The translations under genes were made by a program, and so were the position numbers. The notes beneath the pieces are model-generated. The model ran no database searches. It was not told the DNA's origin and was given only the letters and a program-made list of their open reading frames with translations. From assembly GCF_900447215.1 (NCBI RefSeq), contig NZ_UFYA01000001.1, positions 2,480,001 through 2,544,000 of the forward strand: 64,000 nt of DNA. Direction: 5' to 3'. Source of the stretch: Dermatophilus congolensis. Its GTDB lineage: Bacteria > Actinomycetota > Actinomycetes > Actinomycetales > Dermatophilaceae. Below, piece by piece: positions 1 to 64,000 of this stretch (position 1 is its first letter; every line of letters begins with the position of its first letter).

Positions 1-1
1 C

Positions 2-841
2 AAACCCGTACCACTGATCATCCGCAAATCTGACGGCGGATACGGCTACGCAACCACCGACCTAGCCACCATTCGCCACCGCGTCCGTAACCTCAAAGCC
101 AGCAGAATTCTCTACGTTATCGGCGCACCTCAGGCACTCCACCTCAACATGATGTTCGCCACCGCTGCCAAAGCTGGCTGGCTGCCCGAAGACGTCGAAG
201 CCACTCACATCAAGATCGGTAACGTGCTCGGCGAAGACCGTAAGATCCTGCGCACCCGCTCGGGGGCTCCCCTGCGCCTCATGGACCTTCTCAACGAATC
301 CGTTGCCAAAGCTAAACGTCACATCGATTCTGCCCGTCCCGAGCTTGCCGAAGAAGAACGCGCAGAAATCGCCCGGCAAATCGGCATCGGCGCCGTCAAA
401 TACGCAGACCTCTCCGTCGCTCACGACTCCGAGTACGTATTCGACCTAGACCGCATGCTCAACCTCACCGGCAACACCGGCCCCTACCTGCAATACGCCG
501 CTACCCGTCTACGCTCCATCTTCCGCTCCGCCGACGAAGCTGGAATCGCCGTGGCAGACACCATCTGCCTACAGCAACCCCACGAACGCGCCCTAGCACT
601 ACACCTGCTCGAATTCGGTAGCACCGTCGCCGCAGTCGGGGCTCTATGCGAACCCCACCGCCTCGCGGCATACCTGTTCGACCTGGCCCAACTCTTCAGC
701 GCCTTCTACGAAAACTGCCCCGTCCTGGGCGCCGAGGACGAAGATATCCGCGCATCCCGCCTAGCCCTGTGCAAAGTAACCCTCGAGGTACTCATTACCG
801 GCCTAGACCTCCTGGGCATCCGCGCACCCGAACGCATGTGA
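2..841 (+). CDS. argS: Arginyl-tRNA synthetase, C-terminal part (5' end outside window)
   Basis: Charges tRNA-Arg with arginine in the cytosol. The frame is open from base 2, so only the last 279 residues are present and the HIGH box is upstream. Visible class-I ArgRS features are the GYATTDLA stretch near the beginning, the region around GNVLGEDRKILRTRSG (where KMSKS-like sequences sit in ArgRS) and the NTGPYLQYA signature followed by the helical DALR anticodon-binding domain, ending at PERM. Assignment is from family-specific motifs. A 7-bp GC stem 9 bases after the stop may be its terminator. Confidence 0.96.
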   Translation, partial: KPVPLIIRKSDGGYGYATTDLATIRHRVRNLKASRILYVIGAPQALHLNMMFATAAKAGWLPEDVEATHIKIGNVLGEDRKILRTRSGAPLRLMDLLNESVAKAKRHIDSARPELAEEERAEIARQIGIGAVKYADLSVAHDSEYVFDLDRMLNLTGNTGPYLQYAATRLRSIFRSADEAGIAVADTICLQQPHERALALHLLEFGSTVAAVGALCEPHRLAAYLFDLAQLFSAFYENCPVLGAEDEDIRASRLALCKVTLEVLITGLDLLGIRAPERM

Positions 842-849
842 CCCCCAGA

Positions 850-875
850 GGCGGGCGACGGCTCCCTGGCCCGCC
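850..875 (+). terminator. Possible weak terminator after argS
   Basis: Arms 850-856 and 869-875 are perfectly complementary (7 G/C pairs, 12-nt loop). There is no U tract. It is short enough to occur by chance. Confidence 0.35.
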
Positions 876-989
876 CGCCCCTGGCAATAACCCCATCCAC
901 CGGGACAACAAAACCCGGCGAAATGTGCGTCATATCCCACCGACCTCAGAACCCTAGAGACAGCGCACCGCCCCCACATACCCTGCAGT

Positions 990-1409
990 ATGGCGACGGT
1001 GACCCAAACTATGCGTCAGCTGCAAAATCCGCAGCTCACAAGCACTCTGAGGGATTTATGCATACAGCATGAAATCGCCCTACTCATGCTCCACGGCACC
1101 TGTGTGACCAGCACCACTGACGCTCCCCGACTCGACCTGGCCTACCTACCCACCCACCAAAACATCGACCACCTCCGCGTCGTCACAGCCTTCCTCGCCA
1201 TCCTTCCCACCGAACGGCTGGACGTCATCGCGCTCAACTGGGATGACCCCATCGCCGCCCACACCGCGTTCGAAAATGGACGCCCCCTCTACGAAAACGA
1301 GCCCAACCTCTTCACCACACTGCGCCATCAAGCCGCCATCGACTACGCCCACTCACACTGGCTCCACGATTTCACCCTCCCCACCCGCACCCCCTACTGG
1401 GAAGCGTGA
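990..1409 (+). CDS. Degenerate MNT-like nucleotidyltransferase-fold protein
   Basis: A 139-residue protein. Residues 33-52 line up with the GSxxxG...DxD core of the minimal nucleotidyltransferases (MntA antitoxin family), and residues 77-101 (LDVIALN to RPLYE) match the third-Asp strand and the closing GR-LYE element of that family. Key positions are altered: the Gly-Ser pair is G36-T37, the first Asp of DxD is Arg47, and only D49 and D78 remain. It may therefore bind rather than transfer nucleotides. No HEPN toxin gene (MntA's usual partner) lies beside it; neighbours are argS and metB. The start is probably leaderless, with a weak TACCCT box just upstream. The fold assignment is an inference from motif order. 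Confidence 0.6.
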   Translation: MATVTQTMRQLQNPQLTSTLRDLCIQHEIALLMLHGTCVTSTTDAPRLDLAYLPTHQNIDHLRVVTAFLAILPTERLDVIALNWDDPIAAHTAFENGRPLYENEPNLFTTLRHQAAIDYAHSHWLHDFTLPTRTPYWEA

Positions 1410-1446
1410 CCTACCACCAAAAATCGCCTGTTAGCCTGGACACGAA

Positions 1447-1557
1447 TCCATCACGACCGGCTGAGGGACTGGACCGATGATGCCGGGGCAACCACGCCAA
1501 ACCCCTGCGCGCACGGTGCCACATCCTGCGGCCTTCACCCGAAAGCCGACAGATGGA
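1447..1557 (+). promoter_or_regulatory. SAM riboswitch (S-box clan) upstream of metB
   Basis: The core GAGGGACTGGACCGATGA, then GCCGGGGCAACC, then GGTGCCA-ATCCTGC and a GAAAG segment follow the SAM-I-clan order. The closing P1 stem is 1447-1452 with 1552-1557 (6 perfect pairs). It ends about 75 bases before the metB start and is expected to lower metB expression when S-adenosylmethionine is abundant. Whether it is SAM-I, SAM-IV or the intermediate class needs a covariance model. Confidence 0.88.
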
Positions 1558-1631
1558 CTCAACCGCGCACGAATGCGGACATGGATGTGGCCTCCTACGC
1601 ACAGAACACATCCATGAGAGGCCGCACGCAC

Positions 1632-2798
1632 ATGCACGACATCTCACCGATCACCCGCGCCATCCGCACCGGCATCGCCGAAGACCCCAACCACGGCGCC
1701 GTTATCCCACCGCTATACCTCAGCACCACATACACATTCGAAGGCTTTAACACCAAACGCATCCACGACTACAGCCGCGACACCAACCCCACCCGAGACA
1801 TCCTCACCCGCGCCCTCGCCACCCTTGAAGAAGGTGTAGGCGGTGTCACCACTTCTTCGGGAATGGGCGCCATCACCACCCTCTTATTCATGCTGACCAA
1901 CAGCGAAGACCACATTCTCGTCCCCGCCGACTGTTACGGCGGAACCTGGCGACTCTTCGAATCTCTCGCCGAACGCGGACACTTCACGTGTACCACCGCC
2001 GACTTCACTGACATCAACGCAGTACGCGCTGCCCTCCAGGCCCACCCAACTGCACTTGTGTGGATCGAAACCCCCTCCAACCCCACCATGCGCATCACAG
2101 ATATCGCTGCCGTCGCCGCCGCGGCCCATGAAGCAGATGCTGTCGTCGTCGCCGACAACACCTTCCTGACCCCACTGCAACAGCGACCCCTGAGCCTTGG
2201 TGCTGACTACGTCATGCACTCCACCACCAAGTACATCAACGGACACAGCGACGTTATCGGCGGAGCCATCATCGCCTCCACCCAACAAGGCGCAGACAAC
2301 CTACGCTTCTGGGCCAATAACCTCGGAACCGCCGGCAGTGCCTACGACAGCCACATGATCATGCGCGGACTACGCAGCATCGGTCCCCGTATTGCTGCAC
2401 ACCGCACAAACGCCCAAGCAATCGCCGAAGCACTCCAAGCTCACCCCGCAGTAGAACGTGTCTACTACCCAGGCTTGCCCGACCACCCCGGACACGATCT
2501 GGCATCCCGCCAACAAGACGGTTTCGGCGCCATCGTCAGCTTTGATTTGTGCGGTGGCCTCACTGCAGTCAAAGCCTTCTTAGACGGCCTCCAACTGTTC
2601 ACTTTCGCCGAATCGCTTGGCGGCACCGAGTCCCTCATAGAACACCCCACCACCATGAGTCACGCGACCATGACCGAACAGGCACGCCAAGCCGCAGGAA
2701 TCACCGAAGCAATGCTGCGCCTAGCTGTGGGGATCGAGGACATCCAGGACCTGCTGACAGATCTCACCATGGCACTCGATCGTGCCCATCGGTCCTGA
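1632..2798 (+). CDS. metB: Cystathionine gamma-synthase
   Basis: PLP enzyme of the Cys/Met-metabolism family that joins an activated homoserine to cysteine to give cystathionine in methionine synthesis. The 388-residue length matches E. coli MetB (386), and alignment by eye is good throughout: HDYSRDTNPTRD, the SGMGAI phosphate loop, PADCYGGTWRLF, DNTFLTP and the PLP lysine K200 in HSTTKYINGHSDV. The C-terminal ESLGGTESLIEHP is typical of gamma-synthase/lyases. I chose ATG 1632, 10 bases after a GAGAGG ribosome site; an in-frame start at 1581 would add 17 residues. The SAM riboswitch supports a biosynthetic role over cystathionine lyase, although some actinobacterial homologues do both. Confidence 0.93.
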   Translation: MHDISPITRAIRTGIAEDPNHGAVIPPLYLSTTYTFEGFNTKRIHDYSRDTNPTRDILTRALATLEEGVGGVTTSSGMGAITTLLFMLTNSEDHILVPADCYGGTWRLFESLAERGHFTCTTADFTDINAVRAALQAHPTALVWIETPSNPTMRITDIAAVAAAAHEADAVVVADNTFLTPLQQRPLSLGADYVMHSTTKYINGHSDVIGGAIIASTQQGADNLRFWANNLGTAGSAYDSHMIMRGLRSIGPRIAAHRTNAQAIAEALQAHPAVERVYYPGLPDHPGHDLASRQQDGFGAIVSFDLCGGLTAVKAFLDGLQLFTFAESLGGTESLIEHPTTMSHATMTEQARQAAGITEAMLRLAVGIEDIQDLLTDLTMALDRAHRS

Positions 2799-2814
2799 GG
2801 AGAGCAACGCACCA

Positions 2815-2864
2815 ACTCACGTGGCGGCACAGGAACACCGAACGCACCTTGCCGTCACGTGAGT
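2815..2864. terminator. Hairpin between convergent metB and GH26 genes
   Basis: Arms 2815-2828 and 2851-2864 form a 14-bp stem with one G-U pair and a 22-nt loop. It sits between two converging stop codons and could end transcripts from both sides. Confidence 0.6.
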
Positions 2865-2886
2865 GGCGAATTCACCTTCGAAATCA

Positions 2887-3990
2887 CTATAAAAATTCCC
2901 GCCGCGGCGATAGAGCAGCAGGTAAGGCGGCTGTCGCTGCTGTTGCTGACCCCGGTGCGTGGTACGTAAGTTGTGGCATCCAGGCCATGTAGGCCCTTTG
3001 TGCCTCGGGGTTAATAGAGAGAGCACATTTGCAGTAGTCGTCGGGCTCTTCGAAGTATGTATCGAAAGCCATGATGTCGCGATTGGCGTACATCCACCCA
3101 TATGCGTAATGAATGTATTGAGGGTTATCTCCGCCGGATTCCTCTGATCCCCGTATGACACCCCACTCGGGAAGAGCGAACTTTTTGCCGTGCGTGCGGG
3201 CAAACGTGCCCCAGTAGTCCCAGCCTTGCGGACGTGTCCTGTGTTCTTTCCACCCTTTCTGGTCGTACGGCGGGGACCAGTCGTAGGCGTCGATACCGAC
3301 AATGTCTACGACGTCGTCTCCAGGCCAGGCAGTCGTTGCATCAGGCAGCGAATTTCCGCGACCCTCATTGGGGTTCCAGACAATCCGAAGGTCGGGACCG
3401 CCGGATTTAAGCGAGGTTGATGCCTGCCGAAAAGCTGTTTTAAAGGTGCCGACATTGGACGGTGTTGCTTTCCAAGGCCAATTCACGATGTTGAATTCCC
3501 ACCCAGGGCGGACATACGCATTGGGGTACTTCGTGGCGATCAAAGCGCCTAGTCGTTTGAAATCTTCGTTGTATGCGCCTTGGGCGGCTTTCTCTAACGT
3601 CCCGTCTTTAGGGAAGAGCTGCACAGAGATGTTGAGTGTTCCGGAGAAACCGGCAGGAATGGTTTTCTCGGTGAGCCACCAGTCGCTGAGGTGTTCCTCC
3701 CAGCTTCCGCGGGTAGGGGACACGCCCAAGACATCTAGTTTGTGTCCTCGCATTTTTTCAAACGCGCCAGTGATTTTCGGATCATGTCCAAATACGCCGC
3801 TGTCCCAGAGAAGTCCGCTGGGTCTGGGAGTGTATCGATAGTTCTTATTGGGTGATCTGTCGATATCGTCAGGAATTCCAGAAGAAGAACAAGAAGAGAC
3901 TGCAATTAACGTTGCGAGAAGCGTTGCGATAGTAGCTGTTACGCGTACCCAGCGGCCGCGGTATTTAACGACGCATGATGTAGCTGTCAT
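2887..3990 (-). CDS. GH26-like glycoside hydrolase lipoprotein
   Basis: A 367-residue predicted lipoprotein: basic N-terminus, hydrophobic stretch 17-31 and a lipobox ending at Cys34 (AVSSC). The mature part looks like a clan GH-A barrel of the beta-mannanase (GH26) type: RPGWEFN with the likely acid/base Glu165, NEGRGN, a GIDAYD strand and LPEWGV with the likely nucleophile Glu275. It would act outside the membrane on a beta-mannan- or glucan-like polysaccharide, but the substrate cannot be read from sequence. I chose ATG 3990 because it precedes a clean signal peptide and follows GGGGG; the frame stays open another 42 codons upstream with no lipoprotein-like start. It is divergent from the CNNM pair. 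Confidence 0.75.
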   Translation of the reverse strand: MTATSCVVKYRGRWVRVTATIATLLATLIAVSSCSSSGIPDDIDRSPNKNYRYTPRPSGLLWDSGVFGHDPKITGAFEKMRGHKLDVLGVSPTRGSWEEHLSDWWLTEKTIPAGFSGTLNISVQLFPKDGTLEKAAQGAYNEDFKRLGALIATKYPNAYVRPGWEFNIVNWPWKATPSNVGTFKTAFRQASTSLKSGGPDLRIVWNPNEGRGNSLPDATTAWPGDDVVDIVGIDAYDWSPPYDQKGWKEHRTRPQGWDYWGTFARTHGKKFALPEWGVIRGSEESGGDNPQYIHYAYGWMYANRDIMAFDTYFEEPDDYCKCALSINPEAQRAYMAWMPQLTYHAPGSATAATAALPAALSPRREFL

Positions 3991-4277
3991 GAGACCCCCG
4001 GGTGTGTGCCGTGACGTAGTGGAGCCCCCCGCTCCGACCCTTGTCCTTTTCGACGATACCGGGAGAATCTGGATATATACAGAACACAGATATGACTTCT
4101 GTTGGGATACGGGCAAGTGCGAGGCATCTCTGCTGGGTCAAGGGCTCTACGATGAGTTGTCATGGACATATCCCGACAATCAAAGGGTCGCCTCGCGAAC
4201 AGCCCGGCGACCCTACGTCCGGTCGTTCTTCTTTCACCGATAACAACCGTGGGGGCTCACCACGGTGAGGGTGGCCG

Positions 4278-5711
4278 ATGACCTCTGCATGGTTCCTCCT
4301 CGGTATTTTGATTTTGTTGATTGCTGCGAATGCATTGTTCGTTGCGGTGGAGTTTTCATATATCACCGTTGACCGATCTCGAGTGCAAAAAGCTGCGGCT
4401 GAAGGAGATCCGACGGCGCAACAAGTCGAGCGCGGTCTGGGTAAGTTGTCCGAACAGTTGTCGGGAGCTCAGTTAGGTATCACAGCCTGCAGCCTGATTA
4501 CTGGATATGTGGCTGAGCCTTCTGTAGGTCAGCTTCTGGCTGCTGCCCTGAATGCAACAGCCCTTCCGGCCTCGGTGTCGATGGCTGTATCCGTATCCGG
4601 AGCCTTCATTATTGCCACTTTTACTCAGATGGCTTTCGGGGAACTAGTTCCTAAAAGTTGGGCGATTGCTGAACCAAACCGCGTAGCCCGTTTGGTTGCT
4701 TATCCGCAGGCTTGGTACATGCGTTTGTTTGGTTGGTTGGTTCGTTTTTTTGATCGAGCCGCCGAACGAGTGGTGCGCGCGTTAGGTATGGAACCCGCAA
4801 GCGAATTAGATCAAGCTCGTAGCCCCGCAGAATTGACTGCACTGGTGCAGTACTCAGGCGAAGAAGGCACACTCGATAAAGCCACAGCAGAGCTGGTGGC
4901 GCGGTCAATTGAATTCGGTGACCGCACAGCCGCTGAAGTGATGGTTCCGCGCCCACGTGTGAACTTCGTGGAACGAGAAACCACAGTGGAAGAGCTGATC
5001 GCCCTTGTTATCGAATCAGGACACTCCAGATTCCCCGTCCAAGGTGATGACGTCGATGACATTGTGGGCATCGTTCACTACAAAGCCACATTGGGAGTAC
5101 CCATCCAGATGCGCGCGCAGCGTCGCGTCGAAGAATTCATGGTTGCACCGTACGTAGTTGCCGAAACGATGACGCTGGATCCGCTCATGCGTGAATTGCG
5201 TGAGCCTGGGCTGCAAGCAGCAATCGTGATTGATGAATATGGCGGTACCGCAGGTCTGGTGACTTTGGAAGATCTCGTCGAAGAAATCGTTGGCGAGATT
5301 CGAGACGAACACGACCAATATGTGCGCAGATACCGGCGCACCAATGACGGCGGATGGATGATTTCTGGATTGCTCAGGCCAGATGAAGCCTCAGCAATTA
5401 TTGGCCTAGAAATCCCCGAGGGTGAAGACACCGACACGATGGCTGGGCTCGTAGTGGAGCAGCTGGATCGGATCCCAGAGCCAGGAGACCAGACCGTTCT
5501 TGAAGTGAAAGACCCACAACGTCTTGATGACAAAGAACGAGCCGTGCCTGCGTGGATCAGACTGACGGTGGTGAGCCTGGATGGCCATCGCGTGGATCGG
5601 ATGATCGTGCACCGCTTCGACGAAGATCCGCGCGTATCTGAGCTTGGTCATGGCGACTCGTCTGTGGAGTCCGAGAATACGGCTAACGACGTTGAGGGTG
5701 GTGCACGATGA
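4278..5711 (+). CDS. CNNM/CorC-type transporter, first of a pair
   Basis: A 477-residue membrane protein of the CNNM (DUF21) family, which bacteria use for magnesium or other divalent-cation export. Residues 1-180 hold a hydrophobic N-terminus and membrane segments with the FVAVEFSY and QLGITACSLITGY motifs. Two CBS repeats follow at roughly 205-340 (VMVPRPRV, FPVQGDDVDDIVGIVH, IVIDEYGGTAGLVTLEDLVEEIVGEI), then a CorC/HlyC domain to about 440. The older name hemolysin is misleading. The stop overlaps the next gene's start by four bases, so the two are probably co-translated and may form heteromers. Confidence 0.9.
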   Translation: MTSAWFLLGILILLIAANALFVAVEFSYITVDRSRVQKAAAEGDPTAQQVERGLGKLSEQLSGAQLGITACSLITGYVAEPSVGQLLAAALNATALPASVSMAVSVSGAFIIATFTQMAFGELVPKSWAIAEPNRVARLVAYPQAWYMRLFGWLVRFFDRAAERVVRALGMEPASELDQARSPAELTALVQYSGEEGTLDKATAELVARSIEFGDRTAAEVMVPRPRVNFVERETTVEELIALVIESGHSRFPVQGDDVDDIVGIVHYKATLGVPIQMRAQRRVEEFMVAPYVVAETMTLDPLMRELREPGLQAAIVIDEYGGTAGLVTLEDLVEEIVGEIRDEHDQYVRRYRRTNDGGWMISGLLRPDEASAIIGLEIPEGEDTDTMAGLVVEQLDRIPEPGDQTVLEVKDPQRLDDKERAVPAWIRLTVVSLDGHRVDRMIVHRFDEDPRVSELGHGDSSVESENTANDVEGGAR

Positions 5712-6793
5712 ACGAAGGTGCCGCGCTGGCGATCATGCTGGTGTTTCTCGTGTTTAACGCGATCTTTGTGGCTGCAGAGTTTGCACTGGTTTCAGTTCGC
5801 CGCGACCAGCTAGAGCCACTAGTCCACGAAGGTAAATGGTCGGCGCGAATCACCATGAAGGTGGTTAAAGACGTCAACGTCGCGATTGCCGGCACCCAGC
5901 TGGGTATTACAGCCTCGTCGTTGGCAATTGGTGCAGTAGGTGAACCTGCACTGCATCACCTCATGGCGGCTCCGTTTGCATTCATGGGGGCGCCAGCGTG
6001 GCTGGTAGGACCGGCAGCGTTGGTGTTGTCTTTGGTCATCGTTATCTACCTGCACATGGTGTTGGCAGAGATGGTCCCCAAGAACATTGCATTGGCGGGG
6101 CCCTTGAGGGCCTCGTTGGTGCTGGGACCTTTCATGTACTTTTTTGACTTCCTCGCTCGACCGTTTTTGTGGTTGATGAATGCGACGGCGAATGTGGCGC
6201 TGAAACTGATGCGGGTAGAGCCTAAGAATGAGGTGACGGCGGCCTTCGATCGGGATCAGGTGCGGTCTTTCATTGAAGAGTCAGGGCGCGAAGGCGTTCT
6301 GGATGAAGATGAGACGGCGCTGCTGGCACATGCCCTTGACTTCGAAACGGGCGTGGCCTCGGATGTGGCATTGCCTGCTGACTCGTTGAGGACAGTCCCG
6401 GATTCAGTGTCGATTTTAGAGCTGGAGCAGTTGGCTGCCCAGACAGGATTCAGTCGCTTTCCGGTGGTGGGGGGCAAGGGCATGTACATCGGTTACGTGC
6501 ACGTCAAAGATGTATTGGGTGCCCCGGATGCCTCGCAGCCAGCAGTGCCGCGGTACCTGAGCCCGTTGCCCTCGATTCCAGCGGACATGGGTTTGCGCGA
6601 GGTAGTCAGGCGTATGCAGCGTAGCCAAGTGCATTTGGCAGTGCTGACCGGGGAGGAGGGGGTTCCGGCGGGCTCTCAGGGCGCGGTAATTGCGTTGGAG
6701 GACGTGCTGGAAGAGCTGGTCGGTGATGTGCGAGAGGCGATTGCGGTGCCTGATGCTGCATCGGCGGGGCGTGGGCCGCAACAGAATGTGTAA
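5708..6793 (+). CDS. CNNM-type transporter, second of the pair
   Basis: A 361-residue paralogue of the preceding gene, sharing the FNAIFVAAEFALVSVRRDQ opening and GTQLGITASSLAIG. It has a DUF21 membrane domain (about 1-170) and CBS repeats (about 205-340, with ALEDVLEELVGDV), but no CorC/HlyC C-terminal domain. Paired genes, one with and one without that domain, are common in actinobacteria. It starts on the ATGA overlap with its partner and ends just before a long bidirectional hairpin. The cation handled is unknown. Confidence 0.9.
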   Translation: MNEGAALAIMLVFLVFNAIFVAAEFALVSVRRDQLEPLVHEGKWSARITMKVVKDVNVAIAGTQLGITASSLAIGAVGEPALHHLMAAPFAFMGAPAWLVGPAALVLSLVIVIYLHMVLAEMVPKNIALAGPLRASLVLGPFMYFFDFLARPFLWLMNATANVALKLMRVEPKNEVTAAFDRDQVRSFIEESGREGVLDEDETALLAHALDFETGVASDVALPADSLRTVPDSVSILELEQLAAQTGFSRFPVVGGKGMYIGYVHVKDVLGAPDASQPAVPRYLSPLPSIPADMGLREVVRRMQRSQVHLAVLTGEEGVPAGSQGAVIALEDVLEELVGDVREAIAVPDAASAGRGPQQNV

Positions 6794-6809
6794 ATAGTTT
6801 TACGACAAA

Positions 6810-6866
6810 CAACGTCAGGGGCTTGGCCATAACAAATGATGCGTTATGACCAAGCCCCTGACGTTG
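6810..6866. terminator. Strong bidirectional terminator
   Basis: Arms 6810-6833 and 6843-6866 pair over 24 bp with one mismatch around a 9-nt loop, between converging stops of the CNNM pair and TerC. Confidence 0.9.
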
Positions 6867-6890
6867 TTGCTTGAGGTAACCAGCTCCGGA

Positions 6891-8087
6891 TTAGCCGTGC
6901 TTGGCGTGGAGGGCATGTGCCTCGGCGAGGTGTTTTTCGAGTTCTTTGTGCTCTTCTACCAGGTGTTTGAAGCGGTCATCGATGCTGCGCAGGCTGCGCT
7001 CTTCGACGAGCATTTTCTGGTAGGTCTCTTCGCGGTATTCGGCGTCGACATCGCTGTCCAGGTCGATGTAGGTCATGGCGTGGCGGTTGGTGTTGTTGAT
7101 CAAGGAGACCGCTTTGCCCTTGGGGGACAAGAGGGAAGCAATGACCGTGATCGCTAGAACGCCGATGATGACGCTTAGAGATAGGCCGATGCCTACCTCA
7201 GGTACATGGATGGGTTCGCCGTTGTTGAGCCATGGCAGGTTGTTCTCGTGCATGGCGTGCAAGATCAGCTTGACTCCGATGAAGAACAAGATCGTGGAAA
7301 GGCCCCAGCTGAGGTAGATGAGTCGGTCCAGGAGCCCATCGATGAGGAAGTAAAGCTGGCGCAGCCCCATGAGGGAGAAGGCGGTTGCCGTGAAAACGTT
7401 GAAGACGTTTTGGGTTAGGCCGAAGATCGCCGGGATTGAGTCCAAAGCAAAGAGTAGGTCCGTGCCACCGATGGCGACCATGACCAGCAGCATGGGAGTG
7501 AGGTGGCGTTTTCCGTCCACCATCGTGGTCATGCGGTCGCCGTCGTAGTAGTCGGTGGTGTGGAAGATCTTACGTGCGATGCGGACGATGATGTTGTCAG
7601 CTTCTTCGGTAGGGTCTTCTTCTTCACCGCTGAGTTCGCTTTTAACCATGCCGAACGCGGTCCAGATGAGGATGGCACCGAAGATGTAAAACACGGCAGC
7701 GAAGGCGTTGATGACTGCGGCGCCGACGAAGATGAATGCGCTGCGGGCCAAGAGCGCGAAGACGATGCCGAAGAGCAGAACTTTTTGTTGGTCTGCCCTG
7801 GGCACTTTGAAGCTGCTCATGATGATGAGGAAGACGAAGAGGTTGTCGACGCTCAACGCTTTCTCGGTGATGTATCCGGCGAACCATTCCCCGCCCATTT
7901 CGGCGCCGCCGATTACCCATACCGCTGCTCCGAATGCGACGGCGATGCCCACATAGAGAGCCGACCAGATCGCGGCTTCTTTGAGTGTTGGTATGTGTGC
8001 CTTCCGGATGTGGAAGAAGAAGTCATACGCCAGGAGCGCGACGATCAGAGCGATCGTTCCCTCCCACACGATGGCGGGGATATCCAC
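6891..8087 (-). CDS. TerC family integral membrane protein
   Basis: A 398-residue TerC-family protein with about eight membrane helices. The family-defining acidic motifs are both present: TEKALSVDNLFVF in the second helical block and GGTDLLFALDSIPA in the fifth or sixth. Relatives (Alx, MeeF/MeeY, TerC) are linked to manganese export and metallation of secreted proteins, so a metal-efflux role is inferred, not tellurite resistance as such. The C-terminal 60 residues form a charged coiled-coil-like tail. I chose GTG 8087: GAGAGGG lies 6 bases upstream and the hydrophobic domain starts at once, while the open frame further upstream looks non-coding. Confidence 0.9.
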   Translation of the reverse strand: MDIPAIVWEGTIALIVALLAYDFFFHIRKAHIPTLKEAAIWSALYVGIAVAFGAAVWVIGGAEMGGEWFAGYITEKALSVDNLFVFLIIMSSFKVPRADQQKVLLFGIVFALLARSAFIFVGAAVINAFAAVFYIFGAILIWTAFGMVKSELSGEEEDPTEEADNIIVRIARKIFHTTDYYDGDRMTTMVDGKRHLTPMLLVMVAIGGTDLLFALDSIPAIFGLTQNVFNVFTATAFSLMGLRQLYFLIDGLLDRLIYLSWGLSTILFFIGVKLILHAMHENNLPWLNNGEPIHVPEVGIGLSLSVIIGVLAITVIASLLSPKGKAVSLINNTNRHAMTYIDLDSDVDAEYREETYQKMLVEERSLRSIDDRFKHLVEEHKELEKHLAEAHALHAKHG

Positions 8088-8151
8088 TTGCTGCCCTCTC
8101 TCGAGTCTGGGTCGGTAAGCCACGAAGGAAGCACACGGGGGGGCGATCTGT

Positions 8152-8174
8152 AGGGTGTTGTCGTGGAACACCCT
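8152..8174. repeat. Short inverted repeat upstream of TerC gene
   Basis: Arms 8152-8159 and 8167-8174 are perfect (8 bp, 7-nt gap), about 65 bases upstream of the TerC start. It may be an operator or leader hairpin. I looked for the manganese yybP-ykoY riboswitch that often precedes TerC genes and could not recognise it. Confidence 0.3.
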
Positions 8175-8514
8175 TGCCGAAGCAGCAGGGGACGGAGCTG
8201 GTCCGGCCTCTGGGCCTGTGGCCCCCGTAGCGCTGCCGACACCGGGACGAGCGAGAACGTCGTCGCATGTCGGTGATCCGTGTGGCGATTCCGCGGACCC
8301 GGTCCACGCAAACACCAGAGCTCGTTACGTGCCGGTACCCCGGGCAGGGTGTCGGTCGTTCTCGAACTCGTCTTCGCGAACAGGGATGTGACTTGAGCCT
8401 ACACGGGAGTTTGTGCGGCGTTGAAGATGGTGCAAGCCAACCTTTAGCGCGGGTCGTCTCCAGAGGGCTGGTGATGCAGGCAGGTCAGTAGGTGCTGGCT
8501 GCTTGTGCGGGGGT

Positions 8515-9495
8515 TTATCGGGGCGTTCCTTCGAGGCGGTTTCGTGCTTCTTGCACGATGCGTGCTGCGGCGGCCAGGGCACGGCTTTCGGCGTCGTCTC
8601 GGGCTTGCGCTGCGAGCATGTCGGCGCGTAGGCCGCGTAGCAGGGTTGGGAGTGCATGGCGTACGTCGAGGTCGTCGGTGGCGACGATTTCGCAGGTTGC
8701 GAGGTGGTGGACGAGTGCGGTGAGGCTGGTGCGTGCCACTGCGGTGCCGATGTATTTGTCGATGCTTGGTTGGGTTCCTGACTCGAGGCTGTCGAAGAGT
8801 GCCCCTCCGGCGATGGATAGGGGGCCGCGGTTTTCGTGGGAGCGCATGAGGGCTATGGCGGCGATGAGCCCGGATTCGTAGCGCACGCACATGGCGTTGG
8901 ACATTGCTTCGGCGAGAGCTTCGTGGGGATCGCCTTGGGCGCGGGGGGTTGCCTCGATTCCGCTGTGTCGGGTGGTTTGCCACAGGGTGCGTTGGATATT
9001 TCGGTGGGAGCGGACGAGGCGGGTCAGGTCGGTGCTGGAGATGTTGAGGTCCAGTAGTCCGGCTATGTCTGAGATGAGTAGTTCGCTTCGGCGGGCCCAG
9101 TGGTGGTGTTGGGGGACGTCGATGGAGAAGAGGAGGTCAAGCAGTACGCGGCGGCAGATTGTGACCGACTCGTGTTCAGCGAGGACGTTCAAGGCGGTGC
9201 GTAGCCGTTCTGCGAGCTGCACACCTGTGGTTCCGGGGAGTGCGGTGCTGCTTGTGGGGCCGGTGGGGGGCCGTTCGGTTCCTGTGGTGGGGCAGTGGTT
9301 GTCGTATCGGTTGCTGCGTTCGAGTTTGGTGAGAGTGCTGACGGCGTCGAGGCGTAGTGCGTCCAGGCCTTCGAGCTTCAGCTGGGTGATGGTGGGGTCG
9401 GAGCGGTAGGCGTCTCGCATCAGGACGTGCAGGCGCGCGAGTCTGATGAGGCATTCGGCGTCGGCAGTCGCGATGAGAGGATTGCGTATACGCAC
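8515..9495 (-). CDS. Unknown protein, 326 residues, mostly helical
   Basis: I do not recognise a family. The protein looks soluble and helix-rich, with many Leu/Ala/Arg heptad-like runs, no signal peptide and no membrane helix. A Pro/Thr/Gly-rich linker (about residues 66-90) separates an N-terminal helical piece from a larger C-terminal one, and the last 40 residues (RADMLAAQARDDAESRALAAAARIV) are strongly helical. The minus-strand reading is preferred because codons end mostly in C or G and no stop occurs for over 1 kb. The start is GTG 9495 with GAGGT 6 bases upstream; an in-frame ATG 57 bases further upstream gives a poor Cys/Pro-rich extension. It stands alone. Confidence 0.65.
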   Translation of the reverse strand: MRIRNPLIATADAECLIRLARLHVLMRDAYRSDPTITQLKLEGLDALRLDAVSTLTKLERSNRYDNHCPTTGTERPPTGPTSSTALPGTTGVQLAERLRTALNVLAEHESVTICRRVLLDLLFSIDVPQHHHWARRSELLISDIAGLLDLNISSTDLTRLVRSHRNIQRTLWQTTRHSGIEATPRAQGDPHEALAEAMSNAMCVRYESGLIAAIALMRSHENRGPLSIAGGALFDSLESGTQPSIDKYIGTAVARTSLTALVHHLATCEIVATDDLDVRHALPTLLRGLRADMLAAQARDDAESRALAAAARIVQEARNRLEGTPR

Positions 9496-9923
9496 GATGA
9501 CCTCGCGGGGCAGCAGCGGACATGGGCAGGGTGGGCTTCGCTGGAACGTCACGCCCGTGTGAACCGGTCCCCTATTCCGGTGTTGCTACCGCTGCGGCCC
9601 GTTGTCTGGACCTCGAGCACTTCGACGATGGGCGAAGCTAACAGCAATCTCGTTAGACCAGTGGTTTGCTCGCGACCTGGGTTGGGTCGCGGCCGCTGGA
9701 ACGATAGTTGCGGTCACTCTGTGAGTGAGCCTACTCGTCGTGTGTCCCACGGGGCTGAGGCGTGGCTTCCTTGGTGGTCAAGATCGGGTAAATGAGTGAT
9801 CTGTGATGGGTTGGTTTTTTTGGTGTCAGAAAGCTTCTTTCCTGGTGAGGAACGGGGGCATGATGGGGGTGTGGGCGTGGCTATGGCCTCGCATGGATTG
9901 TGTTCTGGCTGAAGGAGTCTGCT
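9496..9923. other. Non-coding interval between divergent genes
   Basis: No convincing gene. It contains a small hairpin with arms 9671-9677 and 9685-9691 and another near 9561-9581. Promoters for the unknown minus-strand gene and for the PspC gene must lie here. Confidence 0.5.
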
Positions 9924-10214
9924 GTGCAAAGTGTGCGTAGGTCGCTATACAAGATGGGTTTGGTCCGCGACACGGACCGTGGCTGGCTGGGTGGAGTGTG
10001 TGCTGGCCTGGCAGGCAAGTTTGGTATGGACGTGAAATTGATGCGGGTGTTGGTGTTTGCGGGCATGGTGGTGGTGCCAGGAAGCCCAGCGGTGCTGTAT
10101 CCGATTATGTGGGTATGTATGCCACGCCAGGACTGGCGTCCTGGCGTGATGGGTGGGCATTCGATGCCGGTTATTGGCCATAGCCCCCAGGACTACGTGC
10201 CACCTCGCCGTTGA
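9924..10214 (+). CDS. PspC-domain membrane protein
   Basis: A 96-residue PspC-family protein. The core DRGWLGGVCAGLAGKFGMDVKLMRVLVF is the classic PspC motif, followed by one hydrophobic helix (about 45-70) and a short polar tail. Family members are inner-membrane proteins linked to envelope stress. The GTG 9924 start is set by the GAAGGAG at 9911-9917. The + strand here is G/T-rich although most neighbouring genes are on the minus strand, so its codons end mainly in G and T, unlike the C-ending codons of the flanking genes. Confidence 0.88.
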   Translation: MQSVRRSLYKMGLVRDTDRGWLGGVCAGLAGKFGMDVKLMRVLVFAGMVVVPGSPAVLYPIMWVCMPRQDWRPGVMGGHSMPVIGHSPQDYVPPRR

Positions 10215-10247
10215 CCTGTGCGCTGGGTGGGGTAGCGGCGTTGGTTT

Positions 10248-10868
10248 TTAGTAGCGGCGTAGTACTGACACGAGGAAGTTTCCGTTTTCGTACGGTTGGA
10301 GATCCCAGCTGGCCAGGTTCAGGGATGGGGTCAGCCCTGCTTGGGCTGCGTCCTGGAAGAATTCGTCGAACTCGTATCCGCGTCCTGCGCCGAATCCGAT
10401 GACCGCTCGTCCAGCGGGTGTCAGGTGTGCGGCCAAGCGGGTGAGTACGCGCTGGCGAGTGCTGGGGGCTAGGAAGGTCATGACGTTGCCAGCGCACACG
10501 ATCAGGTCGAATGGGTCAGTGATCTCATGCGCGGGCAGGTCGAGGGCTGCGAGGTTTTCGGTGATCCAGGTGGCTTGGGGGTAATCCTGGCGCGCTGCCT
10601 CGATGAGGACAGGGTCGCCGTCGACGCCAACTATGGTGTGCCCGTGTTGGGCCAGGTAGCCGCCGACGCGTCCGCTGCCACATCCGGCGTCCAGGATGCG
10701 GCAGCCTCGGGTAGCCATGGCGTCGATGAGTCGGGCTTCGCCGAAGATGTCTTCACCGTTGGCGCTCATGGTGCGCCAACGGTCGCGGTACCAGATGGAG
10801 TGGTTGGGGTTCTGGGCAATGATGTTGTCCCAGGCGCTGGGTTCGTAGTCGTTGGCGGGCGCGGTCAT
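10248..10868 (-). CDS. SAM-dependent class I methyltransferase
   Basis: A 206-residue protein with a standard Rossmann methyltransferase core: motif I ILDAGCGSGRVGGYLA (about 56-72), the acidic end of beta-2 in VGVDGDPVLIEAA, and a beta-4 element DPFDLIVCAGNVMTFL (about 115-130). The substrate is unknown; the type resembles small-molecule methyltransferases rather than DNA or rRNA enzymes. ATG 10868 follows AGAGG at suitable spacing. It lies downstream of, and may be read with, the UGPase-YdcF pair. Confidence 0.85.
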   Translation of the reverse strand: MTAPANDYEPSAWDNIIAQNPNHSIWYRDRWRTMSANGEDIFGEARLIDAMATRGCRILDAGCGSGRVGGYLAQHGHTIVGVDGDPVLIEAARQDYPQATWITENLAALDLPAHEITDPFDLIVCAGNVMTFLAPSTRQRVLTRLAAHLTPAGRAVIGFGAGRGYEFDEFFQDAAQAGLTPSLNLASWDLQPYENGNFLVSVLRRY

Positions 10869-10935
10869 GGAGGCCTCTTTTCGTAGGGGTAATGATTGGT
10901 TGCTGCGTTGCACCCTACGTGGATGTGTTGGGTGG

Positions 10936-11610
10936 TTAGCGGCGGTGTATCTGTCCCACGGTGAGGTCGCTCAGGGTGCAGGTGGCGGCTTTGATTCCGG
11001 CGAAGAGCTCACGGATTTCGCCTTCGGCCCATTCAGGTGAGGTGTTGGTGGTGTCGTCAGCGATGCCGATGGCGTCAATGCCGGCGGCGCGGGCTAGGGC
11101 CACAGCGCGAGGTAGGTGGAAGCGTTGTGAGACGACGTACATCTGGGTGATTCCAGCTTCAGCGGCGTTACGCATGGAGGCGTAGGTGTTGATGCCGATG
11201 GGGTCGTGGTCGATTTTGTCTGCAGGGATTCCGTGTTCGCGTAAGTAGTTGGCCATGGTGGTGGTTTCGCCCAGTCCCCCGGAGTTGCCGTCGCCGGTGA
11301 CGAGGATGCGTTCGGCGAGGTTGGCGTTCCACAGTTGTAGAGCAACATCCAGGCGGGCAGCCAGGAACGGGCTGGGGCGCCCTTCGGGATATGCCTGGGC
11401 GCCGAGAACCATGACGGTGGCTGGGTGTAGGCCCTCGCTGTTGGTGCGGTCGGTTGTGATGCCGAGTTGGTGGGCGGAGAAAACACGCCATTGGGAGGCT
11501 CGATAGATCCACAAGCTGGATCCGGCCATGGCGAGGCTGATGCCTCCAAGCGTGACGCCAGTGGTGAGCAGGGTGTAGATGAGGGGTTTTGGCAGTGCGA
11601 TGTTTTTCAT
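10936..11610 (-). CDS. SanA/YdcF-like (DUF218) membrane-anchored protein
   Basis: A 224-residue protein with one N-terminal membrane helix (about 10-35) and a DUF218 domain: VMVLGAQAYPEGRPSPFLAARLD, RILVTGDGNSGG, GIPADKIDHDPIGINTYASMRNA and YVVSQRFHLPRAVALARAAG, the order seen in SanA and YdcF. SanA-type proteins affect envelope permeability; no reaction is firmly known. The start codon overlaps the UGPase stop (ATGA), so translation is coupled to a nucleotide-sugar gene, which fits a cell-envelope role. Confidence 0.87.
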   Translation of the reverse strand: MKNIALPKPLIYTLLTTGVTLGGISLAMAGSSLWIYRASQWRVFSAHQLGITTDRTNSEGLHPATVMVLGAQAYPEGRPSPFLAARLDVALQLWNANLAERILVTGDGNSGGLGETTTMANYLREHGIPADKIDHDPIGINTYASMRNAAEAGITQMYVVSQRFHLPRAVALARAAGIDAIGIADDTTNTSPEWAEGEIRELFAGIKAATCTLSDLTVGQIHRR

Positions 11611-13001
11611 GGCAGGTGCGTTCCGGCAGGAACGGTTCTAGCTCCGTCGTGTTCAGTGGCGGTCAGGGTGGTTGTTCCGGTGATGACGATGTCGTTTTCG
11701 AATGTCCAGTCACCTTCAATGGTGAGGGATTCTGCCTGGCATAGGGAAGGCGGTCCGGCGGGGAACCGTGCTTCGAAATCAGCGATTTTCTTGTAGTGGT
11801 TGGGGTCCAGGGTGATGGTGGGGGCGGTATCGGCGGTCATGACCAGGTGTCCGTGTGCGTCTCGGTGGTAGACGTCGGAACGGATGAGCAGGAGCTCGTT
11901 GGTGGTTTTGACTGGAAGGAAACGGGACCGGGGGACTTCGATGGCGGTGGCGTCGTCAAAGATTTCGATGGCTGCGCCCATGGCAGATTCGATTTGGATG
12001 ACGGGGGTGGTGGTGGCGTCTTTGGGGTCGACCGTTTTTCGGTTGGCGATCATAGGCAGGCCGATGGCGCCGTTTTTGTGTTGGAGGGTGCGCAGAAGTG
12101 CAGGTAGGTGGAGCCAGAGGGTGTTGGTGTTGAAGTAGGCGTGCTTGGTGATGTCTTGGAAGTCATCGAGGTCTTCGGGCAGGGTTTGGGCGACTTCGCG
12201 TAGGACGAGCCGGTTGTCGCTGAGGCGTTGGGCGAGGTGGCCGCCTTTGCGGTCCATTTGGGTGCGTTTGCACACTTCCATGGCGAAGGCTGAGCCGGTG
12301 GAGGCGAACCAGCCTGCTAGTTGGGCGTTGGGTGCGGCCCCGAGGTTGTCTGCGTTGGAGACGTTGGCGTATTCGTATCCGGCTTCGATGAGTTGTTCGA
12401 GGATACCGGTGTCTAGTAGTGAGGGGTAGAGGTCGCCGTGGCCAGGTGGGCACCATTCGAGGGCGGGGTCGGTGGGCCAGCTGACTGGTTCAAGGGTGTT
12501 GGCGTGGAGTTTGGGTTCTTGGGACTGCAGGAAGTCAATAGGTAGGTTCTCGACGGCCAGGTGAGGATATTTTTTCAGGGCCTGGAGGGTATCGGTTTGG
12601 GTGTTGAAGCTGTTCATGAACAGCAGGGGGAGGGGTGCTGCGTAGGCTGCGCGGGCTTTGGTGACTTGGTCGACGATGATGTCGAGGAAGTTCATACCCT
12701 CACGCACAGGAAGCAATGTTTTGGCTTTGTCTAAACCCATGGAGGTGCCTAAGCCGCCGTTGAGTTTGATGATGACGGTTTTTTTCAGGGCGGCAGCGTC
12801 GGCTTCGGGGTCGGTGCTCCTCTCGGCGAGGGTGGGCAGTTCCCAGATAGGGGTGATGCTTTCTTCGGGGATGAGTCCGGTGCTGCCGGAAGCGAGTTGA
12901 TGGTAGTAGGACTCGAATGTGGCGATCGCTGCGGGGCTGGCTCCGGCGTCCTGCATTTTTTGGCGTGCGTGCTGTAGTCCGGGAGGCGTGATCGCTGTCA
13001 T
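11607..13001 (-). CDS. UTP-glucose-1-phosphate uridylyltransferase (UDPGP family)
   Basis: Makes UDP-glucose from UTP and glucose 1-phosphate in the cytosol. The 464-residue protein belongs to the eukaryote-like UDPGP family, not the GalU family: the nucleotide-binding loop is KLNGGLGTSMGLDKAKTLLPV (about 77-97), followed by LLFMNSFNTQTDT, the WCPPGHGDLYPSL motif and NADNLGAA. Actinobacteria commonly use this form. It appears leaderless: a TAAGAT box at 13008-13013 lies 6 bases from ATG 13001. It is co-transcribed with the SanA-like gene through a four-base overlap. Confidence 0.93.
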   Translation of the reverse strand: MTAITPPGLQHARQKMQDAGASPAAIATFESYYHQLASGSTGLIPEESITPIWELPTLAERSTDPEADAAALKKTVIIKLNGGLGTSMGLDKAKTLLPVREGMNFLDIIVDQVTKARAAYAAPLPLLFMNSFNTQTDTLQALKKYPHLAVENLPIDFLQSQEPKLHANTLEPVSWPTDPALEWCPPGHGDLYPSLLDTGILEQLIEAGYEYANVSNADNLGAAPNAQLAGWFASTGSAFAMEVCKRTQMDRKGGHLAQRLSDNRLVLREVAQTLPEDLDDFQDITKHAYFNTNTLWLHLPALLRTLQHKNGAIGLPMIANRKTVDPKDATTTPVIQIESAMGAAIEIFDDATAIEVPRSRFLPVKTTNELLLIRSDVYHRDAHGHLVMTADTAPTITLDPNHYKKIADFEARFPAGPPSLCQAESLTIEGDWTFENDIVITGTTTLTATEHDGARTVPAGTHLP

Positions 13002-13052
13002 GGCCCGATCTTAGGTGTGGATTGGTGGTTTGGGCGGGGGTCTGCTGGTAGG

Positions 13053-13463
13053 TCAGGGTGTGTTGCGTGGGGAAGCGGTGCGCTGCAGCCAGCGCAGCAC
13101 AAGAATGGGCAGGATGAGAGGTAGGAGTAGGTATCCGATGCCGTAGTAAGACCAAACGGTGGCGCGAGGAAAGAGCTGGGGTTGGAGGATGCTCAGGGTG
13201 CCGATGATGAGCACGCCCGCTAGCTCGATGAGGCATATGGTGCGCAGCGCGGCGCGGGAGCCGGGGTGCCCCCAGCGCAGGAGAAGCACCAGCGCGATGA
13301 CGTAGATGGTGGCCGACAGTGCCGAGAGAGTGTAGGCCAATGGTGCTTGGGCGGCGTTAGTAGCTAGTTGGTAGACGGCGCGTGAGGTGGCGCCAACGGC
13401 AAAGACGCCATAGATGAGGGTGAAGAGGCGTCCGGGGCCGGAGGTGGTTTCGGTGGTGTTCAT
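13053..13463 (-). CDS. Small integral membrane protein (four helices)
   Basis: 136 residues with about four hydrophobic segments (12-30, 42-62, 75-92, 104-124) and basic ends. It resembles a class of actinobacterial membrane proteins of unknown function that sit beside other small membrane genes. Its start overlaps the stop of the upstream gene by one base (TGATG-type), so the two are a translation-coupled pair. No catalytic motif is visible. Confidence 0.8.
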   Translation of the reverse strand: MNTTETTSGPGRLFTLIYGVFAVGATSRAVYQLATNAAQAPLAYTLSALSATIYVIALVLLLRWGHPGSRAALRTICLIELAGVLIIGTLSILQPQLFPRATVWSYYGIGYLLLPLILPILVLRWLQRTASPRNTP

Positions 13464-13849
13464 CAGTGACTCACGTTGAGATAGCCGAATGGGATTCCGA
13501 GGGTTTGAACTTGGCGGATGAGCATGAAGGTGGCGATGAGGGTGGCGACGCCGATGATCACCAGTCCCCAGCGGTCGAGTTTTTTGTAGGTGAGGGCGAA
13601 GCCAGCGGGAACGATCAAAGGGGTGCTAATGAGGTAACTGATGTGCGTTGCGATGCTGGGGATGTGGTGGGCTTCGCCGGTGATGAGGGCGATGATGTCG
13701 ACGATGACACCAGCAAAGACCACGAGGGTGCAGATAGCGGTTATTGCCAGGCCGATAGGGCGGGGAATGGCAGGTGGAATAGCCAGCAGGAGGGCCAGGC
13801 CAGCCAGGCAGGCGGTGATGATGGAGATGATTTCGAGGGCTGCGATCAT
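13463..13849 (-). CDS. Small integral membrane protein (four helices)
   Basis: 128 residues, almost entirely hydrophobic, with about four membrane helices (4-25, 32-58, 72-90, 98-115). The partner gene begins at its stop. The hydrophobic pattern and paired arrangement suggest a two-subunit membrane complex. That is inference only, as no family is recognised. Confidence 0.78.
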   Translation of the reverse strand: MIAALEIISIITACLAGLALLLAIPPAIPRPIGLAITAICTLVVFAGVIVDIIALITGEAHHIPSIATHISYLISTPLIVPAGFALTYKKLDRWGLVIIGVATLIATFMLIRQVQTLGIPFGYLNVSH

Positions 13850-14070
13850 TGCGGCGCGGCTCCTGCGTGTGGATGGGCGGGGTAGTCCCCACTGTACGTC
13901 CGAAAATTAGTGAAATTTTTTCTTGGACGGGTGTAACACTTCGACGGCAGTGCCGATGTAGAGAGTGTCAGCGCGGGCGCGGCTACGGGGAAGCGAAGTC
14001 GTTCGTGTTGATGTGAGTCAGTGACGTAAGGGGGATCGCGTCACTGGTTCTACTGGGAGGGGAACGTGAC

Positions 14071-14111
14071 GGCCCGGCTTAGCTCGGTGGGGGAACCGAG
14101 TGAGCCGGGCC
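14071..14111 (-). terminator. Terminator of map
   Basis: A GC-rich hairpin with outer arms 14071-14079 and 14103-14111 and an inner stem across TAGCTCGGT and ACCGAG, lying 22 bases beyond the map stop. Confidence 0.75.
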
Positions 14112-14132
14112 TCACACGTGTTGATGGGGTGA

Positions 14133-14912
14133 TTAGACGCCATCAGGTCGTGCTGTCAGCACGATCGGGCCTTCTTCTGTGATGGCGATGGTGTGTTCAG
14201 AATGGGCGCCGCGGGAGCCGTCTTTGCTTCGCAAAGTCCAGGTGTCTTCTGGGTCGGTGTAGATCTCGTGGGTTGTGGCCATTAGCCACGGTTCAATCGC
14301 GATGACCAGACCGGGGCGCAATTTCAATCCGCGGCCGGGGCGGCCATCGTTGGGCACGTGCGGTTCTCCGTGCATGGTTCGGCCTACCCCATGTCCTCCG
14401 AACTGGGTGTTCACGCTGTACCCCTGCGAGCGGGAGTACTCCCCGATAGCTGCGGAGATGTCACCGAGTTTGTTGCCCACACGTGCTTTGTCAATCGCGC
14501 GGCAGAGAGCTTCTTCGGTGGTGGCGATGAGTCGTTGGTCTTCTTCGCGGGGGGTTCCCACAATGATCGAGCGTGCCGAGTCAGCCACCCAGCCATCGAC
14601 AGATACCGCGAAGTCCAGGCTCAACAAATCTCCGTCTTGAAGGACCTGGTTCCGGGGGCGCCCATGGAGGACAGCGTCGTTGACCGACAGACAGATCACG
14701 TGACCGAACTTCGAACCACCGAAGCTGGGGTGATAGTCCAAGTAACAGCTCTGCGCGCCCCGCTCTTTAACCAGTTCGTGTGCACGTGCATCAATGTCGA
14801 GCAGGTTGTCTCCCACTCGCACTTCGGCGGCTAGCGTCGCCAATGTCGCGGCAACGAACTCACCAGCTGGACACATCGCCTCGATCTCGGCAGCAGTGCG
14901 GTACTCGAGCAT
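14133..14912 (-). CDS. map: Methionine aminopeptidase, type I
   Basis: Removes the initiator methionine from nascent proteins. The 259-residue pita-bread fold has all five metal ligands: D100 (LLSLDF), D111 (WVADSA), H174 (FGGHGVG), E207 (AIEPWL) and E239 (SEHTIAI), plus the substrate-site H83. There is no N-terminal SH3-binding extension, so it is the short type Ia form. ATG 14912 has AAAGGGA at good spacing; the ATG six bases earlier would sit directly on that site. Peptide deformylase, the preceding step in the same process, is encoded 3 kb away. Confidence 0.95.
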   Translation of the reverse strand: MLEYRTAAEIEAMCPAGEFVAATLATLAAEVRVGDNLLDIDARAHELVKERGAQSCYLDYHPSFGGSKFGHVICLSVNDAVLHGRPRNQVLQDGDLLSLDFAVSVDGWVADSARSIIVGTPREEDQRLIATTEEALCRAIDKARVGNKLGDISAAIGEYSRSQGYSVNTQFGGHGVGRTMHGEPHVPNDGRPGRGLKLRPGLVIAIEPWLMATTHEIYTDPEDTWTLRSKDGSRGAHSEHTIAITEEGPIVLTARPDGV

Positions 14913-15226
14913 CCACATTCCCTTTCTTATGGTTCATCACGCCCCACCTAGCCGCTCGCGGCCAGCCCAACTTTGTGCGCGGTTGCTGTGGCAGACAATT
15001 CCGGCGCATTCAGGCCCCCATATCTTTATGTGGGTGCATCGGGGATAGACCACTGCCCGGCGGCCTCACTAGAATCCAATACGCTGCTCACGAGATGCGA
15101 GCAGCTAGCCGCCCGAACATGATCCTTGTGTCTTACGGCGGTATGAATGGGGTCGTTATCACCAGGCTACGCGGGGGGAGCGCGCTGGTGAAGACCCACT
15201 CACCAGCGGGGGAATGGACGGTATAG
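14913..15226. other. Divergent intergenic region, map / flippase
   Basis: No gene recognised. It must carry the map promoter on the minus strand and the promoter of the flippase gene on the plus strand. No clear operator or conserved RNA was seen. Confidence 0.5.
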
Positions 15227-16516
15227 GTGCGCAAACTAGCAACGCGTGCAAGCTGGAATCTGATTGACCAGGGGATCTACTCACTGGCCAACATGTTCCT
15301 GAGCATCGTGGTGGCGCGCCACGTCGGTGACGAATCTTTTGGTGCCTTCGCCATCGGTTTCCTTATCTACGGCATCGGAGTAGCAGTAGCGAAGTCTGCC
15401 TCCGGGCAACCCCTGCAAATTCATCACAGCGCAGACAGCATCGAACAGTTCCGAGAAGCAACCGCCCGCGCCAACGGAGCCACTCTCGCGATGGGGCTGC
15501 TCGGCTCAGCTATCTGCCTGCTGGCCGGGCTCGGCATCGGAGGGGCAGTCGGTCACGTACTCCTCGCACTGGCGCCATGCCTACCCGCCCTTATGGTGCA
15601 GGACAACTTCAGGATGGCGTTCTTCGCCAACGGGCAACCCCACTTGGCTGCCCTCATCGACGTCATCAAAGCGGTCCTGCAGTTCGGATTCCTCTTCGCT
15701 CTCGTTGCCCTCGGCTGGACCGAAGTTGGCATCCTCACCCTCAGCTGGGGAGTAGCTGGAGTTCTGTCAGCCATCGTCGGCGCGTTGCTTCTGCGTAGCT
15801 GGCCTCGACTCAGCGCCACCGGCGACTGGTTCCGCGACAAACGTGACCTGGTCAAGTACCTCTTCGGCATGTATGTCCTCGGACTCGGCGCAGCACAGCT
15901 AGGGCAGCTACTCATCCCCGTTTTAGGCAGCACCCGCGACTCCGGATCAATCCGTGGTGTAGACACCCTGCGCGGCCCACTCAATGTTCTGGGCCAGGCT
16001 GCGCTCGCATTTGCTGTGCCGGAGATTTCTCGTCGCGCAGAGATGGGACCCAAAGCCCGCATGCGCGGAATGTGGGCGCTGTCCATCGGGACAGGCCTTC
16101 TTTCAGCGTTCTACGTGACTGTTTTGCTGCTTATCCCGCACGATGTGGGCTTAGCCCTCTTGAACGAAACCTGGGATGGCACCCGCGAAGTGATCCTGCC
16201 TATGGGTGTCCTTTCTGTTGTAGCGAGCTTCACCTCCGGGGCAGGTGCGCTGCTGCTGGGTATGGGGCTAGCCCGCCGCACCTTCCGCATCAATGTGCTT
16301 AAAGCCCCGCTTTTGCTGGCGATGCTCATTCCGGGAACATACTTTTGGGGAGCGTTCGGTGCGGCCTGGTCGATGGCTCTAGCAGAGATCATCATCATGC
16401 CGTTCTGGTATTGGGCTGCCATCCGGGGTGCTTACGGGCACTATGACCATGAGATTGAGCGTGACCACGCCTCTGAGACTTCTGCTGAAAAAGCGAAGGA
16501 AGACAACGCCTCCTGA
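15227..16516 (+). CDS. Polysaccharide/lipid flippase of the MOP superfamily
   Basis: 429 residues with about 12 membrane helices arranged as in Wzx-type exporters: an N-terminal amphipathic ASWNLIDQGIYSLANMFLSIVVARHVG, then alternating hydrophobic blocks and short basic loops, and a charged C-terminal tail. It would move an undecaprenyl-linked glycan or similar lipid across the membrane. No glycosyltransferases are adjacent, so the cargo is unknown. GTG 15227 is the start; the nearest purine-rich site (GCGGGGGA) is rather far, at about 13 bases. The deacetylase lipoprotein follows on the same strand. Confidence 0.75.
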   Translation: MRKLATRASWNLIDQGIYSLANMFLSIVVARHVGDESFGAFAIGFLIYGIGVAVAKSASGQPLQIHHSADSIEQFREATARANGATLAMGLLGSAICLLAGLGIGGAVGHVLLALAPCLPALMVQDNFRMAFFANGQPHLAALIDVIKAVLQFGFLFALVALGWTEVGILTLSWGVAGVLSAIVGALLLRSWPRLSATGDWFRDKRDLVKYLFGMYVLGLGAAQLGQLLIPVLGSTRDSGSIRGVDTLRGPLNVLGQAALAFAVPEISRRAEMGPKARMRGMWALSIGTGLLSAFYVTVLLLIPHDVGLALLNETWDGTREVILPMGVLSVVASFTSGAGALLLGMGLARRTFRINVLKAPLLLAMLIPGTYFWGAFGAAWSMALAEIIIMPFWYWAAIRGAYGHYDHEIERDHASETSAEKAKEDNAS

Positions 16517-16618
16517 GCAAAGGGCTCGGCGCGTCGATAGCGGCGCTACGGCATCCGCTAACGTTGCATGCATACCCTTCCCGTGTATAGACGATGACAC
16601 GGGAACAGGTGATTCACG

Positions 16619-17533
16619 ATGGAGACCCCCCTCAACGACACGCCTACGCTCACCCGCCGCGCAGTGATCAGCGGGGCCTTAGGACTAACTGGTCTGGCAT
16701 GCCTAAGCGCCTGCGGAACAAACAACAAAACCGCAGACCAAGGCACAAAAGGCCACAACGACTCCTCTTCCACACAAAACCCAACAAACACCCCCGGTAC
16801 ACCTGCCCAAATGGCAGCCCGAACCATCGTTCCCGTCCTGTGCTACCACCAGATCCGTGACTGGACCAGCGAAGACACCGAGTACACACGCAGCATCCTC
16901 GTGCTTCCCCCAGACAGGTTCTCCGCACAACTAGACGCCATCAAAAACGCTGGCTACACCACCATTTCTGGCGACCAATACCACCAACACATCACGACAG
17001 GTGCCCCGCTACCACCCAAACCAGTGATGCTCACTTTCGATGACGGCAAAGACAACCAACACGCACACGCCTTCCGCATCCTCAAAGAAAAAGGCATGAC
17101 CGGCACCTTCTTCATCATGACCGTCGTTATCGGCAACAACGGATGGGTCACCAAAGCCAACATCAAAGAAATGGCCGACGCCGGAATGACCATCGGCGCC
17201 CACACCTGGGACCACCACCGCGTCGACCAATTCACCCAAGCCCAGCTGCAACAACAACTTCTCGGCCCCAGACAAACACTGGAAAAAATCACCGGGAAAC
17301 CTGTTCTCGACCTCGCCTACCCCTATGGAGTCTGGGACGCTGACGGCGCCGACCTAGTGAAAAAAGCCGGATATCGGGCGGCTTATCAACTTCAAGACAA
17401 ACCCGTTGACCCGACCCGGCCGCTCTACACCATCCGCCGCCAGCTCGCTGGCGCCACAATCACTGCCGAAAACATGCCAAAAACCCTGCAAGGATTCGCC
17501 ACCGCCGGGAAAGACCCTCGCTATAGCGGCTAG
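16619..17533 (+). CDS. Polysaccharide deacetylase (NodB/CE4) lipoprotein
   Basis: A 304-residue exported lipoprotein: a twin-arginine-like LTRRAVISG signal and a lipobox ending at Cys32 (LSAC), then a Thr/Asn-rich linker to about 65. The NodB domain carries motif 1 TFDDG (139-143; D141 likely base, D142 metal ligand) and motif 2 HTWDHH (metal ligands H195, H199), followed by LAYPYG (motif 3). It would remove N-acetyl groups from peptidoglycan or another cell-surface glycan. ATG 16619 follows a GGTGATTCACG stretch. Position just after the flippase hints at a shared glycan, but this is not proven. Confidence 0.9.
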   Translation: METPLNDTPTLTRRAVISGALGLTGLACLSACGTNNKTADQGTKGHNDSSSTQNPTNTPGTPAQMAARTIVPVLCYHQIRDWTSEDTEYTRSILVLPPDRFSAQLDAIKNAGYTTISGDQYHQHITTGAPLPPKPVMLTFDDGKDNQHAHAFRILKEKGMTGTFFIMTVVIGNNGWVTKANIKEMADAGMTIGAHTWDHHRVDQFTQAQLQQQLLGPRQTLEKITGKPVLDLAYPYGVWDADGADLVKKAGYRAAYQLQDKPVDPTRPLYTIRRQLAGATITAENMPKTLQGFATAGKDPRYSG

Positions 17534-17877
17534 GGCATGAGCGCAGTTCCGCCGGATCAACATCGAAACCTGCGGGCTCGGCCCCCAGCACAACGACCTT
17601 CGCTCCGAGATCGAATCAGCCATAGACGAAGAATGCGCCAGGCGTCGGTAACCCAGATTCCAGAGCTAGCCCAGTCGAGGGCCACTTTTAACCTGAACTG
17701 ACCGACTGCGGCAGAAGAAGACGGCGGCGGTCAAGAATCGGCCGTCCGAGGCGAACACAGAACCACGACAGCACAGTGCCCCTTCTCGACCACGCGGGCA
17801 TTTGGCAGACACCCCTAGCCCCCATCAAGGAAAAGAAATGACAGGCCGCCTCAGCTTCCCGTAGCGGCCCACCACGA
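17534..17877. other. Intergenic region, nothing coding seen
   Basis: 344 bases between converging genes. Frames are interrupted and none resembles a protein family. A weak hairpin with arms 17844-17849 and 17864-17869 lies just past the def stop and may serve as its terminator. Confidence 0.45.
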
Positions 17878-18528
17878 TCAAGCAGTAGCAGGCGGGTTAG
17901 CGGACTGCACTTCAGGACCCGTCGACTTGCCCAGATCCTCAGCATTTTCGTCCCACTCCTGCCACGTCTCGTGACGTTTCTCATCACTTTCGGCCAGAGC
18001 ACCCTGCAACGCATCTTCATCCAAGTGATCGACATACAAAATGCCGTTCAAATGGTCGATCTCATGCTGCAGGCAGCGAGCAAACAGCCCCACACCCTCC
18101 AGATGAATCGGGTTACCCCGAATATCGAAACCATCTGCACGCACCCGCGTAGGACGCGTCAACTCAGCAAACGCACCCGGAACAGACAAACAACCCTCTT
18201 TGTCTGTCACCGTCTCGTCCTCATCCAGCACCGTGTAAGTCGGGTTGCACATGTGACCCACATGCCGCACCTCATACGCGTCCGGGCAGTCATACACAAA
18301 CAGCCGCAACCCCACACCAACCTGCGTGGCAGCCAACCCCACCCCGTTAGCGCACTCCATCGTCGCGAACATGTCATTGACCAGTTCGCGCAACTCCTTA
18401 GACCCAAAATCAGTGACGTCAGCAGCAGGCTCGTGCAGCACGCTCTCCCCACGCACCGTGATCCGCAACCGCTTACCTCGCCGCACCTCCACCAGAGGAT
18501 CCGGCAGCTTATTCACAGGCTCACCCAT
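17878..18528 (-). CDS. def: Peptide deformylase
   Basis: Removes the formyl group from nascent N-termini. All three family motifs are intact: GVGLAATQVG (62-71), EGCLSVPG with metal ligand C113 (111-118), and QHEIDHLNG with H155, E156 and H159 (154-162). The protein has extensions at both ends: about 20 residues before the ITVRGESVLHEPA core and an acidic, Trp-containing tail of about 45 residues after it. The start is uncertain. ATG 18528 gives 216 residues but has no strong ribosome site; an upstream ATG at 18621, after GGGGA, would add 31. Confidence 0.92.
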   Translation of the reverse strand: MGEPVNKLPDPLVEVRRGKRLRITVRGESVLHEPAADVTDFGSKELRELVNDMFATMECANGVGLAATQVGVGLRLFVYDCPDAYEVRHVGHMCNPTYTVLDEDETVTDKEGCLSVPGAFAELTRPTRVRADGFDIRGNPIHLEGVGLFARCLQHEIDHLNGILYVDHLDEDALQGALAESDEKRHETWQEWDENAEDLGKSTGPEVQSANPPATA

Positions 18529-18735
18529 GAACCGAGGCCGAGAATCCCGACCTCCCACCAGCGACGATGAACGCGACTGGTCACGGCTGAACGATCCAAA
18601 AGAGGAAAAGCTGGGGCACATGTAAACCATTGTCCCCGATCCGTGCCCCACGGGAAGACCAGCACGAGCGCCGCGCCGACAACACCTCTAACCAACTCGC
18701 CCAAGACCGGCCAATCCCCTAGAAGTTCGCAAGAT

Positions 18736-19701
18736 CTACATGCCACTGGGCGTATGGCACACATTCCGCAACGGACGCCCCTGACGCAGCGCCATCACGT
18801 TCTGCACAATCAACTCATCCGCGCCCAACGGCCGCCCACCAGCAGCATGCGGCGTAATAAACACATTCGGCGCACTCCACAGCGGTGAATGCGATGGCAA
18901 CGGCTCCACCGAAGCAACATCCAACGCCGCACCCCCCAAACGCCCCTGACGCAACGCCGCCACCAACGCATCCTCATCCACCGTCGACCCACGCCCCACA
19001 TTCACCACCAACGCCGTATCAGGCAACAAATCAATCACCCCCGCATCCAACGCCTTCACTGTCGAAGCAGAATGCGGCAACACCATCACCAGCACATCAG
19101 TACGCGGCAACACCGACGCGAACTCATCCGAGGTCACCACCGGAAAACCCGCACGCTCACCAGCAGAACGCGCAACCCCCGTCACCTCTGCACCCAACGC
19201 CCGCAACACCGGCGCCAACGTCTGACCAATGCTGCCAAACCCCCACACCGTCACCCGCGCACCAATCAGCGTGGTTGCCCGACCGTCTTCACGACGCATC
19301 GTCTGCACGCCACCAATGTCGTCATTCCACTCACAACGCTCCTGGCTCACCCACGCTTGCGGCAACTGCCGCAGCAACGCCAAAACCAGCGCAAGAGCAT
19401 GCTCGGCCACCGGACGATCATGCAGACCAACCCCGGCACAAACCGTCACATCCTCCCCAAATCCCGCAGCCAACACCGCATCCGGACCAGCCGCTAATGC
19501 CTGCACCAACTGAAGATCGGTCATGGTGGCCGCAGCATCTGCCAACAGCTGTGCCCCCTGACCCCACACCACCAACACCTGCGCATCACGATGCTGCGGC
19601 GGCACCCCACCAGATCCGGAATACCGCACCACCTCCACCCCAGAACCAGCTGGGAAAATCGGCGCGGGACCGGTGTATTCCACAGGAAGCAAAACCTTCA
19701 T
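18736..19701 (-). CDS. D-isomer-specific 2-hydroxyacid dehydrogenase
   Basis: A 321-residue NAD(P)-dependent oxidoreductase. The Rossmann loop is VWGFGSIGQTLAP, and the catalytic set is Arg in NVGRGSTVDEDAL, Glu in DVASVEPLP and His in FITPHAAGG, as in glyoxylate/hydroxypyruvate reductases and formate dehydrogenase-like members. The substrate is not determined. ATG 19701 follows GAGGAG by 7 bases. The coding strand is G/T-rich here although the gene's plus-strand neighbours are C/A-rich in coding, part of the regional skew described in the findings. Confidence 0.9.
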   Translation of the reverse strand: MKVLLPVEYTGPAPIFPAGSGVEVVRYSGSGGVPPQHRDAQVLVVWGQGAQLLADAAATMTDLQLVQALAAGPDAVLAAGFGEDVTVCAGVGLHDRPVAEHALALVLALLRQLPQAWVSQERCEWNDDIGGVQTMRREDGRATTLIGARVTVWGFGSIGQTLAPVLRALGAEVTGVARSAGERAGFPVVTSDEFASVLPRTDVLVMVLPHSASTVKALDAGVIDLLPDTALVVNVGRGSTVDEDALVAALRQGRLGGAALDVASVEPLPSHSPLWSAPNVFITPHAAGGRPLGADELIVQNVMALRQGRPLRNVCHTPSGM

Positions 19702-19849
19702 CAGTGAACTCCTCACTCAGCAACGTTGCATCAACCACGTTCGCCCCCCCACCCCACACCGCACGCAATAGACACGCCCACAAACACGACTGCACACCAC
19801 GCACAGCGTGGCCACCGCAGTACGCCCGGAGGTCGGTAGGCTGAGCGGC

Positions 19850-22800
19850 GTGCTGACGATGCAAGACGCCCTCATCAAGCTCAACGAATACTGGACCGAG
19901 AAAGGCTGCCTTACATGGCAGCCAAATAACACCGAGGTCGGTGCCGGAACCATGAATGCCGCCACCGTTCTACGTGTACTTGGCCCCGAACCCTGGGACG
20001 TCGCATACGTCGAACCGTCAGTGCGCCCCGACGACTCCCGCTACGGCGAAAACCCCAACCGTCTCCAAACCCACACCCAATATCAAGTCATCCTCAAACC
20101 CGAACCAGGCGACCCCCAAGAGCTCTACCTCGGCAGCCTCGAAGCTATCGGCATCGACCTGGACGCCCACGACGTGCGCTTCGTCGAAGACAACTGGGCC
20201 CAACCTGCCATCGGAGCCTGGGGACTTGGGTGGGAAGTCTGGCTTGACGGAATGGAAATCACACAATTCACCTACTTTCAGCAAGTAGGTGGCCAAACCC
20301 TGGACCCCATCCCTGTCGAACTCACCTACGGGATGGAACGCATCATCATGGCCCAACAAGGCGTCACCGACTTCAAAGACATCGTCTACGCCATCAAACC
20401 CAACGGCGAACACATCACCTACGCGGACGTATTCCTCCAACAGGAATACGAAATGAGCCGCTACTACATCGACGAAGCAGACGTTGAGGCTAACCACGCC
20501 CTCTATGAGCATTACGTCGCCGAAGCCCAGCGCATGATCGACGCGCGCCTTCCCGTCCCGGCACACCAGTACGTGCTCAAATCCAGCCACGCCTTCAATA
20601 TCCAAGACTCTCGCGGAGCAATCTCCACCACCGAACGAGCCAAAGCCTTCGGCACCATGCGTCGTCTTATGCGCGACACCGCGGCCCTATGGATCGAACG
20701 CCGTGAAGAACTCGGCCTACCGCTCATGCGTGAAACCCCACGCAGCGAATTCACCCGCGAACCCCTCGACACCACCACCCTGCCATCCACGCCTCAAACC
20801 CTCGCTGTGGAAATAGGTGTCGAAGAACTACCCCCGCACGTTCTTCCCCAAACCATCGACGCGGTCCGTGAAGCTCTCACCACAAAACTCGCCGCCACTC
20901 GCCTGAGCCACGGCGACATCACCGTTGAAGGCACCCCCCGCCGCATCGTTGCCATCATCAACGACCTCGCCGCCGTTGAACCCGACGCCGAACAACTACG
21001 CAAAGGCCCCAAGTGGAGTGCTGCGTTCGACGCCGAGGCAAACCCCACCCGCGCACTGCAAGGCTTTATGCGCGGTCAAGGAGTCACTGAAGAACAGATC
21101 ATCAAAGCCAGCATCGGCGGCAACGACCACGCCGCCGTCGCTGTGAAAATCGCTGGCCGGGGTGTACTTGAGGTCGCCAGCGAAATCATCACCGAAACCA
21201 TCGAATCCCTCCGCGCTGAAAAGAACATGCGCTGGAACGACCCCAACCTGTCGTTCTCCCGCGCCATCCGCTGGCTTGTAGCGCTCTGGGGATCGAGCGT
21301 CGTACCCGTCGACGTCTCCAACGTGCACTCCGGACGGCGCACCTACCTGCAACGCACCACCGCAAGCACCGCCTTCACCGGCCGCCGCGCAGACGGAGCT
21401 GCCGTCGGATGGGTCGACATCCCCGACGCGAACGCACTTACCAGCACCATCTGCGCCGGGCACATCGAGCTATCCACCCAAGCGCGCCGCGACGCCATCA
21501 TCGAACAAGCCACCGCCCTTGCCGCCGAAGTCGGCGGAACCATCGACTTCGATACCTACGCCGAACTCGTCGACGAAATCACCAACCTTGTCGAAGACCC
21601 CCACGGCGTCCTCGGGCACTTTGACGAGCGCTATCTAGACCTACCCGAGAAGGTACTCGTCACCGTCATGCGCAAACACCAGCGCTACCTGCCTGTCTAC
21701 GGACCCGACGGCACCCTCAAACCCCACTTCGTCACCATCGCCAACGGTTTATGCGATGACAATGTCGTCCGCGCCGGAAACGAATCCGTCATCCGTGCCC
21801 GCTACGAGGACGCCCTATTCTTCTGGAACAGCGATCTAGCCGAAGACACTCTCGAATCATTCATCCCCGGCCTAGAAAAACTCACCTTCGAGAACCGCCT
21901 CGGCTCGGTAGGTATGCGCGCCCGCCGCATCGCCGATGTGGCCACCGCGCTGAGCACACGTCTGGAACTCGCTGACACTGAACGAGACACCCTCACCCGC
22001 GCAGGAACACTTGCCAAATTCGACCTCGCCAGCAAAATGGTTGTCGAAATGAGCTCACTAGCTGGGTTCGTTGCCCGCGAATATGCCCGCATTAAAGGCG
22101 AAACCGAGGCTGTAGCGACTGCCCTGGCTGAAATGGAAGAGCCGCACACCTCCGCGGACCCAGTACCGGCTACCCTGCCCGGAAGCCTGCTGGCCCTGGG
22201 GGATAGGTTTGATCTGCTGGCAGCCATGTTTGCCGTCGGAGCCAAGCCCACCGGTTCCTCAGACCCCTACGGACTACGCCGCGCCGCACTCGGCGTGGTT
22301 CGCATTCTGCGCGAGGCAGCAGGTACCCCGCTTGCCGGAATCACCATTGCCGACGGCCTAGCAGCTGCGCTGGAACGGCTACGCGAACAAGGAATCGAAC
22401 CTGTTGACGGTGCCGACCAAGCCGCGCTGGACTTCACAATCGGCCGTTACGCACAACTGCTCCGCGATGAAGGTATCCCCGCTGAGGTCATCACCGCGAT
22501 CCTGCCCGCCGCGAATGCACCCGGACGAGCCGCTGTACTCCTCAACCAGATCACCGAGCTCATGAACTCCGATAGCACCAGTCACGAGTTCGCTGACGTG
22601 GTCGCAACCATGGTGCGCATCGTGCGTATCATCCCCGCCGGAACCAACGCCGGGATTGACCACGACCACCTGAACGAACCCGCTGAAAAAGCCCTCGCTA
22701 ACGAGGTCCAATCCCTCCAGAGCGCCGGAGACTGCCCCGCCAGCTCCTCGCTCACGGATTTCGTGCACTCCGCAGGAACACTCGTCACAACAGCGGCAAC

Positions 22801-22942
22801 ATTCTTCGACGACATCCTCGTCATGGCCCAGGATCCAGCAGTGAAAGCAGCCCGCCTAGGACTGCTCGCTAGCGTTCTTGACCTCGCTCCCGAAGGCATC
22901 GACTGGAAAGCCGTAGATATCGCTCTCACTCAACGCGGATAA
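19850..22942 (+). CDS. glyQS: Glycyl-tRNA synthetase, alpha and beta chains fused
   Basis: Charges tRNA-Gly. Residues 1 to about 290 are the GlyQ catalytic chain (TMQDALIKLNEYWTEKGC, NRLQTHTQYQVILKP, FTYFQQVGG, ELTYGMERI). After a linker, about 310 to the end is the GlyS beta chain (VEIGVEELPP, FSRAIRWLVALWG, KVLVTVMRKHQRYLPV, SSDPYGLRRAALG and a C-terminal anticodon domain). One unbroken frame of about 1030 residues replaces the usual two genes. Most actinobacteria carry the unrelated alpha-2 GlyRS instead. GTG 19850 is the preferred start, with ATG 19859 or GTG 19808 possible; a GGAGG lies at 19829-19833. A near-perfect terminator follows. Confidence 0.95.
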   Translation: MLTMQDALIKLNEYWTEKGCLTWQPNNTEVGAGTMNAATVLRVLGPEPWDVAYVEPSVRPDDSRYGENPNRLQTHTQYQVILKPEPGDPQELYLGSLEAIGIDLDAHDVRFVEDNWAQPAIGAWGLGWEVWLDGMEITQFTYFQQVGGQTLDPIPVELTYGMERIIMAQQGVTDFKDIVYAIKPNGEHITYADVFLQQEYEMSRYYIDEADVEANHALYEHYVAEAQRMIDARLPVPAHQYVLKSSHAFNIQDSRGAISTTERAKAFGTMRRLMRDTAALWIERREELGLPLMRETPRSEFTREPLDTTTLPSTPQTLAVEIGVEELPPHVLPQTIDAVREALTTKLAATRLSHGDITVEGTPRRIVAIINDLAAVEPDAEQLRKGPKWSAAFDAEANPTRALQGFMRGQGVTEEQIIKASIGGNDHAAVAVKIAGRGVLEVASEIITETIESLRAEKNMRWNDPNLSFSRAIRWLVALWGSSVVPVDVSNVHSGRRTYLQRTTASTAFTGRRADGAAVGWVDIPDANALTSTICAGHIELSTQARRDAIIEQATALAAEVGGTIDFDTYAELVDEITNLVEDPHGVLGHFDERYLDLPEKVLVTVMRKHQRYLPVYGPDGTLKPHFVTIANGLCDDNVVRAGNESVIRARYEDALFFWNSDLAEDTLESFIPGLEKLTFENRLGSVGMRARRIADVATALSTRLELADTERDTLTRAGTLAKFDLASKMVVEMSSLAGFVAREYARIKGETEAVATALAEMEEPHTSADPVPATLPGSLLALGDRFDLLAAMFAVGAKPTGSSDPYGLRRAALGVVRILREAAGTPLAGITIADGLAAALERLREQGIEPVDGADQAALDFTIGRYAQLLRDEGIPAEVITAILPAANAPGRAAVLLNQITELMNSDSTSHEFADVVATMVRIVRIIPAGTNAGIDHDHLNEPAEKALANEVQSLQSAGDCPASSSLTDFVHSAGTLVTTAATFFDDILVMAQDPAVKAARLGLLASVLDLAPEGIDWKAVDIALTQRG

Positions 22943-22945
22943 CCA

Positions 22946-22998
22946 GCCAAAAAAGGGGGGGGATCCATGGAATCCATGGATCCCCCCCCTTTTTTGGC
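22946..22998. terminator. Perfect 26-bp-arm terminator after glyQS
   Basis: Arms 22946-22971 and 22973-22998 are exact complements around one central base, with runs of 6 A, 8 G, 8 C and 6 T. It is unusually long and symmetrical. Confidence 0.92.
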
Positions 22999-23246
22999 CC
23001 AGAAAACTTCTTCAACAAGCCCCCGAGCACCACCGGCCTTAAATACAACCCACCACCCACACAGCTCGCGCTATGAAACTGCATTTGCCCACGCCAACCA
23101 CATAGAGCCGCCACAGACACGACATCCTGAAAAGACACCCCGCAATTTATATGCGAGTTGGATACGACAATACGGGACTCAAACGCCCTCACCCCGTTGA
23201 ATGGTGAAAACCACCAGGGACAAGTCGTGAGGGGCTGACACAGCTG

Positions 23247-24653
23247 ATGTTGGGCGGATTCGCACGTAACCGAAAAAACCACGAGGACCGTGCCGCGGAC
23301 GCACATCACGCGAAAACCACCAGCGATCACAACCTCAACGAAACCAGCACCCCAGCCACACCCAACACCAAAATCATCAAACTCACCCGCGGGCACATCA
23401 GCGGAGTAGTAGCAGGGCTCGCCGCAGCGGGCATCGTCACCACTGGCGTGCTCAGCGTCGGAGCAGCCACCACCACTCCACCGCCAGCCACATCCCCGGC
23501 CACCTCTACCTCACCGGCCACCACCCCCAGCGGGCATCCCCTCACCCCCGTAGAAGCAGCACAACTCATCCAAGCTGCGATGAAGACTGCCTCCGCCGCA
23601 GCCGTGCCCCCAGCAAGCAAAGTCACCGCTGCCCCCGTGAACGGCACCATCCCCGCACGCATGGTCCTGGCCTACAAACGGGGCGAATACCTCGCTGCTA
23701 AACGCGCACCTTCCTGCAAAATGCCCTGGTGGCTCCTCGCCGGAATCGGCCGTGTCGAATCCGGACACGCATCTAACGGCGACGTCGACGCCAACGGAGT
23801 CACCCGAACCCGAATTCTCGGCCCACGCTTAGACGGCCAAACCCCAGGAATCGCCCGCATCAACGACACCGACCACGGTGCCCTCGACGGCGACACACTC
23901 TTCGACCGAGCAGTTGGCCCCATGCAATTCATCCCCGGCACCTGGAACGCAGGTGCCGGCACAGACGGCAACGCAGACGGAACCGCAAACCCCTCCCAAG
24001 TTGACGACGCTGCTGCCAGCGCCGCCCTGTATCTATGCGGCGGCGGCGGAAAAATGACTAACAGCACCGACCTCGCTAAAGCCATTCTGCGCTACAACAA
24101 CTCAAGCCAATACGTTCAAGACGTCATCGCCGGAGCCATGGCCTACCGAGATGGCCGCGTCCCAGTCACGCCACCGCGTGAAGTCCACGCAGTACCAAGC
24201 AAAACCACAGACACCACCGCTTCGGAAACTCACCCCGCCCCCACAGCCACAGCTTCTCCCACGAGCACCAAACCCACTGCCACCAGCAAACCCAGCACAC
24301 CTACCAAGAAGCCCACCACACCTATCACCACACCCACCACGCCGCGCCCGCCAGCCACAACACGGCCCAAGCCAACACCTACCACGCCCACACCCACCAC
24401 GGCGAGGCCTACCCAACCAGCTCCCACTTCCACCACACCAACTAGCCCCAACCCCACCTCCACCACTACGCCCAGCGCCCCCACCACGCCCATGCCAACT
24501 TGCCGTCCCAACCCCACTGCCAGCCCGACGTGGACCCCTGGTCCAGGGGAACCCACCATCGACTGGACAGAACCTGACCACGCGAAACTGCCTGTCTGTG
24601 AGAAGGATCAACTTCCCTTCCCAGCTCCCACAGCTTCCGCCTCCTCAAGGTGA
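23247..24653 (+). CDS. MltB-type lytic transglycosylase with Pro/Thr-rich tail
   Basis: A 468-residue cell-surface protein expected to cleave peptidoglycan glycan strands. It has a basic cytosolic start, one membrane helix (about 50-73) and a Pro/Thr/Ala linker. The SLT domain (about 135-305) has catalytic Glu171 in IGRVESGH and the GPMQFIPGTWNAGAG signature, and NADGTANPSQVDDAAASAA closes the fold. Residues 320-440 are a low-complexity Thr/Pro tail likely to cross the wall. The start at ATG 23247 is about 14 bases after GAGGGG. It is the active partner of the paralogue downstream. Confidence 0.88.
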   Translation: MLGGFARNRKNHEDRAADAHHAKTTSDHNLNETSTPATPNTKIIKLTRGHISGVVAGLAAAGIVTTGVLSVGAATTTPPPATSPATSTSPATTPSGHPLTPVEAAQLIQAAMKTASAAAVPPASKVTAAPVNGTIPARMVLAYKRGEYLAAKRAPSCKMPWWLLAGIGRVESGHASNGDVDANGVTRTRILGPRLDGQTPGIARINDTDHGALDGDTLFDRAVGPMQFIPGTWNAGAGTDGNADGTANPSQVDDAAASAALYLCGGGGKMTNSTDLAKAILRYNNSSQYVQDVIAGAMAYRDGRVPVTPPREVHAVPSKTTDTTASETHPAPTATASPTSTKPTATSKPSTPTKKPTTPITTPTTPRPPATTRPKPTPTTPTPTTARPTQPAPTSTTPTSPNPTSTTTPSAPTTPMPTCRPNPTASPTWTPGPGEPTIDWTEPDHAKLPVCEKDQLPFPAPTASASSR

Positions 24654-24950
24654 CCTGAATAGGCTCAGGGATGTCTCAGAAACGCTTGTAGCAGCGACGC
24701 TACCTCCACCGCGTATTCCAATATCCGAGAAGATACGCCGTCAATCTCGATATTGACTTGCCCAGCGCACAGGCGAACTGGGACCAGGGTTCCGTCAAAC
24801 CGCCACCTGCGGGTAGGTTGGCCCCGAAAAACTTCCATGCACCGGATGTGACTGCTCGATTCCCCCGGTGCCCGCTTTGTGCTGTCTCATCGCCCTTCCC
24901 TCACAGGTGGTCGACGAACCAACTCAGGCGGAATCGAGCCAGGAGAAGAA
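24654..24950. other. Leader region of second transglycosylase-like gene
   Basis: 297 bases without a gene. A short CCTGA...TCAGG hairpin just after the first gene's stop may be a weak terminator. Cell-wall hydrolase genes of actinobacteria often have c-di-AMP (ydaO) riboswitches. I looked for the conserved GAATCC / AGCTAACC elements here and did not find them. Confidence 0.4.
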
Positions 24951-26222
24951 ATGCAAGAGTCTGACGAAGTCACCAGGCTAGGGGAGAGCGACACCTCCAA
25001 CAGGCGCGGGGGTCGACGCAAAGCCCTCGCGATCGGGGCCAGTGCTATCGCAGTTGTCGTGACAGGAGGCCTGGTCGCCGCCGCATTCGCGGATCGAACC
25101 GAAACCCCCCGATCCATGCCCCGCGCCAGTAGCACCCCCCACTACGTCGCTCTATCTTCATATGGCTATCCTCTGTCCATCACCGACAGCAAAGTCAAAC
25201 AAACCCTCAAAGACGCCCAAGGCGCCCTAGCCGGAAATATCACCGCACCACAAAACGCCAACAACTCTGGCCCCATCCCACCCCGAGCCTTGGCCGCCTA
25301 CCGCCGCGCAGAAGCAGCAGCAAACACCGAATTCCCCCGCTGCCACGCCTCCTGGTGGATGCTCGCAGGCATCGGAAAAATCGCCAGTGACCACGGCGCA
25401 GGAACCACCTACGACGCCGCAGGCACCACCGTCGCCCAAATCCGTGGCGTACGCCTGGATGGCCGCAGCATCGGCACCGCCCTGGTTCTTGACACCGACT
25501 CCGGAAAACTCGACGGAGACGGCAACTACGACCGACCCATGGGACCACTGCAATTCCTACCAGGCAGCTGGTACCTCGACGCCCACGATGGCAACGCCGA
25601 CGGCACCGCCAACCCCGACAACATCGACGACGCTGCATTCACCGCCGCCGCCGCGATTTGTCGAGGCGGAGACGACCTCAACAACGCTGAAGGACTCGCC
25701 CGCGGCCTCTACCACTACACCAACGACCCAGCCACCGTAGGAGCCATCCTCTCCTGGGGAAACCACTACAAGAACACCCTGCACCCCGACCCAGCCACCT
25801 CCGTGCCCTCCACCGGCACCCGGGCACCCAACGTGAGCACCAGCCCTCGCCCCAGCGACAACGACAACACCTCCTCGGGTAAAGAAACGAATAAACCCAA
25901 AGGAAAACGTCCCGACATCATCGCCCCGAACGAGCCGCCGGTACCCGGACGCCCCACTCGTCGCCCCACTCCGCCGCGCCCTGAAGGTTCACGGCCCAAA
26001 CCACCTTCCTCGCCCCAGACCCCCAGACCGCCACGCGACAAAACTCCCGACGACCGCTGGACGCCCCCGCCGCCACGGGACAATGTTCCGCCACCGCCAC
26101 CCCCGCCGCCGGCGGAAGACGACCCGCCTTACAACCCGCCGGAAGCCTCCCCACCCCGCTCCAAAACCCCTGTAGTACCAGCAAACTCGCAATCTCCAGG
26201 GAATCTGAGCGGACAGATTTAA
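24951..26222 (+). CDS. Transglycosylase-like paralogue lacking the catalytic glutamate
   Basis: A 423-residue paralogue of the preceding protein with the same plan: one membrane helix (26-47), an SLT-type domain (about 105-290), then a Pro-rich, charged tail. The signature GPLQFLPGSWYLDAHDGNADGTANP is kept, but the catalytic position reads GIGKIASDHG, so Ala145 replaces the Glu (codon GCC). Either it is a non-hydrolytic glycan-binding or regulatory protein or another acid substitutes. The start at ATG 24951 is firm, with AGGAG at 24941-24945. The tail is rich in PPP and PPRP repeats and ends in QSPGNLSGQI. Confidence 0.85.
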   Translation: MQESDEVTRLGESDTSNRRGGRRKALAIGASAIAVVVTGGLVAAAFADRTETPRSMPRASSTPHYVALSSYGYPLSITDSKVKQTLKDAQGALAGNITAPQNANNSGPIPPRALAAYRRAEAAANTEFPRCHASWWMLAGIGKIASDHGAGTTYDAAGTTVAQIRGVRLDGRSIGTALVLDTDSGKLDGDGNYDRPMGPLQFLPGSWYLDAHDGNADGTANPDNIDDAAFTAAAAICRGGDDLNNAEGLARGLYHYTNDPATVGAILSWGNHYKNTLHPDPATSVPSTGTRAPNVSTSPRPSDNDNTSSGKETNKPKGKRPDIIAPNEPPVPGRPTRRPTPPRPEGSRPKPPSSPQTPRPPRDKTPDDRWTPPPPRDNVPPPPPPPPAEDDPPYNPPEASPPRSKTPVVPANSQSPGNLSGQI

Positions 26223-26241
26223 AAAAACCGAAAACTCACTC

Positions 26242-26283
26242 CGGTCATGCGGTCAACCACTCGTACAGTTGACCGCATGACCG
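26242..26283. promoter_or_regulatory. 16-bp-arm inverted repeat over the aminotransferase start
   Basis: Arms 26242-26257 and 26268-26283 are exact complements with a 10-base spacer. The repeat covers a TACAGT -10 box (26264-26269) and the ATG at 26277. Since the gene looks leaderless, most of it would not be in the mRNA, so a DNA operator is more likely than an RNA hairpin. Confidence 0.7.
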
Positions 26284-27410
26284 ACGCCACCAACCACCGC
26301 CTGCGCACCCGACCCGCCCTCGAGGGAGTCGTCTCCTACAAACCCGGCCGCCCCCCTCAGCAGGCAGATGGCGTCGACGCATTCAAAATGAGCAGCAACG
26401 AAAACCCTTACCCCCCGCTGCCATCTGTCATCAACGTCATTAACCACGCCGTGGCACACCTCAACCGATACCCCGGCATGGACATGCACGACCTACGCAC
26501 CGCCCTAGCCACCCGCTGGGACGTCAGCCCCGACCACATCATCCCCGGTGCCGGCAGCTCTGGAGTACTCCAACAACTCGTCACCGCCACTGTAGAAACC
26601 GGAAAAGAAGTCATCTACGCCTGGCGCTCCTTCGAGATGTACCCCATCCTCATCGCCCTCGCCGGAGGACGCTCCGTCCAAATACCCCTCCTAGCTGACG
26701 GGCGCCACGACCTAGAAGCCATGGCCGCTGCCATCACCCCCGAAACCAGCCTGATCCTGCTCTGCACCCCCAACAACCCCACCGGCCCCATCATCACCCA
26801 CCGCGAAGCCATCGACTTCCTCGAACGCGTCCCCTCCGATGTGCTCGTCGCCATCGACGAGGCCTATATCGAATTCAACCGAGACCCCGCCGCCATTGAC
26901 AGCAGCGCCCTCCTACGCAAATACCCCAACGTCATCATCCTGCGTACCTTCAGCAAGGCCTACGGACTTGCTGGCCTACGTATCGGCTACGCAGTCGTCT
27001 CACCCGCATCCGCAGACACTCTTACCAAAACGCGCCTGCCATTCGTCGTCACCGATATCGCCCACGACGCTGCAGTCGCCTCTCTAGCCGCCGACGAAGA
27101 ACTCACCGAACGTGTCGATACCATCGTCGCCGAACGCGAACGCGTAGAAGCAGCCCTGATTGACATGGGCTGGAAATTCCCCCACTCCGAAGCCAACTTC
27201 GTCTGGCTTCCCCTCGGCAACGCCACCGAAGCATTCGTCGCCGCCTGCGAAGCAGCCCATCTCACCGTCCGACCCTTCGCCGGTGAAGGCGTGCGCGTCT
27301 CCATCGATATCCCCCAAGCCAACGACACATTCCTCACCGTCGCCCGACAATTCGCCGACCAAGGTCTGCTACCCACCGACGCAAGCACGCCCATCACCCG
27401 CACCAACTAA
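26277..27410 (+). CDS. Histidinol-phosphate / aromatic aminotransferase
   Basis: A 377-residue PLP aminotransferase of the HisC family, class I/II fold: KMSSNENPYPP, LNRYPGMDMHDLR, PGAGSSGVLQQL, CTPNNPTGPI, AIDEAYIEF and the PLP-lysine segment RTFSKAYGLAGLRIGY, ending in RPFAGEGVRVSIDIP. Sequence type fits the actinobacterial phenylalanine aminotransferase (Pat) or a second HisC; it is not in a his operon, which favours Pat. The leaderless start at ATG 26277 is supported by TACAGT 7 bases upstream, and the whole promoter lies inside a perfect inverted repeat. Confidence 0.9.
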   Translation: MTDATNHRLRTRPALEGVVSYKPGRPPQQADGVDAFKMSSNENPYPPLPSVINVINHAVAHLNRYPGMDMHDLRTALATRWDVSPDHIIPGAGSSGVLQQLVTATVETGKEVIYAWRSFEMYPILIALAGGRSVQIPLLADGRHDLEAMAAAITPETSLILLCTPNNPTGPIITHREAIDFLERVPSDVLVAIDEAYIEFNRDPAAIDSSALLRKYPNVIILRTFSKAYGLAGLRIGYAVVSPASADTLTKTRLPFVVTDIAHDAAVASLAADEELTERVDTIVAERERVEAALIDMGWKFPHSEANFVWLPLGNATEAFVAACEAAHLTVRPFAGEGVRVSIDIPQANDTFLTVARQFADQGLLPTDASTPITRTN

Positions 27411-27415
27411 AACTC

Positions 27416-27454
27416 AGGTGGGTAGCCTCGGTTCGTGGCCGAGGCCACCCACCT
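27416..27454. terminator. Bidirectional terminator
   Basis: Arms 27416-27431 and 27439-27454 (16 bp, one mismatch, 7-nt loop) lie between converging stops of the aminotransferase and a small membrane protein gene. Confidence 0.88.
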
Positions 27455-27468
27455 TGAACCAGGTACCG

Positions 27469-27933
27469 CTACGCCTCACCAACCTCACCCACAACGTCCT
27501 CATCCACGATCGGCGCCGACTCCAATACCCGCCGTATCCAACTGACCATGAACCCGGTGAAACACACCGCCAAAAACACCAACAACACCGCATCTGACAC
27601 GGCACTCCACCCGGCCACATGCAACACCCCGCCACGCTCCACCACCGACAACTCATTCCCCTGCTGCGGAGCAAACAAACCCGGATCGTGAATCACCCGT
27701 ATCTGACCACCAGGCCACTGTGCCCGACACACCCCATCCACACACCCCACTGACCGTGCTGTCACAACATCATTGGCCGACAGCCACGACACCGCCGACC
27801 ACGACACCACCACCGCGCGCATCCACAACAGCGCCGTCAATAACGACACCACGAACAACATCACCACCGGCAATGCTCGAGACACACGAGCACCCAAAGA
27901 CCTGCGAGCAAGACGCAGACGGGACACAGACAT
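27469..27933 (-). CDS. Membrane protein with two helices and an external loop
   Basis: A 154-residue protein of unknown function. Helix 1 is about 20-42, helix 2 about 112-134. Between them lies an approximately 65-residue loop with two cysteines (VGCVDGVCRAQW) that could form a disulfide outside the cell, and the C-terminal tail is acidic. The layout resembles a group of DUF3592-like actinobacterial proteins, but I cannot confirm this. It is divergent from the CopD-CtaG gene, with 78 bases between. Confidence 0.7.
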   Translation of the reverse strand: MSVSRLRLARRSLGARVSRALPVVMLFVVSLLTALLWMRAVVVSWSAVSWLSANDVVTARSVGCVDGVCRAQWPGGQIRVIHDPGLFAPQQGNELSVVERGGVLHVAGWSAVSDAVLLVFLAVCFTGFMVSWIRRVLESAPIVDEDVVGEVGEA

Positions 27934-28011
27934 ACGCCCCTATCGGCTCAGCCACCCACGCCGTCAAGACGAACAACAGACCTGCGGCCTGCTCAGACTT
28001 AGGGTGGGAAC

Positions 28012-30045
28012 ATGCCTATCCCGCCCCACAGCAAAGACAAAGCCACCACCCGCCCCGGGGCGCAACACCACCCAGGCACTCCCTTTGCCACTATCACCAC
28101 CGCCAGCCTGATCACCTGGCCTGTCGCCGTGTTGGCCACCATCCTCGCCGGATGGCTCGGCGGAGCCCTCGCCGGTGTCCCCGGCTTCGCCGACGGTGGA
28201 CCCACTGCTGTGTGGGGCGTACCGATCGCCAAAACCATTCACGACATCAGCGCTGCTATCACCATTGGCCTACTCCTGATGGCTGGAACCATCATCCCAG
28301 AACGGGCCACTACCCAACGCCGTCGCACCGCCTGCCGTATCGCTGTCACTACTGGCATCGTGTGGGCCCTTTCTGGCGGCATTCATATGCTTCTTCTGCT
28401 CTCTAACGTTTCTGGTGTTCAGCTCTCCTCTCCTCTTTTTTCTGGACAGCTGCCCTTCCTGTGGGAGATTGACCTTTTCCGCGTCTACTTGTTCTCCTGG
28501 GGATTCGCCATCGGCGCGACCGCCCTAGCCACATGCGCACGCACCGTGAACTCCATTACCTGGGCAGCTGCCCTAGGGGTTATTGCCCTGGCCATTCTTT
28601 CTTTGGCCGGGCACGCCGCAGGCGCCGCTGCTCATGACACGGCCGTTAACTCTCTAGCAGTTCACATCATTGGCGCTTCTGTATGGTTCGGTGGTCTGGT
28701 GGCTCTAGGAATACTGCGGCCGCTGCTCAACCGTGATTTCGGCACGTCGGTACGCCGCTATTCCGCTTTGGCGGGTTGGGCCTATTTTGGTGTGCTCGTC
28801 TCGGGAATTTTGGCGGCATCTTTGCGGCTGACCGGAATCGGTGACCTGAGCAGTCAGTACGGGCTTATTCTCCTGGCCAAGTTGCTTCTGGTGGTGGTGC
28901 TTGGCGTTGCTGGCTGGATGATGCGCAAGCGCATCATCGCTGAAGTTCATGACGGTGACTCTTCAGCAAAAGCCTTCGTGCGTTTGGCCATGACCGAAAT
29001 TGTGCTCATGTCAGTTGCGATGGGTTTGGGGTCGGCGCTTAGCCGTACAGCTCCTCCTGTTGCTCAAGCAGAATCTCCTGACCCAGCTGTTTCCATTACT
29101 GGGTATCCACTTCCTGCCGCGCCCCTTACCGGATCGACATGGTTTACCGCTATCCGGATTGATTGGCTTTTCCTTACGGTGGTTGTTCTCGCCGTGGGGT
29201 TGTATTACGCCGCTGTAGCGCGGTTGCACCGTCGGGGGGATCGGTGGCCAGTTGGTCGCACGATCTGGTGGACCCTTGGATGGTTGTTTTTCTTCTGGGT
29301 GACCAGTGGTGCACCGGCCATATACGGGCGGATTATGTTTTCTGCGCACATGCTGCAGCACATGACTTTGACGATGGGGATTCCGTTGTTCTTAGTGCTG
29401 GGTGCGCCGTTGACGTTGGCGTCTCGGGCATTGAAAGCGCGGCGGGATAAAACCCTTGGGCCCCGCGAGTTTTTGTTGTCGACGGCGCATTCGCGCTGGA
29501 TGGGATTTTGGACCAACCCGATTGTGGGTGCGGTGAACTTTGTTGGTTCGATCTATGTGTTCTATTTCACCGACTTGTATGAGTTGGCGTTGACCACTCA
29601 CGTGGGGCATATCGCCATGGTTGTGCATTTCATGGCCGCTGGGTATGTGTTTGCTTGGTCGTTGATTGGTATTGATCCGGGCCCGAATCGGTGGGCTCCG
29701 AGTCTTCGTTTGGTGTTGTTGTTTGCCACGATGGCGTTTCACGCATTTTTTGGGGTGGCAATTATGACGGCGGCGAATGTGATTGCCGGGGATACTTTCC
29801 GGGCATTAAAGGTGCCGTATGTGACTGACCTGATTGCCGATCAGCGTGTAGGTGGTGGGATCACCTGGGCTATTGGTGAAATTCCGATGCTGATTTTGGC
29901 GTTGGCGGTGGCAGTGGTGTGGATGCGAGCTGATGAGGGGGAGGCACGCCGTAAGGATCGTCAAGCGGATCGGGATGGCGATGCGGAGTTGCGTGCCTAT
30001 AACGAAAGGCTTGCGGCGTTGCGTGGCCGTGGTGGTCAGGGGTGA
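28012..30045 (+). CDS. CopD-CtaG fusion: copper import / cytochrome oxidase assembly protein
   Basis: 677 residues with about 15 membrane helices. Residues 1 to about 330 match the CopD copper-transport domain (LAGHAAGAAAHDTAVNSLAVHIIGASVWFGGL with its histidines). Residues about 395-640 match CtaG/Caa3_CtaG (SGAPAIYGRIMFSAHMLQHMTLTMGIPLFLVLGAPLTL, HFMAAGYVFAW, AFHAFFGVAIM). The fusion is typical of actinobacteria and serves copper delivery to cytochrome oxidase. The start at ATG 28012 follows AGGGTGGGA. Codon endings move from mostly C in the first 130 codons to mostly G/T in the last 400 within one open frame. Confidence 0.9.
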   Translation: MPIPPHSKDKATTRPGAQHHPGTPFATITTASLITWPVAVLATILAGWLGGALAGVPGFADGGPTAVWGVPIAKTIHDISAAITIGLLLMAGTIIPERATTQRRRTACRIAVTTGIVWALSGGIHMLLLLSNVSGVQLSSPLFSGQLPFLWEIDLFRVYLFSWGFAIGATALATCARTVNSITWAAALGVIALAILSLAGHAAGAAAHDTAVNSLAVHIIGASVWFGGLVALGILRPLLNRDFGTSVRRYSALAGWAYFGVLVSGILAASLRLTGIGDLSSQYGLILLAKLLLVVVLGVAGWMMRKRIIAEVHDGDSSAKAFVRLAMTEIVLMSVAMGLGSALSRTAPPVAQAESPDPAVSITGYPLPAAPLTGSTWFTAIRIDWLFLTVVVLAVGLYYAAVARLHRRGDRWPVGRTIWWTLGWLFFFWVTSGAPAIYGRIMFSAHMLQHMTLTMGIPLFLVLGAPLTLASRALKARRDKTLGPREFLLSTAHSRWMGFWTNPIVGAVNFVGSIYVFYFTDLYELALTTHVGHIAMVVHFMAAGYVFAWSLIGIDPGPNRWAPSLRLVLLFATMAFHAFFGVAIMTAANVIAGDTFRALKVPYVTDLIADQRVGGGITWAIGEIPMLILALAVAVVWMRADEGEARRKDRQADRDGDAELRAYNERLAALRGRGGQG

Positions 30046-30068
30046 GGTAGGTGTGAGGGGTTCCTTGT

Positions 30069-30563
30069 TTATGGGGTGTTGTTGTCGGTGGTGTCGGTGT
30101 GTGGTTGTTGTGTTTTCTGAGGGCCGATGAGGGCTCCTAGCAGGGGAGTCCAAAAGATTTGCCCAGACCATAGCAGCCATAGGCACATACCAATTAGTGG
30201 TTGGAAGGGGGAACTGTTGCTAGTGGTGGCTAGCAGAGGGATGGTTTCGAGGATGCCGACGGCCAGGGCGCAGGCGAGTAGGACGGCGGCGTTGATGGTG
30301 GCGAATTGTCGTCGGCGAGCGCGCCACCAGTGGGGGTGTTTGCGTGAGCGGAACCACCACGCGATTAGGACTGGTCCGGTGATGATGGGGGATACGGGCC
30401 AGGTGCTTAGTAGCAGGCTGGTCATGAGGTTGGTGGTGATGAAGCTTGGGTTGGGGCTGGCGAGCAGGGCGGTTCCGATGGCTAGGAGCCATGCTCCGGT
30501 GAGGGTGAGGATGGCGCGGGCGAGGTCGGGTATGCCGGTGGTGGTGCGCGGTGTGGTCCCCAC
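30069..30563 (-). CDS. Integral membrane protein, unknown
   Basis: 164 residues with about four membrane helices (15-35, 45-70, 88-108, 120-145) and a Thr/Gln-rich tail. A central basic loop (WWFRSRKHPHWWRARRR) is notable for its four tryptophans and many Arg residues. I do not recognise a family. It converges on the CopD-CtaG gene with a 23-base gap and lies downstream of the thi operon, from which it is separated by 78 bases. Confidence 0.72.
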   Translation of the reverse strand: MGTTPRTTTGIPDLARAILTLTGAWLLAIGTALLASPNPSFITTNLMTSLLLSTWPVSPIITGPVLIAWWFRSRKHPHWWRARRRQFATINAAVLLACALAVGILETIPLLATTSNSSPFQPLIGMCLWLLWSGQIFWTPLLGALIGPQKTQQPHTDTTDNNTP

Positions 30564-30641
30564 GTGGTCTGTCTCCGCTCGGGATGTGGTTGAAAGGTTG
30601 GTCGTGTGTAGGACCGGTTGAGGTGGGGGTGGTGTTCCCGG

Positions 30642-32825
<2,184 letters not shown>

Positions 32826-32847
32826 GGGGTCCTTTGGTGGTGGGTGG

Positions 32848-33996
32848 TTAGGGGTTGGTGGTGAAGCGGTGGGGTGTGAAGGCGGTGATGTCGGGTAGTG
32901 GGTGGGTGGTTGGTGGGGTGGTGATGGTGGCGGTGATGGCGGCGCCGATGGCGGGGGCTAGGAGGATGCCGTTGCGGCCTAGTCCGGTGGCTAGGGTGAT
33001 GGTGGTGCTGAGGGGGCCTAGGAGTGGGGCGTTGTCTTTGGTGACGGGGCGGGGTCTGGCGATGGTTTCGGTGATGGTGAATTCTTCGATGCAGGGGAGG
33101 AGGTGGATGCCGTCTCGTAGGAGTGTGTGGATGCCGCCGGCTTGGACGTGGGGGGTTTCGTTTTCTCGGGTGGTGGCGCCGAGGATGAGGTTTCCGTTGG
33201 TGCGGGGGACGATGTATATGGGGTTGCCTTTGACATGTCCGCGGATGATGTGGGTGAGGTTGTGGCGGAGGTTGGGTGGGGGTGTGAGGCGGATGACTTC
33301 GCCGTAGGCGTTGCGGATGAGGCTGGTGAGGTTCAGGGGTAGGCCGCTCAGGTTGGTGGCGTTGGTGGCGTTGGCGATGATGGCGTGGTCGGTGGGGATG
33401 GTGTGGCCGTTGGTGAGGGTGATGCCGGTGACGGGGCTGGTGGGGTCGGTGTTGTCGGTGTGGGTGATGCCGGTTGCTGGGGTGGGGTGGATGGGGATGT
33501 TTGCGTTGGTCAGGGCGGTTAGGAGTGCGTGGGCGAGGAGGCGGGGGTCGACTTGGTGGTCGTGGGGGGCGTGCAGGGCGCTGGAGATGGTGGGGGTGAG
33601 GAGGGGTTCGAGTTTGCGGGCTTGGCGGGTGGTGAGGGGTGTGAGGGTGAGGCCGAGGCTGTGTGCGTAGGTGGCGAGGTTGTGGAGGGTTTCTCGGTCG
33701 GCTGTGTCGGTGCCGATGTGGAGGGTGGGGGTGTTTTGGTGTCCGGTGGGTAGGTTTGTGGTGGTGGTGAGGCGGTGGATGAAGTGGGGGTAGAGGGCGG
33801 CGGAGGCGAGCATGAGGGGGGTGAGGTGGTGTTCGTTGTAGGTGGTTTCGCTGGTGGCTGCGAGCATGCCGGCGGCTGCGTGGGTGGCGCCGTTGGCTGG
33901 GGTTGGGTCGATGAGTTCGACGTGTGTGCCTGCTTCGTGCAGGTGCCATGCGATGGATAGTCCGATGATGCCGGCGCCGATGATGGCGATGCGCAC
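32848..33996 (-). CDS. thiO: Glycine oxidase
   Basis: A 382-residue FAD-dependent DAO-family oxidase giving dehydroglycine for thiazole synthesis. It has the FAD motif IIGAGIIGLSIAWHLHEAG at the N-terminus, GATHAAAGMLA, a middle domain with NATNATNLSGLPL and YIVPRTNGNLILGATTRE, and the C-terminal RPVTKDNAPLLG plus GLGRNGILLAP. The GTG 33996 start has GGGAGG 5 bases upstream. That ribosome site and the first base of the start codon fall in the closing stem of the TPP riboswitch, so control is probably at translation. It is the first gene of thiO-S-G-F. Confidence 0.95.
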   Translation of the reverse strand: MRIAIIGAGIIGLSIAWHLHEAGTHVELIDPTPANGATHAAAGMLAATSETTYNEHHLTPLMLASAALYPHFIHRLTTTTNLPTGHQNTPTLHIGTDTADRETLHNLATYAHSLGLTLTPLTTRQARKLEPLLTPTISSALHAPHDHQVDPRLLAHALLTALTNANIPIHPTPATGITHTDNTDPTSPVTGITLTNGHTIPTDHAIIANATNATNLSGLPLNLTSLIRNAYGEVIRLTPPPNLRHNLTHIIRGHVKGNPIYIVPRTNGNLILGATTRENETPHVQAGGIHTLLRDGIHLLPCIEEFTITETIARPRPVTKDNAPLLGPLSTTITLATGLGRNGILLAPAIGAAITATITTPPTTHPLPDITAFTPHRFTTNP

Positions 33997-34102
33997 AGCT
34001 TCCTCCCTTCGCCGGTGTTAACCGGACAGGTTCGAGCGGTCGGTGGGCGCTTTGGTTGCGTGCCACCCTCTCAGCCCGTTTGTGGGGCTCCCGCGGATGC
34101 TG
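33996..34102 (-). promoter_or_regulatory. TPP riboswitch of the thi operon
   Basis: Read on the minus strand it contains GGGAGCC, GGGCTGAGAGGG, GAACCTGT and CCGGCGAAGGGA in the standard THI-element order. Stem P1 can form between 34095-34102 and 33996-34003 (8 bp, one mismatch), and takes in part of the Shine-Dalgarno and the first base of the thiO GTG. TPP binding should therefore hide the ribosome site. Confidence 0.95.
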
Positions 34103-34107
34103 CGGTT

Positions 34108-34114
34108 TACCGTA
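34108..34114. promoter_or_regulatory. Overlapping divergent -10 boxes of thiE and the thi operon
   Basis: TACCGT on the plus strand (34108-34113) lies 6 bases before the leaderless thiE ATG. TACGGT on the minus strand (34114-34109) would start transcription near 34102, the first base of riboswitch P1. Inferred from spacing alone. Confidence 0.5.
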
Positions 34115-34119
34115 CCTGC

Positions 34120-34797
34120 ATGGCTTCTTGTGAGGGTGTCGGGTTGGAGAATTCGGGTGTGGATGTTGTTCGTCGGCTCGGGCGGGCGCGGTTGTATTTG
34201 TGTACGGATGCGCGGGATTCGGCGGGGGAGTTGCGGGATTTTGTGCGGCGGGTTTTTGCCGGTGGGGTGGATGTTGTTCAGGTGCGGGATCGGTCGATTT
34301 CGACGGCTGATGAGGTGGAGGCGTTGCGGATCGTGCGTCAGGAGGCGCGTGCGGCGGGGGCGTTGTGTGCGGCGAATGATCGTGCTGATGTGGGGTTGGT
34401 GGCTGGGGTGGATGTGGTGCATGTGGGGCAGGAGGATTTGTCGCCGGTGCATGTGAAGTCGGTGTGTCCGGGGGCTTTGGTGGGGGTGTCGACGCATTCG
34501 CGGGAGCAGTTTGTTGCGGCGATGGCGGCGCCGGAGGTGGATTATTTCTGTGTGGGGCCGGTGTGGGCGACGCCGACGAAGCCGGGTCGTGCTGCGGTGG
34601 GGTTGGGTTTGGTGGCTGAGGCTGCGCGGGCGGGGGTGGGTAAGCCGTGGTTTGCGATTGGGGGTGTTGATGTCTCGTCGGTGGGGCGGGTTGTGGATGC
34701 TGGTGCTGAGCGGGTGGTGGTGGTTCGGGCGTTGACGCAGGCTGATGACCCTGAGGGTGCTGCGCGGGCGTTGCGTGCGTGTTTGCCTGGGGGGTGA
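34120..34797 (+). CDS. thiE: Thiamin-phosphate synthase
   Basis: Couples the thiazole and pyrimidine phosphates to thiamin phosphate. The 225-residue TIM barrel has LYLCTDARD at the start, GGVDVVQVRDRS, CAANDRADV, VHVGQEDL, GVSTHSREQ, VGPVWATPTKPGR and FAIGGVD, all ThiE motifs. It is probably leaderless from ATG 34120, since there is no Shine-Dalgarno and a TACCGT lies 6 bases upstream. It diverges from thiO-S-G-F, and its promoter DNA is the riboswitch DNA of that operon. Codons are strongly G/T-ending. Confidence 0.95.
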   Translation: MASCEGVGLENSGVDVVRRLGRARLYLCTDARDSAGELRDFVRRVFAGGVDVVQVRDRSISTADEVEALRIVRQEARAAGALCAANDRADVGLVAGVDVVHVGQEDLSPVHVKSVCPGALVGVSTHSREQFVAAMAAPEVDYFCVGPVWATPTKPGRAAVGLGLVAEAARAGVGKPWFAIGGVDVSSVGRVVDAGAERVVVVRALTQADDPEGAARALRACLPGG

Positions 34798-34921
34798 GTG
34801 TGGGTGGTGGCGGCTGGTTATTGCGGCGGACTTCTAGCAGTTATTTGCGTTGTGACGCAATGAATTTGCCAAAGATTAAGAAGATCGTCCGATAGGGGTG
34901 GTCAACTGACCGACTCGCAAC

Positions 34922-34940
34922 TAAAGTTAGGCTTACCTTA
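34922..34940 (+). promoter_or_regulatory. DtxR/IdeR-type iron box
   Basis: This 19-mer agrees with the DtxR/IdeR consensus at 15 positions, with the TTAGGCTTACCTTA core clearest. It covers a possible -10 (TAAAGT) and ends just before the GAGGAGG of the next gene, so iron-loaded repressor would block transcription. Confidence 0.75.
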
Positions 34941-34955
34941 ATGAGGAGGCGATAC

Positions 34956-35795
34956 ATGGCCGTCAACCCAACACCGAGCATCTGCTCCAACGCGCGAGCA
35001 ACGTCCCTGGCACGACGTCTCGTGGGTGGCGAGGGTGCGGCAACGCTGATGCGCTATCGGATCGACCCCGAGTCCTGCCTCGAGGTCGCAGCGCATGGTT
35101 TGGATTCAAAGGGCCGGATCCTGCTCGCCTTCTCGCGTCATTCCGGCATGGGTGCCCCATCGACAGACGTGCTCGAGGAGGTCCGAGTCGACATCAGACT
35201 CGAATCCCCTGACCCGCGCGTACGAATCCTCGCGGCAACACTGCACTACCTGGGGGTGTTGCAGTGGATCCCCGAGGATGAGCGCGATGGGTGGGCCAAT
35301 AGTCCTGGGATTCCGGAAGACGTGGCCGCGGTAATCGAGGCCGGCGGCGCGCTCGCAGTCGTGAACATCAATCGGGTGCTAGTTCATGACAGCGCGGGAG
35401 TGGCGCCGGTCTCGGCCATCGCGATGAAAAACTACCCGGTTTCGCCATTGTGCGGATCGGGGGTGATGGGCAGCCTCGAGGCTCACGATGCTGTTTTATC
35501 GTTCCCTAACCATGAACTTCGAGCCGTCATTACTGCTGTGGTGGAAGGTCTTGCTGATGGTGATGTGCTTGATGAACGCCCATCTCATGGGGGCTGTGAG
35601 CATACCCAGGATCGCGTCTATTGCGTAGATGTTGATTCCACCGGCATTACGCTCATGCACATTGGTCCGCTTGGGGGAATGAGCCGGATCGTTCACGTCG
35701 AACTTCCCACTGCTGCCACGGTTGATGATGTCCAATCCACGTTGGCAGCAGCGGTTTCTCAAACTCGATCTCATCGCGTCCATCCGCGCATGTGA
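34956..35795 (+). CDS. Iron-regulated HugZ/DUF2470-like protein
   Basis: 279 residues. The N-terminal about 1-120 resembles the split-barrel of pyridoxamine-oxidase-like or HugZ proteins (ILLAFSRHSGMG, DVRLESPDPRVRILAATLHYLG). The C-terminal about 190-275 resembles DUF2470, with VYCVDVDSTGITLMHIGPLG. Such proteins take part in haem-iron use. The DtxR box directly upstream supports an iron-starvation role. ATG 34956 follows GAGGAGG. Base composition is more balanced than in the thi genes. Family assignment is by general resemblance; the haem-degrading activity is inferred. Confidence 0.6.
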   Translation: MAVNPTPSICSNARATSLARRLVGGEGAATLMRYRIDPESCLEVAAHGLDSKGRILLAFSRHSGMGAPSTDVLEEVRVDIRLESPDPRVRILAATLHYLGVLQWIPEDERDGWANSPGIPEDVAAVIEAGGALAVVNINRVLVHDSAGVAPVSAIAMKNYPVSPLCGSGVMGSLEAHDAVLSFPNHELRAVITAVVEGLADGDVLDERPSHGGCEHTQDRVYCVDVDSTGITLMHIGPLGGMSRIVHVELPTAATVDDVQSTLAAAVSQTRSHRVHPRM

Positions 35796-35802
35796 TTGAG
35801 AT

Positions 35803-35845
35803 CAAAAGTGTGTGGCCTCCACGCTGGTGGGGGCCACACACTTTT
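35803..35845. terminator. Terminator after the HugZ-like gene
   Basis: A hairpin with AAAAGTGTGTGGCC at its 5' side and GGCCACACACTTTT at its 3' side, the latter giving a U-rich end on the plus strand and a symmetric one on the minus strand. Confidence 0.88.
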
Positions 35846-35888
35846 AGGCACCTGTTTTTATGACGCCAGTAATTTCGGCTGTGAGGGC

Positions 35889-36170
35889 TCAGGCGTTGCT
35901 GTAGTGCTCGCAGGTCGCGGTGTCACCGCCGACGCTGATGGCTTCGGCGGTGCACATCAGGTCAGTGTTGTGGGTGCATTCCAGACGCTGGCATGCCCCG
36001 ACGCGGCCGTTGGTGTCAGTGAGTCCGCCACGGGCGTCGAGGGCAATGAAAGTACCGCAGGAGGCGGTGCCGTTTGTGCCACCAACGGTGATTGCGCCAG
36101 CGGTACAGCCGGAGTCGTTGAAGGAGCAAGAAGTGGTGGTGCAGGAGGAAATGATTGGAAGCGTGGACAT
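35889..36170 (-). CDS. Cys-rich protein with two DUF1540 units
   Basis: A 93-residue protein carrying two copies of the short DUF1540 cysteine motif: residues about 9-40 (CTTTSCSFNDSGCTAGAITVGG) and about 60-88 (CQRLECTHNTDLMCTAEAISVGG...C). The repeated Cx4CxxNxxxxC-AxxIxVGG pattern suggests metal binding. The function is unknown; many actinobacteria carry one such gene. It lies between the iron-regulated gene and the permease, with a good AGAAAG-type purine site upstream. Confidence 0.85.
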   Translation of the reverse strand: MSTLPIISSCTTTSCSFNDSGCTAGAITVGGTNGTASCGTFIALDARGGLTDTNGRVGACQRLECTHNTDLMCTAEAISVGGDTATCEHYSNA

Positions 36171-36392
36171 GGTGCCTACTTTCTGAGAAAGGATTGTGCT
36201 GTCCGCAGGTCTGTTGTTTTCAGGTTAGGGAACCGTTTTCGCAGCGATAGTGAGGTGAGGCTGCCCTCAATGCTGCTGGCGGGCGGTGTGATGGGGTTCG
36301 TAAGTCTCTGAGCTGGGTGCATATTCGGGCAGTGGGATGGTCTAATTTTCCGTAAAGTGAGCTAGATCACACATGCATCCATCACTGTATAG

Positions 36393-36439
36393 ACGTGGGG
36401 CGGTGTTGCCGCAATACCCGCGACAACACCGCCCCACGT
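36393..36439 (-). terminator. Terminator of the permease gene
   Basis: Perfect 16-bp arms 36393-36408 and 36424-36439, 15-nt loop, just after the permease stop. Confidence 0.88.
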
Positions 36440-36455
36440 AGCACCTACAGGAAGA

Positions 36456-37916
36456 TCAGGATTCCCTTGGGGTCTTGTCCTCAAGTGAAGGCTGCTGGCG
36501 ACCATGCTGGGGAACCAAGGTGAAATACGCGATCGTGAGTAGGGCAACCCAGATCAACCCCACCCACAAAGCCACCCGCGTATCAGGGAACCAACCAATC
36601 ACGCCCACTACGAACACAAGAAACGCGAATGTTGCCCATGTTCCGACAGGGTGGAATGGCACCGGGTACTCGGACTCCTGTAAACCCCGCTGCTTGATCT
36701 CCCGGCGCATTGCCAAGTTAGACAACAAGATCATCAGCCACACAAGCACCGTCGCGAACGTTGCAATCGAGGCGATGATTTTGAATACGTTCTCGGGAAT
36801 AACCGCATTAAGTACAGCTGCTACCGCTAATGCTGCACACATGACCACTACGGTCATCCATGGGACACCATGCTTTGATACTTGAGCAAACACTTTCGGT
36901 GCCTGTCCCTGCTTAGCTAATCCGTATAGCATGCGGCCAGCACCGAAAGTATCTGAATTAATCGCAGAAACTGCAGCCGTAATAATGATCACGTTAAGAA
37001 TCGAAGGTGCAGCGGGGACTCCAAGCGTAGAGAAAATCTGCACAAATGGACTCGAGTCACCCGTAATTCGATTCCATGGAACTAGTGACATGATGACAAC
37101 CATGGTGAGTACGTAAAAAATCAAAATACGTACCGGAACAGAGCCCACTGCCCGCGGAATTGCTCGCTTAGGATCAGATGCTTCACCTGCAGTGATGCCA
37201 ACATTCTCTACTCCGCCGAAGGCGAAAACCACAATCGACAAAGATGCGATAATCCCAGCCATTCCTGTAGGGCTGAAGCCGCCGTGGTCAAAAAGATTGT
37301 GCGGTCCCACGGCTACGCCGGGTTCGAAGGTGATTCCTTTAAACATGAGGAATGATCCACCAATAATCATCGCGACAATCGCACTGACCTTCACGATCGT
37401 CAACCAAAACTCGAGCTCACCAAAAACTTTGACGTGCCGAGTGTTCACAGCTCCGATAAAACAGATCACAGCTGTGACCCAAATCCAGCGAGGCGTTTGC
37501 GGCCACCAAAAAGCCATATAAACAGAAAAAGCAGTCACATCTGCGACCGCAACGACAAGCATCTCGAAGGCATACGTCCACCCGGTTAAAAACCCAGCAA
37601 ACGGCCCCATGTAGCGAGCTGCGTACTGCCCAAAAGATCCCGAGACAGGGTGCCGGACAGCCATCTCACCCAAAGCACGCATCACCATATACACGGCAGC
37701 GCCTGAGGCGAGATACGCCAAAATCACCGCAGGGCCAGCAGCCTGAATAGCCGCGGCTGAACCGTAAAACAGGCCTGTTCCGATAGCCGAACCGAGCGCG
37801 ATGAAAGTGATGTGTCGCAGGGTGAGGCCGCGCGTAAGTTCGCCATGCTCATGCACCGTCGTGGCTGTGGTCGTGGCGTGTGTTTGTCCACCGTTGGGGT
37901 TGTTCGGTTTGGACAT
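36456..37916 (-). CDS. APC-family amino-acid permease
   Basis: A 486-residue, 12-helix transporter of the AAT group (ProY, AroP, CycA relatives): [24 protein letters not shown] at the first helix, [27 protein letters not shown], and the [27 protein letters not shown] motif after helix 6. The substrate is unknown; ProY-like members carry proline or histidine. ATG 37916 follows GGAGAGGGGG. The coding region is visibly richer in A/T than the flanking genes. Divergent from an IclR regulator, with 169 bases between. Confidence 0.92.
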
Positions 37917-38085
37917 GTGGGCCCCCTCTCCAATGAATTGACACGATGCGATCGTTCGACAATTTCTATCGCTCCCAGCAAATACACACTGAGATCGACC
38001 AATTCTGTGCCGTGAACTCGTTATCGTGCGGATGATGTCGCACCAGAACACGGTCGGCAGCATGAAAACAACGTAGGGAGTTCGT
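37917..38085. promoter_or_regulatory. Divergent promoter region, permease / IclR regulator
   Basis: 169 bases between two diverging starts, A/T-richer than its surroundings. IclR proteins usually bind such an interval. I could not define the operator by eye. Confidence 0.5.
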
Positions 38086-38874
38086 GTGGCTCAAGTTCCC
38101 GCCGCGATGAGTGCTCTTAGGATTCTGCGCTATTTAGGGACGAGGCGGGGACCTGTTTCAGCTGCGTCAATCGCAACAGCACTTTCTTTGCCTCGATCCA
38201 GTGTCTACCACCTGCTTGCCGCACTCATCGAAACCGGTTTCGTTGTCCACCTCGAAACCGAACATCTCTACGGAATAGGACCAGCTGCAGCTGAACTTGG
38301 AACCGCCTACTCCCGGCAAGTACCCATCGCCCGTATCGCCACCCCGGCTCTCGATGCCCTCGTTGAACGCATAGGAGAAAGCGCTCACTTATCGGTCCTT
38401 CTAGGCCAAAACGTTGTCTACGTATCCGAAGTACGTGCCCCCCGACGTCCCATGCTCGTCTCAGAAACAGGTGTACGCCTACCCGCGCACCTGACCGCCA
38501 GCGGCCGGGCGATCCTTGCTGCACTACCTGCCAAACAAATCCGCGCTCTCTATCCCGATGCCGCAGCCTTTCCGCATAGCAGCGCTGACAAAACCAGTTG
38601 GTCTCCAGGGCGTCTGCGTACCACCCTCCAAAAGGTCCGCGCCCGCGGCTGGGCCGTTGAACGAGGTGAAATCACCGCTGGCATGAGTAGCGTCGCGGTT
38701 GCCATACATGACCATCTTGGATGGCCTTGCGCAGCACTGGCTTTCACTGTCGAAGATGAACGCCTTCCTACAGAGCGCGAGCCCGTTCTCATTAATGCCC
38801 TACGTGCCGTCGCGAACAAACTCGAAAACACTCTCTGCGCAGAAAACTCACCCAGGGCCCACCCCAGTGCTTAA
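38086..38874 (+). CDS. IclR-family transcriptional regulator
   Basis: 262 residues: an N-terminal winged helix-turn-helix (about 8-70; [32 protein letters not shown]) and a C-terminal IclR effector domain (about 85-250; [57 protein letters not shown]). It likely controls the divergent amino-acid permease and senses an amino acid or its breakdown product. GTG 38086 is the start, as the HTH begins within eight residues of it. Confidence 0.92.
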
Positions 38875-39029
38875 GGCAAGTCTGAAATACGAGACAGCAA
38901 AACAGTGTTGATCCACCATCAGTGTCCCAACCAATGGTGGGATACGGTCAGCCGCGGTCTGCCAACGTCGGGAGACTGAATGCCGGGTAGCCCGCGACCA
39001 CAGCGTGTATACACCACGAAAGGGACGTC

Positions 39030-42000
39030 ATGGGCAAAGACCAGGCTCTGCGCGCAAGTCACCTCGAAGCAGCCGCCGCCACCATCGCAGCCGCAGCACA
39101 CGTAGGAGACCGCAGCGGCGTTGAGACCATGACCACCTACCTCGAACGCTTCTACCACCACGTCGCTACCGAGGAACTCCTCACCCATACCCCCGAAGAA
39201 CTCGCCGGCGCCGCAGCATCCATGCTCGCCACCGCCCATCAACTCACTACCACCACCCGCGAACGCGTCCGCGTCTTCACCCCCACCGTTGAACGTGACG
39301 GTTGGGCAAGCGGCCACACCGTCGTCCACGTCGCCACCGACGACGCCTCCTTTCTCGTTGACTCCCTACTGGAACACCTCGAACACACCAAAACCCGCGT
39401 CCACTTCATTGCTCACCCCCAGATCTACGTACGCCGCGACGACGAGGGCACCCTCACCGACGTCGTCGATGTTGCCTCTGGGGCACAAACAGACCCCACC
39501 CCTACCGACGCCCTGCGCGAATCTTGGATCCATATTGAAATCGACCGGCTCAACGACCACGCAACCGAAGAAAATCTCGCCGCTGAACTCCTCAACGTCG
39601 TCCGCGACGTCCACGCCGCCGTCGACGACTTCGATGCTCTCCAAGCCCGCGCCATAGAAATCCGCGACAACCTCACCGAAAACATTCCCAACGTTGACCC
39701 CGACACTGTCCACCGCGCCCGATCTCTCCTGGACTGGGTCGCCGGAGGGCAATTCATTTTCATCGGCGCCGCCGACTACACCGTCGAACGGAAGCAAGAC
39801 GGCCACGGTCGCGACACCGTCGAACTACGTCGCATACCCGAAAGCGGTCTAGGCATCCTCTCGCCCCGACGCTCACCCGAAACCACCATCGACCACGCCA
39901 AGAGCCTTACTGGCGTTGCTGCACAACTTGCACTCAAACCCGTCGCCTACGTCTTCACAAAAGCCAATGCCACCTCCACCGTCCACCGGCGCGTGCGCCT
40001 CGAATACATCGGCATCAAACAATTTGACACTGCCGGAAACGTCACCGGCGAACGTCGCATCATCGGCCTATTCACCGCCCCCGCCTACGTCTGGTCCGTC
40101 ACCTCCCTGCCTTACGTCCGCGACAAAGTCCAAGCTGTCATCCACGAAGCCGGCTACGTCCCTGACAGCCACCTCAGCAAGGATCTCCTCGCGGTCCTAG
40201 AGTCCTACCCCCGCGACGACCTCTTCCACGACACCGTCGAACACATCACCGCAGTCGCCACCGCCGTCGTCCACCTGAGAGAACGACGACGAACCCGACT
40301 CTTCCTGCGCCATGACCCCTTCGGCCGCTATGTCACCGCCCTCATCTACCTACCCCGCGACCGCTACAACACAGACGTACGCATCCGCATCCAAGACATC
40401 CTCATGTCCGCCTTCAATGGCGACGAAATCGAATACCGAACCCGAGTCAGCGACGCCTCCCTTGCACAGATTTACGCCATCGTCCACGGCGTCGACGCAT
40501 CCGATGCGCGCCAAATCGACCTCAACGAACTCGAAGCCCGCATCGTTGAAGCCACTCGAAACTGGGACGAAGGCTTCGCCGAAGCCGCCACCGCCCGCTT
40601 CGGCGAAGGACCCGCTGCCGCCATCATCGCCCGCTACGGGCGAGGGTTCGATCAGGTCTACAAAGCCGATGTGGCTCCCCGCGTCGCTGTGGCTGATGTC
40701 GTGGCCCTCGAAGCCTTCGAACACGAACCCGAACGTTCTATCCGCCCCGTTGTCCACCAAACCCCCGGCGCACCTAATAACCAGCGCCGCATGAAAATCT
40801 ACGCCCGTCAAGAAGTCTCTCTATCCGACCTTGTTCCTATCCTCCGTGACACCGGCGTACGCGTCACCGACGAACGTCCCTACCGCCTTCACCGCGCCGA
40901 CGGAACCTCTTTCTGCGTTTACGACATCGGCCTATCTATTCCCGACAACGTCATCTGGCGCCGTGGCACCGGACGCGTCACCGCCAGCCGTGAAACCTCC
41001 ACCCTGGCCTTCGAAGACCTCGTCGCTGATGTGTGGGCAGGCCGAGCCGAATCAGACGCACTCAACGCCCTCGTCCTACGAGCAGGCCTAACTGGCGACG
41101 AAATTGCCGTGCTGCGTGCCATCACCTCCTACATCGCCCAAGCTGGATCGACCTTCAGTCGCCAATACGTCGAACAAGTTGTCCTCGACAACCCCGAGCT
41201 CGCTGCCACTTTGTTGCGCTACTTCGAGGCCCGTTTCGACCCAGAGGCCTTCCCAGGCGGCACCGACAACCCGGGGCGTATCGACGCCGTTACCGCTATC
41301 GAGAGCGAACTCATTGACAACATCGCTCACGTAACCTCCCTTGATGAAGACACCATCTGGCGTCGCCTGCACTCCGTCGTTGCATCCACCGTCCGCACCA
41401 ACCGATATGCTCACCGCCGCGTCGACACCCTCGCCTTCAAACTTCACCCGGCAGGCATTCTCGGCATTCCTGAACCCATTCCTGCCGTAGAAATCTGGGT
41501 CTACAGTCCTCGCGTTGAAGGAACTCACTTGCGCTTTGGTCCCGTTGCCCGCGGTGGGCTGCGCTGGTCAGACCGCCGAGAAGATTTCCGCACCGAAATT
41601 CTGGGCCTGGTCAAAGCCCAAATGGTCAAAAATGCCCTCATCGTCCCCACCGGCTCCAAAGGCGGTTTCTACGCTAAGCGCCTACCAGCTGCGACAGACC
41701 GTGATGCCTGGATGAATGAAGGAATCGCTGCTTACAAGCTTTTCGTTTCCTCCCTTCTAGATGTCACAGACAACCGCACTGACGAGGGAATTCACACTCC
41801 TGCAGGTGTGCTCCGCTATGACGAAGAAGACCCCTACCTCGTTGTCGCAGCGGATAAAGGCACAGCCCGCTTTTCTGATATCGCCAACGACATCGCCGTC
41901 GACTATGGATTCTGGCTTCAAGACGCCTTCGCTTCTGGTGGGTCAGCTGGATACGACCACAAAGGAATGGGCATCACCGCACGCGGCGCCTGGGTCTCTG

Positions 42001-43970
42001 TGCAACGTCATTTCCGTGAACTAGGCATTAACGTTCAAACCCAAGATTTCACTGTTGTTGGTATCGGTGACATGAGCGGCGACGTCTTCGGTAACGGCAT
42101 GCTGCTGTCTGAACACATCCACCTCGTCGCTGCATTCGACCACCGCCACATTTTCTTGGACCCCACTCCCGATGCAGCGGCCACATACGCTGAACGGCGG
42201 CGCATCTTTGATCTCTCTCGCTCTTCCTGGGATGACTTCGATCGCAGCCTGCTCTCTGAGGGAGGGGGGATCTACCCTCGTGCCGCTAAGCACATCGACA
42301 TCAGTGAACAAGCAGCCGCAACTCTCGGACTGGAAAACACGAGCTCACTGACGCCCTCCGAGCTCGTCGCGGCTATCTTGCGCGCACCCGTTGACCTCCT
42401 GTGGAACGGCGGTATCGGTACCTACGTCAAAGCCACTACCCAAACCAACGCCGAAATCGGTGATCGCGCTAACGATGCAGTTCGTATTAATGGCAACGAA
42501 CTACGAGCACGTGTTGTCGGAGAAGGTGGAAACCTCGGCTTGAGCCAGCTTGGCCGCATCGAAGCAGCCCGCAACGGCGTTCTTCTCAACACCGACGCTA
42601 TCGACAACGCTGCTGGCGTCAACACATCTGACCACGAGGTCAACATCAAGATTCTGCTGGGTGATATCGAACGCACCGGAGATCTCACCCGAAAACAGCG
42701 CAACGAACTCCTTGAGTCCATGACTGAGGAAGTCGCCGCAGCCGTCTTGCACGATAACTACGAACAAAATGTTCTCTTAGGCAACGCGCGTATGCAGGCT
42801 CCGGCTATGGCAGGAGCACACGCTCGTCTCATGGACGCTTTGGAGAAAACCGGACAACTTGACCGGAACCTCGAATTCCTTCCATCGCACGAAGAATTCG
42901 CTGCTCGGCTCAGCCGTGGTGAGGACCTTACTTCACCTGAGATGAGTGTCCTTGTCGGGTACGCCAAAATCTCCCTCAAGAACGCGCTCGGCAACTCCCG
43001 TTTGCCGGATGACCCGTGGCTTGATCGCTATGTAGAGAAGTACTTCCCTAAAGCACTACGAGAACGATACGGAGATCGTTTTTCTGAGCATCCGCTTCGC
43101 CGCGACATCATCATCAATGTTCTTGTTAATGGCCTGGTTAACCGCGGTGGCGTTACGTTCGTGCACCGGTGCCAGGAAGAAACTGACGCGACAGTTGAAC
43201 GTATCGGCGCGGCCTATGTGATCGCCTCTGAAGTTTTTGGGCAGCGTGCTTTCGCTGAACGTGTCCAGGCGCTAGACAATGAGCTTGCTTCCACTGCTCA
43301 GACCACACTTCACCTAGAGTTCCGGCGTCTCATTGATCGAGCGGTTCGGTGGATTGTCACTAACCGGCCGCCGCATTTGAACATCGGTGACGAGATCGAG
43401 GCATTTGCCCCCGTCGTGGAGTCACTGCGTGATCGGGTACCAGATCTTCTTACTGGGCCTCAAATCGATGAGTTCCGCGAAGACGTCTACGCCCGCATCG
43501 ATAGTGGTCTTCCTGAGGGTCTTGCCCGTGATGCTTCAGCGTTGATCTTTGTTTTCTCGTTGCTCGATATTGCCGAGATTGCTGTGAATACAGGTGTTGA
43601 TCCAGCTGAGGTGGCCTCGATCTACTACGCGGCGCTTGGTCAGATCCGTGTTGGTGAACTGCTTGTTCGAGTAGGAGCCCTCGATCGTGATAACAGGTGG
43701 GACTCCCTGGCCCGCCAGGCTCTGCGCGATGATCTTTATGACGTGCTTCGCAGCATCACCACAGTTGTTCTGGAGTCTGAAGCTAGCGAGGGCGGTGCAG
43801 CTGATGCTCATGAACGTGTGCGTACTTGGGCTCAGGTCCACGCTGATGTTCTTTCTCGTCTAGGTGGGATCATGGATGCTATTGACACGATGCCCGAGGC
43901 TGGTCTTGCACCTGTTTCGGTAGCTGTCAGAAGTCTGCGTGGGGTGATTCGCACTACATCTGCGCGGTGA
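39030..43970 (+). CDS. gdh: NAD-specific glutamate dehydrogenase, large (180-kDa) type
   Basis: Oxidises glutamate to 2-oxoglutarate and ammonium with NAD. The 1646-residue protein belongs to the large GDH family of actinobacteria and proteobacteria: regulatory N-terminal ACT-like region (about 1-600), a catalytic region (about 720-1230) with RFGPVARGGLRWSDRREDFRTEILGLVKAQMVKNALIVPTGSKGGF, GIGDMSGDVFGNGML and LLWNGGIGTYVKA, then a long helical C-terminus. ATG 39030 follows AAAGGGACG. Codons end nearly always in C at the front and become mixed with many T/G endings towards the back. It ends in a strong terminator next to a convergent tRNA gene. Confidence 0.95.
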   Translation: MGKDQALRASHLEAAAATIAAAAHVGDRSGVETMTTYLERFYHHVATEELLTHTPEELAGAAASMLATAHQLTTTTRERVRVFTPTVERDGWASGHTVVHVATDDASFLVDSLLEHLEHTKTRVHFIAHPQIYVRRDDEGTLTDVVDVASGAQTDPTPTDALRESWIHIEIDRLNDHATEENLAAELLNVVRDVHAAVDDFDALQARAIEIRDNLTENIPNVDPDTVHRARSLLDWVAGGQFIFIGAADYTVERKQDGHGRDTVELRRIPESGLGILSPRRSPETTIDHAKSLTGVAAQLALKPVAYVFTKANATSTVHRRVRLEYIGIKQFDTAGNVTGERRIIGLFTAPAYVWSVTSLPYVRDKVQAVIHEAGYVPDSHLSKDLLAVLESYPRDDLFHDTVEHITAVATAVVHLRERRRTRLFLRHDPFGRYVTALIYLPRDRYNTDVRIRIQDILMSAFNGDEIEYRTRVSDASLAQIYAIVHGVDASDARQIDLNELEARIVEATRNWDEGFAEAATARFGEGPAAAIIARYGRGFDQVYKADVAPRVAVADVVALEAFEHEPERSIRPVVHQTPGAPNNQRRMKIYARQEVSLSDLVPILRDTGVRVTDERPYRLHRADGTSFCVYDIGLSIPDNVIWRRGTGRVTASRETSTLAFEDLVADVWAGRAESDALNALVLRAGLTGDEIAVLRAITSYIAQAGSTFSRQYVEQVVLDNPELAATLLRYFEARFDPEAFPGGTDNPGRIDAVTAIESELIDNIAHVTSLDEDTIWRRLHSVVASTVRTNRYAHRRVDTLAFKLHPAGILGIPEPIPAVEIWVYSPRVEGTHLRFGPVARGGLRWSDRREDFRTEILGLVKAQMVKNALIVPTGSKGGFYAKRLPAATDRDAWMNEGIAAYKLFVSSLLDVTDNRTDEGIHTPAGVLRYDEEDPYLVVAADKGTARFSDIANDIAVDYGFWLQDAFASGGSAGYDHKGMGITARGAWVSVQRHFRELGINVQTQDFTVVGIGDMSGDVFGNGMLLSEHIHLVAAFDHRHIFLDPTPDAAATYAERRRIFDLSRSSWDDFDRSLLSEGGGIYPRAAKHIDISEQAAATLGLENTSSLTPSELVAAILRAPVDLLWNGGIGTYVKATTQTNAEIGDRANDAVRINGNELRARVVGEGGNLGLSQLGRIEAARNGVLLNTDAIDNAAGVNTSDHEVNIKILLGDIERTGDLTRKQRNELLESMTEEVAAAVLHDNYEQNVLLGNARMQAPAMAGAHARLMDALEKTGQLDRNLEFLPSHEEFAARLSRGEDLTSPEMSVLVGYAKISLKNALGNSRLPDDPWLDRYVEKYFPKALRERYGDRFSEHPLRRDIIINVLVNGLVNRGGVTFVHRCQEETDATVERIGAAYVIASEVFGQRAFAERVQALDNELASTAQTTLHLEFRRLIDRAVRWIVTNRPPHLNIGDEIEAFAPVVESLRDRVPDLLTGPQIDEFREDVYARIDSGLPEGLARDASALIFVFSLLDIAEIAVNTGVDPAEVASIYYAALGQIRVGELLVRVGALDRDNRWDSLARQALRDDLYDVLRSITTVVLESEASEGGAADAHERVRTWAQVHADVLSRLGGIMDAIDTMPEAGLAPVSVAVRSLRGVIRTTSAR

Positions 43971-43984
43971 AAGCTCTGCAAATG

Positions 43985-44023
43985 TAAAAGGAGATCCGCA
44001 CCACTGGTGCGGATCTCCTTTTA
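43985..44023. terminator. Terminator of gdh and convergent tRNA-Gly
   Basis: Perfect 19-bp arms 43985-44003 and 44005-44023 around one base, with A and T runs at the ends. Confidence 0.92.
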
Positions 44024-44027
44024 ATCG

Positions 44028-44098
44028 AGCGAGTGACGGGAATCGAACCCGCGTATTCAGCTTGGGAAGCTGATGTTCTACCATTGAACTACACTCGC
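44028..44098 (-). tRNA. tRNA-Gly(CCC)
   Basis: 71 nt on the minus strand. Acceptor GCGAGTG pairs with CACTCGC, the anticodon loop TTCCCAA reads CCC, and the T arm contains GGTTCGATTCC. CCA is not encoded. Confidence 0.96.
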
Positions 44099-44334
44099 AT
44101 GCCTGTTCGATTCCAAAACTTTACCAGTCTATCTAGTGGATTGTCTTGGTCTCGAAGGTTTTTCTTCAGCACAGATGTGGCGATCGCTGAGTGCTCCACA
44201 CCGTTTAAAGCTAGGCGCCAGTCTACAGCTAGCTCACTGGTGGTACATCCACGCCAGAAAAAGGCGGCGATACTTTGTCACCTCACTCATCCGCGCATCA
44301 GCGCCACGCCATGAGGTAGTAGAGGACCGGTGAC

Positions 44335-45168
44335 ATGACCGCCATCAGTATTCGATACGTTAAACAACGCGCCCGTAAATGTGCTGGACGCATTTTGCGC
44401 TGCGTTCAAGGAGCTAGCCGTCGCAATCCCTCGTACGAACAGAAACCACTTGTTCCGGCCCCTCGAACTGTTGGAACCAGCATTCTTTATCTTCATCACA
44501 GCACTGGTGAGAACGTGTGGAAGGGGGGCGTGCCTGAACTTCTTGCCGCGCATAACAGCGAGCACGGTACTGCGTACAGCATCACCAAAGCTGCATACCC
44601 GCACTGGCCACACTCGTGGACTAATGATCCTTTCGATTACTGGCGTGCCTGGGTGAAGCATCGCGGGAAGCGGCGCTTTTTCCGTCAGGAAACCCTCGAT
44701 GAGTTGTGTGCCTCGTACGACGTTATTGTCTGGAAGCACTGTTTCACTGCTGCTCAGATTGCTGCGGCGGATGCCCCCGGAGCCAAAAGTGAAGGGGATG
44801 TGCGTTCTGCGTTGAAAACATTGCCGAACTTTAAAGCGCAGTACATGGCGCTTCGTGAGGTAATGCGGGCGCATCCTGACACCACTTTTGTGGTCTGGAC
44901 AGTGCCGCCACGAGCCGTGGAAGACACAACTGCAGAGGAAGCGGCGCGTGCTGAAGAGTTCGCGCGCTGGGTGCGGCAGGAATGGGATGAGCCGGGGGAC
45001 AACATCCACGTGTTCGATTACTACGGGCTGGCTGCCCCTGGTGGGGTGTTGCGTTCGGACTATGCGGTGGCGCCGAATGATTCGCATCCGAGTGAGGAGT
45101 TTTCACGGCAGGCCGCTGCCGCGCTGGTGGCTCGACTCACTGCGGTGTTGGAGGGATGTCAAGAGTGA
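44335..45168 (+). CDS. SGNH-hydrolase-like protein
   Basis: 277 residues. After a basic N-terminus the first strand ends in ILYLHHSTGENVW, with Ser in the place of the SGNH nucleophile. VIVWKHCF and TTFVVWTVPP resemble later core strands, and NDSHPSEEFS near the C-terminus fits the Asp-x-x-His block. The substrate is unknown, and the unusual HHSTG first block means activity cannot be assumed. A GAGGA site lies about 8 bases before ATG 44335. No signal peptide is clear. Positioned between tRNA-Gly and the cobamide fusion gene. Confidence 0.6.
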   Translation: MTAISIRYVKQRARKCAGRILRCVQGASRRNPSYEQKPLVPAPRTVGTSILYLHHSTGENVWKGGVPELLAAHNSEHGTAYSITKAAYPHWPHSWTNDPFDYWRAWVKHRGKRRFFRQETLDELCASYDVIVWKHCFTAAQIAAADAPGAKSEGDVRSALKTLPNFKAQYMALREVMRAHPDTTFVVWTVPPRAVEDTTAEEAARAEEFARWVRQEWDEPGDNIHVFDYYGLAAPGGVLRSDYAVAPNDSHPSEEFSRQAAAALVARLTAVLEGCQE

Positions 45169-45175
45169 GGGTGTT

Positions 45176-45206
45176 GCGGCCGTGCAGTGTTGCGCTGCCC
45201 GGCCGC
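45176..45206. terminator. Hairpin between converging genes
   Basis: Arms 45176-45182 and 45200-45206 (7 G/C pairs) lie just after the SGNH-like stop and before the CobT stop on the opposite strand. Confidence 0.5.
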
Positions 45207-45217
45207 GTATCAGTGGT

Positions 45218-47017
45218 CTAAGCGGTGCGAGCGGAATCCCGGCGGACGGTCAGGCCGGTAAGTAGCATGGTTGCTCCCAGGATGGCGCCGACTCCTTCAC
45301 CTGCTCGGATGCGAGCGTCGATGAGGGCTTCGAGGCCAAGTTCTTGAAGTACTGCTTGGTGGGAGAATTCGCGGCTTACTTGTCCTGCTACGAGGTAGGC
45401 AGCTACGCCGGGTTCTTCGCGGGCGGCTAGTAGTGCAGGGATGGAGGTAGCTAGACCGTCGAGGACGACGATTCCGGACTTCTCGGCGGTGCCGAGTATC
45501 AGGCCGTAGAGGTAGGCGAATTCTCCTCCGCCGAGGTGGGTGAGTAGCTCGGCGGAGGTAGTAGATGCGGGGGCCTTTTTTCCTTCGGTTAGGCCGATTC
45601 GTTCGAGGGCGGCGCGAACTACGTGGGTTTTGCGTTCGAGCATGGCGGTGTCAGAGGCGGTTCCTAGACCGACGGCTTTGTGTGCGGGGAGGCCGACTGT
45701 CGCTGCGGTCAAGGCGGCGGCGATGGTGGTGTTGCCTAGGCCAACTTCGCCGAGGAGGACTAGACCTTGATCTGCGAGGGTGTTTCCACGTGTGCGGCCA
45801 GCTGTGATGAGCATGTCAACGTCGCGGGGGGTCAGGGCGTCGGTGTGCATGATGTCGCCGCGGGGCCCGGTGGGGCGGTGGGTATGGTCGGCGGCGGTGA
45901 TGGGGGAGGAGTCGCTGCTGGTGCCTACTCCGCAGTCGATGATGATGGAGTTAAACCCGTTGGCGGCGGCCATGGTTGTGCCTACTGCTTTTCCGGCGAT
46001 GCCTGCTTCGGCGACGACGCGAGTGATGGAGTTGGGGAAGGCAGTAACGCCTAAGTCGTGCACGGGGTGGTCGGCGCATGCTGTGACGAGGGTTGCGGTG
46101 GTGAAGTTGATTCGTCCAGCGGTGATGATTTTGTTGATGGCTATGTCGAGTTTGCCTAGAGACCCGGGGGCGGTGAGGAGAAGATCGGCTTCGTCGTAGG
46201 TGGCTACGTGTGCGTTTTGGTCGGGAGCGTGTAGGTGTGAGGTGGGTGCGGGGGTGGTATTGTTCCACCGTTCTCGCATGATGAGGGGTTCGAGGGGGAG
46301 GCGTTTGGACCAGGCGCGGCGTTCGAGGCCTGGGCTGGGGGGAAGTTCGTCAGGCCAGCCGATGCATAGCCAGCCGAGTGGTTCTACGTTCTGGGGTAGG
46401 TCGACGAGTTGGGCGAGTTCGTCGGGTTCAAAGAGAGTTACCCATCCCATGCCTAAACCTGCGGCGCGGGCGGTGAGCCACATGTTTTGCATGGCGGCGG
46501 CGCAGGACCATAGGTCGGCGTCGGGGAAGGTTGCTCGGCCGAGGACTCCGGGGGCTGGGGTGCGGCGGTCGCAGGCGACGATGATGCCGATGGGGGCTTC
46601 GCGGATGCCTTCGACTTTGAGGTCGAGGAGTTGGGAGCCGCGTTCGGTGGTCATGGTTTGTGCTTGGGCGATTTTTGCGCGTTCGGCCATGAGGGCGGCG
46701 TGGTCGCGGGTGCTGGGGTCGGTGACGATGATGAAGCGCCAGGGTTGGCTGTGTCCGACGGAGGGGCCAAGGTGGGCTGATTCGAGGATGTAATGGATGA
46801 GGTCTTCGGGGATGGGGTCTGGGCGGAAGCGGCGTACATCGCGTCGGGAGGTGATGATGTCGCGTAGGGCTCCTTGGGCGCTGGTGGGGTAGGCCCAGCC
46901 GTTGAGGGTTTCGGCGCGTTGAGCAGCCGAGGAGGTGTCGCCGATGTTGGGGACTGGACGTTCCCAGAGGTGTTGGGTGGTGCTTGTCTGTGGCGGTGTG
47001 TTCCTCGGCTGCGTCAT
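45218..47017 (-). CDS. BluB-CobT fusion: lower-ligand synthesis and activation for B12
   Basis: A 599-residue two-domain enzyme. The front (about 45-240) is a flavin nitroreductase-fold BluB: RRDVRRFRPDPIPEDLI, AHLGPSVGHSQPWRFI, MGWVTLFEPDEL; BluB turns FMNH2 and oxygen into 5,6-dimethylbenzimidazole. The rear (about 265-599) is CobT: ADHPVHDLGVTAFPN, GEVGLGNTTIAAAL, VLDGLATSIPAL and RAGEGVGAILG with the catalytic-base Glu; CobT attaches the base to ribose phosphate. Fusing consecutive steps could channel the base. ATG 47017 is preferred (leaderless, TAGCGT upstream). No other cob genes are nearby. Confidence 0.93.
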   Translation of the reverse strand: MTQPRNTPPQTSTTQHLWERPVPNIGDTSSAAQRAETLNGWAYPTSAQGALRDIITSRRDVRRFRPDPIPEDLIHYILESAHLGPSVGHSQPWRFIIVTDPSTRDHAALMAERAKIAQAQTMTTERGSQLLDLKVEGIREAPIGIIVACDRRTPAPGVLGRATFPDADLWSCAAAMQNMWLTARAAGLGMGWVTLFEPDELAQLVDLPQNVEPLGWLCIGWPDELPPSPGLERRAWSKRLPLEPLIMRERWNNTTPAPTSHLHAPDQNAHVATYDEADLLLTAPGSLGKLDIAINKIITAGRINFTTATLVTACADHPVHDLGVTAFPNSITRVVAEAGIAGKAVGTTMAAANGFNSIIIDCGVGTSSDSSPITAADHTHRPTGPRGDIMHTDALTPRDVDMLITAGRTRGNTLADQGLVLLGEVGLGNTTIAAALTAATVGLPAHKAVGLGTASDTAMLERKTHVVRAALERIGLTEGKKAPASTTSAELLTHLGGGEFAYLYGLILGTAEKSGIVVLDGLATSIPALLAAREEPGVAAYLVAGQVSREFSHQAVLQELGLEALIDARIRAGEGVGAILGATMLLTGLTVRRDSARTA

Positions 47018-47095
47018 GTGTTCCACGCTAGTGGTGTGTTTGCTGTGTTCTTTGTCGTGGCTGGGGTGAGGTGGTGAACGCCTCAGTAATTGGGG

Positions 47096-48358
47096 TTACT
47101 TGCAACCGACGAGGGTGGTGGCGGCTTGGTCGATGGCGATTCGGGTTGCTCCGATGTTCGTGACGTTATTGACAAGGAAGGCAAAGGCGTAAGTGCGGCC
47201 ACTGCGTGCTTTGGCGATTCCAGCGAGCGAGACGACGTCGCCGAGGGTGCCAGTTTTTGCGATGACGGCGTTGCGGGCGCAGCGTTGGCTGGGGATGGTG
47301 AAGCGGTTGGCGAGGGTTCCGGTGCTGCCTGCGCGGGGCATGGCGCTGATGTCGAATGCGACGGTGTTCATGCTGGGGGTTCTGTGCAGTGTACGGATTG
47401 TTCCGGTGAGGGTGGCGACGGGCATGCGGGTGCCGCGAGAGAGACCGGAGCCGTCTTTGATAGTTAGGCCGGTGGTGTTAATGCGGTATTTGGTGAGGGA
47501 TTTGTGGGCGTTTGCGGTGGCGGCGTCCCAGGTGGGCACCATTCCGCGGGTCGCTGCTGCGTGGCGTAGGAGGTATTCGGCGTAGGTGTTGTTACTGGTG
47601 CGCAGCATGGTGGCGACCATGGTTGAGGTGGAGGCTGACCAGGATGCTGAGAGTTGTTGGCTAGCTGCGGGGGCAGTTGCTCGGGAGAGGGTTTTGACGG
47701 TGATGCCGTTGGCGGTGAGGGCTTTGCTCAGGGCGCGTCCGGCGGCGAGGTCGTTGTCGGCGCCTTTGTATCCGTAGAGGGTGAGGCCGCGGACGGGTTG
47801 CACTTCGGCGGGGACGTAGCTGGTTTTCCAGCCGGAGGCATTGGTGGGGGCTGGGAATGCGGAGGAGTCGACGTAGAGGTTGATGCTGGTGTGTTTTTTG
47901 TTTTTGAGGGCGGTTGCTGTGCGTTGGGCAAGGGTGGTGAGTCGTTCGGAGGTCAGGGTGGGGTCGCCTGCGCCTTTGAGGTAGATGTTGGTGGGTTTGG
48001 CGGTGCTTTGTGTGGTGGTGGTGATGAGTTGGGTGCCGTTGGGGATGGCGTCGAGGACGGTCAGGGCGGTGATGAGTTTTTGGGTTGATGCGGGCAGGCG
48101 TTTGGTGGCGGCGTTGTGGTTCCAGATGCGGGTGTTGGTGGAGATGTCGGTGACGTATCCGGAGAGTTTGCCTCGGAGGTACTGGCTGCTGGCTGCGCCG
48201 TTGAGGGCTTTGGCCAGGGCGGGGTTGGGGGCTGCTGTGCGGATGATGGGGGTGGCGCTGTTGGTGTGGCTGGCGGCTTCGGTGGAGGTGGCTCCCAGGG
48301 AGGTGACAGCGGTGAGGCTGAGCGCGGTGGCCAGAGCGAGTGTGGTGCGGGAAGGCAT
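47096..48358 (-). CDS. dacB: D-Ala-D-Ala carboxypeptidase/endopeptidase, PBP4 (DacB) type
   Basis: A 420-residue exported penicillin-binding protein (peptidase S13) that trims peptidoglycan peptides. A signal peptide occupies about 1-30. The three active-site motifs are S91-T-Q-K94 (PASTQKLIT), SNN in RTSNNTYAEYLL, and KTG in IAKTGTLGDVV. The inserted domain between the first two motifs is present. ATG 48358 gives a standard signal sequence; a longer frame upstream adds 21 unlikely residues. Divergent from dcd. Confidence 0.93.
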   Translation of the reverse strand: MPSRTTLALATALSLTAVTSLGATSTEAASHTNSATPIIRTAAPNPALAKALNGAASSQYLRGKLSGYVTDISTNTRIWNHNAATKRLPASTQKLITALTVLDAIPNGTQLITTTTQSTAKPTNIYLKGAGDPTLTSERLTTLAQRTATALKNKKHTSINLYVDSSAFPAPTNASGWKTSYVPAEVQPVRGLTLYGYKGADNDLAAGRALSKALTANGITVKTLSRATAPAASQQLSASWSASTSTMVATMLRTSNNTYAEYLLRHAAATRGMVPTWDAATANAHKSLTKYRINTTGLTIKDGSGLSRGTRMPVATLTGTIRTLHRTPSMNTVAFDISAMPRAGSTGTLANRFTIPSQRCARNAVIAKTGTLGDVVSLAGIAKARSGRTYAFAFLVNNVTNIGATRIAIDQAATTLVGCK

Positions 48359-48537
48359 GCAGTTCCAATCGGTGGCGCGGGCAGGACTCGGGGGTGTCCT
48401 GGCGGCGCGGTGCGCGCGCACTTTCTCCCATCGACTGGTTGATGCTTTTGTTGAGTGGGATTGAGTAGCAATGTTTGTCGCGTTTTGGGTGGTTGTTTTT
48501 TCTGGGAGTGGGTGTGGGGGTGACCTAGCCTTGTGTT

Positions 48538-49107
48538 GTGTTGCTCTCAGACGGTGATATTCGTGCTCAGTTGGAGTCGGGTCGGGTTCAGATCGATCCG
48601 TTGGATGTGGGGATGGTGCAGCCGTCGAGTATTGATGTGCGGCTGGACCGTTTTTTTAGGTTGTTTGATAATCACAAGTACCCGTTCATTGATCCGGGGG
48701 CGGATCAGCCTGAGTTGACGCGGTTGGTGGAGGTAGAGGAGGGGGAGCCATTTGTGCTGCACCCTGGTGAGTTTGTTTTGGGGTCAACTTTTGAATCGGT
48801 GACGTTGCCTGATGATGTGGCTGCGCGCGTGGAGGGTAAATCGTCGTTGGGGCGTTTGGGGTTGTTGACGCATGCGACGGCAGGGTTTGTTGATCCTGGA
48901 TTCATGGGGCACATCACGCTGGAGTTGAGCAATGTTGCGACGTTGCCGATCAAGTTGTGGCCGGGCATGAAGATTGGTCAGTTGTGTTTCTTCCAGCTGA
49001 CTTCTCCTGCACAGAACCCGTATGGGTCGGCGGCTACGGGTTCGCACTATCAGGGGCAGCGTGGGCCGACGCCGAGTCGTTCTTTTGAGAGGTTTGTGCG
49101 TTTCTGA
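48538..49107 (+). CDS. dcd: dCTP deaminase
   Basis: Converts dCTP to dUTP (some actinobacterial forms go on to dUMP). The 189-residue protein matches actinobacterial Dcd closely: [14 protein letters not shown] at the start, [31 protein letters not shown], the [24 protein letters not shown] active-site block and [20 protein letters not shown]. It appears leaderless, with a TAGCCT box upstream of GTG 48538 and no ribosome site. It supplies the thymidylate precursor pool. Confidence 0.95.
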
Positions 49108-49343
49108 GGCGTGTTGGTTGGGGTGGGCTGGGTGAGAAGGTTTCAGTGTGTGAGGCCTGTTCCGATGGGGTGTGGGTGGTCTGTGTTTGTCGTGCGTCAT
49201 TTTTTGGGCGATAGTCGGAACTATTTATAAGCCAGTGTTTGTTGCGTCATAACGTAAACAGTTGTTTGGTGGCGGTTGACGCTTATGCCGCTGCCAGACG
49301 CAGGGGAGTGAGGCTGTGAGTCTCGTTTAAAGGAGGGGTTGGC

Positions 49344-50279
49344 ATGGCTGTCTATAACGACGTCACGGAACTGGTTGGTCGTACGCCTTTGGTGCGAGTC
49401 AATCGCATTTTTGATGCCAAGGCTGCGGGCGTGACCGTGGCTGCGAAGTTGGAGTTCTATAACCCGGCGAATTCGGTGAAAGACCGTATCGGTGTGGCAA
49501 TCATCGATGCGGCGGAAAAGTCGGGGGAGTTGAAGCCGGGGGGCACGATTGTTGAGGCGACGTCGGGTAATACCGGTATCGCGTTGGCGATGGTGGGGGC
49601 AGCGCGCGGGTATGACGTTGTGCTGACGATGCCAGAGACGATGTCTAAAGAGCGTCGGGCGCTGTTGCGTGCGTATGGCGCTGAGCTCGTGTTGACCCCT
49701 GGTTCGGGCGGCATGAAGGCAGCGGTGGAGAAGGCCAATGAGATTGCAGACCAGCGTGGTGGGGTTCTAGCTCGTCAGTTCGCGAATGCGGCCAATCCGG
49801 CTATTCACGCGGCGACGACGGCTGAGGAGGTGTGGAGTGACACTGATGGTGAGGTGGATATTTTTATTGCGGGTATCGGGACTGGGGGGACGATTTCGGG
49901 TGTCGGCTCTGTGCTGAAGCAGCGCAAGCCTGGGGTCCAGGTGATCGGGGTGGAGCCTGCAGAGTCACCGATTCTTAATGGTGGCGAGGCTGGGCCGCAC
50001 AAGATCCAGGGTCTGGGGGCCAATTTTGTGCCTGAGACCTTGGATCGTGGCGTGTATGACGAGATCATCGACGTGGATGCTCAGACGTCGGTGCAGTGGG
50101 CGCGTAAGGCAGCCACAGATGAGGGGCTGTTGGTGGGTATTTCTTCTGGTGCGGCGCTTGCTGCAGCGAATGAGGTTGCGTCGCGCCCAGAGAATGCGGG
50201 TAAGTTGATCGTTGTAGTGATTCCTAGTTTTGGTGAGCGCTACCTGTCGACGGTGTTGTTCGAAGATATTTTGGACTGA
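49344..50279 (+). CDS. cysK: Cysteine synthase A
   Basis: O-acetylserine sulfhydrylase, PLP-dependent. It has the PLP lysine K46 in [11 protein letters not shown], the substrate loop TSGNTGIA, the phosphate-binding [10 protein letters not shown] and the SSGAA motif near the C-terminus; 311 residues is standard. AAAGGAGGGG lies 8 bases before ATG 49344. No cysE gene follows. The preceding interval (49108-49343) holds an A/T-rich promoter stretch around 49210-49260 but no known riboswitch. Confidence 0.96.
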
Positions 50280-50400
50280 CTCTGTGGACGGCAAGGTCGT
50301 GGTGTACTGTCTTTTGAGTTATTTGCGGGTTCGAGGGTTGGCTCTTGGCTGTGTTCAGGTAACGTTAGGTTTGTACGCCGCGACTGTTCGTTTCGGTGTT

Positions 50401-50487
50401 GGAGGGCTCGCATAGTGGCCTAGTGCGACGGTCTTGAAAACCGTTAGGGGTGCAAGCTCCTCGTGGGTTCGAATCCCACGCCCTCCG
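50401..50487 (+). tRNA. tRNA-Ser(TGA)
   Basis: 87 nt with a long variable arm. Acceptor GGAGGGC pairs with GCCCTCC; the anticodon loop CTTGAAA reads TGA; the T arm contains GGTTCGAATCC. CCA is not encoded. Confidence 0.96.
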
Positions 50488-50528
50488 CGTAGTTCCGCAC
50501 GTGTTTCGTGTGAGCAAGGTGTGAGTGC

Positions 50529-50581
50529 AAGAGAGCGTCAGTTTCCTGTGAGAGGGGGCTGGTGCTCTCTTTCCTGAGGGC
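50529..50581 (+). terminator. Possible terminator after tRNA-Ser(TGA)
   Basis: Arms 50529-50536 and 50574-50581 are exact (8 bp) around a large loop. Moderate support only. Confidence 0.4.
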
Positions 50582-50656
50582 CCGCTGTGGGGGAATGCGT
50601 GGTGCTGTGCCCTGCGGGGCTGTGGATGCTCACAGGAGTGGCACAAAAGCAAAAAA

Positions 50657-50664
50657 TTGCGCAA
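50657..50664. promoter_or_regulatory. TTGCGCAA palindrome before the LacI-type gene
   Basis: An 8-bp perfect palindrome with the central CG step typical of LacI-family operators, immediately upstream of the regulator's start. It may be an autoregulatory site. Confidence 0.4.
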
Positions 50665-50674
50665 CCATATGTGC

Positions 50675-51739
50675 ATGGGTTCCGTGACGATGACAACTGT
50701 GGCCCGCGAGGCGGGCGTGTCGGTCAGCACCGTATCTCACGTCGTTAACGGTACTCGACCTGTAGCGCCGGAGACTAAGCGGCTGGTGCTGGAGGCAATG
50801 GAAAAGGTGGGGTTTACCCATCGTCCGGTGGCCCGGTCTCTGGCCGCAGGGTCTACGACAACAATCGGTGTGGCTATGTCGTTTCTGGCAAGCATTTATG
50901 GCCAGGAACTTGTCGCCGGTATTGAGGAAGAGGCGTTGCGTCACGGGATGCAACTGCTGTTTGCCGATACCCGTGATGATGCTGAGCGTGAAGGGCGTGT
51001 AATTGCGAACCTGCTTGCTCATCACGTGGCCGGAATGATCATCATGCCCAGCCCGTCATGGACGGGGACTGCGTTGCGTTTGTTGAATGAGCACGACACG
51101 CCGTTTGTTGTGGTTGATCGCCATCAGGATCTTGATGTTGATCAGGTGTGTGTGGAGAACGAACAAGCCTCAGCAGCGATCGTCGACCACCTGTTGCAGA
51201 TTGGGCATACGCGGGTCGGTTTTATTGACGGTATGGCTGGGTTAGCGACGTCGGCGGAGCGTAGGGATGGGTATCTGCTAGCCCACAAGCGTCGCGGTGT
51301 TCCGGTGGATGAGTCGCTGATGGTCAATGGTGGTTCGACTGAGCATGATGGTCGTAAAGCGATGCAGCAGCTGCTGGCGATGCCTGCCGGGACTGCTCCG
51401 ACTGCTGTTTTTGTCTCGAATGACGCGATGAGTATTGGTGCGGTGCGGGCGCTGCGCCAGGCGGGTATGCGGATTCCTGATGACATGGCCTTGGTGTGTT
51501 TCGATGAATTTCCGTGGGGGGACTTGTTGACTCCGCACCTGACGACGATTGCGCAGCCGTGCTACGCCCTAGGGGCTCGTGCCGTGCAGTTGTTGTTGCG
51601 TCGTTTGCAGCAGCCGGAAGTGCCTGGGCGCACGATCCGGCTCGCAGGTGAAATTAGCCACGGGACCTCATGTGGTTGCCGGGGTATTTCTGGGGGGATT
51701 GTTTCGCCGCATGCCAAAGCTGAGGCGGCTTCTCGCTGA
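50675..51739 (+). CDS. LacI-family transcriptional regulator
   Basis: A 354-residue regulator. The DNA-binding head is at about 4-50 (MTTVAREAGVSVSTVSHVVNGTRPVAPETKRLVLEAMEKVGF), the hinge is RPVARSLAAG, and the periplasmic-binding-like sensor follows (TTIGVAMSFLASIYGQELVAGIEEEA; VDRHQDLDVDQV; GHTRVGFIDG; AVFVSNDAMSIGAV; ALVCFDEFPW). The ligand is probably a sugar or nucleoside, but no transporter lies beside it. Starts at 50675 (ATG), 50684 (GTG) and 50690 (ATG) are all possible. A CGC-rich cysteine patch (TSCGCRG) near the C-terminus is unusual. Confidence 0.9.
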   Translation: MGSVTMTTVAREAGVSVSTVSHVVNGTRPVAPETKRLVLEAMEKVGFTHRPVARSLAAGSTTTIGVAMSFLASIYGQELVAGIEEEALRHGMQLLFADTRDDAEREGRVIANLLAHHVAGMIIMPSPSWTGTALRLLNEHDTPFVVVDRHQDLDVDQVCVENEQASAAIVDHLLQIGHTRVGFIDGMAGLATSAERRDGYLLAHKRRGVPVDESLMVNGGSTEHDGRKAMQQLLAMPAGTAPTAVFVSNDAMSIGAVRALRQAGMRIPDDMALVCFDEFPWGDLLTPHLTTIAQPCYALGARAVQLLLRRLQQPEVPGRTIRLAGEISHGTSCGCRGISGGIVSPHAKAEAASR

Positions 51740-52058
51740 GGGGGAGTGGGGTGGGTGTGTCGCGGCGTGTTCAGCGTGTTCTTGGTTGTTTGGCGCCACG
51801 AAGAACATCTATAGATCGAAGATCTACTGTTGTCAGACTGGTGCGTGCTAGGCTGAAACTGGTTGCAAGAGCAGTTCCAAGCAATGTTCCAAGCAGTTTT
51901 GCACGGTGACATCGACTCCCCGGTTCCGGGTAAGTCTGGATTCTGGTTTTCGGTGTTTGTTTTGCACGCAGGGCTAGTGGCCCTTCGTGGGATGGTTCGG
52001 CAGCCTCGACCTCGCGCAGTGCGAGGTCTTCCGGCCACCAGTAAATGAGGTTTTTCCC
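51740..52058 (+). promoter_or_regulatory. Promoter and long 5' leader of the cold-shock gene
   Basis: About 320 bases without a gene. A perfect palindrome (arms 51812-51817 and 51821-51826) is followed by TTGTCA (51830) and TAGGCT (51849); their spacing of 13 is short, so promoter assignment is tentative. About 200 bases of leader would then precede the start, as is usual for temperature-sensing csp mRNAs. Confidence 0.5.
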
Positions 52059-52262
52059 ATGGCACAGGGTACCGTCAAGTGGTTCAACGCTGAAAAGGGC
52101 TTCGGCTTTATCGCCCAGGACGGCGGCGGCCCCGACGTCTTCGTGCACTACTCGGCTATTCAGACGAACGGTTTCCGCTCCCTCGAAGAGGCGCAGCGTG
52201 TGGAGTTCGAAGTCACTGAGGGCCCCAAGGGTCCCCAGGCCGACAACGTTCAGCCGCTCTGA
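52059..52262 (+). CDS. Cold-shock protein (CspA family)
   Basis: A 67-residue single OB-fold nucleic-acid chaperone with both RNA-binding motifs, KGFGFIAQ (RNP1) and DVFVHYSAI (RNP2), and the standard [14 protein letters not shown] start. ATG 52059 follows ATGAGG at 8 bases. It ends in QADNVQPL and is followed by a strong hairpin. Confidence 0.96.
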
Positions 52263-52309
52263 TCTGACTGATCTTTCTCGTTCGTGCCGTTTGTGACGGC
52301 GCGTTCGTG

Positions 52310-52355
52310 GACAGTGCCCGGTGGCTGCGCTTTGCGCAGCTGACCGGGCATTGTC
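52310..52355 (+). terminator. Terminator of the cold-shock gene
   Basis: The outer stem joins GACAGTGCCCGGT at 52310 with ACCGGGCATTGTC ending at 52355, and an inner GCTGCGC/GCGCAGC stem continues it. Confidence 0.85.
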
Positions 52356-52404
52356 GTGTGTGGGGCATCCGTATGAGTGGGGGCGCCTGTGAGGAAGGCA
52401 GGTT

Positions 52405-53067
52405 ATGCGGGTGAGGTTTCGTTATGAGGGGAACTCGGGATGGGCAGCGGCATTATGTGGGATTTCGCTGTCGGTAGTGGCTGTTTACCAGGTGGTGTCG
52501 TTGCTGGCCAGGCCGGTGCTGTTGGCATTGTCGCCTGCAGTATTGGCGATGTTGACTGGTTCGCGTACTGCGCTGGTTGCCTTGGGGGTGCTTGCAGCTG
52601 GTCGGGGTGAACCGTGGTTACTGGCACTGGTGGTGAGCATCGCCTCGATCATGAAGTTTCACTGGGTGTATTGGTGGGCTGGTGCACTGTGGGGTGAGAA
52701 AGTGATGATCGCCCTGGCGGGAGGCTCACCGCGGGCAGTCAAACGAGTGGAACAGGCTGAGGCGGTGGTGCGTCGGTATCGCGTTCTGGCAGTTGCGCTT
52801 GCGTATGTCCCGTTGCCGCTTCCGCGTGAGCTGATTTATGCATTTCTGGGGCAGTCGCGAGTGCGATTATGGATATTTGTTGCGGTGGATGTCGTGGCAG
52901 CGGTGGTGACGCAAGTGAGCTTTTTTGCTGCTGGTGTTGCGTTGGGAGAGGCAGCGCTGCCGTTGATTACTTTTTATGCCAAGTGGGTTGGTGTTTTTGC
53001 CGTGGCAGTGATGGCGTTGGCTGGGCTGCGTTGGTGGTGGGGTAGAAGCGATAAGAAGGTGGTTTAG
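52405..53067 (+). CDS. DedA/VTT-like membrane protein
   Basis: 220 residues with about five hydrophobic segments. The middle region (GRGEPWLLALVVSIASIMKFHWVYWWAGALWGEKVM and LAYVPLPLPRELIYAFLGQSRVRLWIF) resembles the DedA/VTT fold, with re-entrant helices and a basic-Pro motif, though the canonical F-x-R-x3-G-x3-G is altered to PLPLPRELIYAFLG. Relatives move lipid carriers across the membrane. The RBS is GGAAGG before ATG 52405. Its stop overlaps the convergent LCP gene by four bases. Confidence 0.6.
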   Translation: MRVRFRYEGNSGWAAALCGISLSVVAVYQVVSLLARPVLLALSPAVLAMLTGSRTALVALGVLAAGRGEPWLLALVVSIASIMKFHWVYWWAGALWGEKVMIALAGGSPRAVKRVEQAEAVVRRYRVLAVALAYVPLPLPRELIYAFLGQSRVRLWIFVAVDVVAAVVTQVSFFAAGVALGEAALPLITFYAKWVGVFAVAVMALAGLRWWWGRSDKKVV

Positions 53068-54593
53068 CAGGCTGCTGCTGCGTCAGTGTCTGTAGCGTCC
53101 TCAATGGGAGTGGCTGGGGCAGGTGTGGTGGTGGATGAGGTGCTGGTGCTGTTTTCTGGGGTGGGGGAGGGGGTTGGGCGGCTACGGAAGGCTGGTGGAA
53201 CGGCGCGGCCGTCAGTGTAGGTGGGGGTGGGGAGAGGCTGCCCGAACATGGATGCCTGGATCATTTCGCGGATGTGTTGGTAGTCCGGGTTTGCCACATT
53301 TGTGTTTGATGCGTTGAGGCCGAAGCTGCGAATTTTCCCTTTTTGCATTTTTTCGACGAGATCTGCCCAGGCGGGTAGATGGTCTTGGGGTACATCGGTG
53401 TGGATGTGTTCGTTGATGACCGCTGCAACTTGGGGGAAACGGTCGATCATCGTCCATGGGTCGACTTGTTTAACGAGGGCGTTGACCATGCAGCGTTGGC
53501 GTGCGGTGCGGTTGTAGTCGTCGGTGGTGGCGCGGCCACGGGCATACCACATGGCGTGATAGCCGTCGAGGTGTTGTACGCCGGGTTCTATCCAGCCTTT
53601 GATGGACCCGGGGACGATATTGCCATTAGCGACTTCTCCGCCAATGGGGATGCGGTGTTTGACGTTGATGTCGACACCACCCATGGCGTTGACGAGTGCT
53701 TGGAAGCTTTTCATGTCGATGACGACAGAGTAGTCGGGAGTGAGCCCAGTGATTTCGGAGATGGACTCTTTGAGGGCTGTCAGGCCAGGGCGTGGGTCGC
53801 CGGGGTAGAGGTGTGCGTGTTCTTCGCCTTCTGTCCATACCTCGTTGAGTAGGCATTCTTCTTTGCAGCGGAATCCGTTGGGGTGAATTTTGGCTAGAGG
53901 GCTGCTGCTGGGGAAGGGTGCGTTTTCGAGGTTGCGGGGAATGGAGACCAGCAGGGTGTCTCCGGTTTGGGCGTCGATGCTGGCCATCATTATTGAGTCG
54001 GTGCGTACACCGGGGCGGTCTTTTTGCGCGTCGGAGCCGACGAGGAGCACGTTGACGTGGGGGATCCCGGCCCAGGGGTCTTTGCCGATGCCTACTTCTT
54101 TTCCTTTAGGAGCTGACGCGGAAAAGACGTTACCGACGAGGTTTGAGGTGATGAAGACGTATTGCATGGCTCGTGCGGTGGGGGCGATGAGGGCCGCGAT
54201 GAGAAGGAACGCAGTCAGTCCTGCGAGGATTTTTTTGGTGCGTCCTGCTGATGAGGGCCAGTTGAGGTCAGCGGTCCAGATGAGGCTCGCGATGAGAAGG
54301 AGGATGAAGAATCCTGCCGCGATGGCTAGAGGAATCAGGAGGGTGGGGTTGGTGGCTACGAGAATTGCGGCTTTGGTGGGGCCGATAGCGATGGCTGTTA
54401 GGGCGCTTGCGACGATGCCCAGGACGAAAAGGCTGAGGAATAGGCCACCGGCGAGGGTGCGGCCGCTGAGCATGAGTCCGGCACCGGGAAGGATGGTTCC
54501 TGCCAGGATTCGTGTCATGAAGGTGCGTAGGCGGCGGGGCTGTGCCGCAGGGCGGGGAATTACCGTCTGACGCACGTTCGGGGTTTCCGTCAT
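53064..54593 (-). CDS. LytR-CpsA-Psr (LCP) family protein
   Basis: A 509-residue membrane protein that would transfer undecaprenyl-linked glycopolymers onto peptidoglycan. About four hydrophobic segments occupy residues 25-150, more than the single anchor of most LCPs. The extracellular LCP domain (about 175-415) has NVLLVGSDAQKDRPGVRTDSIMMASID, SIPRNLE, KIHPNGF, LVNAMGGVDINV and YARGRATTDDYNRTARQR, with the pyrophosphate-binding Arg/Asp set. A Ser/Thr/Pro-rich tail ends in Cys. ATG 54593 follows AGGAAACG. It converges on the DedA-like gene. Confidence 0.92.
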   Translation of the reverse strand: MTETPNVRQTVIPRPAAQPRRLRTFMTRILAGTILPGAGLMLSGRTLAGGLFLSLFVLGIVASALTAIAIGPTKAAILVATNPTLLIPLAIAAGFFILLLIASLIWTADLNWPSSAGRTKKILAGLTAFLLIAALIAPTARAMQYVFITSNLVGNVFSASAPKGKEVGIGKDPWAGIPHVNVLLVGSDAQKDRPGVRTDSIMMASIDAQTGDTLLVSIPRNLENAPFPSSSPLAKIHPNGFRCKEECLLNEVWTEGEEHAHLYPGDPRPGLTALKESISEITGLTPDYSVVIDMKSFQALVNAMGGVDINVKHRIPIGGEVANGNIVPGSIKGWIEPGVQHLDGYHAMWYARGRATTDDYNRTARQRCMVNALVKQVDPWTMIDRFPQVAAVINEHIHTDVPQDHLPAWADLVEKMQKGKIRSFGLNASNTNVANPDYQHIREMIQASMFGQPLPTPTYTDGRAVPPAFRSRPTPSPTPENSTSTSSTTTPAPATPIEDATDTDAAAAC

Positions 54594-54875
54594 CGTTTCC
54601 TGTCTTGCCGGTTTGAGGAGAGCTTGGTTGTGAATTCGTCTATTCTGCCGTCCGCTGTCTTCTGCAACGTGTAACTGTACGTGTGGAATTCCGGCGTCAG
54701 GGTGGATGAATGTATACGAATGCTGGAAAGGAAGCTGGTTGGTGTGCCCAGTGGTGAGAGGTTTTGCGTGAGTGTGTGCCTCGTTTTGAGTTTGGGGTGT
54801 CTTGGCGGGTAGTGTGGTGGTGCTGTGATGCAGACGCAGGTAAGAGTTTTCTTGCCTTGTAAGTGTCATATGCGT
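54594..54875. other. Intergenic, nothing recognised
   Basis: 282 bases between the LCP gene start and tRNA-Ser(GCT), carrying the promoters of both. No other structure seen. Confidence 0.45.
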
Positions 54876-54969
54876 GGAGGTGTCGCCTAGTCCGGTCTAT
54901 GGCGCCCGCCTGCTAAGCGGGTTTGGGGGTTAAACCCCATCGAGGGTTCAAATCCCTCCACCTCCGCCA
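54876..54969 (+). tRNA. tRNA-Ser(GCT), CCA encoded
   Basis: Mature body 54876-54966 plus encoded CCA. Acceptor GGAGGTG pairs with CACCTCC; the anticodon loop CTGCTAA reads GCT; the variable arm is long and the T arm contains GGTTCAAATCC. Confidence 0.96.
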
Positions 54970-54974
54970 CATTG

Positions 54975-55015
54975 AAGGCCCGAAACTTTTTGCGCATTAA
55001 AAAGTTTCGGGCCTT
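54975..55015 (+). terminator. Terminator after tRNA-Ser(GCT)
   Basis: AAGGCCCGAAACTTTTT pairs with AAAAAGTTTCGGGCCTT around a short loop. It is perfect and strongly placed, six bases past the CCA end. Confidence 0.9.
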
Positions 55016-55270
55016 TGTGTTTTGGAGTTTCGGGGTAGGTGGCAGGAATAAGGCCTTCAGTCAGGTGGGTTGTTGCGGCATGGGTGAGAGGTGAGTGTGC
55101 CGCTGTTGATGGAAGTGCTGGCGGTCATGCGGGTCGGTCTCTGGGTTTTTCTTTGTGTTGTTTTTGCTGGTGGCAGGCGTGTAGGTGCAGATTCAGGGTT
55201 TGCTGGTCACTCGATTTGGTCTTTTCTGCTCAACTCGAGTAGTGTCTTCCTTGTTGCGAGCGAGCGACAA

Positions 55271-55346
55271 GCACCCGTAGCTCAACGGATAGAGCATCTG
55301 ACTACGGATCAGAAGGTTTGGGGTTCGAATCCCTACGGGTGCGCCA
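55271..55346 (+). tRNA. tRNA-Arg(ACG), CCA encoded
   Basis: 76 nt including CCA. Acceptor GCACCCG pairs with CGGGTGC; the anticodon loop CTACGGA reads ACG, whose first A is normally edited to inosine by TadA, also encoded in this window; the T arm contains GGTTCGAATCC. Confidence 0.96.
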
Positions 55347-55353
55347 CAGTAAG

Positions 55354-55380
55354 TCGGAACCGATCATCGGTTCCGATTTT
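55354..55380 (+). terminator. Terminator after tRNA-Arg
   Basis: Perfect 11-bp arms 55354-55364 and 55366-55376, then a T run. Confidence 0.9.
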
Positions 55381-55444
55381 TTGTTTTGTGCTCCTGCCTG
55401 CCAATCGTTGTGTAGCGACAAGTCGAGAAAATACAGGCGCGCAT

Positions 55445-55482
55445 TGAGGGGGATGGGCCGTATCAACGGCCCATCCCCCTCA
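55445..55482 (-). terminator. Terminator of the amidase gene
   Basis: Perfect 17-bp arms 55445-55461 and 55466-55482, about 35 bases past the amidase stop. Confidence 0.88.
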
Positions 55483-55516
55483 AAATAATTACTCGCTAGC
55501 TTATTCCTGGCGCGGA

Positions 55517-56767
55517 TTAGCGCGGGGAGTAGAAGAAGACCTCAGCATTCGGGTCGTGACGCATGATTGCGTTGAGCGGCTGGTTCAGCTTGTCAGCAGA
55601 GTGGTAGGTCACCAACAACCCGAAGGCAGTAACACCGGTCACCACAGCGCTGTGGCTAATGCGGTTGTTCTTCGACCACTTGAACTGCACGATGTCGCCA
55701 ACCTTGGCGTTTGCCGGATCACGGAACATCACAGCCCGATCCGGGTTAGCGCGCATGAAGTCACCCAACTTCGAGGCGTTAATCCAGCTCAAGCTTGTCT
55801 TCACCGACTGGGGGCTTGGGTTCTGAGCGCCACCCTTGAAGTACCAGGCCTTATCGCTGTTAAACGCACCCGGAATGTTCGACCATCCACCGGCATTCAA
55901 AACCTGCGATACAAAGTTGGTGCAGTCAACGTTACGCCACGTCGGGTACTGCTTCTTGTTGTGGAAGTACACGTGCTTCCAGGCATACGCGACCGCTTTC
56001 TTACGGTCGTAGACACTGCTCGTCTCACCAGGCTTGTCTCCAGGTTTTTCGCCTGGTTTTTCACCTGGCTTTTGGCCATCGTTGCCAGGCTTGCCCGGCT
56101 TATTTCCTGGGGTTTTATCTGCCCGACCCGGAATCTTAGCTAGCTTGGCAACAATCTCAGGAGAGTCAGGCTTGCCTTTGAACTTCTTCGCAGTGCCAGC
56201 GGGCTTAGAAGGAAGCTGCCCCAGCACATCGGCTGCTGCAGGGCCAGCCATCTGGCGCTGCTCTGGGGTCATGTTGTCAATTTCTTTTGACCCCTCCAGC
56301 TGCCATGTGCCGTTCACTCGCTTAAACGTGTAGCAACGCTGACGAGATTCCGATGCGTAATCACCCACACCCTGGTTGGGGTTACGCAGCTTCAAACGCG
56401 TGGTGTCTGTGGTGTTCACGGTGGCCGTGTCACCGTTGGTCTTGATTTCATCGACCTTCACGTCCACCGTGCTGCGGTCGAACATCTTGTCGCTGTCAGT
56501 GTTCTGCTTCAGCTGACCAATTTCGTTCTTATCTTGGTTGAGGCTCTTCAAAGCCTCCTGCGAGTACCGGTTCGTCGGTAGAGCCTGCTGTGATTTCTGT
56601 TCCGCGGTGGCGGTAGCCGTTCGGTTTTCCTGATAATTCCTAATCACAGATACGGCGAGCTCAGCGGTGAGGTTTTCACCCTGATTAGTTGACGCATGCC
56701 CGGCTGATGCCGGCAAGGCGGCGAGAAGAAGTGCTCCGGCTGCTGTCGCTGCAATGGTTCGACGCAC
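55517..56767 (-). CDS. Secreted amidase-domain (Amidase_6) protein
   Basis: A 416-residue exported protein with a signal peptide (1-25), then a region of about 155 residues with an SnoaL/NTF2-like feel (VDVKVDEIKTNGDTATVNTTDTTRLKL, WQLEGSKEI), then a Lys/Pro/Gly linker with KPGEKPGEKPGDKPG repeats (about 220-248). The C-terminal domain (about 252-416) is Amidase_6 with candidate Cys282 in NVDCTNFVSQVL and His372 in RISHSAVVTG. The target is probably cell-wall peptides. GTG 56767 has GGAG 5 bases upstream; an overlapping ATG is out of frame. Confidence 0.88.
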   Translation of the reverse strand: MRRTIAATAAGALLLAALPASAGHASTNQGENLTAELAVSVIRNYQENRTATATAEQKSQQALPTNRYSQEALKSLNQDKNEIGQLKQNTDSDKMFDRSTVDVKVDEIKTNGDTATVNTTDTTRLKLRNPNQGVGDYASESRQRCYTFKRVNGTWQLEGSKEIDNMTPEQRQMAGPAAADVLGQLPSKPAGTAKKFKGKPDSPEIVAKLAKIPGRADKTPGNKPGKPGNDGQKPGEKPGEKPGDKPGETSSVYDRKKAVAYAWKHVYFHNKKQYPTWRNVDCTNFVSQVLNAGGWSNIPGAFNSDKAWYFKGGAQNPSPQSVKTSLSWINASKLGDFMRANPDRAVMFRDPANAKVGDIVQFKWSKNNRISHSAVVTGVTAFGLLVTYHSADKLNQPLNAIMRHDPNAEVFFYSPR

Positions 56768-57468
56768 ATGTACTCCTACGAGGATATGTGAGGTGTATGC
56801 CCTCCCCGATCGGGTGGCATGAGGGTCCCAGGCGGTCTTCAACATCCCCCCAACTCCCTTTCAAGCCGGAACATTACGCCGCAGCACAGGAAAGCCCAGG
56901 GCCCCACATGTGGGTGCTTTTCTCAAGCGTTTCAACCAAACACAAAACCCGGCATCTGAGTTGTTATTGCAGTTGAGAAGCTGTTTGCAGCCTCAAATAA
57001 GGTCTTGGCAAACTGCGTATATTCGTAATCCGGTACTGAGATCACCCATATATGTGGGTTACGTGGTACCCACCCGGTGATATGTCACTCAGGTAGCACT
57101 CATGAAAAGTGCAGATTTCAGGCGTTACTCATTCACCGAAAACCCGACTACCTGAATCAGTGCAAAGTGCTTTCCATCCCAAGGAAAAAGCACAGCAGTA
57201 ACAAACCGCCCCTCACGCATCCGCCTCTGGCCGAAAACCCAGGTCTCCAGCCAAGCTAACCGCGCGACCGGCTTAAACTAGTTTCTCTGGGAAAAGCTGC
57301 AGCACAAGCAGATTCATGCATATACCCATCGCCTTGACTGCTTCCCACCAACCCAACTTTTACGCCTGAGGTGGGGCCACGCCAACCCGGTGGCCCCACC
57401 TCAGGCGTACCTCCTTCACACCGCCGGACCCCTTGCCTAACTCAACGCTCACATCACAGAGGAACACC
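56768..57468 (+). other. Long non-coding interval with structured leader candidate
   Basis: 701 bases with no credible gene between the divergent amidase and GH16 genes. On the plus strand several pairings occur in series: 57089-57096 with 57148-57155 (8 bp perfect) enclosing a GCACT/AGTGC hairpin; 57167-57175 with 57182-57192 (bulged); and the decamer CCGAAAACCC twice (about 57136 and 57232). The segment AGCTAACC near 57254 matches one element of c-di-AMP (ydaO) riboswitches, but the other ydaO elements are not recognisable. A strong hairpin follows at 57361. Confidence 0.5.
57361..57409 (+). terminator. 20-bp perfect hairpin in the GH16 leader
   Basis: Arms 57361-57380 and 57390-57409 are exact complements, 9-nt loop. 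No protein gene ends before it on the plus strand, and the GH16 start is 60 bases downstream, so it could be an attenuator or the end of a non-coding RNA. Confidence 0.7.
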
Positions 57469-58713
57469 ATGAGCTACAAACGACACATCACCCGACGCAC
57501 CCTCATCGCCGGAGCCGTGACCCTCGGAGCCAGCCTCACCGGAATAAGCACCGCCACAGCCAACCCACCCAAACCCAGCACCCCAACAAGCCCCCCTCCC
57601 ACCGTACAAATCGGCCCAGAGTGGACACTCATCCCCGCCCTGAGCGATAACTTCGCAAACTCCTCCAGCTCCAGCCGCTGGAAACGCGGCCTGTGGTACC
57701 CCACCTCCAAAGCCGGTACCTTCAACGACAACAACGTCACCTTCGCCAACGGCGCCCTACAGCTGAGCGCTAAACGCGAAGGAAATAGCTACTCCTTCGG
57801 CGCCGTTGAATCCACCTTCGACCTACCCGGCATATGCACACTCGTTGAATTCCGGGCCCGCGCACTCGACCGCCGCGCCAACGTCCTATCCGCAATCTGG
57901 CTCCAATCCTCCAACCACGACCACGTCGACCGCCTCCTCACCGGCGCCGACCCCCACCCCGAAATCGACATCATGGAGACCTTCTCCTTCTCCCAAATGA
58001 ACATGGCCACCCATACGTGGGCATCCACCGGACACATCGCCCACGGAGGAAAAAACTACGAAACAGGCCTGCCCGACATCAGCGCCGCTTACCACACCTA
58101 CGGACTCGAACGCCGCGACGGCAAACTCCGGTTCTACTTCGACCGCAAACTCGCCTGGGAAACCCCAGCACCCCACCCCTCCATGGCGCGCATGTCTCGC
58201 CACGCAGTGCTCAGCCTCGAAGGGCACCTTGGCGCCCCCAACCCTCAATTCCTCCCCGCAGCCTTCCACATCGACTACCTGCGCACCTACTACCACACCG
58301 CTACCACCCGACCTGACCCAGGAAAATACCGAATCGTCAACGCAGCCAACGGCAACGGCCTGACCGTCAAAAACGGCGCCCTCACCGACGTAGCAGGCGC
58401 AAAAGACACCTTCACCATCGAACGTCTAGAAGACTTCACCTACCACATCCGCCACACCGACAGCGCAACTATGCTCACCCTCCACGACGGCCGAGGACAG
58501 ATCGGTGTGCCCGTAGATGCCACCACATACGCCCCCACCACCGTCGACTCCGCTGGAAGCTGGCGCCGCTGGCACATCCACTCCACACCCGGGGGGACCT
58601 ACAGCATCTGCTCCCGATTCAGCGGACTCGCCCTGGCCAACACAAACGGACGCCTCACCCAACAAGAACCAGCCAACGAAAAAAACCAGCACTGGAAACT
58701 CGAACGCGCCTAA
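57469..58713 (+). CDS. GH16 glycoside hydrolase with C-terminal trefoil-like domain
   Basis: A 414-residue Tat-exported enzyme (ITRRTLIAGA signal). The GH16 domain (about 50-285) has the catalytic E-I-D-I-M-E motif at 165-170 (Glu165 nucleophile, Glu170 acid/base), FGAVESTFDLPG and a YHTYGLERRDGKLRFYFD strand. The E-x-D-x-x-E spacing is that of laminarinases and agarases. The remaining about 120 residues repeat a YRIVNAANGNGLTV / YHIRHTDSATMLTLHD / YSICSRFSGLALAN pattern ending in NQHWKLE, like a ricin-type carbohydrate-binding trefoil. GAGGA precedes ATG 57469. Confidence 0.88.
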   Translation: MSYKRHITRRTLIAGAVTLGASLTGISTATANPPKPSTPTSPPPTVQIGPEWTLIPALSDNFANSSSSSRWKRGLWYPTSKAGTFNDNNVTFANGALQLSAKREGNSYSFGAVESTFDLPGICTLVEFRARALDRRANVLSAIWLQSSNHDHVDRLLTGADPHPEIDIMETFSFSQMNMATHTWASTGHIAHGGKNYETGLPDISAAYHTYGLERRDGKLRFYFDRKLAWETPAPHPSMARMSRHAVLSLEGHLGAPNPQFLPAAFHIDYLRTYYHTATTRPDPGKYRIVNAANGNGLTVKNGALTDVAGAKDTFTIERLEDFTYHIRHTDSATMLTLHDGRGQIGVPVDATTYAPTTVDSAGSWRRWHIHSTPGGTYSICSRFSGLALANTNGRLTQQEPANEKNQHWKLERA

Positions 58714-58832
58714 GCACCTTTTATTGCGGCGCCGATCCTGCCTCATCACGATCGGCGCCCCCACAAGCAATCCGACGCGCCCTGTCGGCAACACAACAAT
58801 GCGTTACGCCCTGCGCGCCCTACCCTGAATAC

Positions 58833-59369
58833 ATGAGCGACCTCACCGGCATGACCATCGCCATCAACGCAGGCGATACAAGCGAGGTACTCGACTTCTA
58901 CACGCGCGTATTCGGACGTGGCCCCGACACCGCCCCCATGGATGACTTCCTCGAATGGCAAATCAGCCCTGGAACCTGGCTACAACTCTCCACCGGCCAC
59001 GACCGCCCCGGAGCCAACAACGCCCGCGTCCGCCTCGAAGTAGCCGACGTTGAAGCAGCAGCCGAACGCATGCGTACCGCCGAAGTACCCATCGGTGATG
59101 TCGTCACCGTGCCCGACGTCGTCGCATTCGCAAACTTCTCCGACTACTGGGGAAACGCCCTCGGCTTCTACCAACTCCTCACCCCCAGAAGAATCCTCAC
59201 CCCCGAAGAACGCGCGGAACAAGAACGCGAACACGAACAACGCCTCGCCGCCCGCAACGCCGAAGAAGAAACCCCACCCAACCTCAACACAGACGAACGC
59301 CTCCCCAGCGTTCCTGACGATGGTTCAGTCATCGGCAAAACAGGACCCACCCCCGGGCGCCTCGAATAA
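58833..59369 (+). CDS. VOC-superfamily (glyoxalase-like) protein
   Basis: 178 residues. The first 120 form a VOC fold: MTIAINAGDTSEVLDFYTRVFGRG, WLQLSTG, ARVRLEVADVEAAAERMRTAEVPI and FSDYWGNALGFYQLL. Metal ligands are not all evident and the reaction is unknown. The last 50 residues are a charged, Glu-rich tail (EERAEQEREHEQRLAARNAEEE), perhaps a short coiled coil, not usual in the family. ATG 58833 looks leaderless (TACCCT-like box upstream). Confidence 0.85.
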   Translation: MSDLTGMTIAINAGDTSEVLDFYTRVFGRGPDTAPMDDFLEWQISPGTWLQLSTGHDRPGANNARVRLEVADVEAAAERMRTAEVPIGDVVTVPDVVAFANFSDYWGNALGFYQLLTPRRILTPEERAEQEREHEQRLAARNAEEETPPNLNTDERLPSVPDDGSVIGKTGPTPGRLE

Positions 59370-59381
59370 CCACACCAAACC

Positions 59382-60230
59382 TCAACGTTTCCGCCGCCGC
59401 CCGTACTTCTTCAAAAGCGGCCCTTCACCCGGCTCAATCTGCTCAAAAACACCAGATCCGCCCTCACCAGCGATAATCGGATCCGACACAACCGGAACAT
59501 CCGGATGAGCGCGCCGCGACTCCGCAGGAATATCGTCCTCACGTGGCACACGCCGCCACTGCGAAGGAACTTCAAACGGCTCAGTGATCGGCTGAGTCGG
59601 CGGAATAATCGGATGCATCGGAGTCACATCCTCATACCCGATCTCAAAAGCAGGGCCATCATCGCCACCCCCCTCAGTGGCGGGAACGCTCTCACTCGAA
59701 TCTCGACTTTTCTTACCAGAGCCATCACCCATCGACTGCCTGATAATTTTCCGATACAAATCATCAGGCTGAGGCAACGGATGCACATGATCAAATGCCT
59801 GATCCTGCCCCGGCGTCTCAAACCGAAAATCACCAAATCCCAGCAACCTACCTAGCACCGAACGGTTGTACTTAATATCGGTAACCTTGCCCAACGGCAT
59901 CATGGCCACGCTACGTACCCAAATACCGGTGATAAGTAACAACCGCTGATCAGTGCAGATAAACCACTGCCTCCGCCACTCAAACCACCGCCACGCCCAC
60001 CGGGCCAACACAGCAAACCACGCCCACCACAGCAGATCACCCGCCGAGGAACTGTTAGTGGCGTTAAACCACACACAGAGCACCAACGACAGCACCACCG
60101 TGGCAACAGGCTCAGCAATATTCACCCAGTGCATATTCGTGGCAAGAACCACTTCTTCATCATCGAGAAGAAAAGCCGAAGCATGACGAAGGCCTCGTTC
60201 TCGCTGAAGAACTTGCTCCTCAGAGCCCAT
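59382..60230 (-). CDS. Membrane protein with bacterial PH domain
   Basis: 282 residues: two membrane helices (about 37-58, 64-82), then a bPH_2 domain (about 85-165; RRQWFICTDQRLLLITGIWVRSVAMMPLGKVTDIKYNRSVLGRLLGFGDFRFET is the typical run). A long disordered, acidic and Pro-rich cytosolic tail ends in a basic KKYGRRRKR. Function is unknown beyond membrane association; the tail could bind a partner. The upstream gene is a 56-residue membrane protein on the same strand, 15 bases away. Confidence 0.85.
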   Translation of the reverse strand: MGSEEQVLQRERGLRHASAFLLDDEEVVLATNMHWVNIAEPVATVVLSLVLCVWFNATNSSSAGDLLWWAWFAVLARWAWRWFEWRRQWFICTDQRLLLITGIWVRSVAMMPLGKVTDIKYNRSVLGRLLGFGDFRFETPGQDQAFDHVHPLPQPDDLYRKIIRQSMGDGSGKKSRDSSESVPATEGGGDDGPAFEIGYEDVTPMHPIIPPTQPITEPFEVPSQWRRVPREDDIPAESRRAHPDVPVVSDPIIAGEGGSGVFEQIEPGEGPLLKKYGRRRKR

Positions 60231-60245
60231 AACCCAGCCGCGCTA

Positions 60246-60416
60246 TCAGCGACGCATCACACCCTGCAAAAACTCACTCAATGCCCGGAAACCGTTGATG
60301 ATGATGTCGAAAAGTGCCCGCACAACTTCGGCGGACTGATTCGGTGAAGTAAAGATCGAATACACAATGAAAATGATGAACAGCCACCAGAGGACTTTTT
60401 TCCAGTCGATGTGCAC
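60246..60416 (-). CDS. Small membrane protein, 56 residues
   Basis: Begins at GTG 60416 with AAGGA 6 bases upstream. The peptide has one clear membrane helix right after the start (WKKVLWWLFIIFIVYSIF) and then an amphipathic stretch (VVRALFDIIINGFRALSEFLQGVMRR) that could lie on the membrane surface. It is followed by the PH-domain gene in the same direction, so they are probably co-transcribed. No family is recognised with certainty. Confidence 0.7.
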   Translation of the reverse strand: MHIDWKKVLWWLFIIFIVYSIFTSPNQSAEVVRALFDIIINGFRALSEFLQGVMRR

Positions 60417-60653
60417 AGTCGGTCCTTGACTCTCGAGAGGGGAGGTGGAGAGACGCTCAACAGCACCGGATCAAATACGTAAAAAGCCGGGCCGAAAATC
60501 TTTTCGATATATGCAAACACATAGAAACCTGACAAGACGGGGCGACTCGCCTCACGACAAGGCGCCACCGACATATCAGTGAAATGTCTCTCTCTGCGGG
60601 TCACGGGGTGTTAAAAACAGCGCAAAGAACGCAAAGAATATGTGGAAAACCGG

Positions 60654-61310
60654 TCAGCTACCGTGATGAACCACCCCGTAAAGACGATCACCAGCATCAC
60701 CGAGACCAGGAACGATGTAGCCGTTCTCATCCAACTTCTCATCGATCGCACCTAACACGATCTTGATATCTGCCTCGCCCTCTGCCTGAGCGCCATACTC
60801 CTTCAACAGCTCCAATCCCTCAGGAGAGCCGATAAGACAGACACACGTAATGTCTTTGGCGCCACGAGCACGCAGGAAGTCCATCGACATCACCAGTGTG
60901 TGTCCCGTCGCCAGCATCGGGTCCACGACAAAAACCTGACGACCCTCAAGGTTTTCAGGCAAACGGTTCGCGTAAGCACTCACATCGAGCGTTTCCTCAT
61001 CGCGCACCATCCCAAGAAACCCAACCTCAGCTGTCGGCAGAATGCGAACCATGCCTTCAAGCATCCCCAAACCAGCCCGCAAAATCGGGACCAGAACAGG
61101 CTTAGGATCTGCCAAACGCACACCGATAGTGCTGGTCACAGGGGTATTGATTTCCATCGGAGCTGTCCGGATATGCCGCGTCGCCTCATAGGCCAGCAGC
61201 GTCACCAGCTCCTCAGCGAGGCGACGGAACGTAGGGGAATCAGTGCGTCGGTCCCTCAAGTAAGTGAGCTTGTGCTTGATGAGCGGATGGTCGGCCACGT
61301 GTACCTGCAT
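60654..61310 (-). CDS. upp: Uracil phosphoribosyltransferase
   Basis: Salvages uracil to UMP with PRPP. The 218-residue enzyme has the UPRT hallmarks: [13 protein letters not shown] start, [16 protein letters not shown], the PRPP loop [12 protein letters not shown] and the uracil-site [16 protein letters not shown] at the end. It is probably leaderless, with TACAGT 7 bases upstream of ATG 61310. Divergent from tadA, whose start is 59 bases away. Confidence 0.96.
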
Positions 61311-61369
61311 GGTCGAAACTGTACGGGGAGTCGACGGTCGGGTGTGAGCTCGGCACGAGAGAGGAAGCC

Positions 61370-61879
61370 ATGAAACCCGAAGAAACCCCACAACCCGTAG
61401 GGGAAGAACCCACCGGTTTCACAGCCGCACTCGCTGACCACGCCGCCATGCGCACAGCCCTAGAACTTGCCCGCAAAGCTGCTGCACACGGCGATATTCC
61501 GGTCGGCGCTCTCGTCCTGGATCAAAACCAAAAAATCCTCGGACACGGCAGAAACACAAGAGAACTTGAGAAAACTCCGACGGGGCACGCCGAAATCGTT
61601 GCGCTCACCGCAGCGGCAAAAACAATCAACTCCGGCCGCCTAGACGGATGCACACTCGTGGTCACCCTCGAACCATGCGTCATGTGTGCGGGAGCAGCAA
61701 TGTCAGCCAGAGTCGCCCGCATCGTCTTCGGAGCATGGGACGACAAGGCCGGCGCCTGCGGCTCTGTATGGGACCTACCCCGAGACCCACGCGCACTACA
61801 CCGCATCGAAACCATCGGTGGCCTCTACGCCCACGAATGCGCCCACCTCCTCACCACCTTCTTCGAAGCGCGACGATGA
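61370..61879 (+). CDS. tadA: tRNA-specific adenosine deaminase
   Basis: Changes A34 to inosine in tRNA-Arg(ACG), which this window also encodes at 55271. The zinc site is H73-A-E75 (GHAEIVAL) and P-C103-V-M-C106 (EPCVMCAGA), with GDIPVGALV before it; 169 residues is the usual length. GAGAGGAAG lies before ATG 61370. It is followed by tRNA-Ser(CGA). Confidence 0.95.
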
Positions 61880-61957
61880 TCCACCCCACCCAACACTGGA
61901 GGAACCTGAACGCAACGGATTTCGCCGAACGGGGATCTCTCGTTTAACGTAGTTCGC

Positions 61958-62047
61958 GGTGGCGTGTCCGAGCGGCCGAAGGAGCGCGCCTCGAAAGCGC
62001 GTGAGGGGGCAACTCCTCCGTGGGTTCAAATCCCACCGCCACCGCCA
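61958..62047 (+). tRNA. tRNA-Ser(CGA), CCA encoded
   Basis: 87-nt body plus CCA. Acceptor GGTGGCG pairs with CGCCACC; the anticodon loop CTCGAAA reads CGA; the variable arm is long and the T arm contains GGTTCAAATCC. Confidence 0.96.
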
Positions 62048-62049
62048 TA

Positions 62050-62091
62050 AAAAAGGTGAGCCGGTTCCCACAGGAACCGGCTCACCTTTTT
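62050..62091 (+). terminator. Terminator after tRNA-Ser(CGA)
   Basis: Perfect 19-bp arms 62050-62068 and 62073-62091 ending in T's, three bases past CCA. Confidence 0.92.
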
Positions 62092-62197
62092 GTTCCCCTA
62101 CAAACATCCCCCCGCCCCCCAACTAGCTGCCAAACAACCACGTCGTAGCCTGGAAGTAACAGCCACCACCTCCACACCTCAATGAACGGCGGCATGA

Positions 62198-63088
62198 ATG
62201 AACAACCAGTCTGAGCAAGCACAGACAACAAGCGCCAACACCCAACCCTGGGCACAAGGACGCCGCACAGTCCACGACGTTCCCGCCCACCTCGTACCCG
62301 CTCTAGTCGTCGCAGACATGGACGGCTCACTCCTAGACAGCAACGGCAACATCCCCGACACCTTCTGGGACGTCCTCACCCGTATGCGCGAACGCGGCAT
62401 CGCTTTCGCCCCCGCCTCCGGACGACAACTCGCGACTCTCCGTGAACTCTTCGCCCCCGCCGGCGACAACCTCTACACCATCGCCGAAAACGGCGCCTAC
62501 GTCGTCCACGGCGATGAAGAAATCTCCTCAGTCACCCTTGACCACAACACCGTCACCACCGCCATCAACATCGTGCGAAACACCCACGAAAAAGGCCACC
62601 GCCTCGGCGCCGTCGTCTGCGGAAAACGCTCCGCCTACGTCGAATGGAACCACCAACCATTCCTCGACCAATGCCGCGTCTACTACGCCGCCCTCGAACT
62701 CGTCGAAGACCTCCACACCATCGACGACGACATCCTCAAAGTAGCCATCTTCGACTTCGGCCCAGCCGAAGAGATCGCCCACCACTTCAACCCCCTACGC
62801 CACACACACCAAGTCGTCATCTCTGGCCCCAACTGGATCGACGTCATGTCCCACGGAGTACACAAAGGACTCGCAGTCCAAGAACTCCAAAAAACACTCG
62901 GAATCGACCGAAAACACACACTCGTATTCGGCGACTACTTCAACGACGCCCACATGCTCGACACCGCCGAGCTCTCCTTCGCCATGGCCAACGGCCACCC
63001 AGAAATCATCCAACGCGCCAACTACATCGCACCCCCCAACACCGAACACGGCACCATCACCGTCCTAGAAACCCTCCTCAACCGCTAA
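62198..63088 (+). CDS. Cof-type HAD hydrolase
   Basis: A 296-residue sugar- or cofactor-phosphate phosphatase of the HAD IIB (Cof) group. Nucleophile D40 and D42 lie in VADMDGSLLDSNG; motif II is APASGRQ; motif III/IV are KGLAVQELQ and FGDYFNDAHMLDTAELSFAMANGHPEI. The cap domain lies between about 110 and 215. The first 30 residues are a polar extension not usual for the family, so the true start may be further in. The substrate is unknown. Confidence 0.92.
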   Translation: MNNQSEQAQTTSANTQPWAQGRRTVHDVPAHLVPALVVADMDGSLLDSNGNIPDTFWDVLTRMRERGIAFAPASGRQLATLRELFAPAGDNLYTIAENGAYVVHGDEEISSVTLDHNTVTTAINIVRNTHEKGHRLGAVVCGKRSAYVEWNHQPFLDQCRVYYAALELVEDLHTIDDDILKVAIFDFGPAEEIAHHFNPLRHTHQVVISGPNWIDVMSHGVHKGLAVQELQKTLGIDRKHTLVFGDYFNDAHMLDTAELSFAMANGHPEIIQRANYIAPPNTEHGTITVLETLLNR

Positions 63089-63100
63089 AACCACCACAAC

Positions 63101-64000
63101 TCACACCGGATCAACCGGATCAACCCTCCCCACACCACCACGCCGCGGACACGCCGAAGCCCAATGCCCCACCTGCAAACACCGACCACACCGCGGCCCC
63201 CGCTCCACCGGCAACGCAGGCAACGGCTTACGCACCGGCCGAGCAAACGAACCCGACCCCGGCACAGGCGCCACCGGAGCAGGCGGCGGAATCAAATCAT
63301 CAAAATACGTCGGCACCCCCACCGACACCGCCAACGCCCTCAAATGACGCACATGCCCCGACCTCAACACCTCCACATTCGCAAACGCCGCCTGCCTCAC
63401 CAACTCCAAAAACCGCTCCAACGTCCCCCGAATCGCCTCCGCCGAAAACCCCGAACGCACCGCCGAACGATTCAACAACCGCACCTCATCTGCAACAACA
63501 CGCCCCCGCGACAACAACGTCACCAACGCATCCGTATACGCCGCAGCCCGCGCATCATGTAGCTCAACAACCCCCACCGACATCGAACGCAACACCTGCG
63601 TCAACCAGCCATCCACCACCGGTGCAGGCGGCAACGCCGACCGCGGCCTACCCACACCCGCCACCGCCTCCCGCGAAACCTCAGGCAACACCGGCACCGG
63701 AAACACCACCCGCCCCATCTGCCCCGGCAACAACACACTCGCCACCTCACACACCGCAGCGGCCTCCGCCACAGCAGACCCATCCGGCCGATGCCGCGTA
63801 CCCAACCGCGCCGCCACTGTCCCCAACCGATGATTCGGCGTATCCACCATCAACTGAGACAACCGCCCCAACGACACCGCAGGCACACTCGGCGCCAACA
63901 ACCCCGCCCGCAAAAACTCCGCCCGCAACACCTCCTCCACAAACTCCGCGTTATGCGCCACCACCACCGCCCCACCCAACATCGCCACCAAAGCCCCCGC
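63101..64000 (-). CDS. Degenerate DEDDh exonuclease-like protein with C-terminal zinc knuckle (5' end outside window)
   Basis: At least 299 residues, N-terminus missing. The visible DEDDh part (about the first 90 residues) has VAHNAEFVEEVL in place of the usual HNxxFD (Val for Asp) and HRPDGSAVAEA in place of HRxDxDA (Ser for Asp), so two of the four catalytic acids are absent. A helical middle region follows (SAEAIRGTLERFLELVRQAAF), then a Pro-rich linker and a CCHC zinc knuckle C-x2-C-x4-H-x4-C at 63149-63190. It may be a nucleic-acid-binding protein rather than a nuclease. Motif I lies outside the window. Confidence 0.75.
   Translation of the reverse strand, partial: AGALVAMLGGAVVVAHNAEFVEEVLRAEFLRAGLLAPSVPAVSLGRLSQLMVDTPNHRLGTVAARLGTRHRPDGSAVAEAAAVCEVASVLLPGQMGRVVFPVPVLPEVSREAVAGVGRPRSALPPAPVVDGWLTQVLRSMSVGVVELHDARAAAYTDALVTLLSRGRVVADEVRLLNRSAVRSGFSAEAIRGTLERFLELVRQAAFANVEVLRSGHVRHLRALAVSVGVPTYFDDLIPPPAPVAPVPGSGSFARPVRKPLPALPVERGPRCGRCLQVGHWASACPRRGGVGRVDPVDPV

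Follow-up and report, generated by a model that had tools for sequence, protein, structure and literature searches.

The region considered here belongs to a stretch of Dermatophilus congolensis DNA of 64,000 nucleotides (hereinafter, the window; G+C content 59.4%) and harbors the following features:

56768–57468, no strand assigned: intergenic gap of about 700 nt, with divergent genes on both sides.
57469–58713, plus strand: GH16 glycoside hydrolase with a C-terminal ricin-type lectin domain (414 aa; Pfam PF00722, E 1.8e-6; PF14200, E 2.8e-11).
55517–56767, minus strand: divergent Amidase_6 gene (Pfam PF12671, E 5.5e-28, obtained with a longer frame reaching 56845).
57361–57409, plus strand: perfect 20-bp inverted repeat with a 9-nt loop (arms 57361–57380 and 57390–57409), a terminator-type stem-loop.

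The gene-free stretch of about 700 bases described in the original prediction was borne out; it runs from the GTG of the amidase gene at 56767, a start that we picked from its ribosome-binding site, to the ATG at 57469, which is the start codon of GH16. The GH16 protein presumably carries a signal sequence with RR, according to our reading by eye; the Amidase_6 protein has a signal-like N-terminus and is probably a peptidoglycan hydrolase.

The GC skew shows several sharp sign flips in the window, and several genes between about 53 and 61 kb have coding strands rich in C and poor in G. A replication terminus at the locus was considered and rejected, the sign change near 56 kb being one of several in the window. 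The same holds for a dif site: the search with a dif-like core sequence gave 20 matches versus 13.6 expected, with as many in 9 of 100 shuffles, i.e., no clear enrichment.

The hairpin lies exactly at the coordinates previously given for it (57361–57409), and 59 nt separate its end from the GH16 ATG. It is real and far beyond chance, the longest perfect stem among 500 dinucleotide shuffles of 56990–57468 being of 11 bp versus the 20 bp observed. In the fold scan, the two 100-nt segments containing the entire hairpin had plus-strand z values of −6.6 and −7.5 and minus-strand values of −4.8 and −4.8; all the remaining segments of the gap, on either strand, had z no lower than −2.4, and the segment at −2.4 overlaps the hairpin. 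Considered as an intrinsic (Rho-independent) terminator, 57361–57409 possesses the stable G+C-rich hairpin and lacks the U-tract, since the first 8 nt past the stem contain 3 T on the plus strand and 2 on the minus strand. A consensus scan of 56700–57520 did not list it as a terminator (the loop limit of 8 used in the scan excludes a 9-nt loop), and the sole terminator-like site retrieved is at chance level. The same scan of 56700–57520 found no sigma-70-like promoter, although one may still be there; therefore, the transcript start of an RNA ended by the hairpin is only presumed. Searching the genome with E values up to 1 gave no second copy of the hairpin sequence, which led us to discard a repeat family or mobile element, and the only other match in the window, at 3 mismatches, is 13379–13396.

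Perfect hairpins with a stem of at least 14 bp and a loop of 3–20 nt were surveyed in 464 kb of this genome, made up of the window and 20 further stretches of 20 kb each. Such hairpins are frequent here, 44 being present in the 464 kb, and stems exceeding 20 bp occur in the window (22946–22998, 25 bp) and in stretches L032 (19678–19739, 29 bp) and L047 (5053–5107, 26 bp). Thirty-seven of the 44 sit, in the correct orientation, behind a 3' end, whether of a called gene, of a tRNA or of an ORF with a minimum length of 100 aa, a count in which some of the ORFs are spurious. Such ends were accepted if they overlapped the hairpin by up to 15 nt or preceded it by up to 60 nt, and those observed lie between an overlap of 4 nt and a distance of 44 nt. 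With called genes alone, 26 of the 44 hairpins are at gene ends, versus 5.8% of 5000 random positions. These counts are based on the first gene caller together with ORFs and tRNAs; the second caller, which lost genes at each round, was excluded. A 38th hairpin lies behind a small ORF that, read by eye, we take to be rpmE. The six remaining without a gene end include 57361–57409, and for two of them the fetched stretch ends no more than 400 nt away, which leaves their neighbours partly unseen.

Of 53 gene-end sides, 7 have at least 5 T among the first 8 nt past the stem and 40 have at most 3 T; hence, the poor U-tract of 57361–57409 is normal for the class of hairpins harbored by this genome. 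Since 37 of 44 similar hairpins are at gene ends, mostly without a U-tract, 57361–57409 has the form of a terminator in an unusual place, that is, it is an orphan of terminator form between the divergent amidase and GH16 genes. The original prediction that no plus-strand gene ends before it proved correct, in that the 60 nt upstream contain no 3' end of a called gene, a tRNA or an ORF of 100 aa or longer, and the small G000 ORFs that end there do not look coding; the hairpin thus shares the form of the gene-end class and not its position.

The conservation of these stems was analysed in a relative, referred to as G001 (the genome of the window being G000). Orthologs in the fetched G001 stretches were available for 24 of the 44 hairpins, 57361–57409 included, and the other 20 were dropped. 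Out of 432 pairs of the class, 392 are unchanged, 9 are double-changed and kept, 5 are kept after a one-sided change, and 26 are broken or gapped in G001, so that the stems are under no absolute constraint. The double changes keep the pair in 9 of 9 cases in the true register, versus 0–2 in six slid registers; double changes may also come from template switching inside palindromes. We infer that the gene-end class terminates transcription. As for 57361–57409 itself, 20 of 20 pairs are unchanged in G001, with one change in the loop, and the 250 nt flanking it on either side diverge by 6.8%; the absence of changes in 40 stem bases is weak evidence, coming from the only two of the genomes searched that carry the region.

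The smaller repeats of the gap, on which the idea of a structured leader was partly founded, do exist, but they do not rise above chance. A perfect stem of at least 8 bp with arms at most 60 nt apart, such as the 8-bp inverted repeat 57089–57096/57148–57155, occurs in 81 of 500 shuffles of 56990–57356. The stem at 57167–57175 has its partner at 57183–57193, one base off the position formerly assigned to it; this pairing, which is our own reading of the sequence, has a 2-nt bulge and a 7-bp outer core, and the core is at chance level. The decamer present twice (57136 and 57231) has its first copy altered in G001, and a repeated 10-mer is found in 62 of 500 shuffles of 56990–57468.

Probing 56500–57700 with the Rfam covariance models on both strands (E up to 5) retrieved 7 matches, none reaching the family cut-off and none credible (five microRNA precursors and two eukaryotic cis-regulatory families), and the orthologous G001 locus gave nothing at E up to 1. 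The c-di-AMP riboswitch (ydaO/yuaA) often lies ahead of cell-wall hydrolase genes in actinobacteria; the resemblance to this class that had been suggested for one 8-base element of the leader was not confirmed, the GH16 leader being absent from the matches to its covariance model on either strand in G000 (E up to 5) and at the G001 locus (E up to 1). As a control, the same models recovered in the window, at gathering scores, four tRNAs and two riboswitches:

1445–1559, plus strand: SAM riboswitch, above the Rfam gathering score, with an aptamer identical in G001.
33987–34104, minus strand: TPP riboswitch, above the Rfam gathering score, with an aptamer identical in G001.

The leader sequence is no riboswitch of any Rfam class.

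Concerning its distribution, the whole region was found in G000 and G001 only, with 95% identity, among the 38 genomes searched; any other match in these genomes covers at most 45 nt, apart from the hairpin against its own opposite strand. Two further scans of genome contigs, which may omit the genome itself and very near ones, retrieved no relatives of the region, and a covariance model of 57028–57200 matched 2 of 58 genomes (G000 and G001), at one place each. Counting the genome itself, three of 97 relatives have GH16 (E 1e-10) and four have the amidase (E 1e-20); at E 1e-40, GH16 was retrieved from 1 of 394 in the taxonomic class, i.e., from the genome itself. Another genome with a GH16 relative (G055) has no perfect stem of at least 10 bp in the 4.5 kb around the gene. 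The amidase–gap–GH16 segment corresponds to 55346–58833 of the window and adjoins tRNA-Arg. In G002, which belongs to the same genus, tRNA-Arg is followed 0.9 kb later, on a single contig, by the glyoxalase-like gene that comes after GH16 in the window; the 0.9 kb between the two contains another ORF, with neither amidase nor GH16 and no gap. The segment therefore represents either a gain in the G000/G001 lineage or a loss outside of it. Direct repeats of at least 16 nt bracketing the segment were not found, and a phage origin of GH16 was rejected, since no relative was found among viral contigs. Within the gap, the G000 and G001 sequences diverge unevenly, with a variable stretch (16%) lying between two conserved blocks (2–4%):

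57201–57286, plus strand: variable block, with 14 differences in 86 nt, a single-base gap among them.
57287–57410, plus strand: conserved block holding the hairpin, with 3 differences in 124 nt.

The alignment of the two genomes was also used to look for a structured RNA in the leader, by comparing the damage to the joint fold caused by the actual G000/G001 substitutions with that of the same substitutions placed at random. For 56960–57310, z was −3.04 on the plus strand (1 of 200) and −0.19 on the minus strand; repeating the plus-strand test gave −3.12 (1 of 600) and, with the local density kept, −3.13 (0 of 600). Including the hairpin (56960–57420) gave −3.49 on the plus strand (0 of 200). 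The other plus-strand values were −2.92 for 56846–57360, −2.14 for 57180–57360, −2.01 for 56990–57360, and −0.73 for 57020–57200, and the minus-strand values for all six intervals ranged from −0.57 to 0.36. The boundaries of the intervals with z of about −3 were picked after the fold had been seen.

The test was calibrated on the 38 of 128 candidate intervals having an alignable ortholog, 10–32 substitutions and no more than 6 columns with gaps. The resulting 76 values, one per interval and strand and with one interval in the leader region, had a mean of −0.23 and a standard deviation of 1.17; three reached −2 (56983–57332 plus, placed automatically, −2.04; 27537–27886 minus, −2.61; 50294–50643 plus, −2.62) and none reached −3. 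The second of these is an intergenic interval in which the substitutions spare the minus-strand fold also with z −2.5. The third contains tRNA-Ser, but this tRNA alone, with one change, has z 0.23 and so does not explain the −2.62. Scored on their true strand, the tRNA controls gave −2.01 (43985), −2.85 (54850), −1.33 (55240), and 0.23 (50380), and the SAM and TPP intervals, with few changes to score, gave −0.55 and −0.83. The sensitivity of the test is uneven, as two of the four tRNAs reach −2 and the SAM and TPP intervals do not.

The main contributor to the plus-strand z is a long helix closing the following candidate:

56967–57302, plus strand: candidate structured domain closed by the long-range helix 56967–56992/57270–57302, based on two genomes and with boundaries defined post hoc.

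From G000 to G001, three pairs of this helix are kept, one by a double change (56976–57286, A-U to G-C) and two by one-sided changes (56978–57284, A-U to G-U; 56980–57282, G-U to G-C). The probabilities of its parts within 56960–57310 are 0.90–0.99 in G000 and 0.51–0.94 in G001, and they are at most 0.13 if the RNA starts at 56900. The search for compensatory changes thus yielded pair-keeping substitutions and a z of about −3, but from two genomes and within boundaries chosen post hoc; the signal is thin and strand-specific, and it is suggestive of a plus-strand structure in the leader. A protein-coding leader was discarded: the small ORFs of the gap show no coding-like conservation between G000 and G001, differing by frame, stops or amino acid changes, and the two that were scanned have no Pfam match at E up to 1.

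A further element of the leader is a partial repetition of the hairpin:

57118–57136, plus strand: near copy (16/19) of the end of the hairpin 3' arm and its downstream flank, which could pair with 57362–57369 in the 5' arm.
57401–57419, plus strand: second copy of the same motif, made up of the 3'-arm end and the 10 nt beyond it.

The motif occurs at these two sites only in G000 (up to 2 mismatches), and a similarity of 57118–57136 to the arm as high as this was equalled by 1 of 300 shuffled leaders. Segment 57118–57125 is complementary to 57362–57369; as for the energy of the duplex between leader and 5' arm, 66 of 500 shuffled leaders are as good. In transcripts ending at 57381, the predicted probability of the antitermination pairing is 0.32 for a start at 57000 and 0.29 for a start at 57030; with the start moved to 56960, 57080 or 57100 it is about 0, and it falls to zero when the 3' arm is present. 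For 57030–57381, the forced antiterminator fold has −95.4 kcal/mol versus −96.2 for the free fold, and with a start at 57080 the free fold is favoured by 4.5 kcal/mol. These folding models make an attenuator switch before GH16 possible; the extension of the repeat past the hairpin arm goes unexplained by antitermination.

According to these data, 57361–57409 is most likely a plus-strand transcription terminator that would limit transcription into GH16, a reading to which we assign about an even chance. The original prediction that transcription ends before GH16 is upheld in part: the terminator-like form and the pairing kept in the class (9 of 9 double changes) speak for it, but there is no U-tract, and the consensus scan found no promoter. 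RNA polymerase would start somewhere in 56960–57350, or leak in from farther upstream, and would be halted or slowed at 57361–57409 ahead of GH16, which might then be expressed only via read-through or when conditions relieve the block; the upstream leader may, though the indication is weak, offer an alternative pairing through the 57118–57136 copy of the 3' arm. Since no gene was found ending before the terminator-like hairpin, the natural candidate for what it would end is a plus-strand leader or an independent RNA. The latter, also contemplated in the original prediction, would be a structured ncRNA of about 350–450 nt on the plus strand (56960–57410) ending at the hairpin, with GH16 having its own start or being reached by read-through. 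The plus-strand fold spared by substitutions in 56960–57310 (z of about −3 in the two genomes, versus about 0 on the minus strand), the −3.49 of 56960–57420 against calibration values none of which reached −3, and the three pair-keeping changes of the long helix argue for it; yet, the boundaries are post hoc, the values fall to −2.01 for 56990–57360, −2.04 for 56983–57332 and −0.73 for 57020–57200, the long helix nearly vanishes with a start at 56900, the test is unevenly sensitive, and the region has no promoter by consensus scan and no relative beyond G000 and G001. We therefore consider such an RNA rather unlikely, albeit worth keeping in mind. More doubtful is a combined scenario in which a lineage-specific plus-strand RNA of about 350–450 nt (56960–57410), built on the long-range helix, would gate the read-through of its own hairpin into the lineage-specific GH16-lectin gene, with the 57118–57136 copy as antiterminator.

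The hairpin might also be no terminator at all and act as a stabiliser of the mRNA 5' end or as a DNA-level element, i.e., an operator or insulator overlapping the GH16 promoter. Its position 59 nt ahead of the GH16 start codon, and a TTGACT −35-like hexamer seen by eye at 57334–57339, which would have transcription start close to the 5' arm or inside it, are consistent with this; however, no consensus promoter was found, hairpins of the same form are mostly at 3' ends (37/44), and the lack of a second genomic copy gives no sign of an operator family, so that this function appears unlikely. That the hairpin is the relic terminator of a former plus-strand gene, lost or decayed in the gap, is in our opinion quite improbable. 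In G001, a 75-aa open frame ends 23 nt before the hairpin (in G000 it is broken by stops and a one-base difference), and the amidase–gap–GH16 segment is lineage-specific; but the 19 base differences of the frame fall 6/5/8 on codon positions 1/2/3, with no clear coding signature, the frame has no Pfam match at E up to 1, and the block with the hairpin is better conserved (3/124) than 57201–57286 inside the frame (14/86). Lastly, the ligand-sensing leader of the original prediction, which would amount to a new riboswitch class regulating GH16 through termination, was not supported by the analysis and appears highly improbable. The location before a gene, the terminator-type hairpin and the alternative pairings of similar energy until the 3' arm is made (−95.4 vs. 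−96.2 kcal/mol) would fit it. Against it are the absence of a credible Rfam match, stems at chance level and an arm pairing matched by 66 of 500 shuffles, the antiterminator fold worsened by a start at 57080, and the failure to find the leader ahead of any other gene in the searched genomes, the covariance model matching 2 of 58. Moreover, the SAM and TPP aptamers have 0 changes in 115 and 118 nt between G000 and G001, whereas the leader has 6 in 173 (96.5% identity) and 21 in 351, which argues against a riboswitch.

Interpreted as a terminator, 57361–57409 resembles the intrinsic terminators without a strong U-tract, having a strong G+C-rich stem-loop and a poor U-tract; unlike these, it lies between divergent genes and ahead of a start codon, with no gene found ending before it. 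In 13 bacterial genomes, poly A/U patterns are reported to be seldom co-located with hairpins that were identified or supported by RNA-seq (PMC8355165). A comparison can also be drawn with the attenuator (RNA switch) of Mycobacterium tuberculosis rpfB (PMC6009663): in both cases a leader with a hairpin of terminator type precedes the gene for a secreted cell-wall hydrolase in an actinobacterium, is restricted to a subset of species, and has predicted alternative folds. For rpfB, unlike the GH16 leader, a poly-U tract, promoters, a Northern blot and 3' RACE ends are described (PMC6009663). A literature search for Dermatophilus small RNAs returned no paper.

If the hairpin ends transcription, premature termination would hold back a secreted polysaccharide-cutting enzyme, in a way comparable in principle to the rpfB attenuator; if it is merely an insulator or a relic, it would be ordinary. 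The survey, in turn, suggests that many terminators of this genome may be recognisable by the perfection of their stem alone, with or without a U-tract, and that their pairing is largely kept between the two species.
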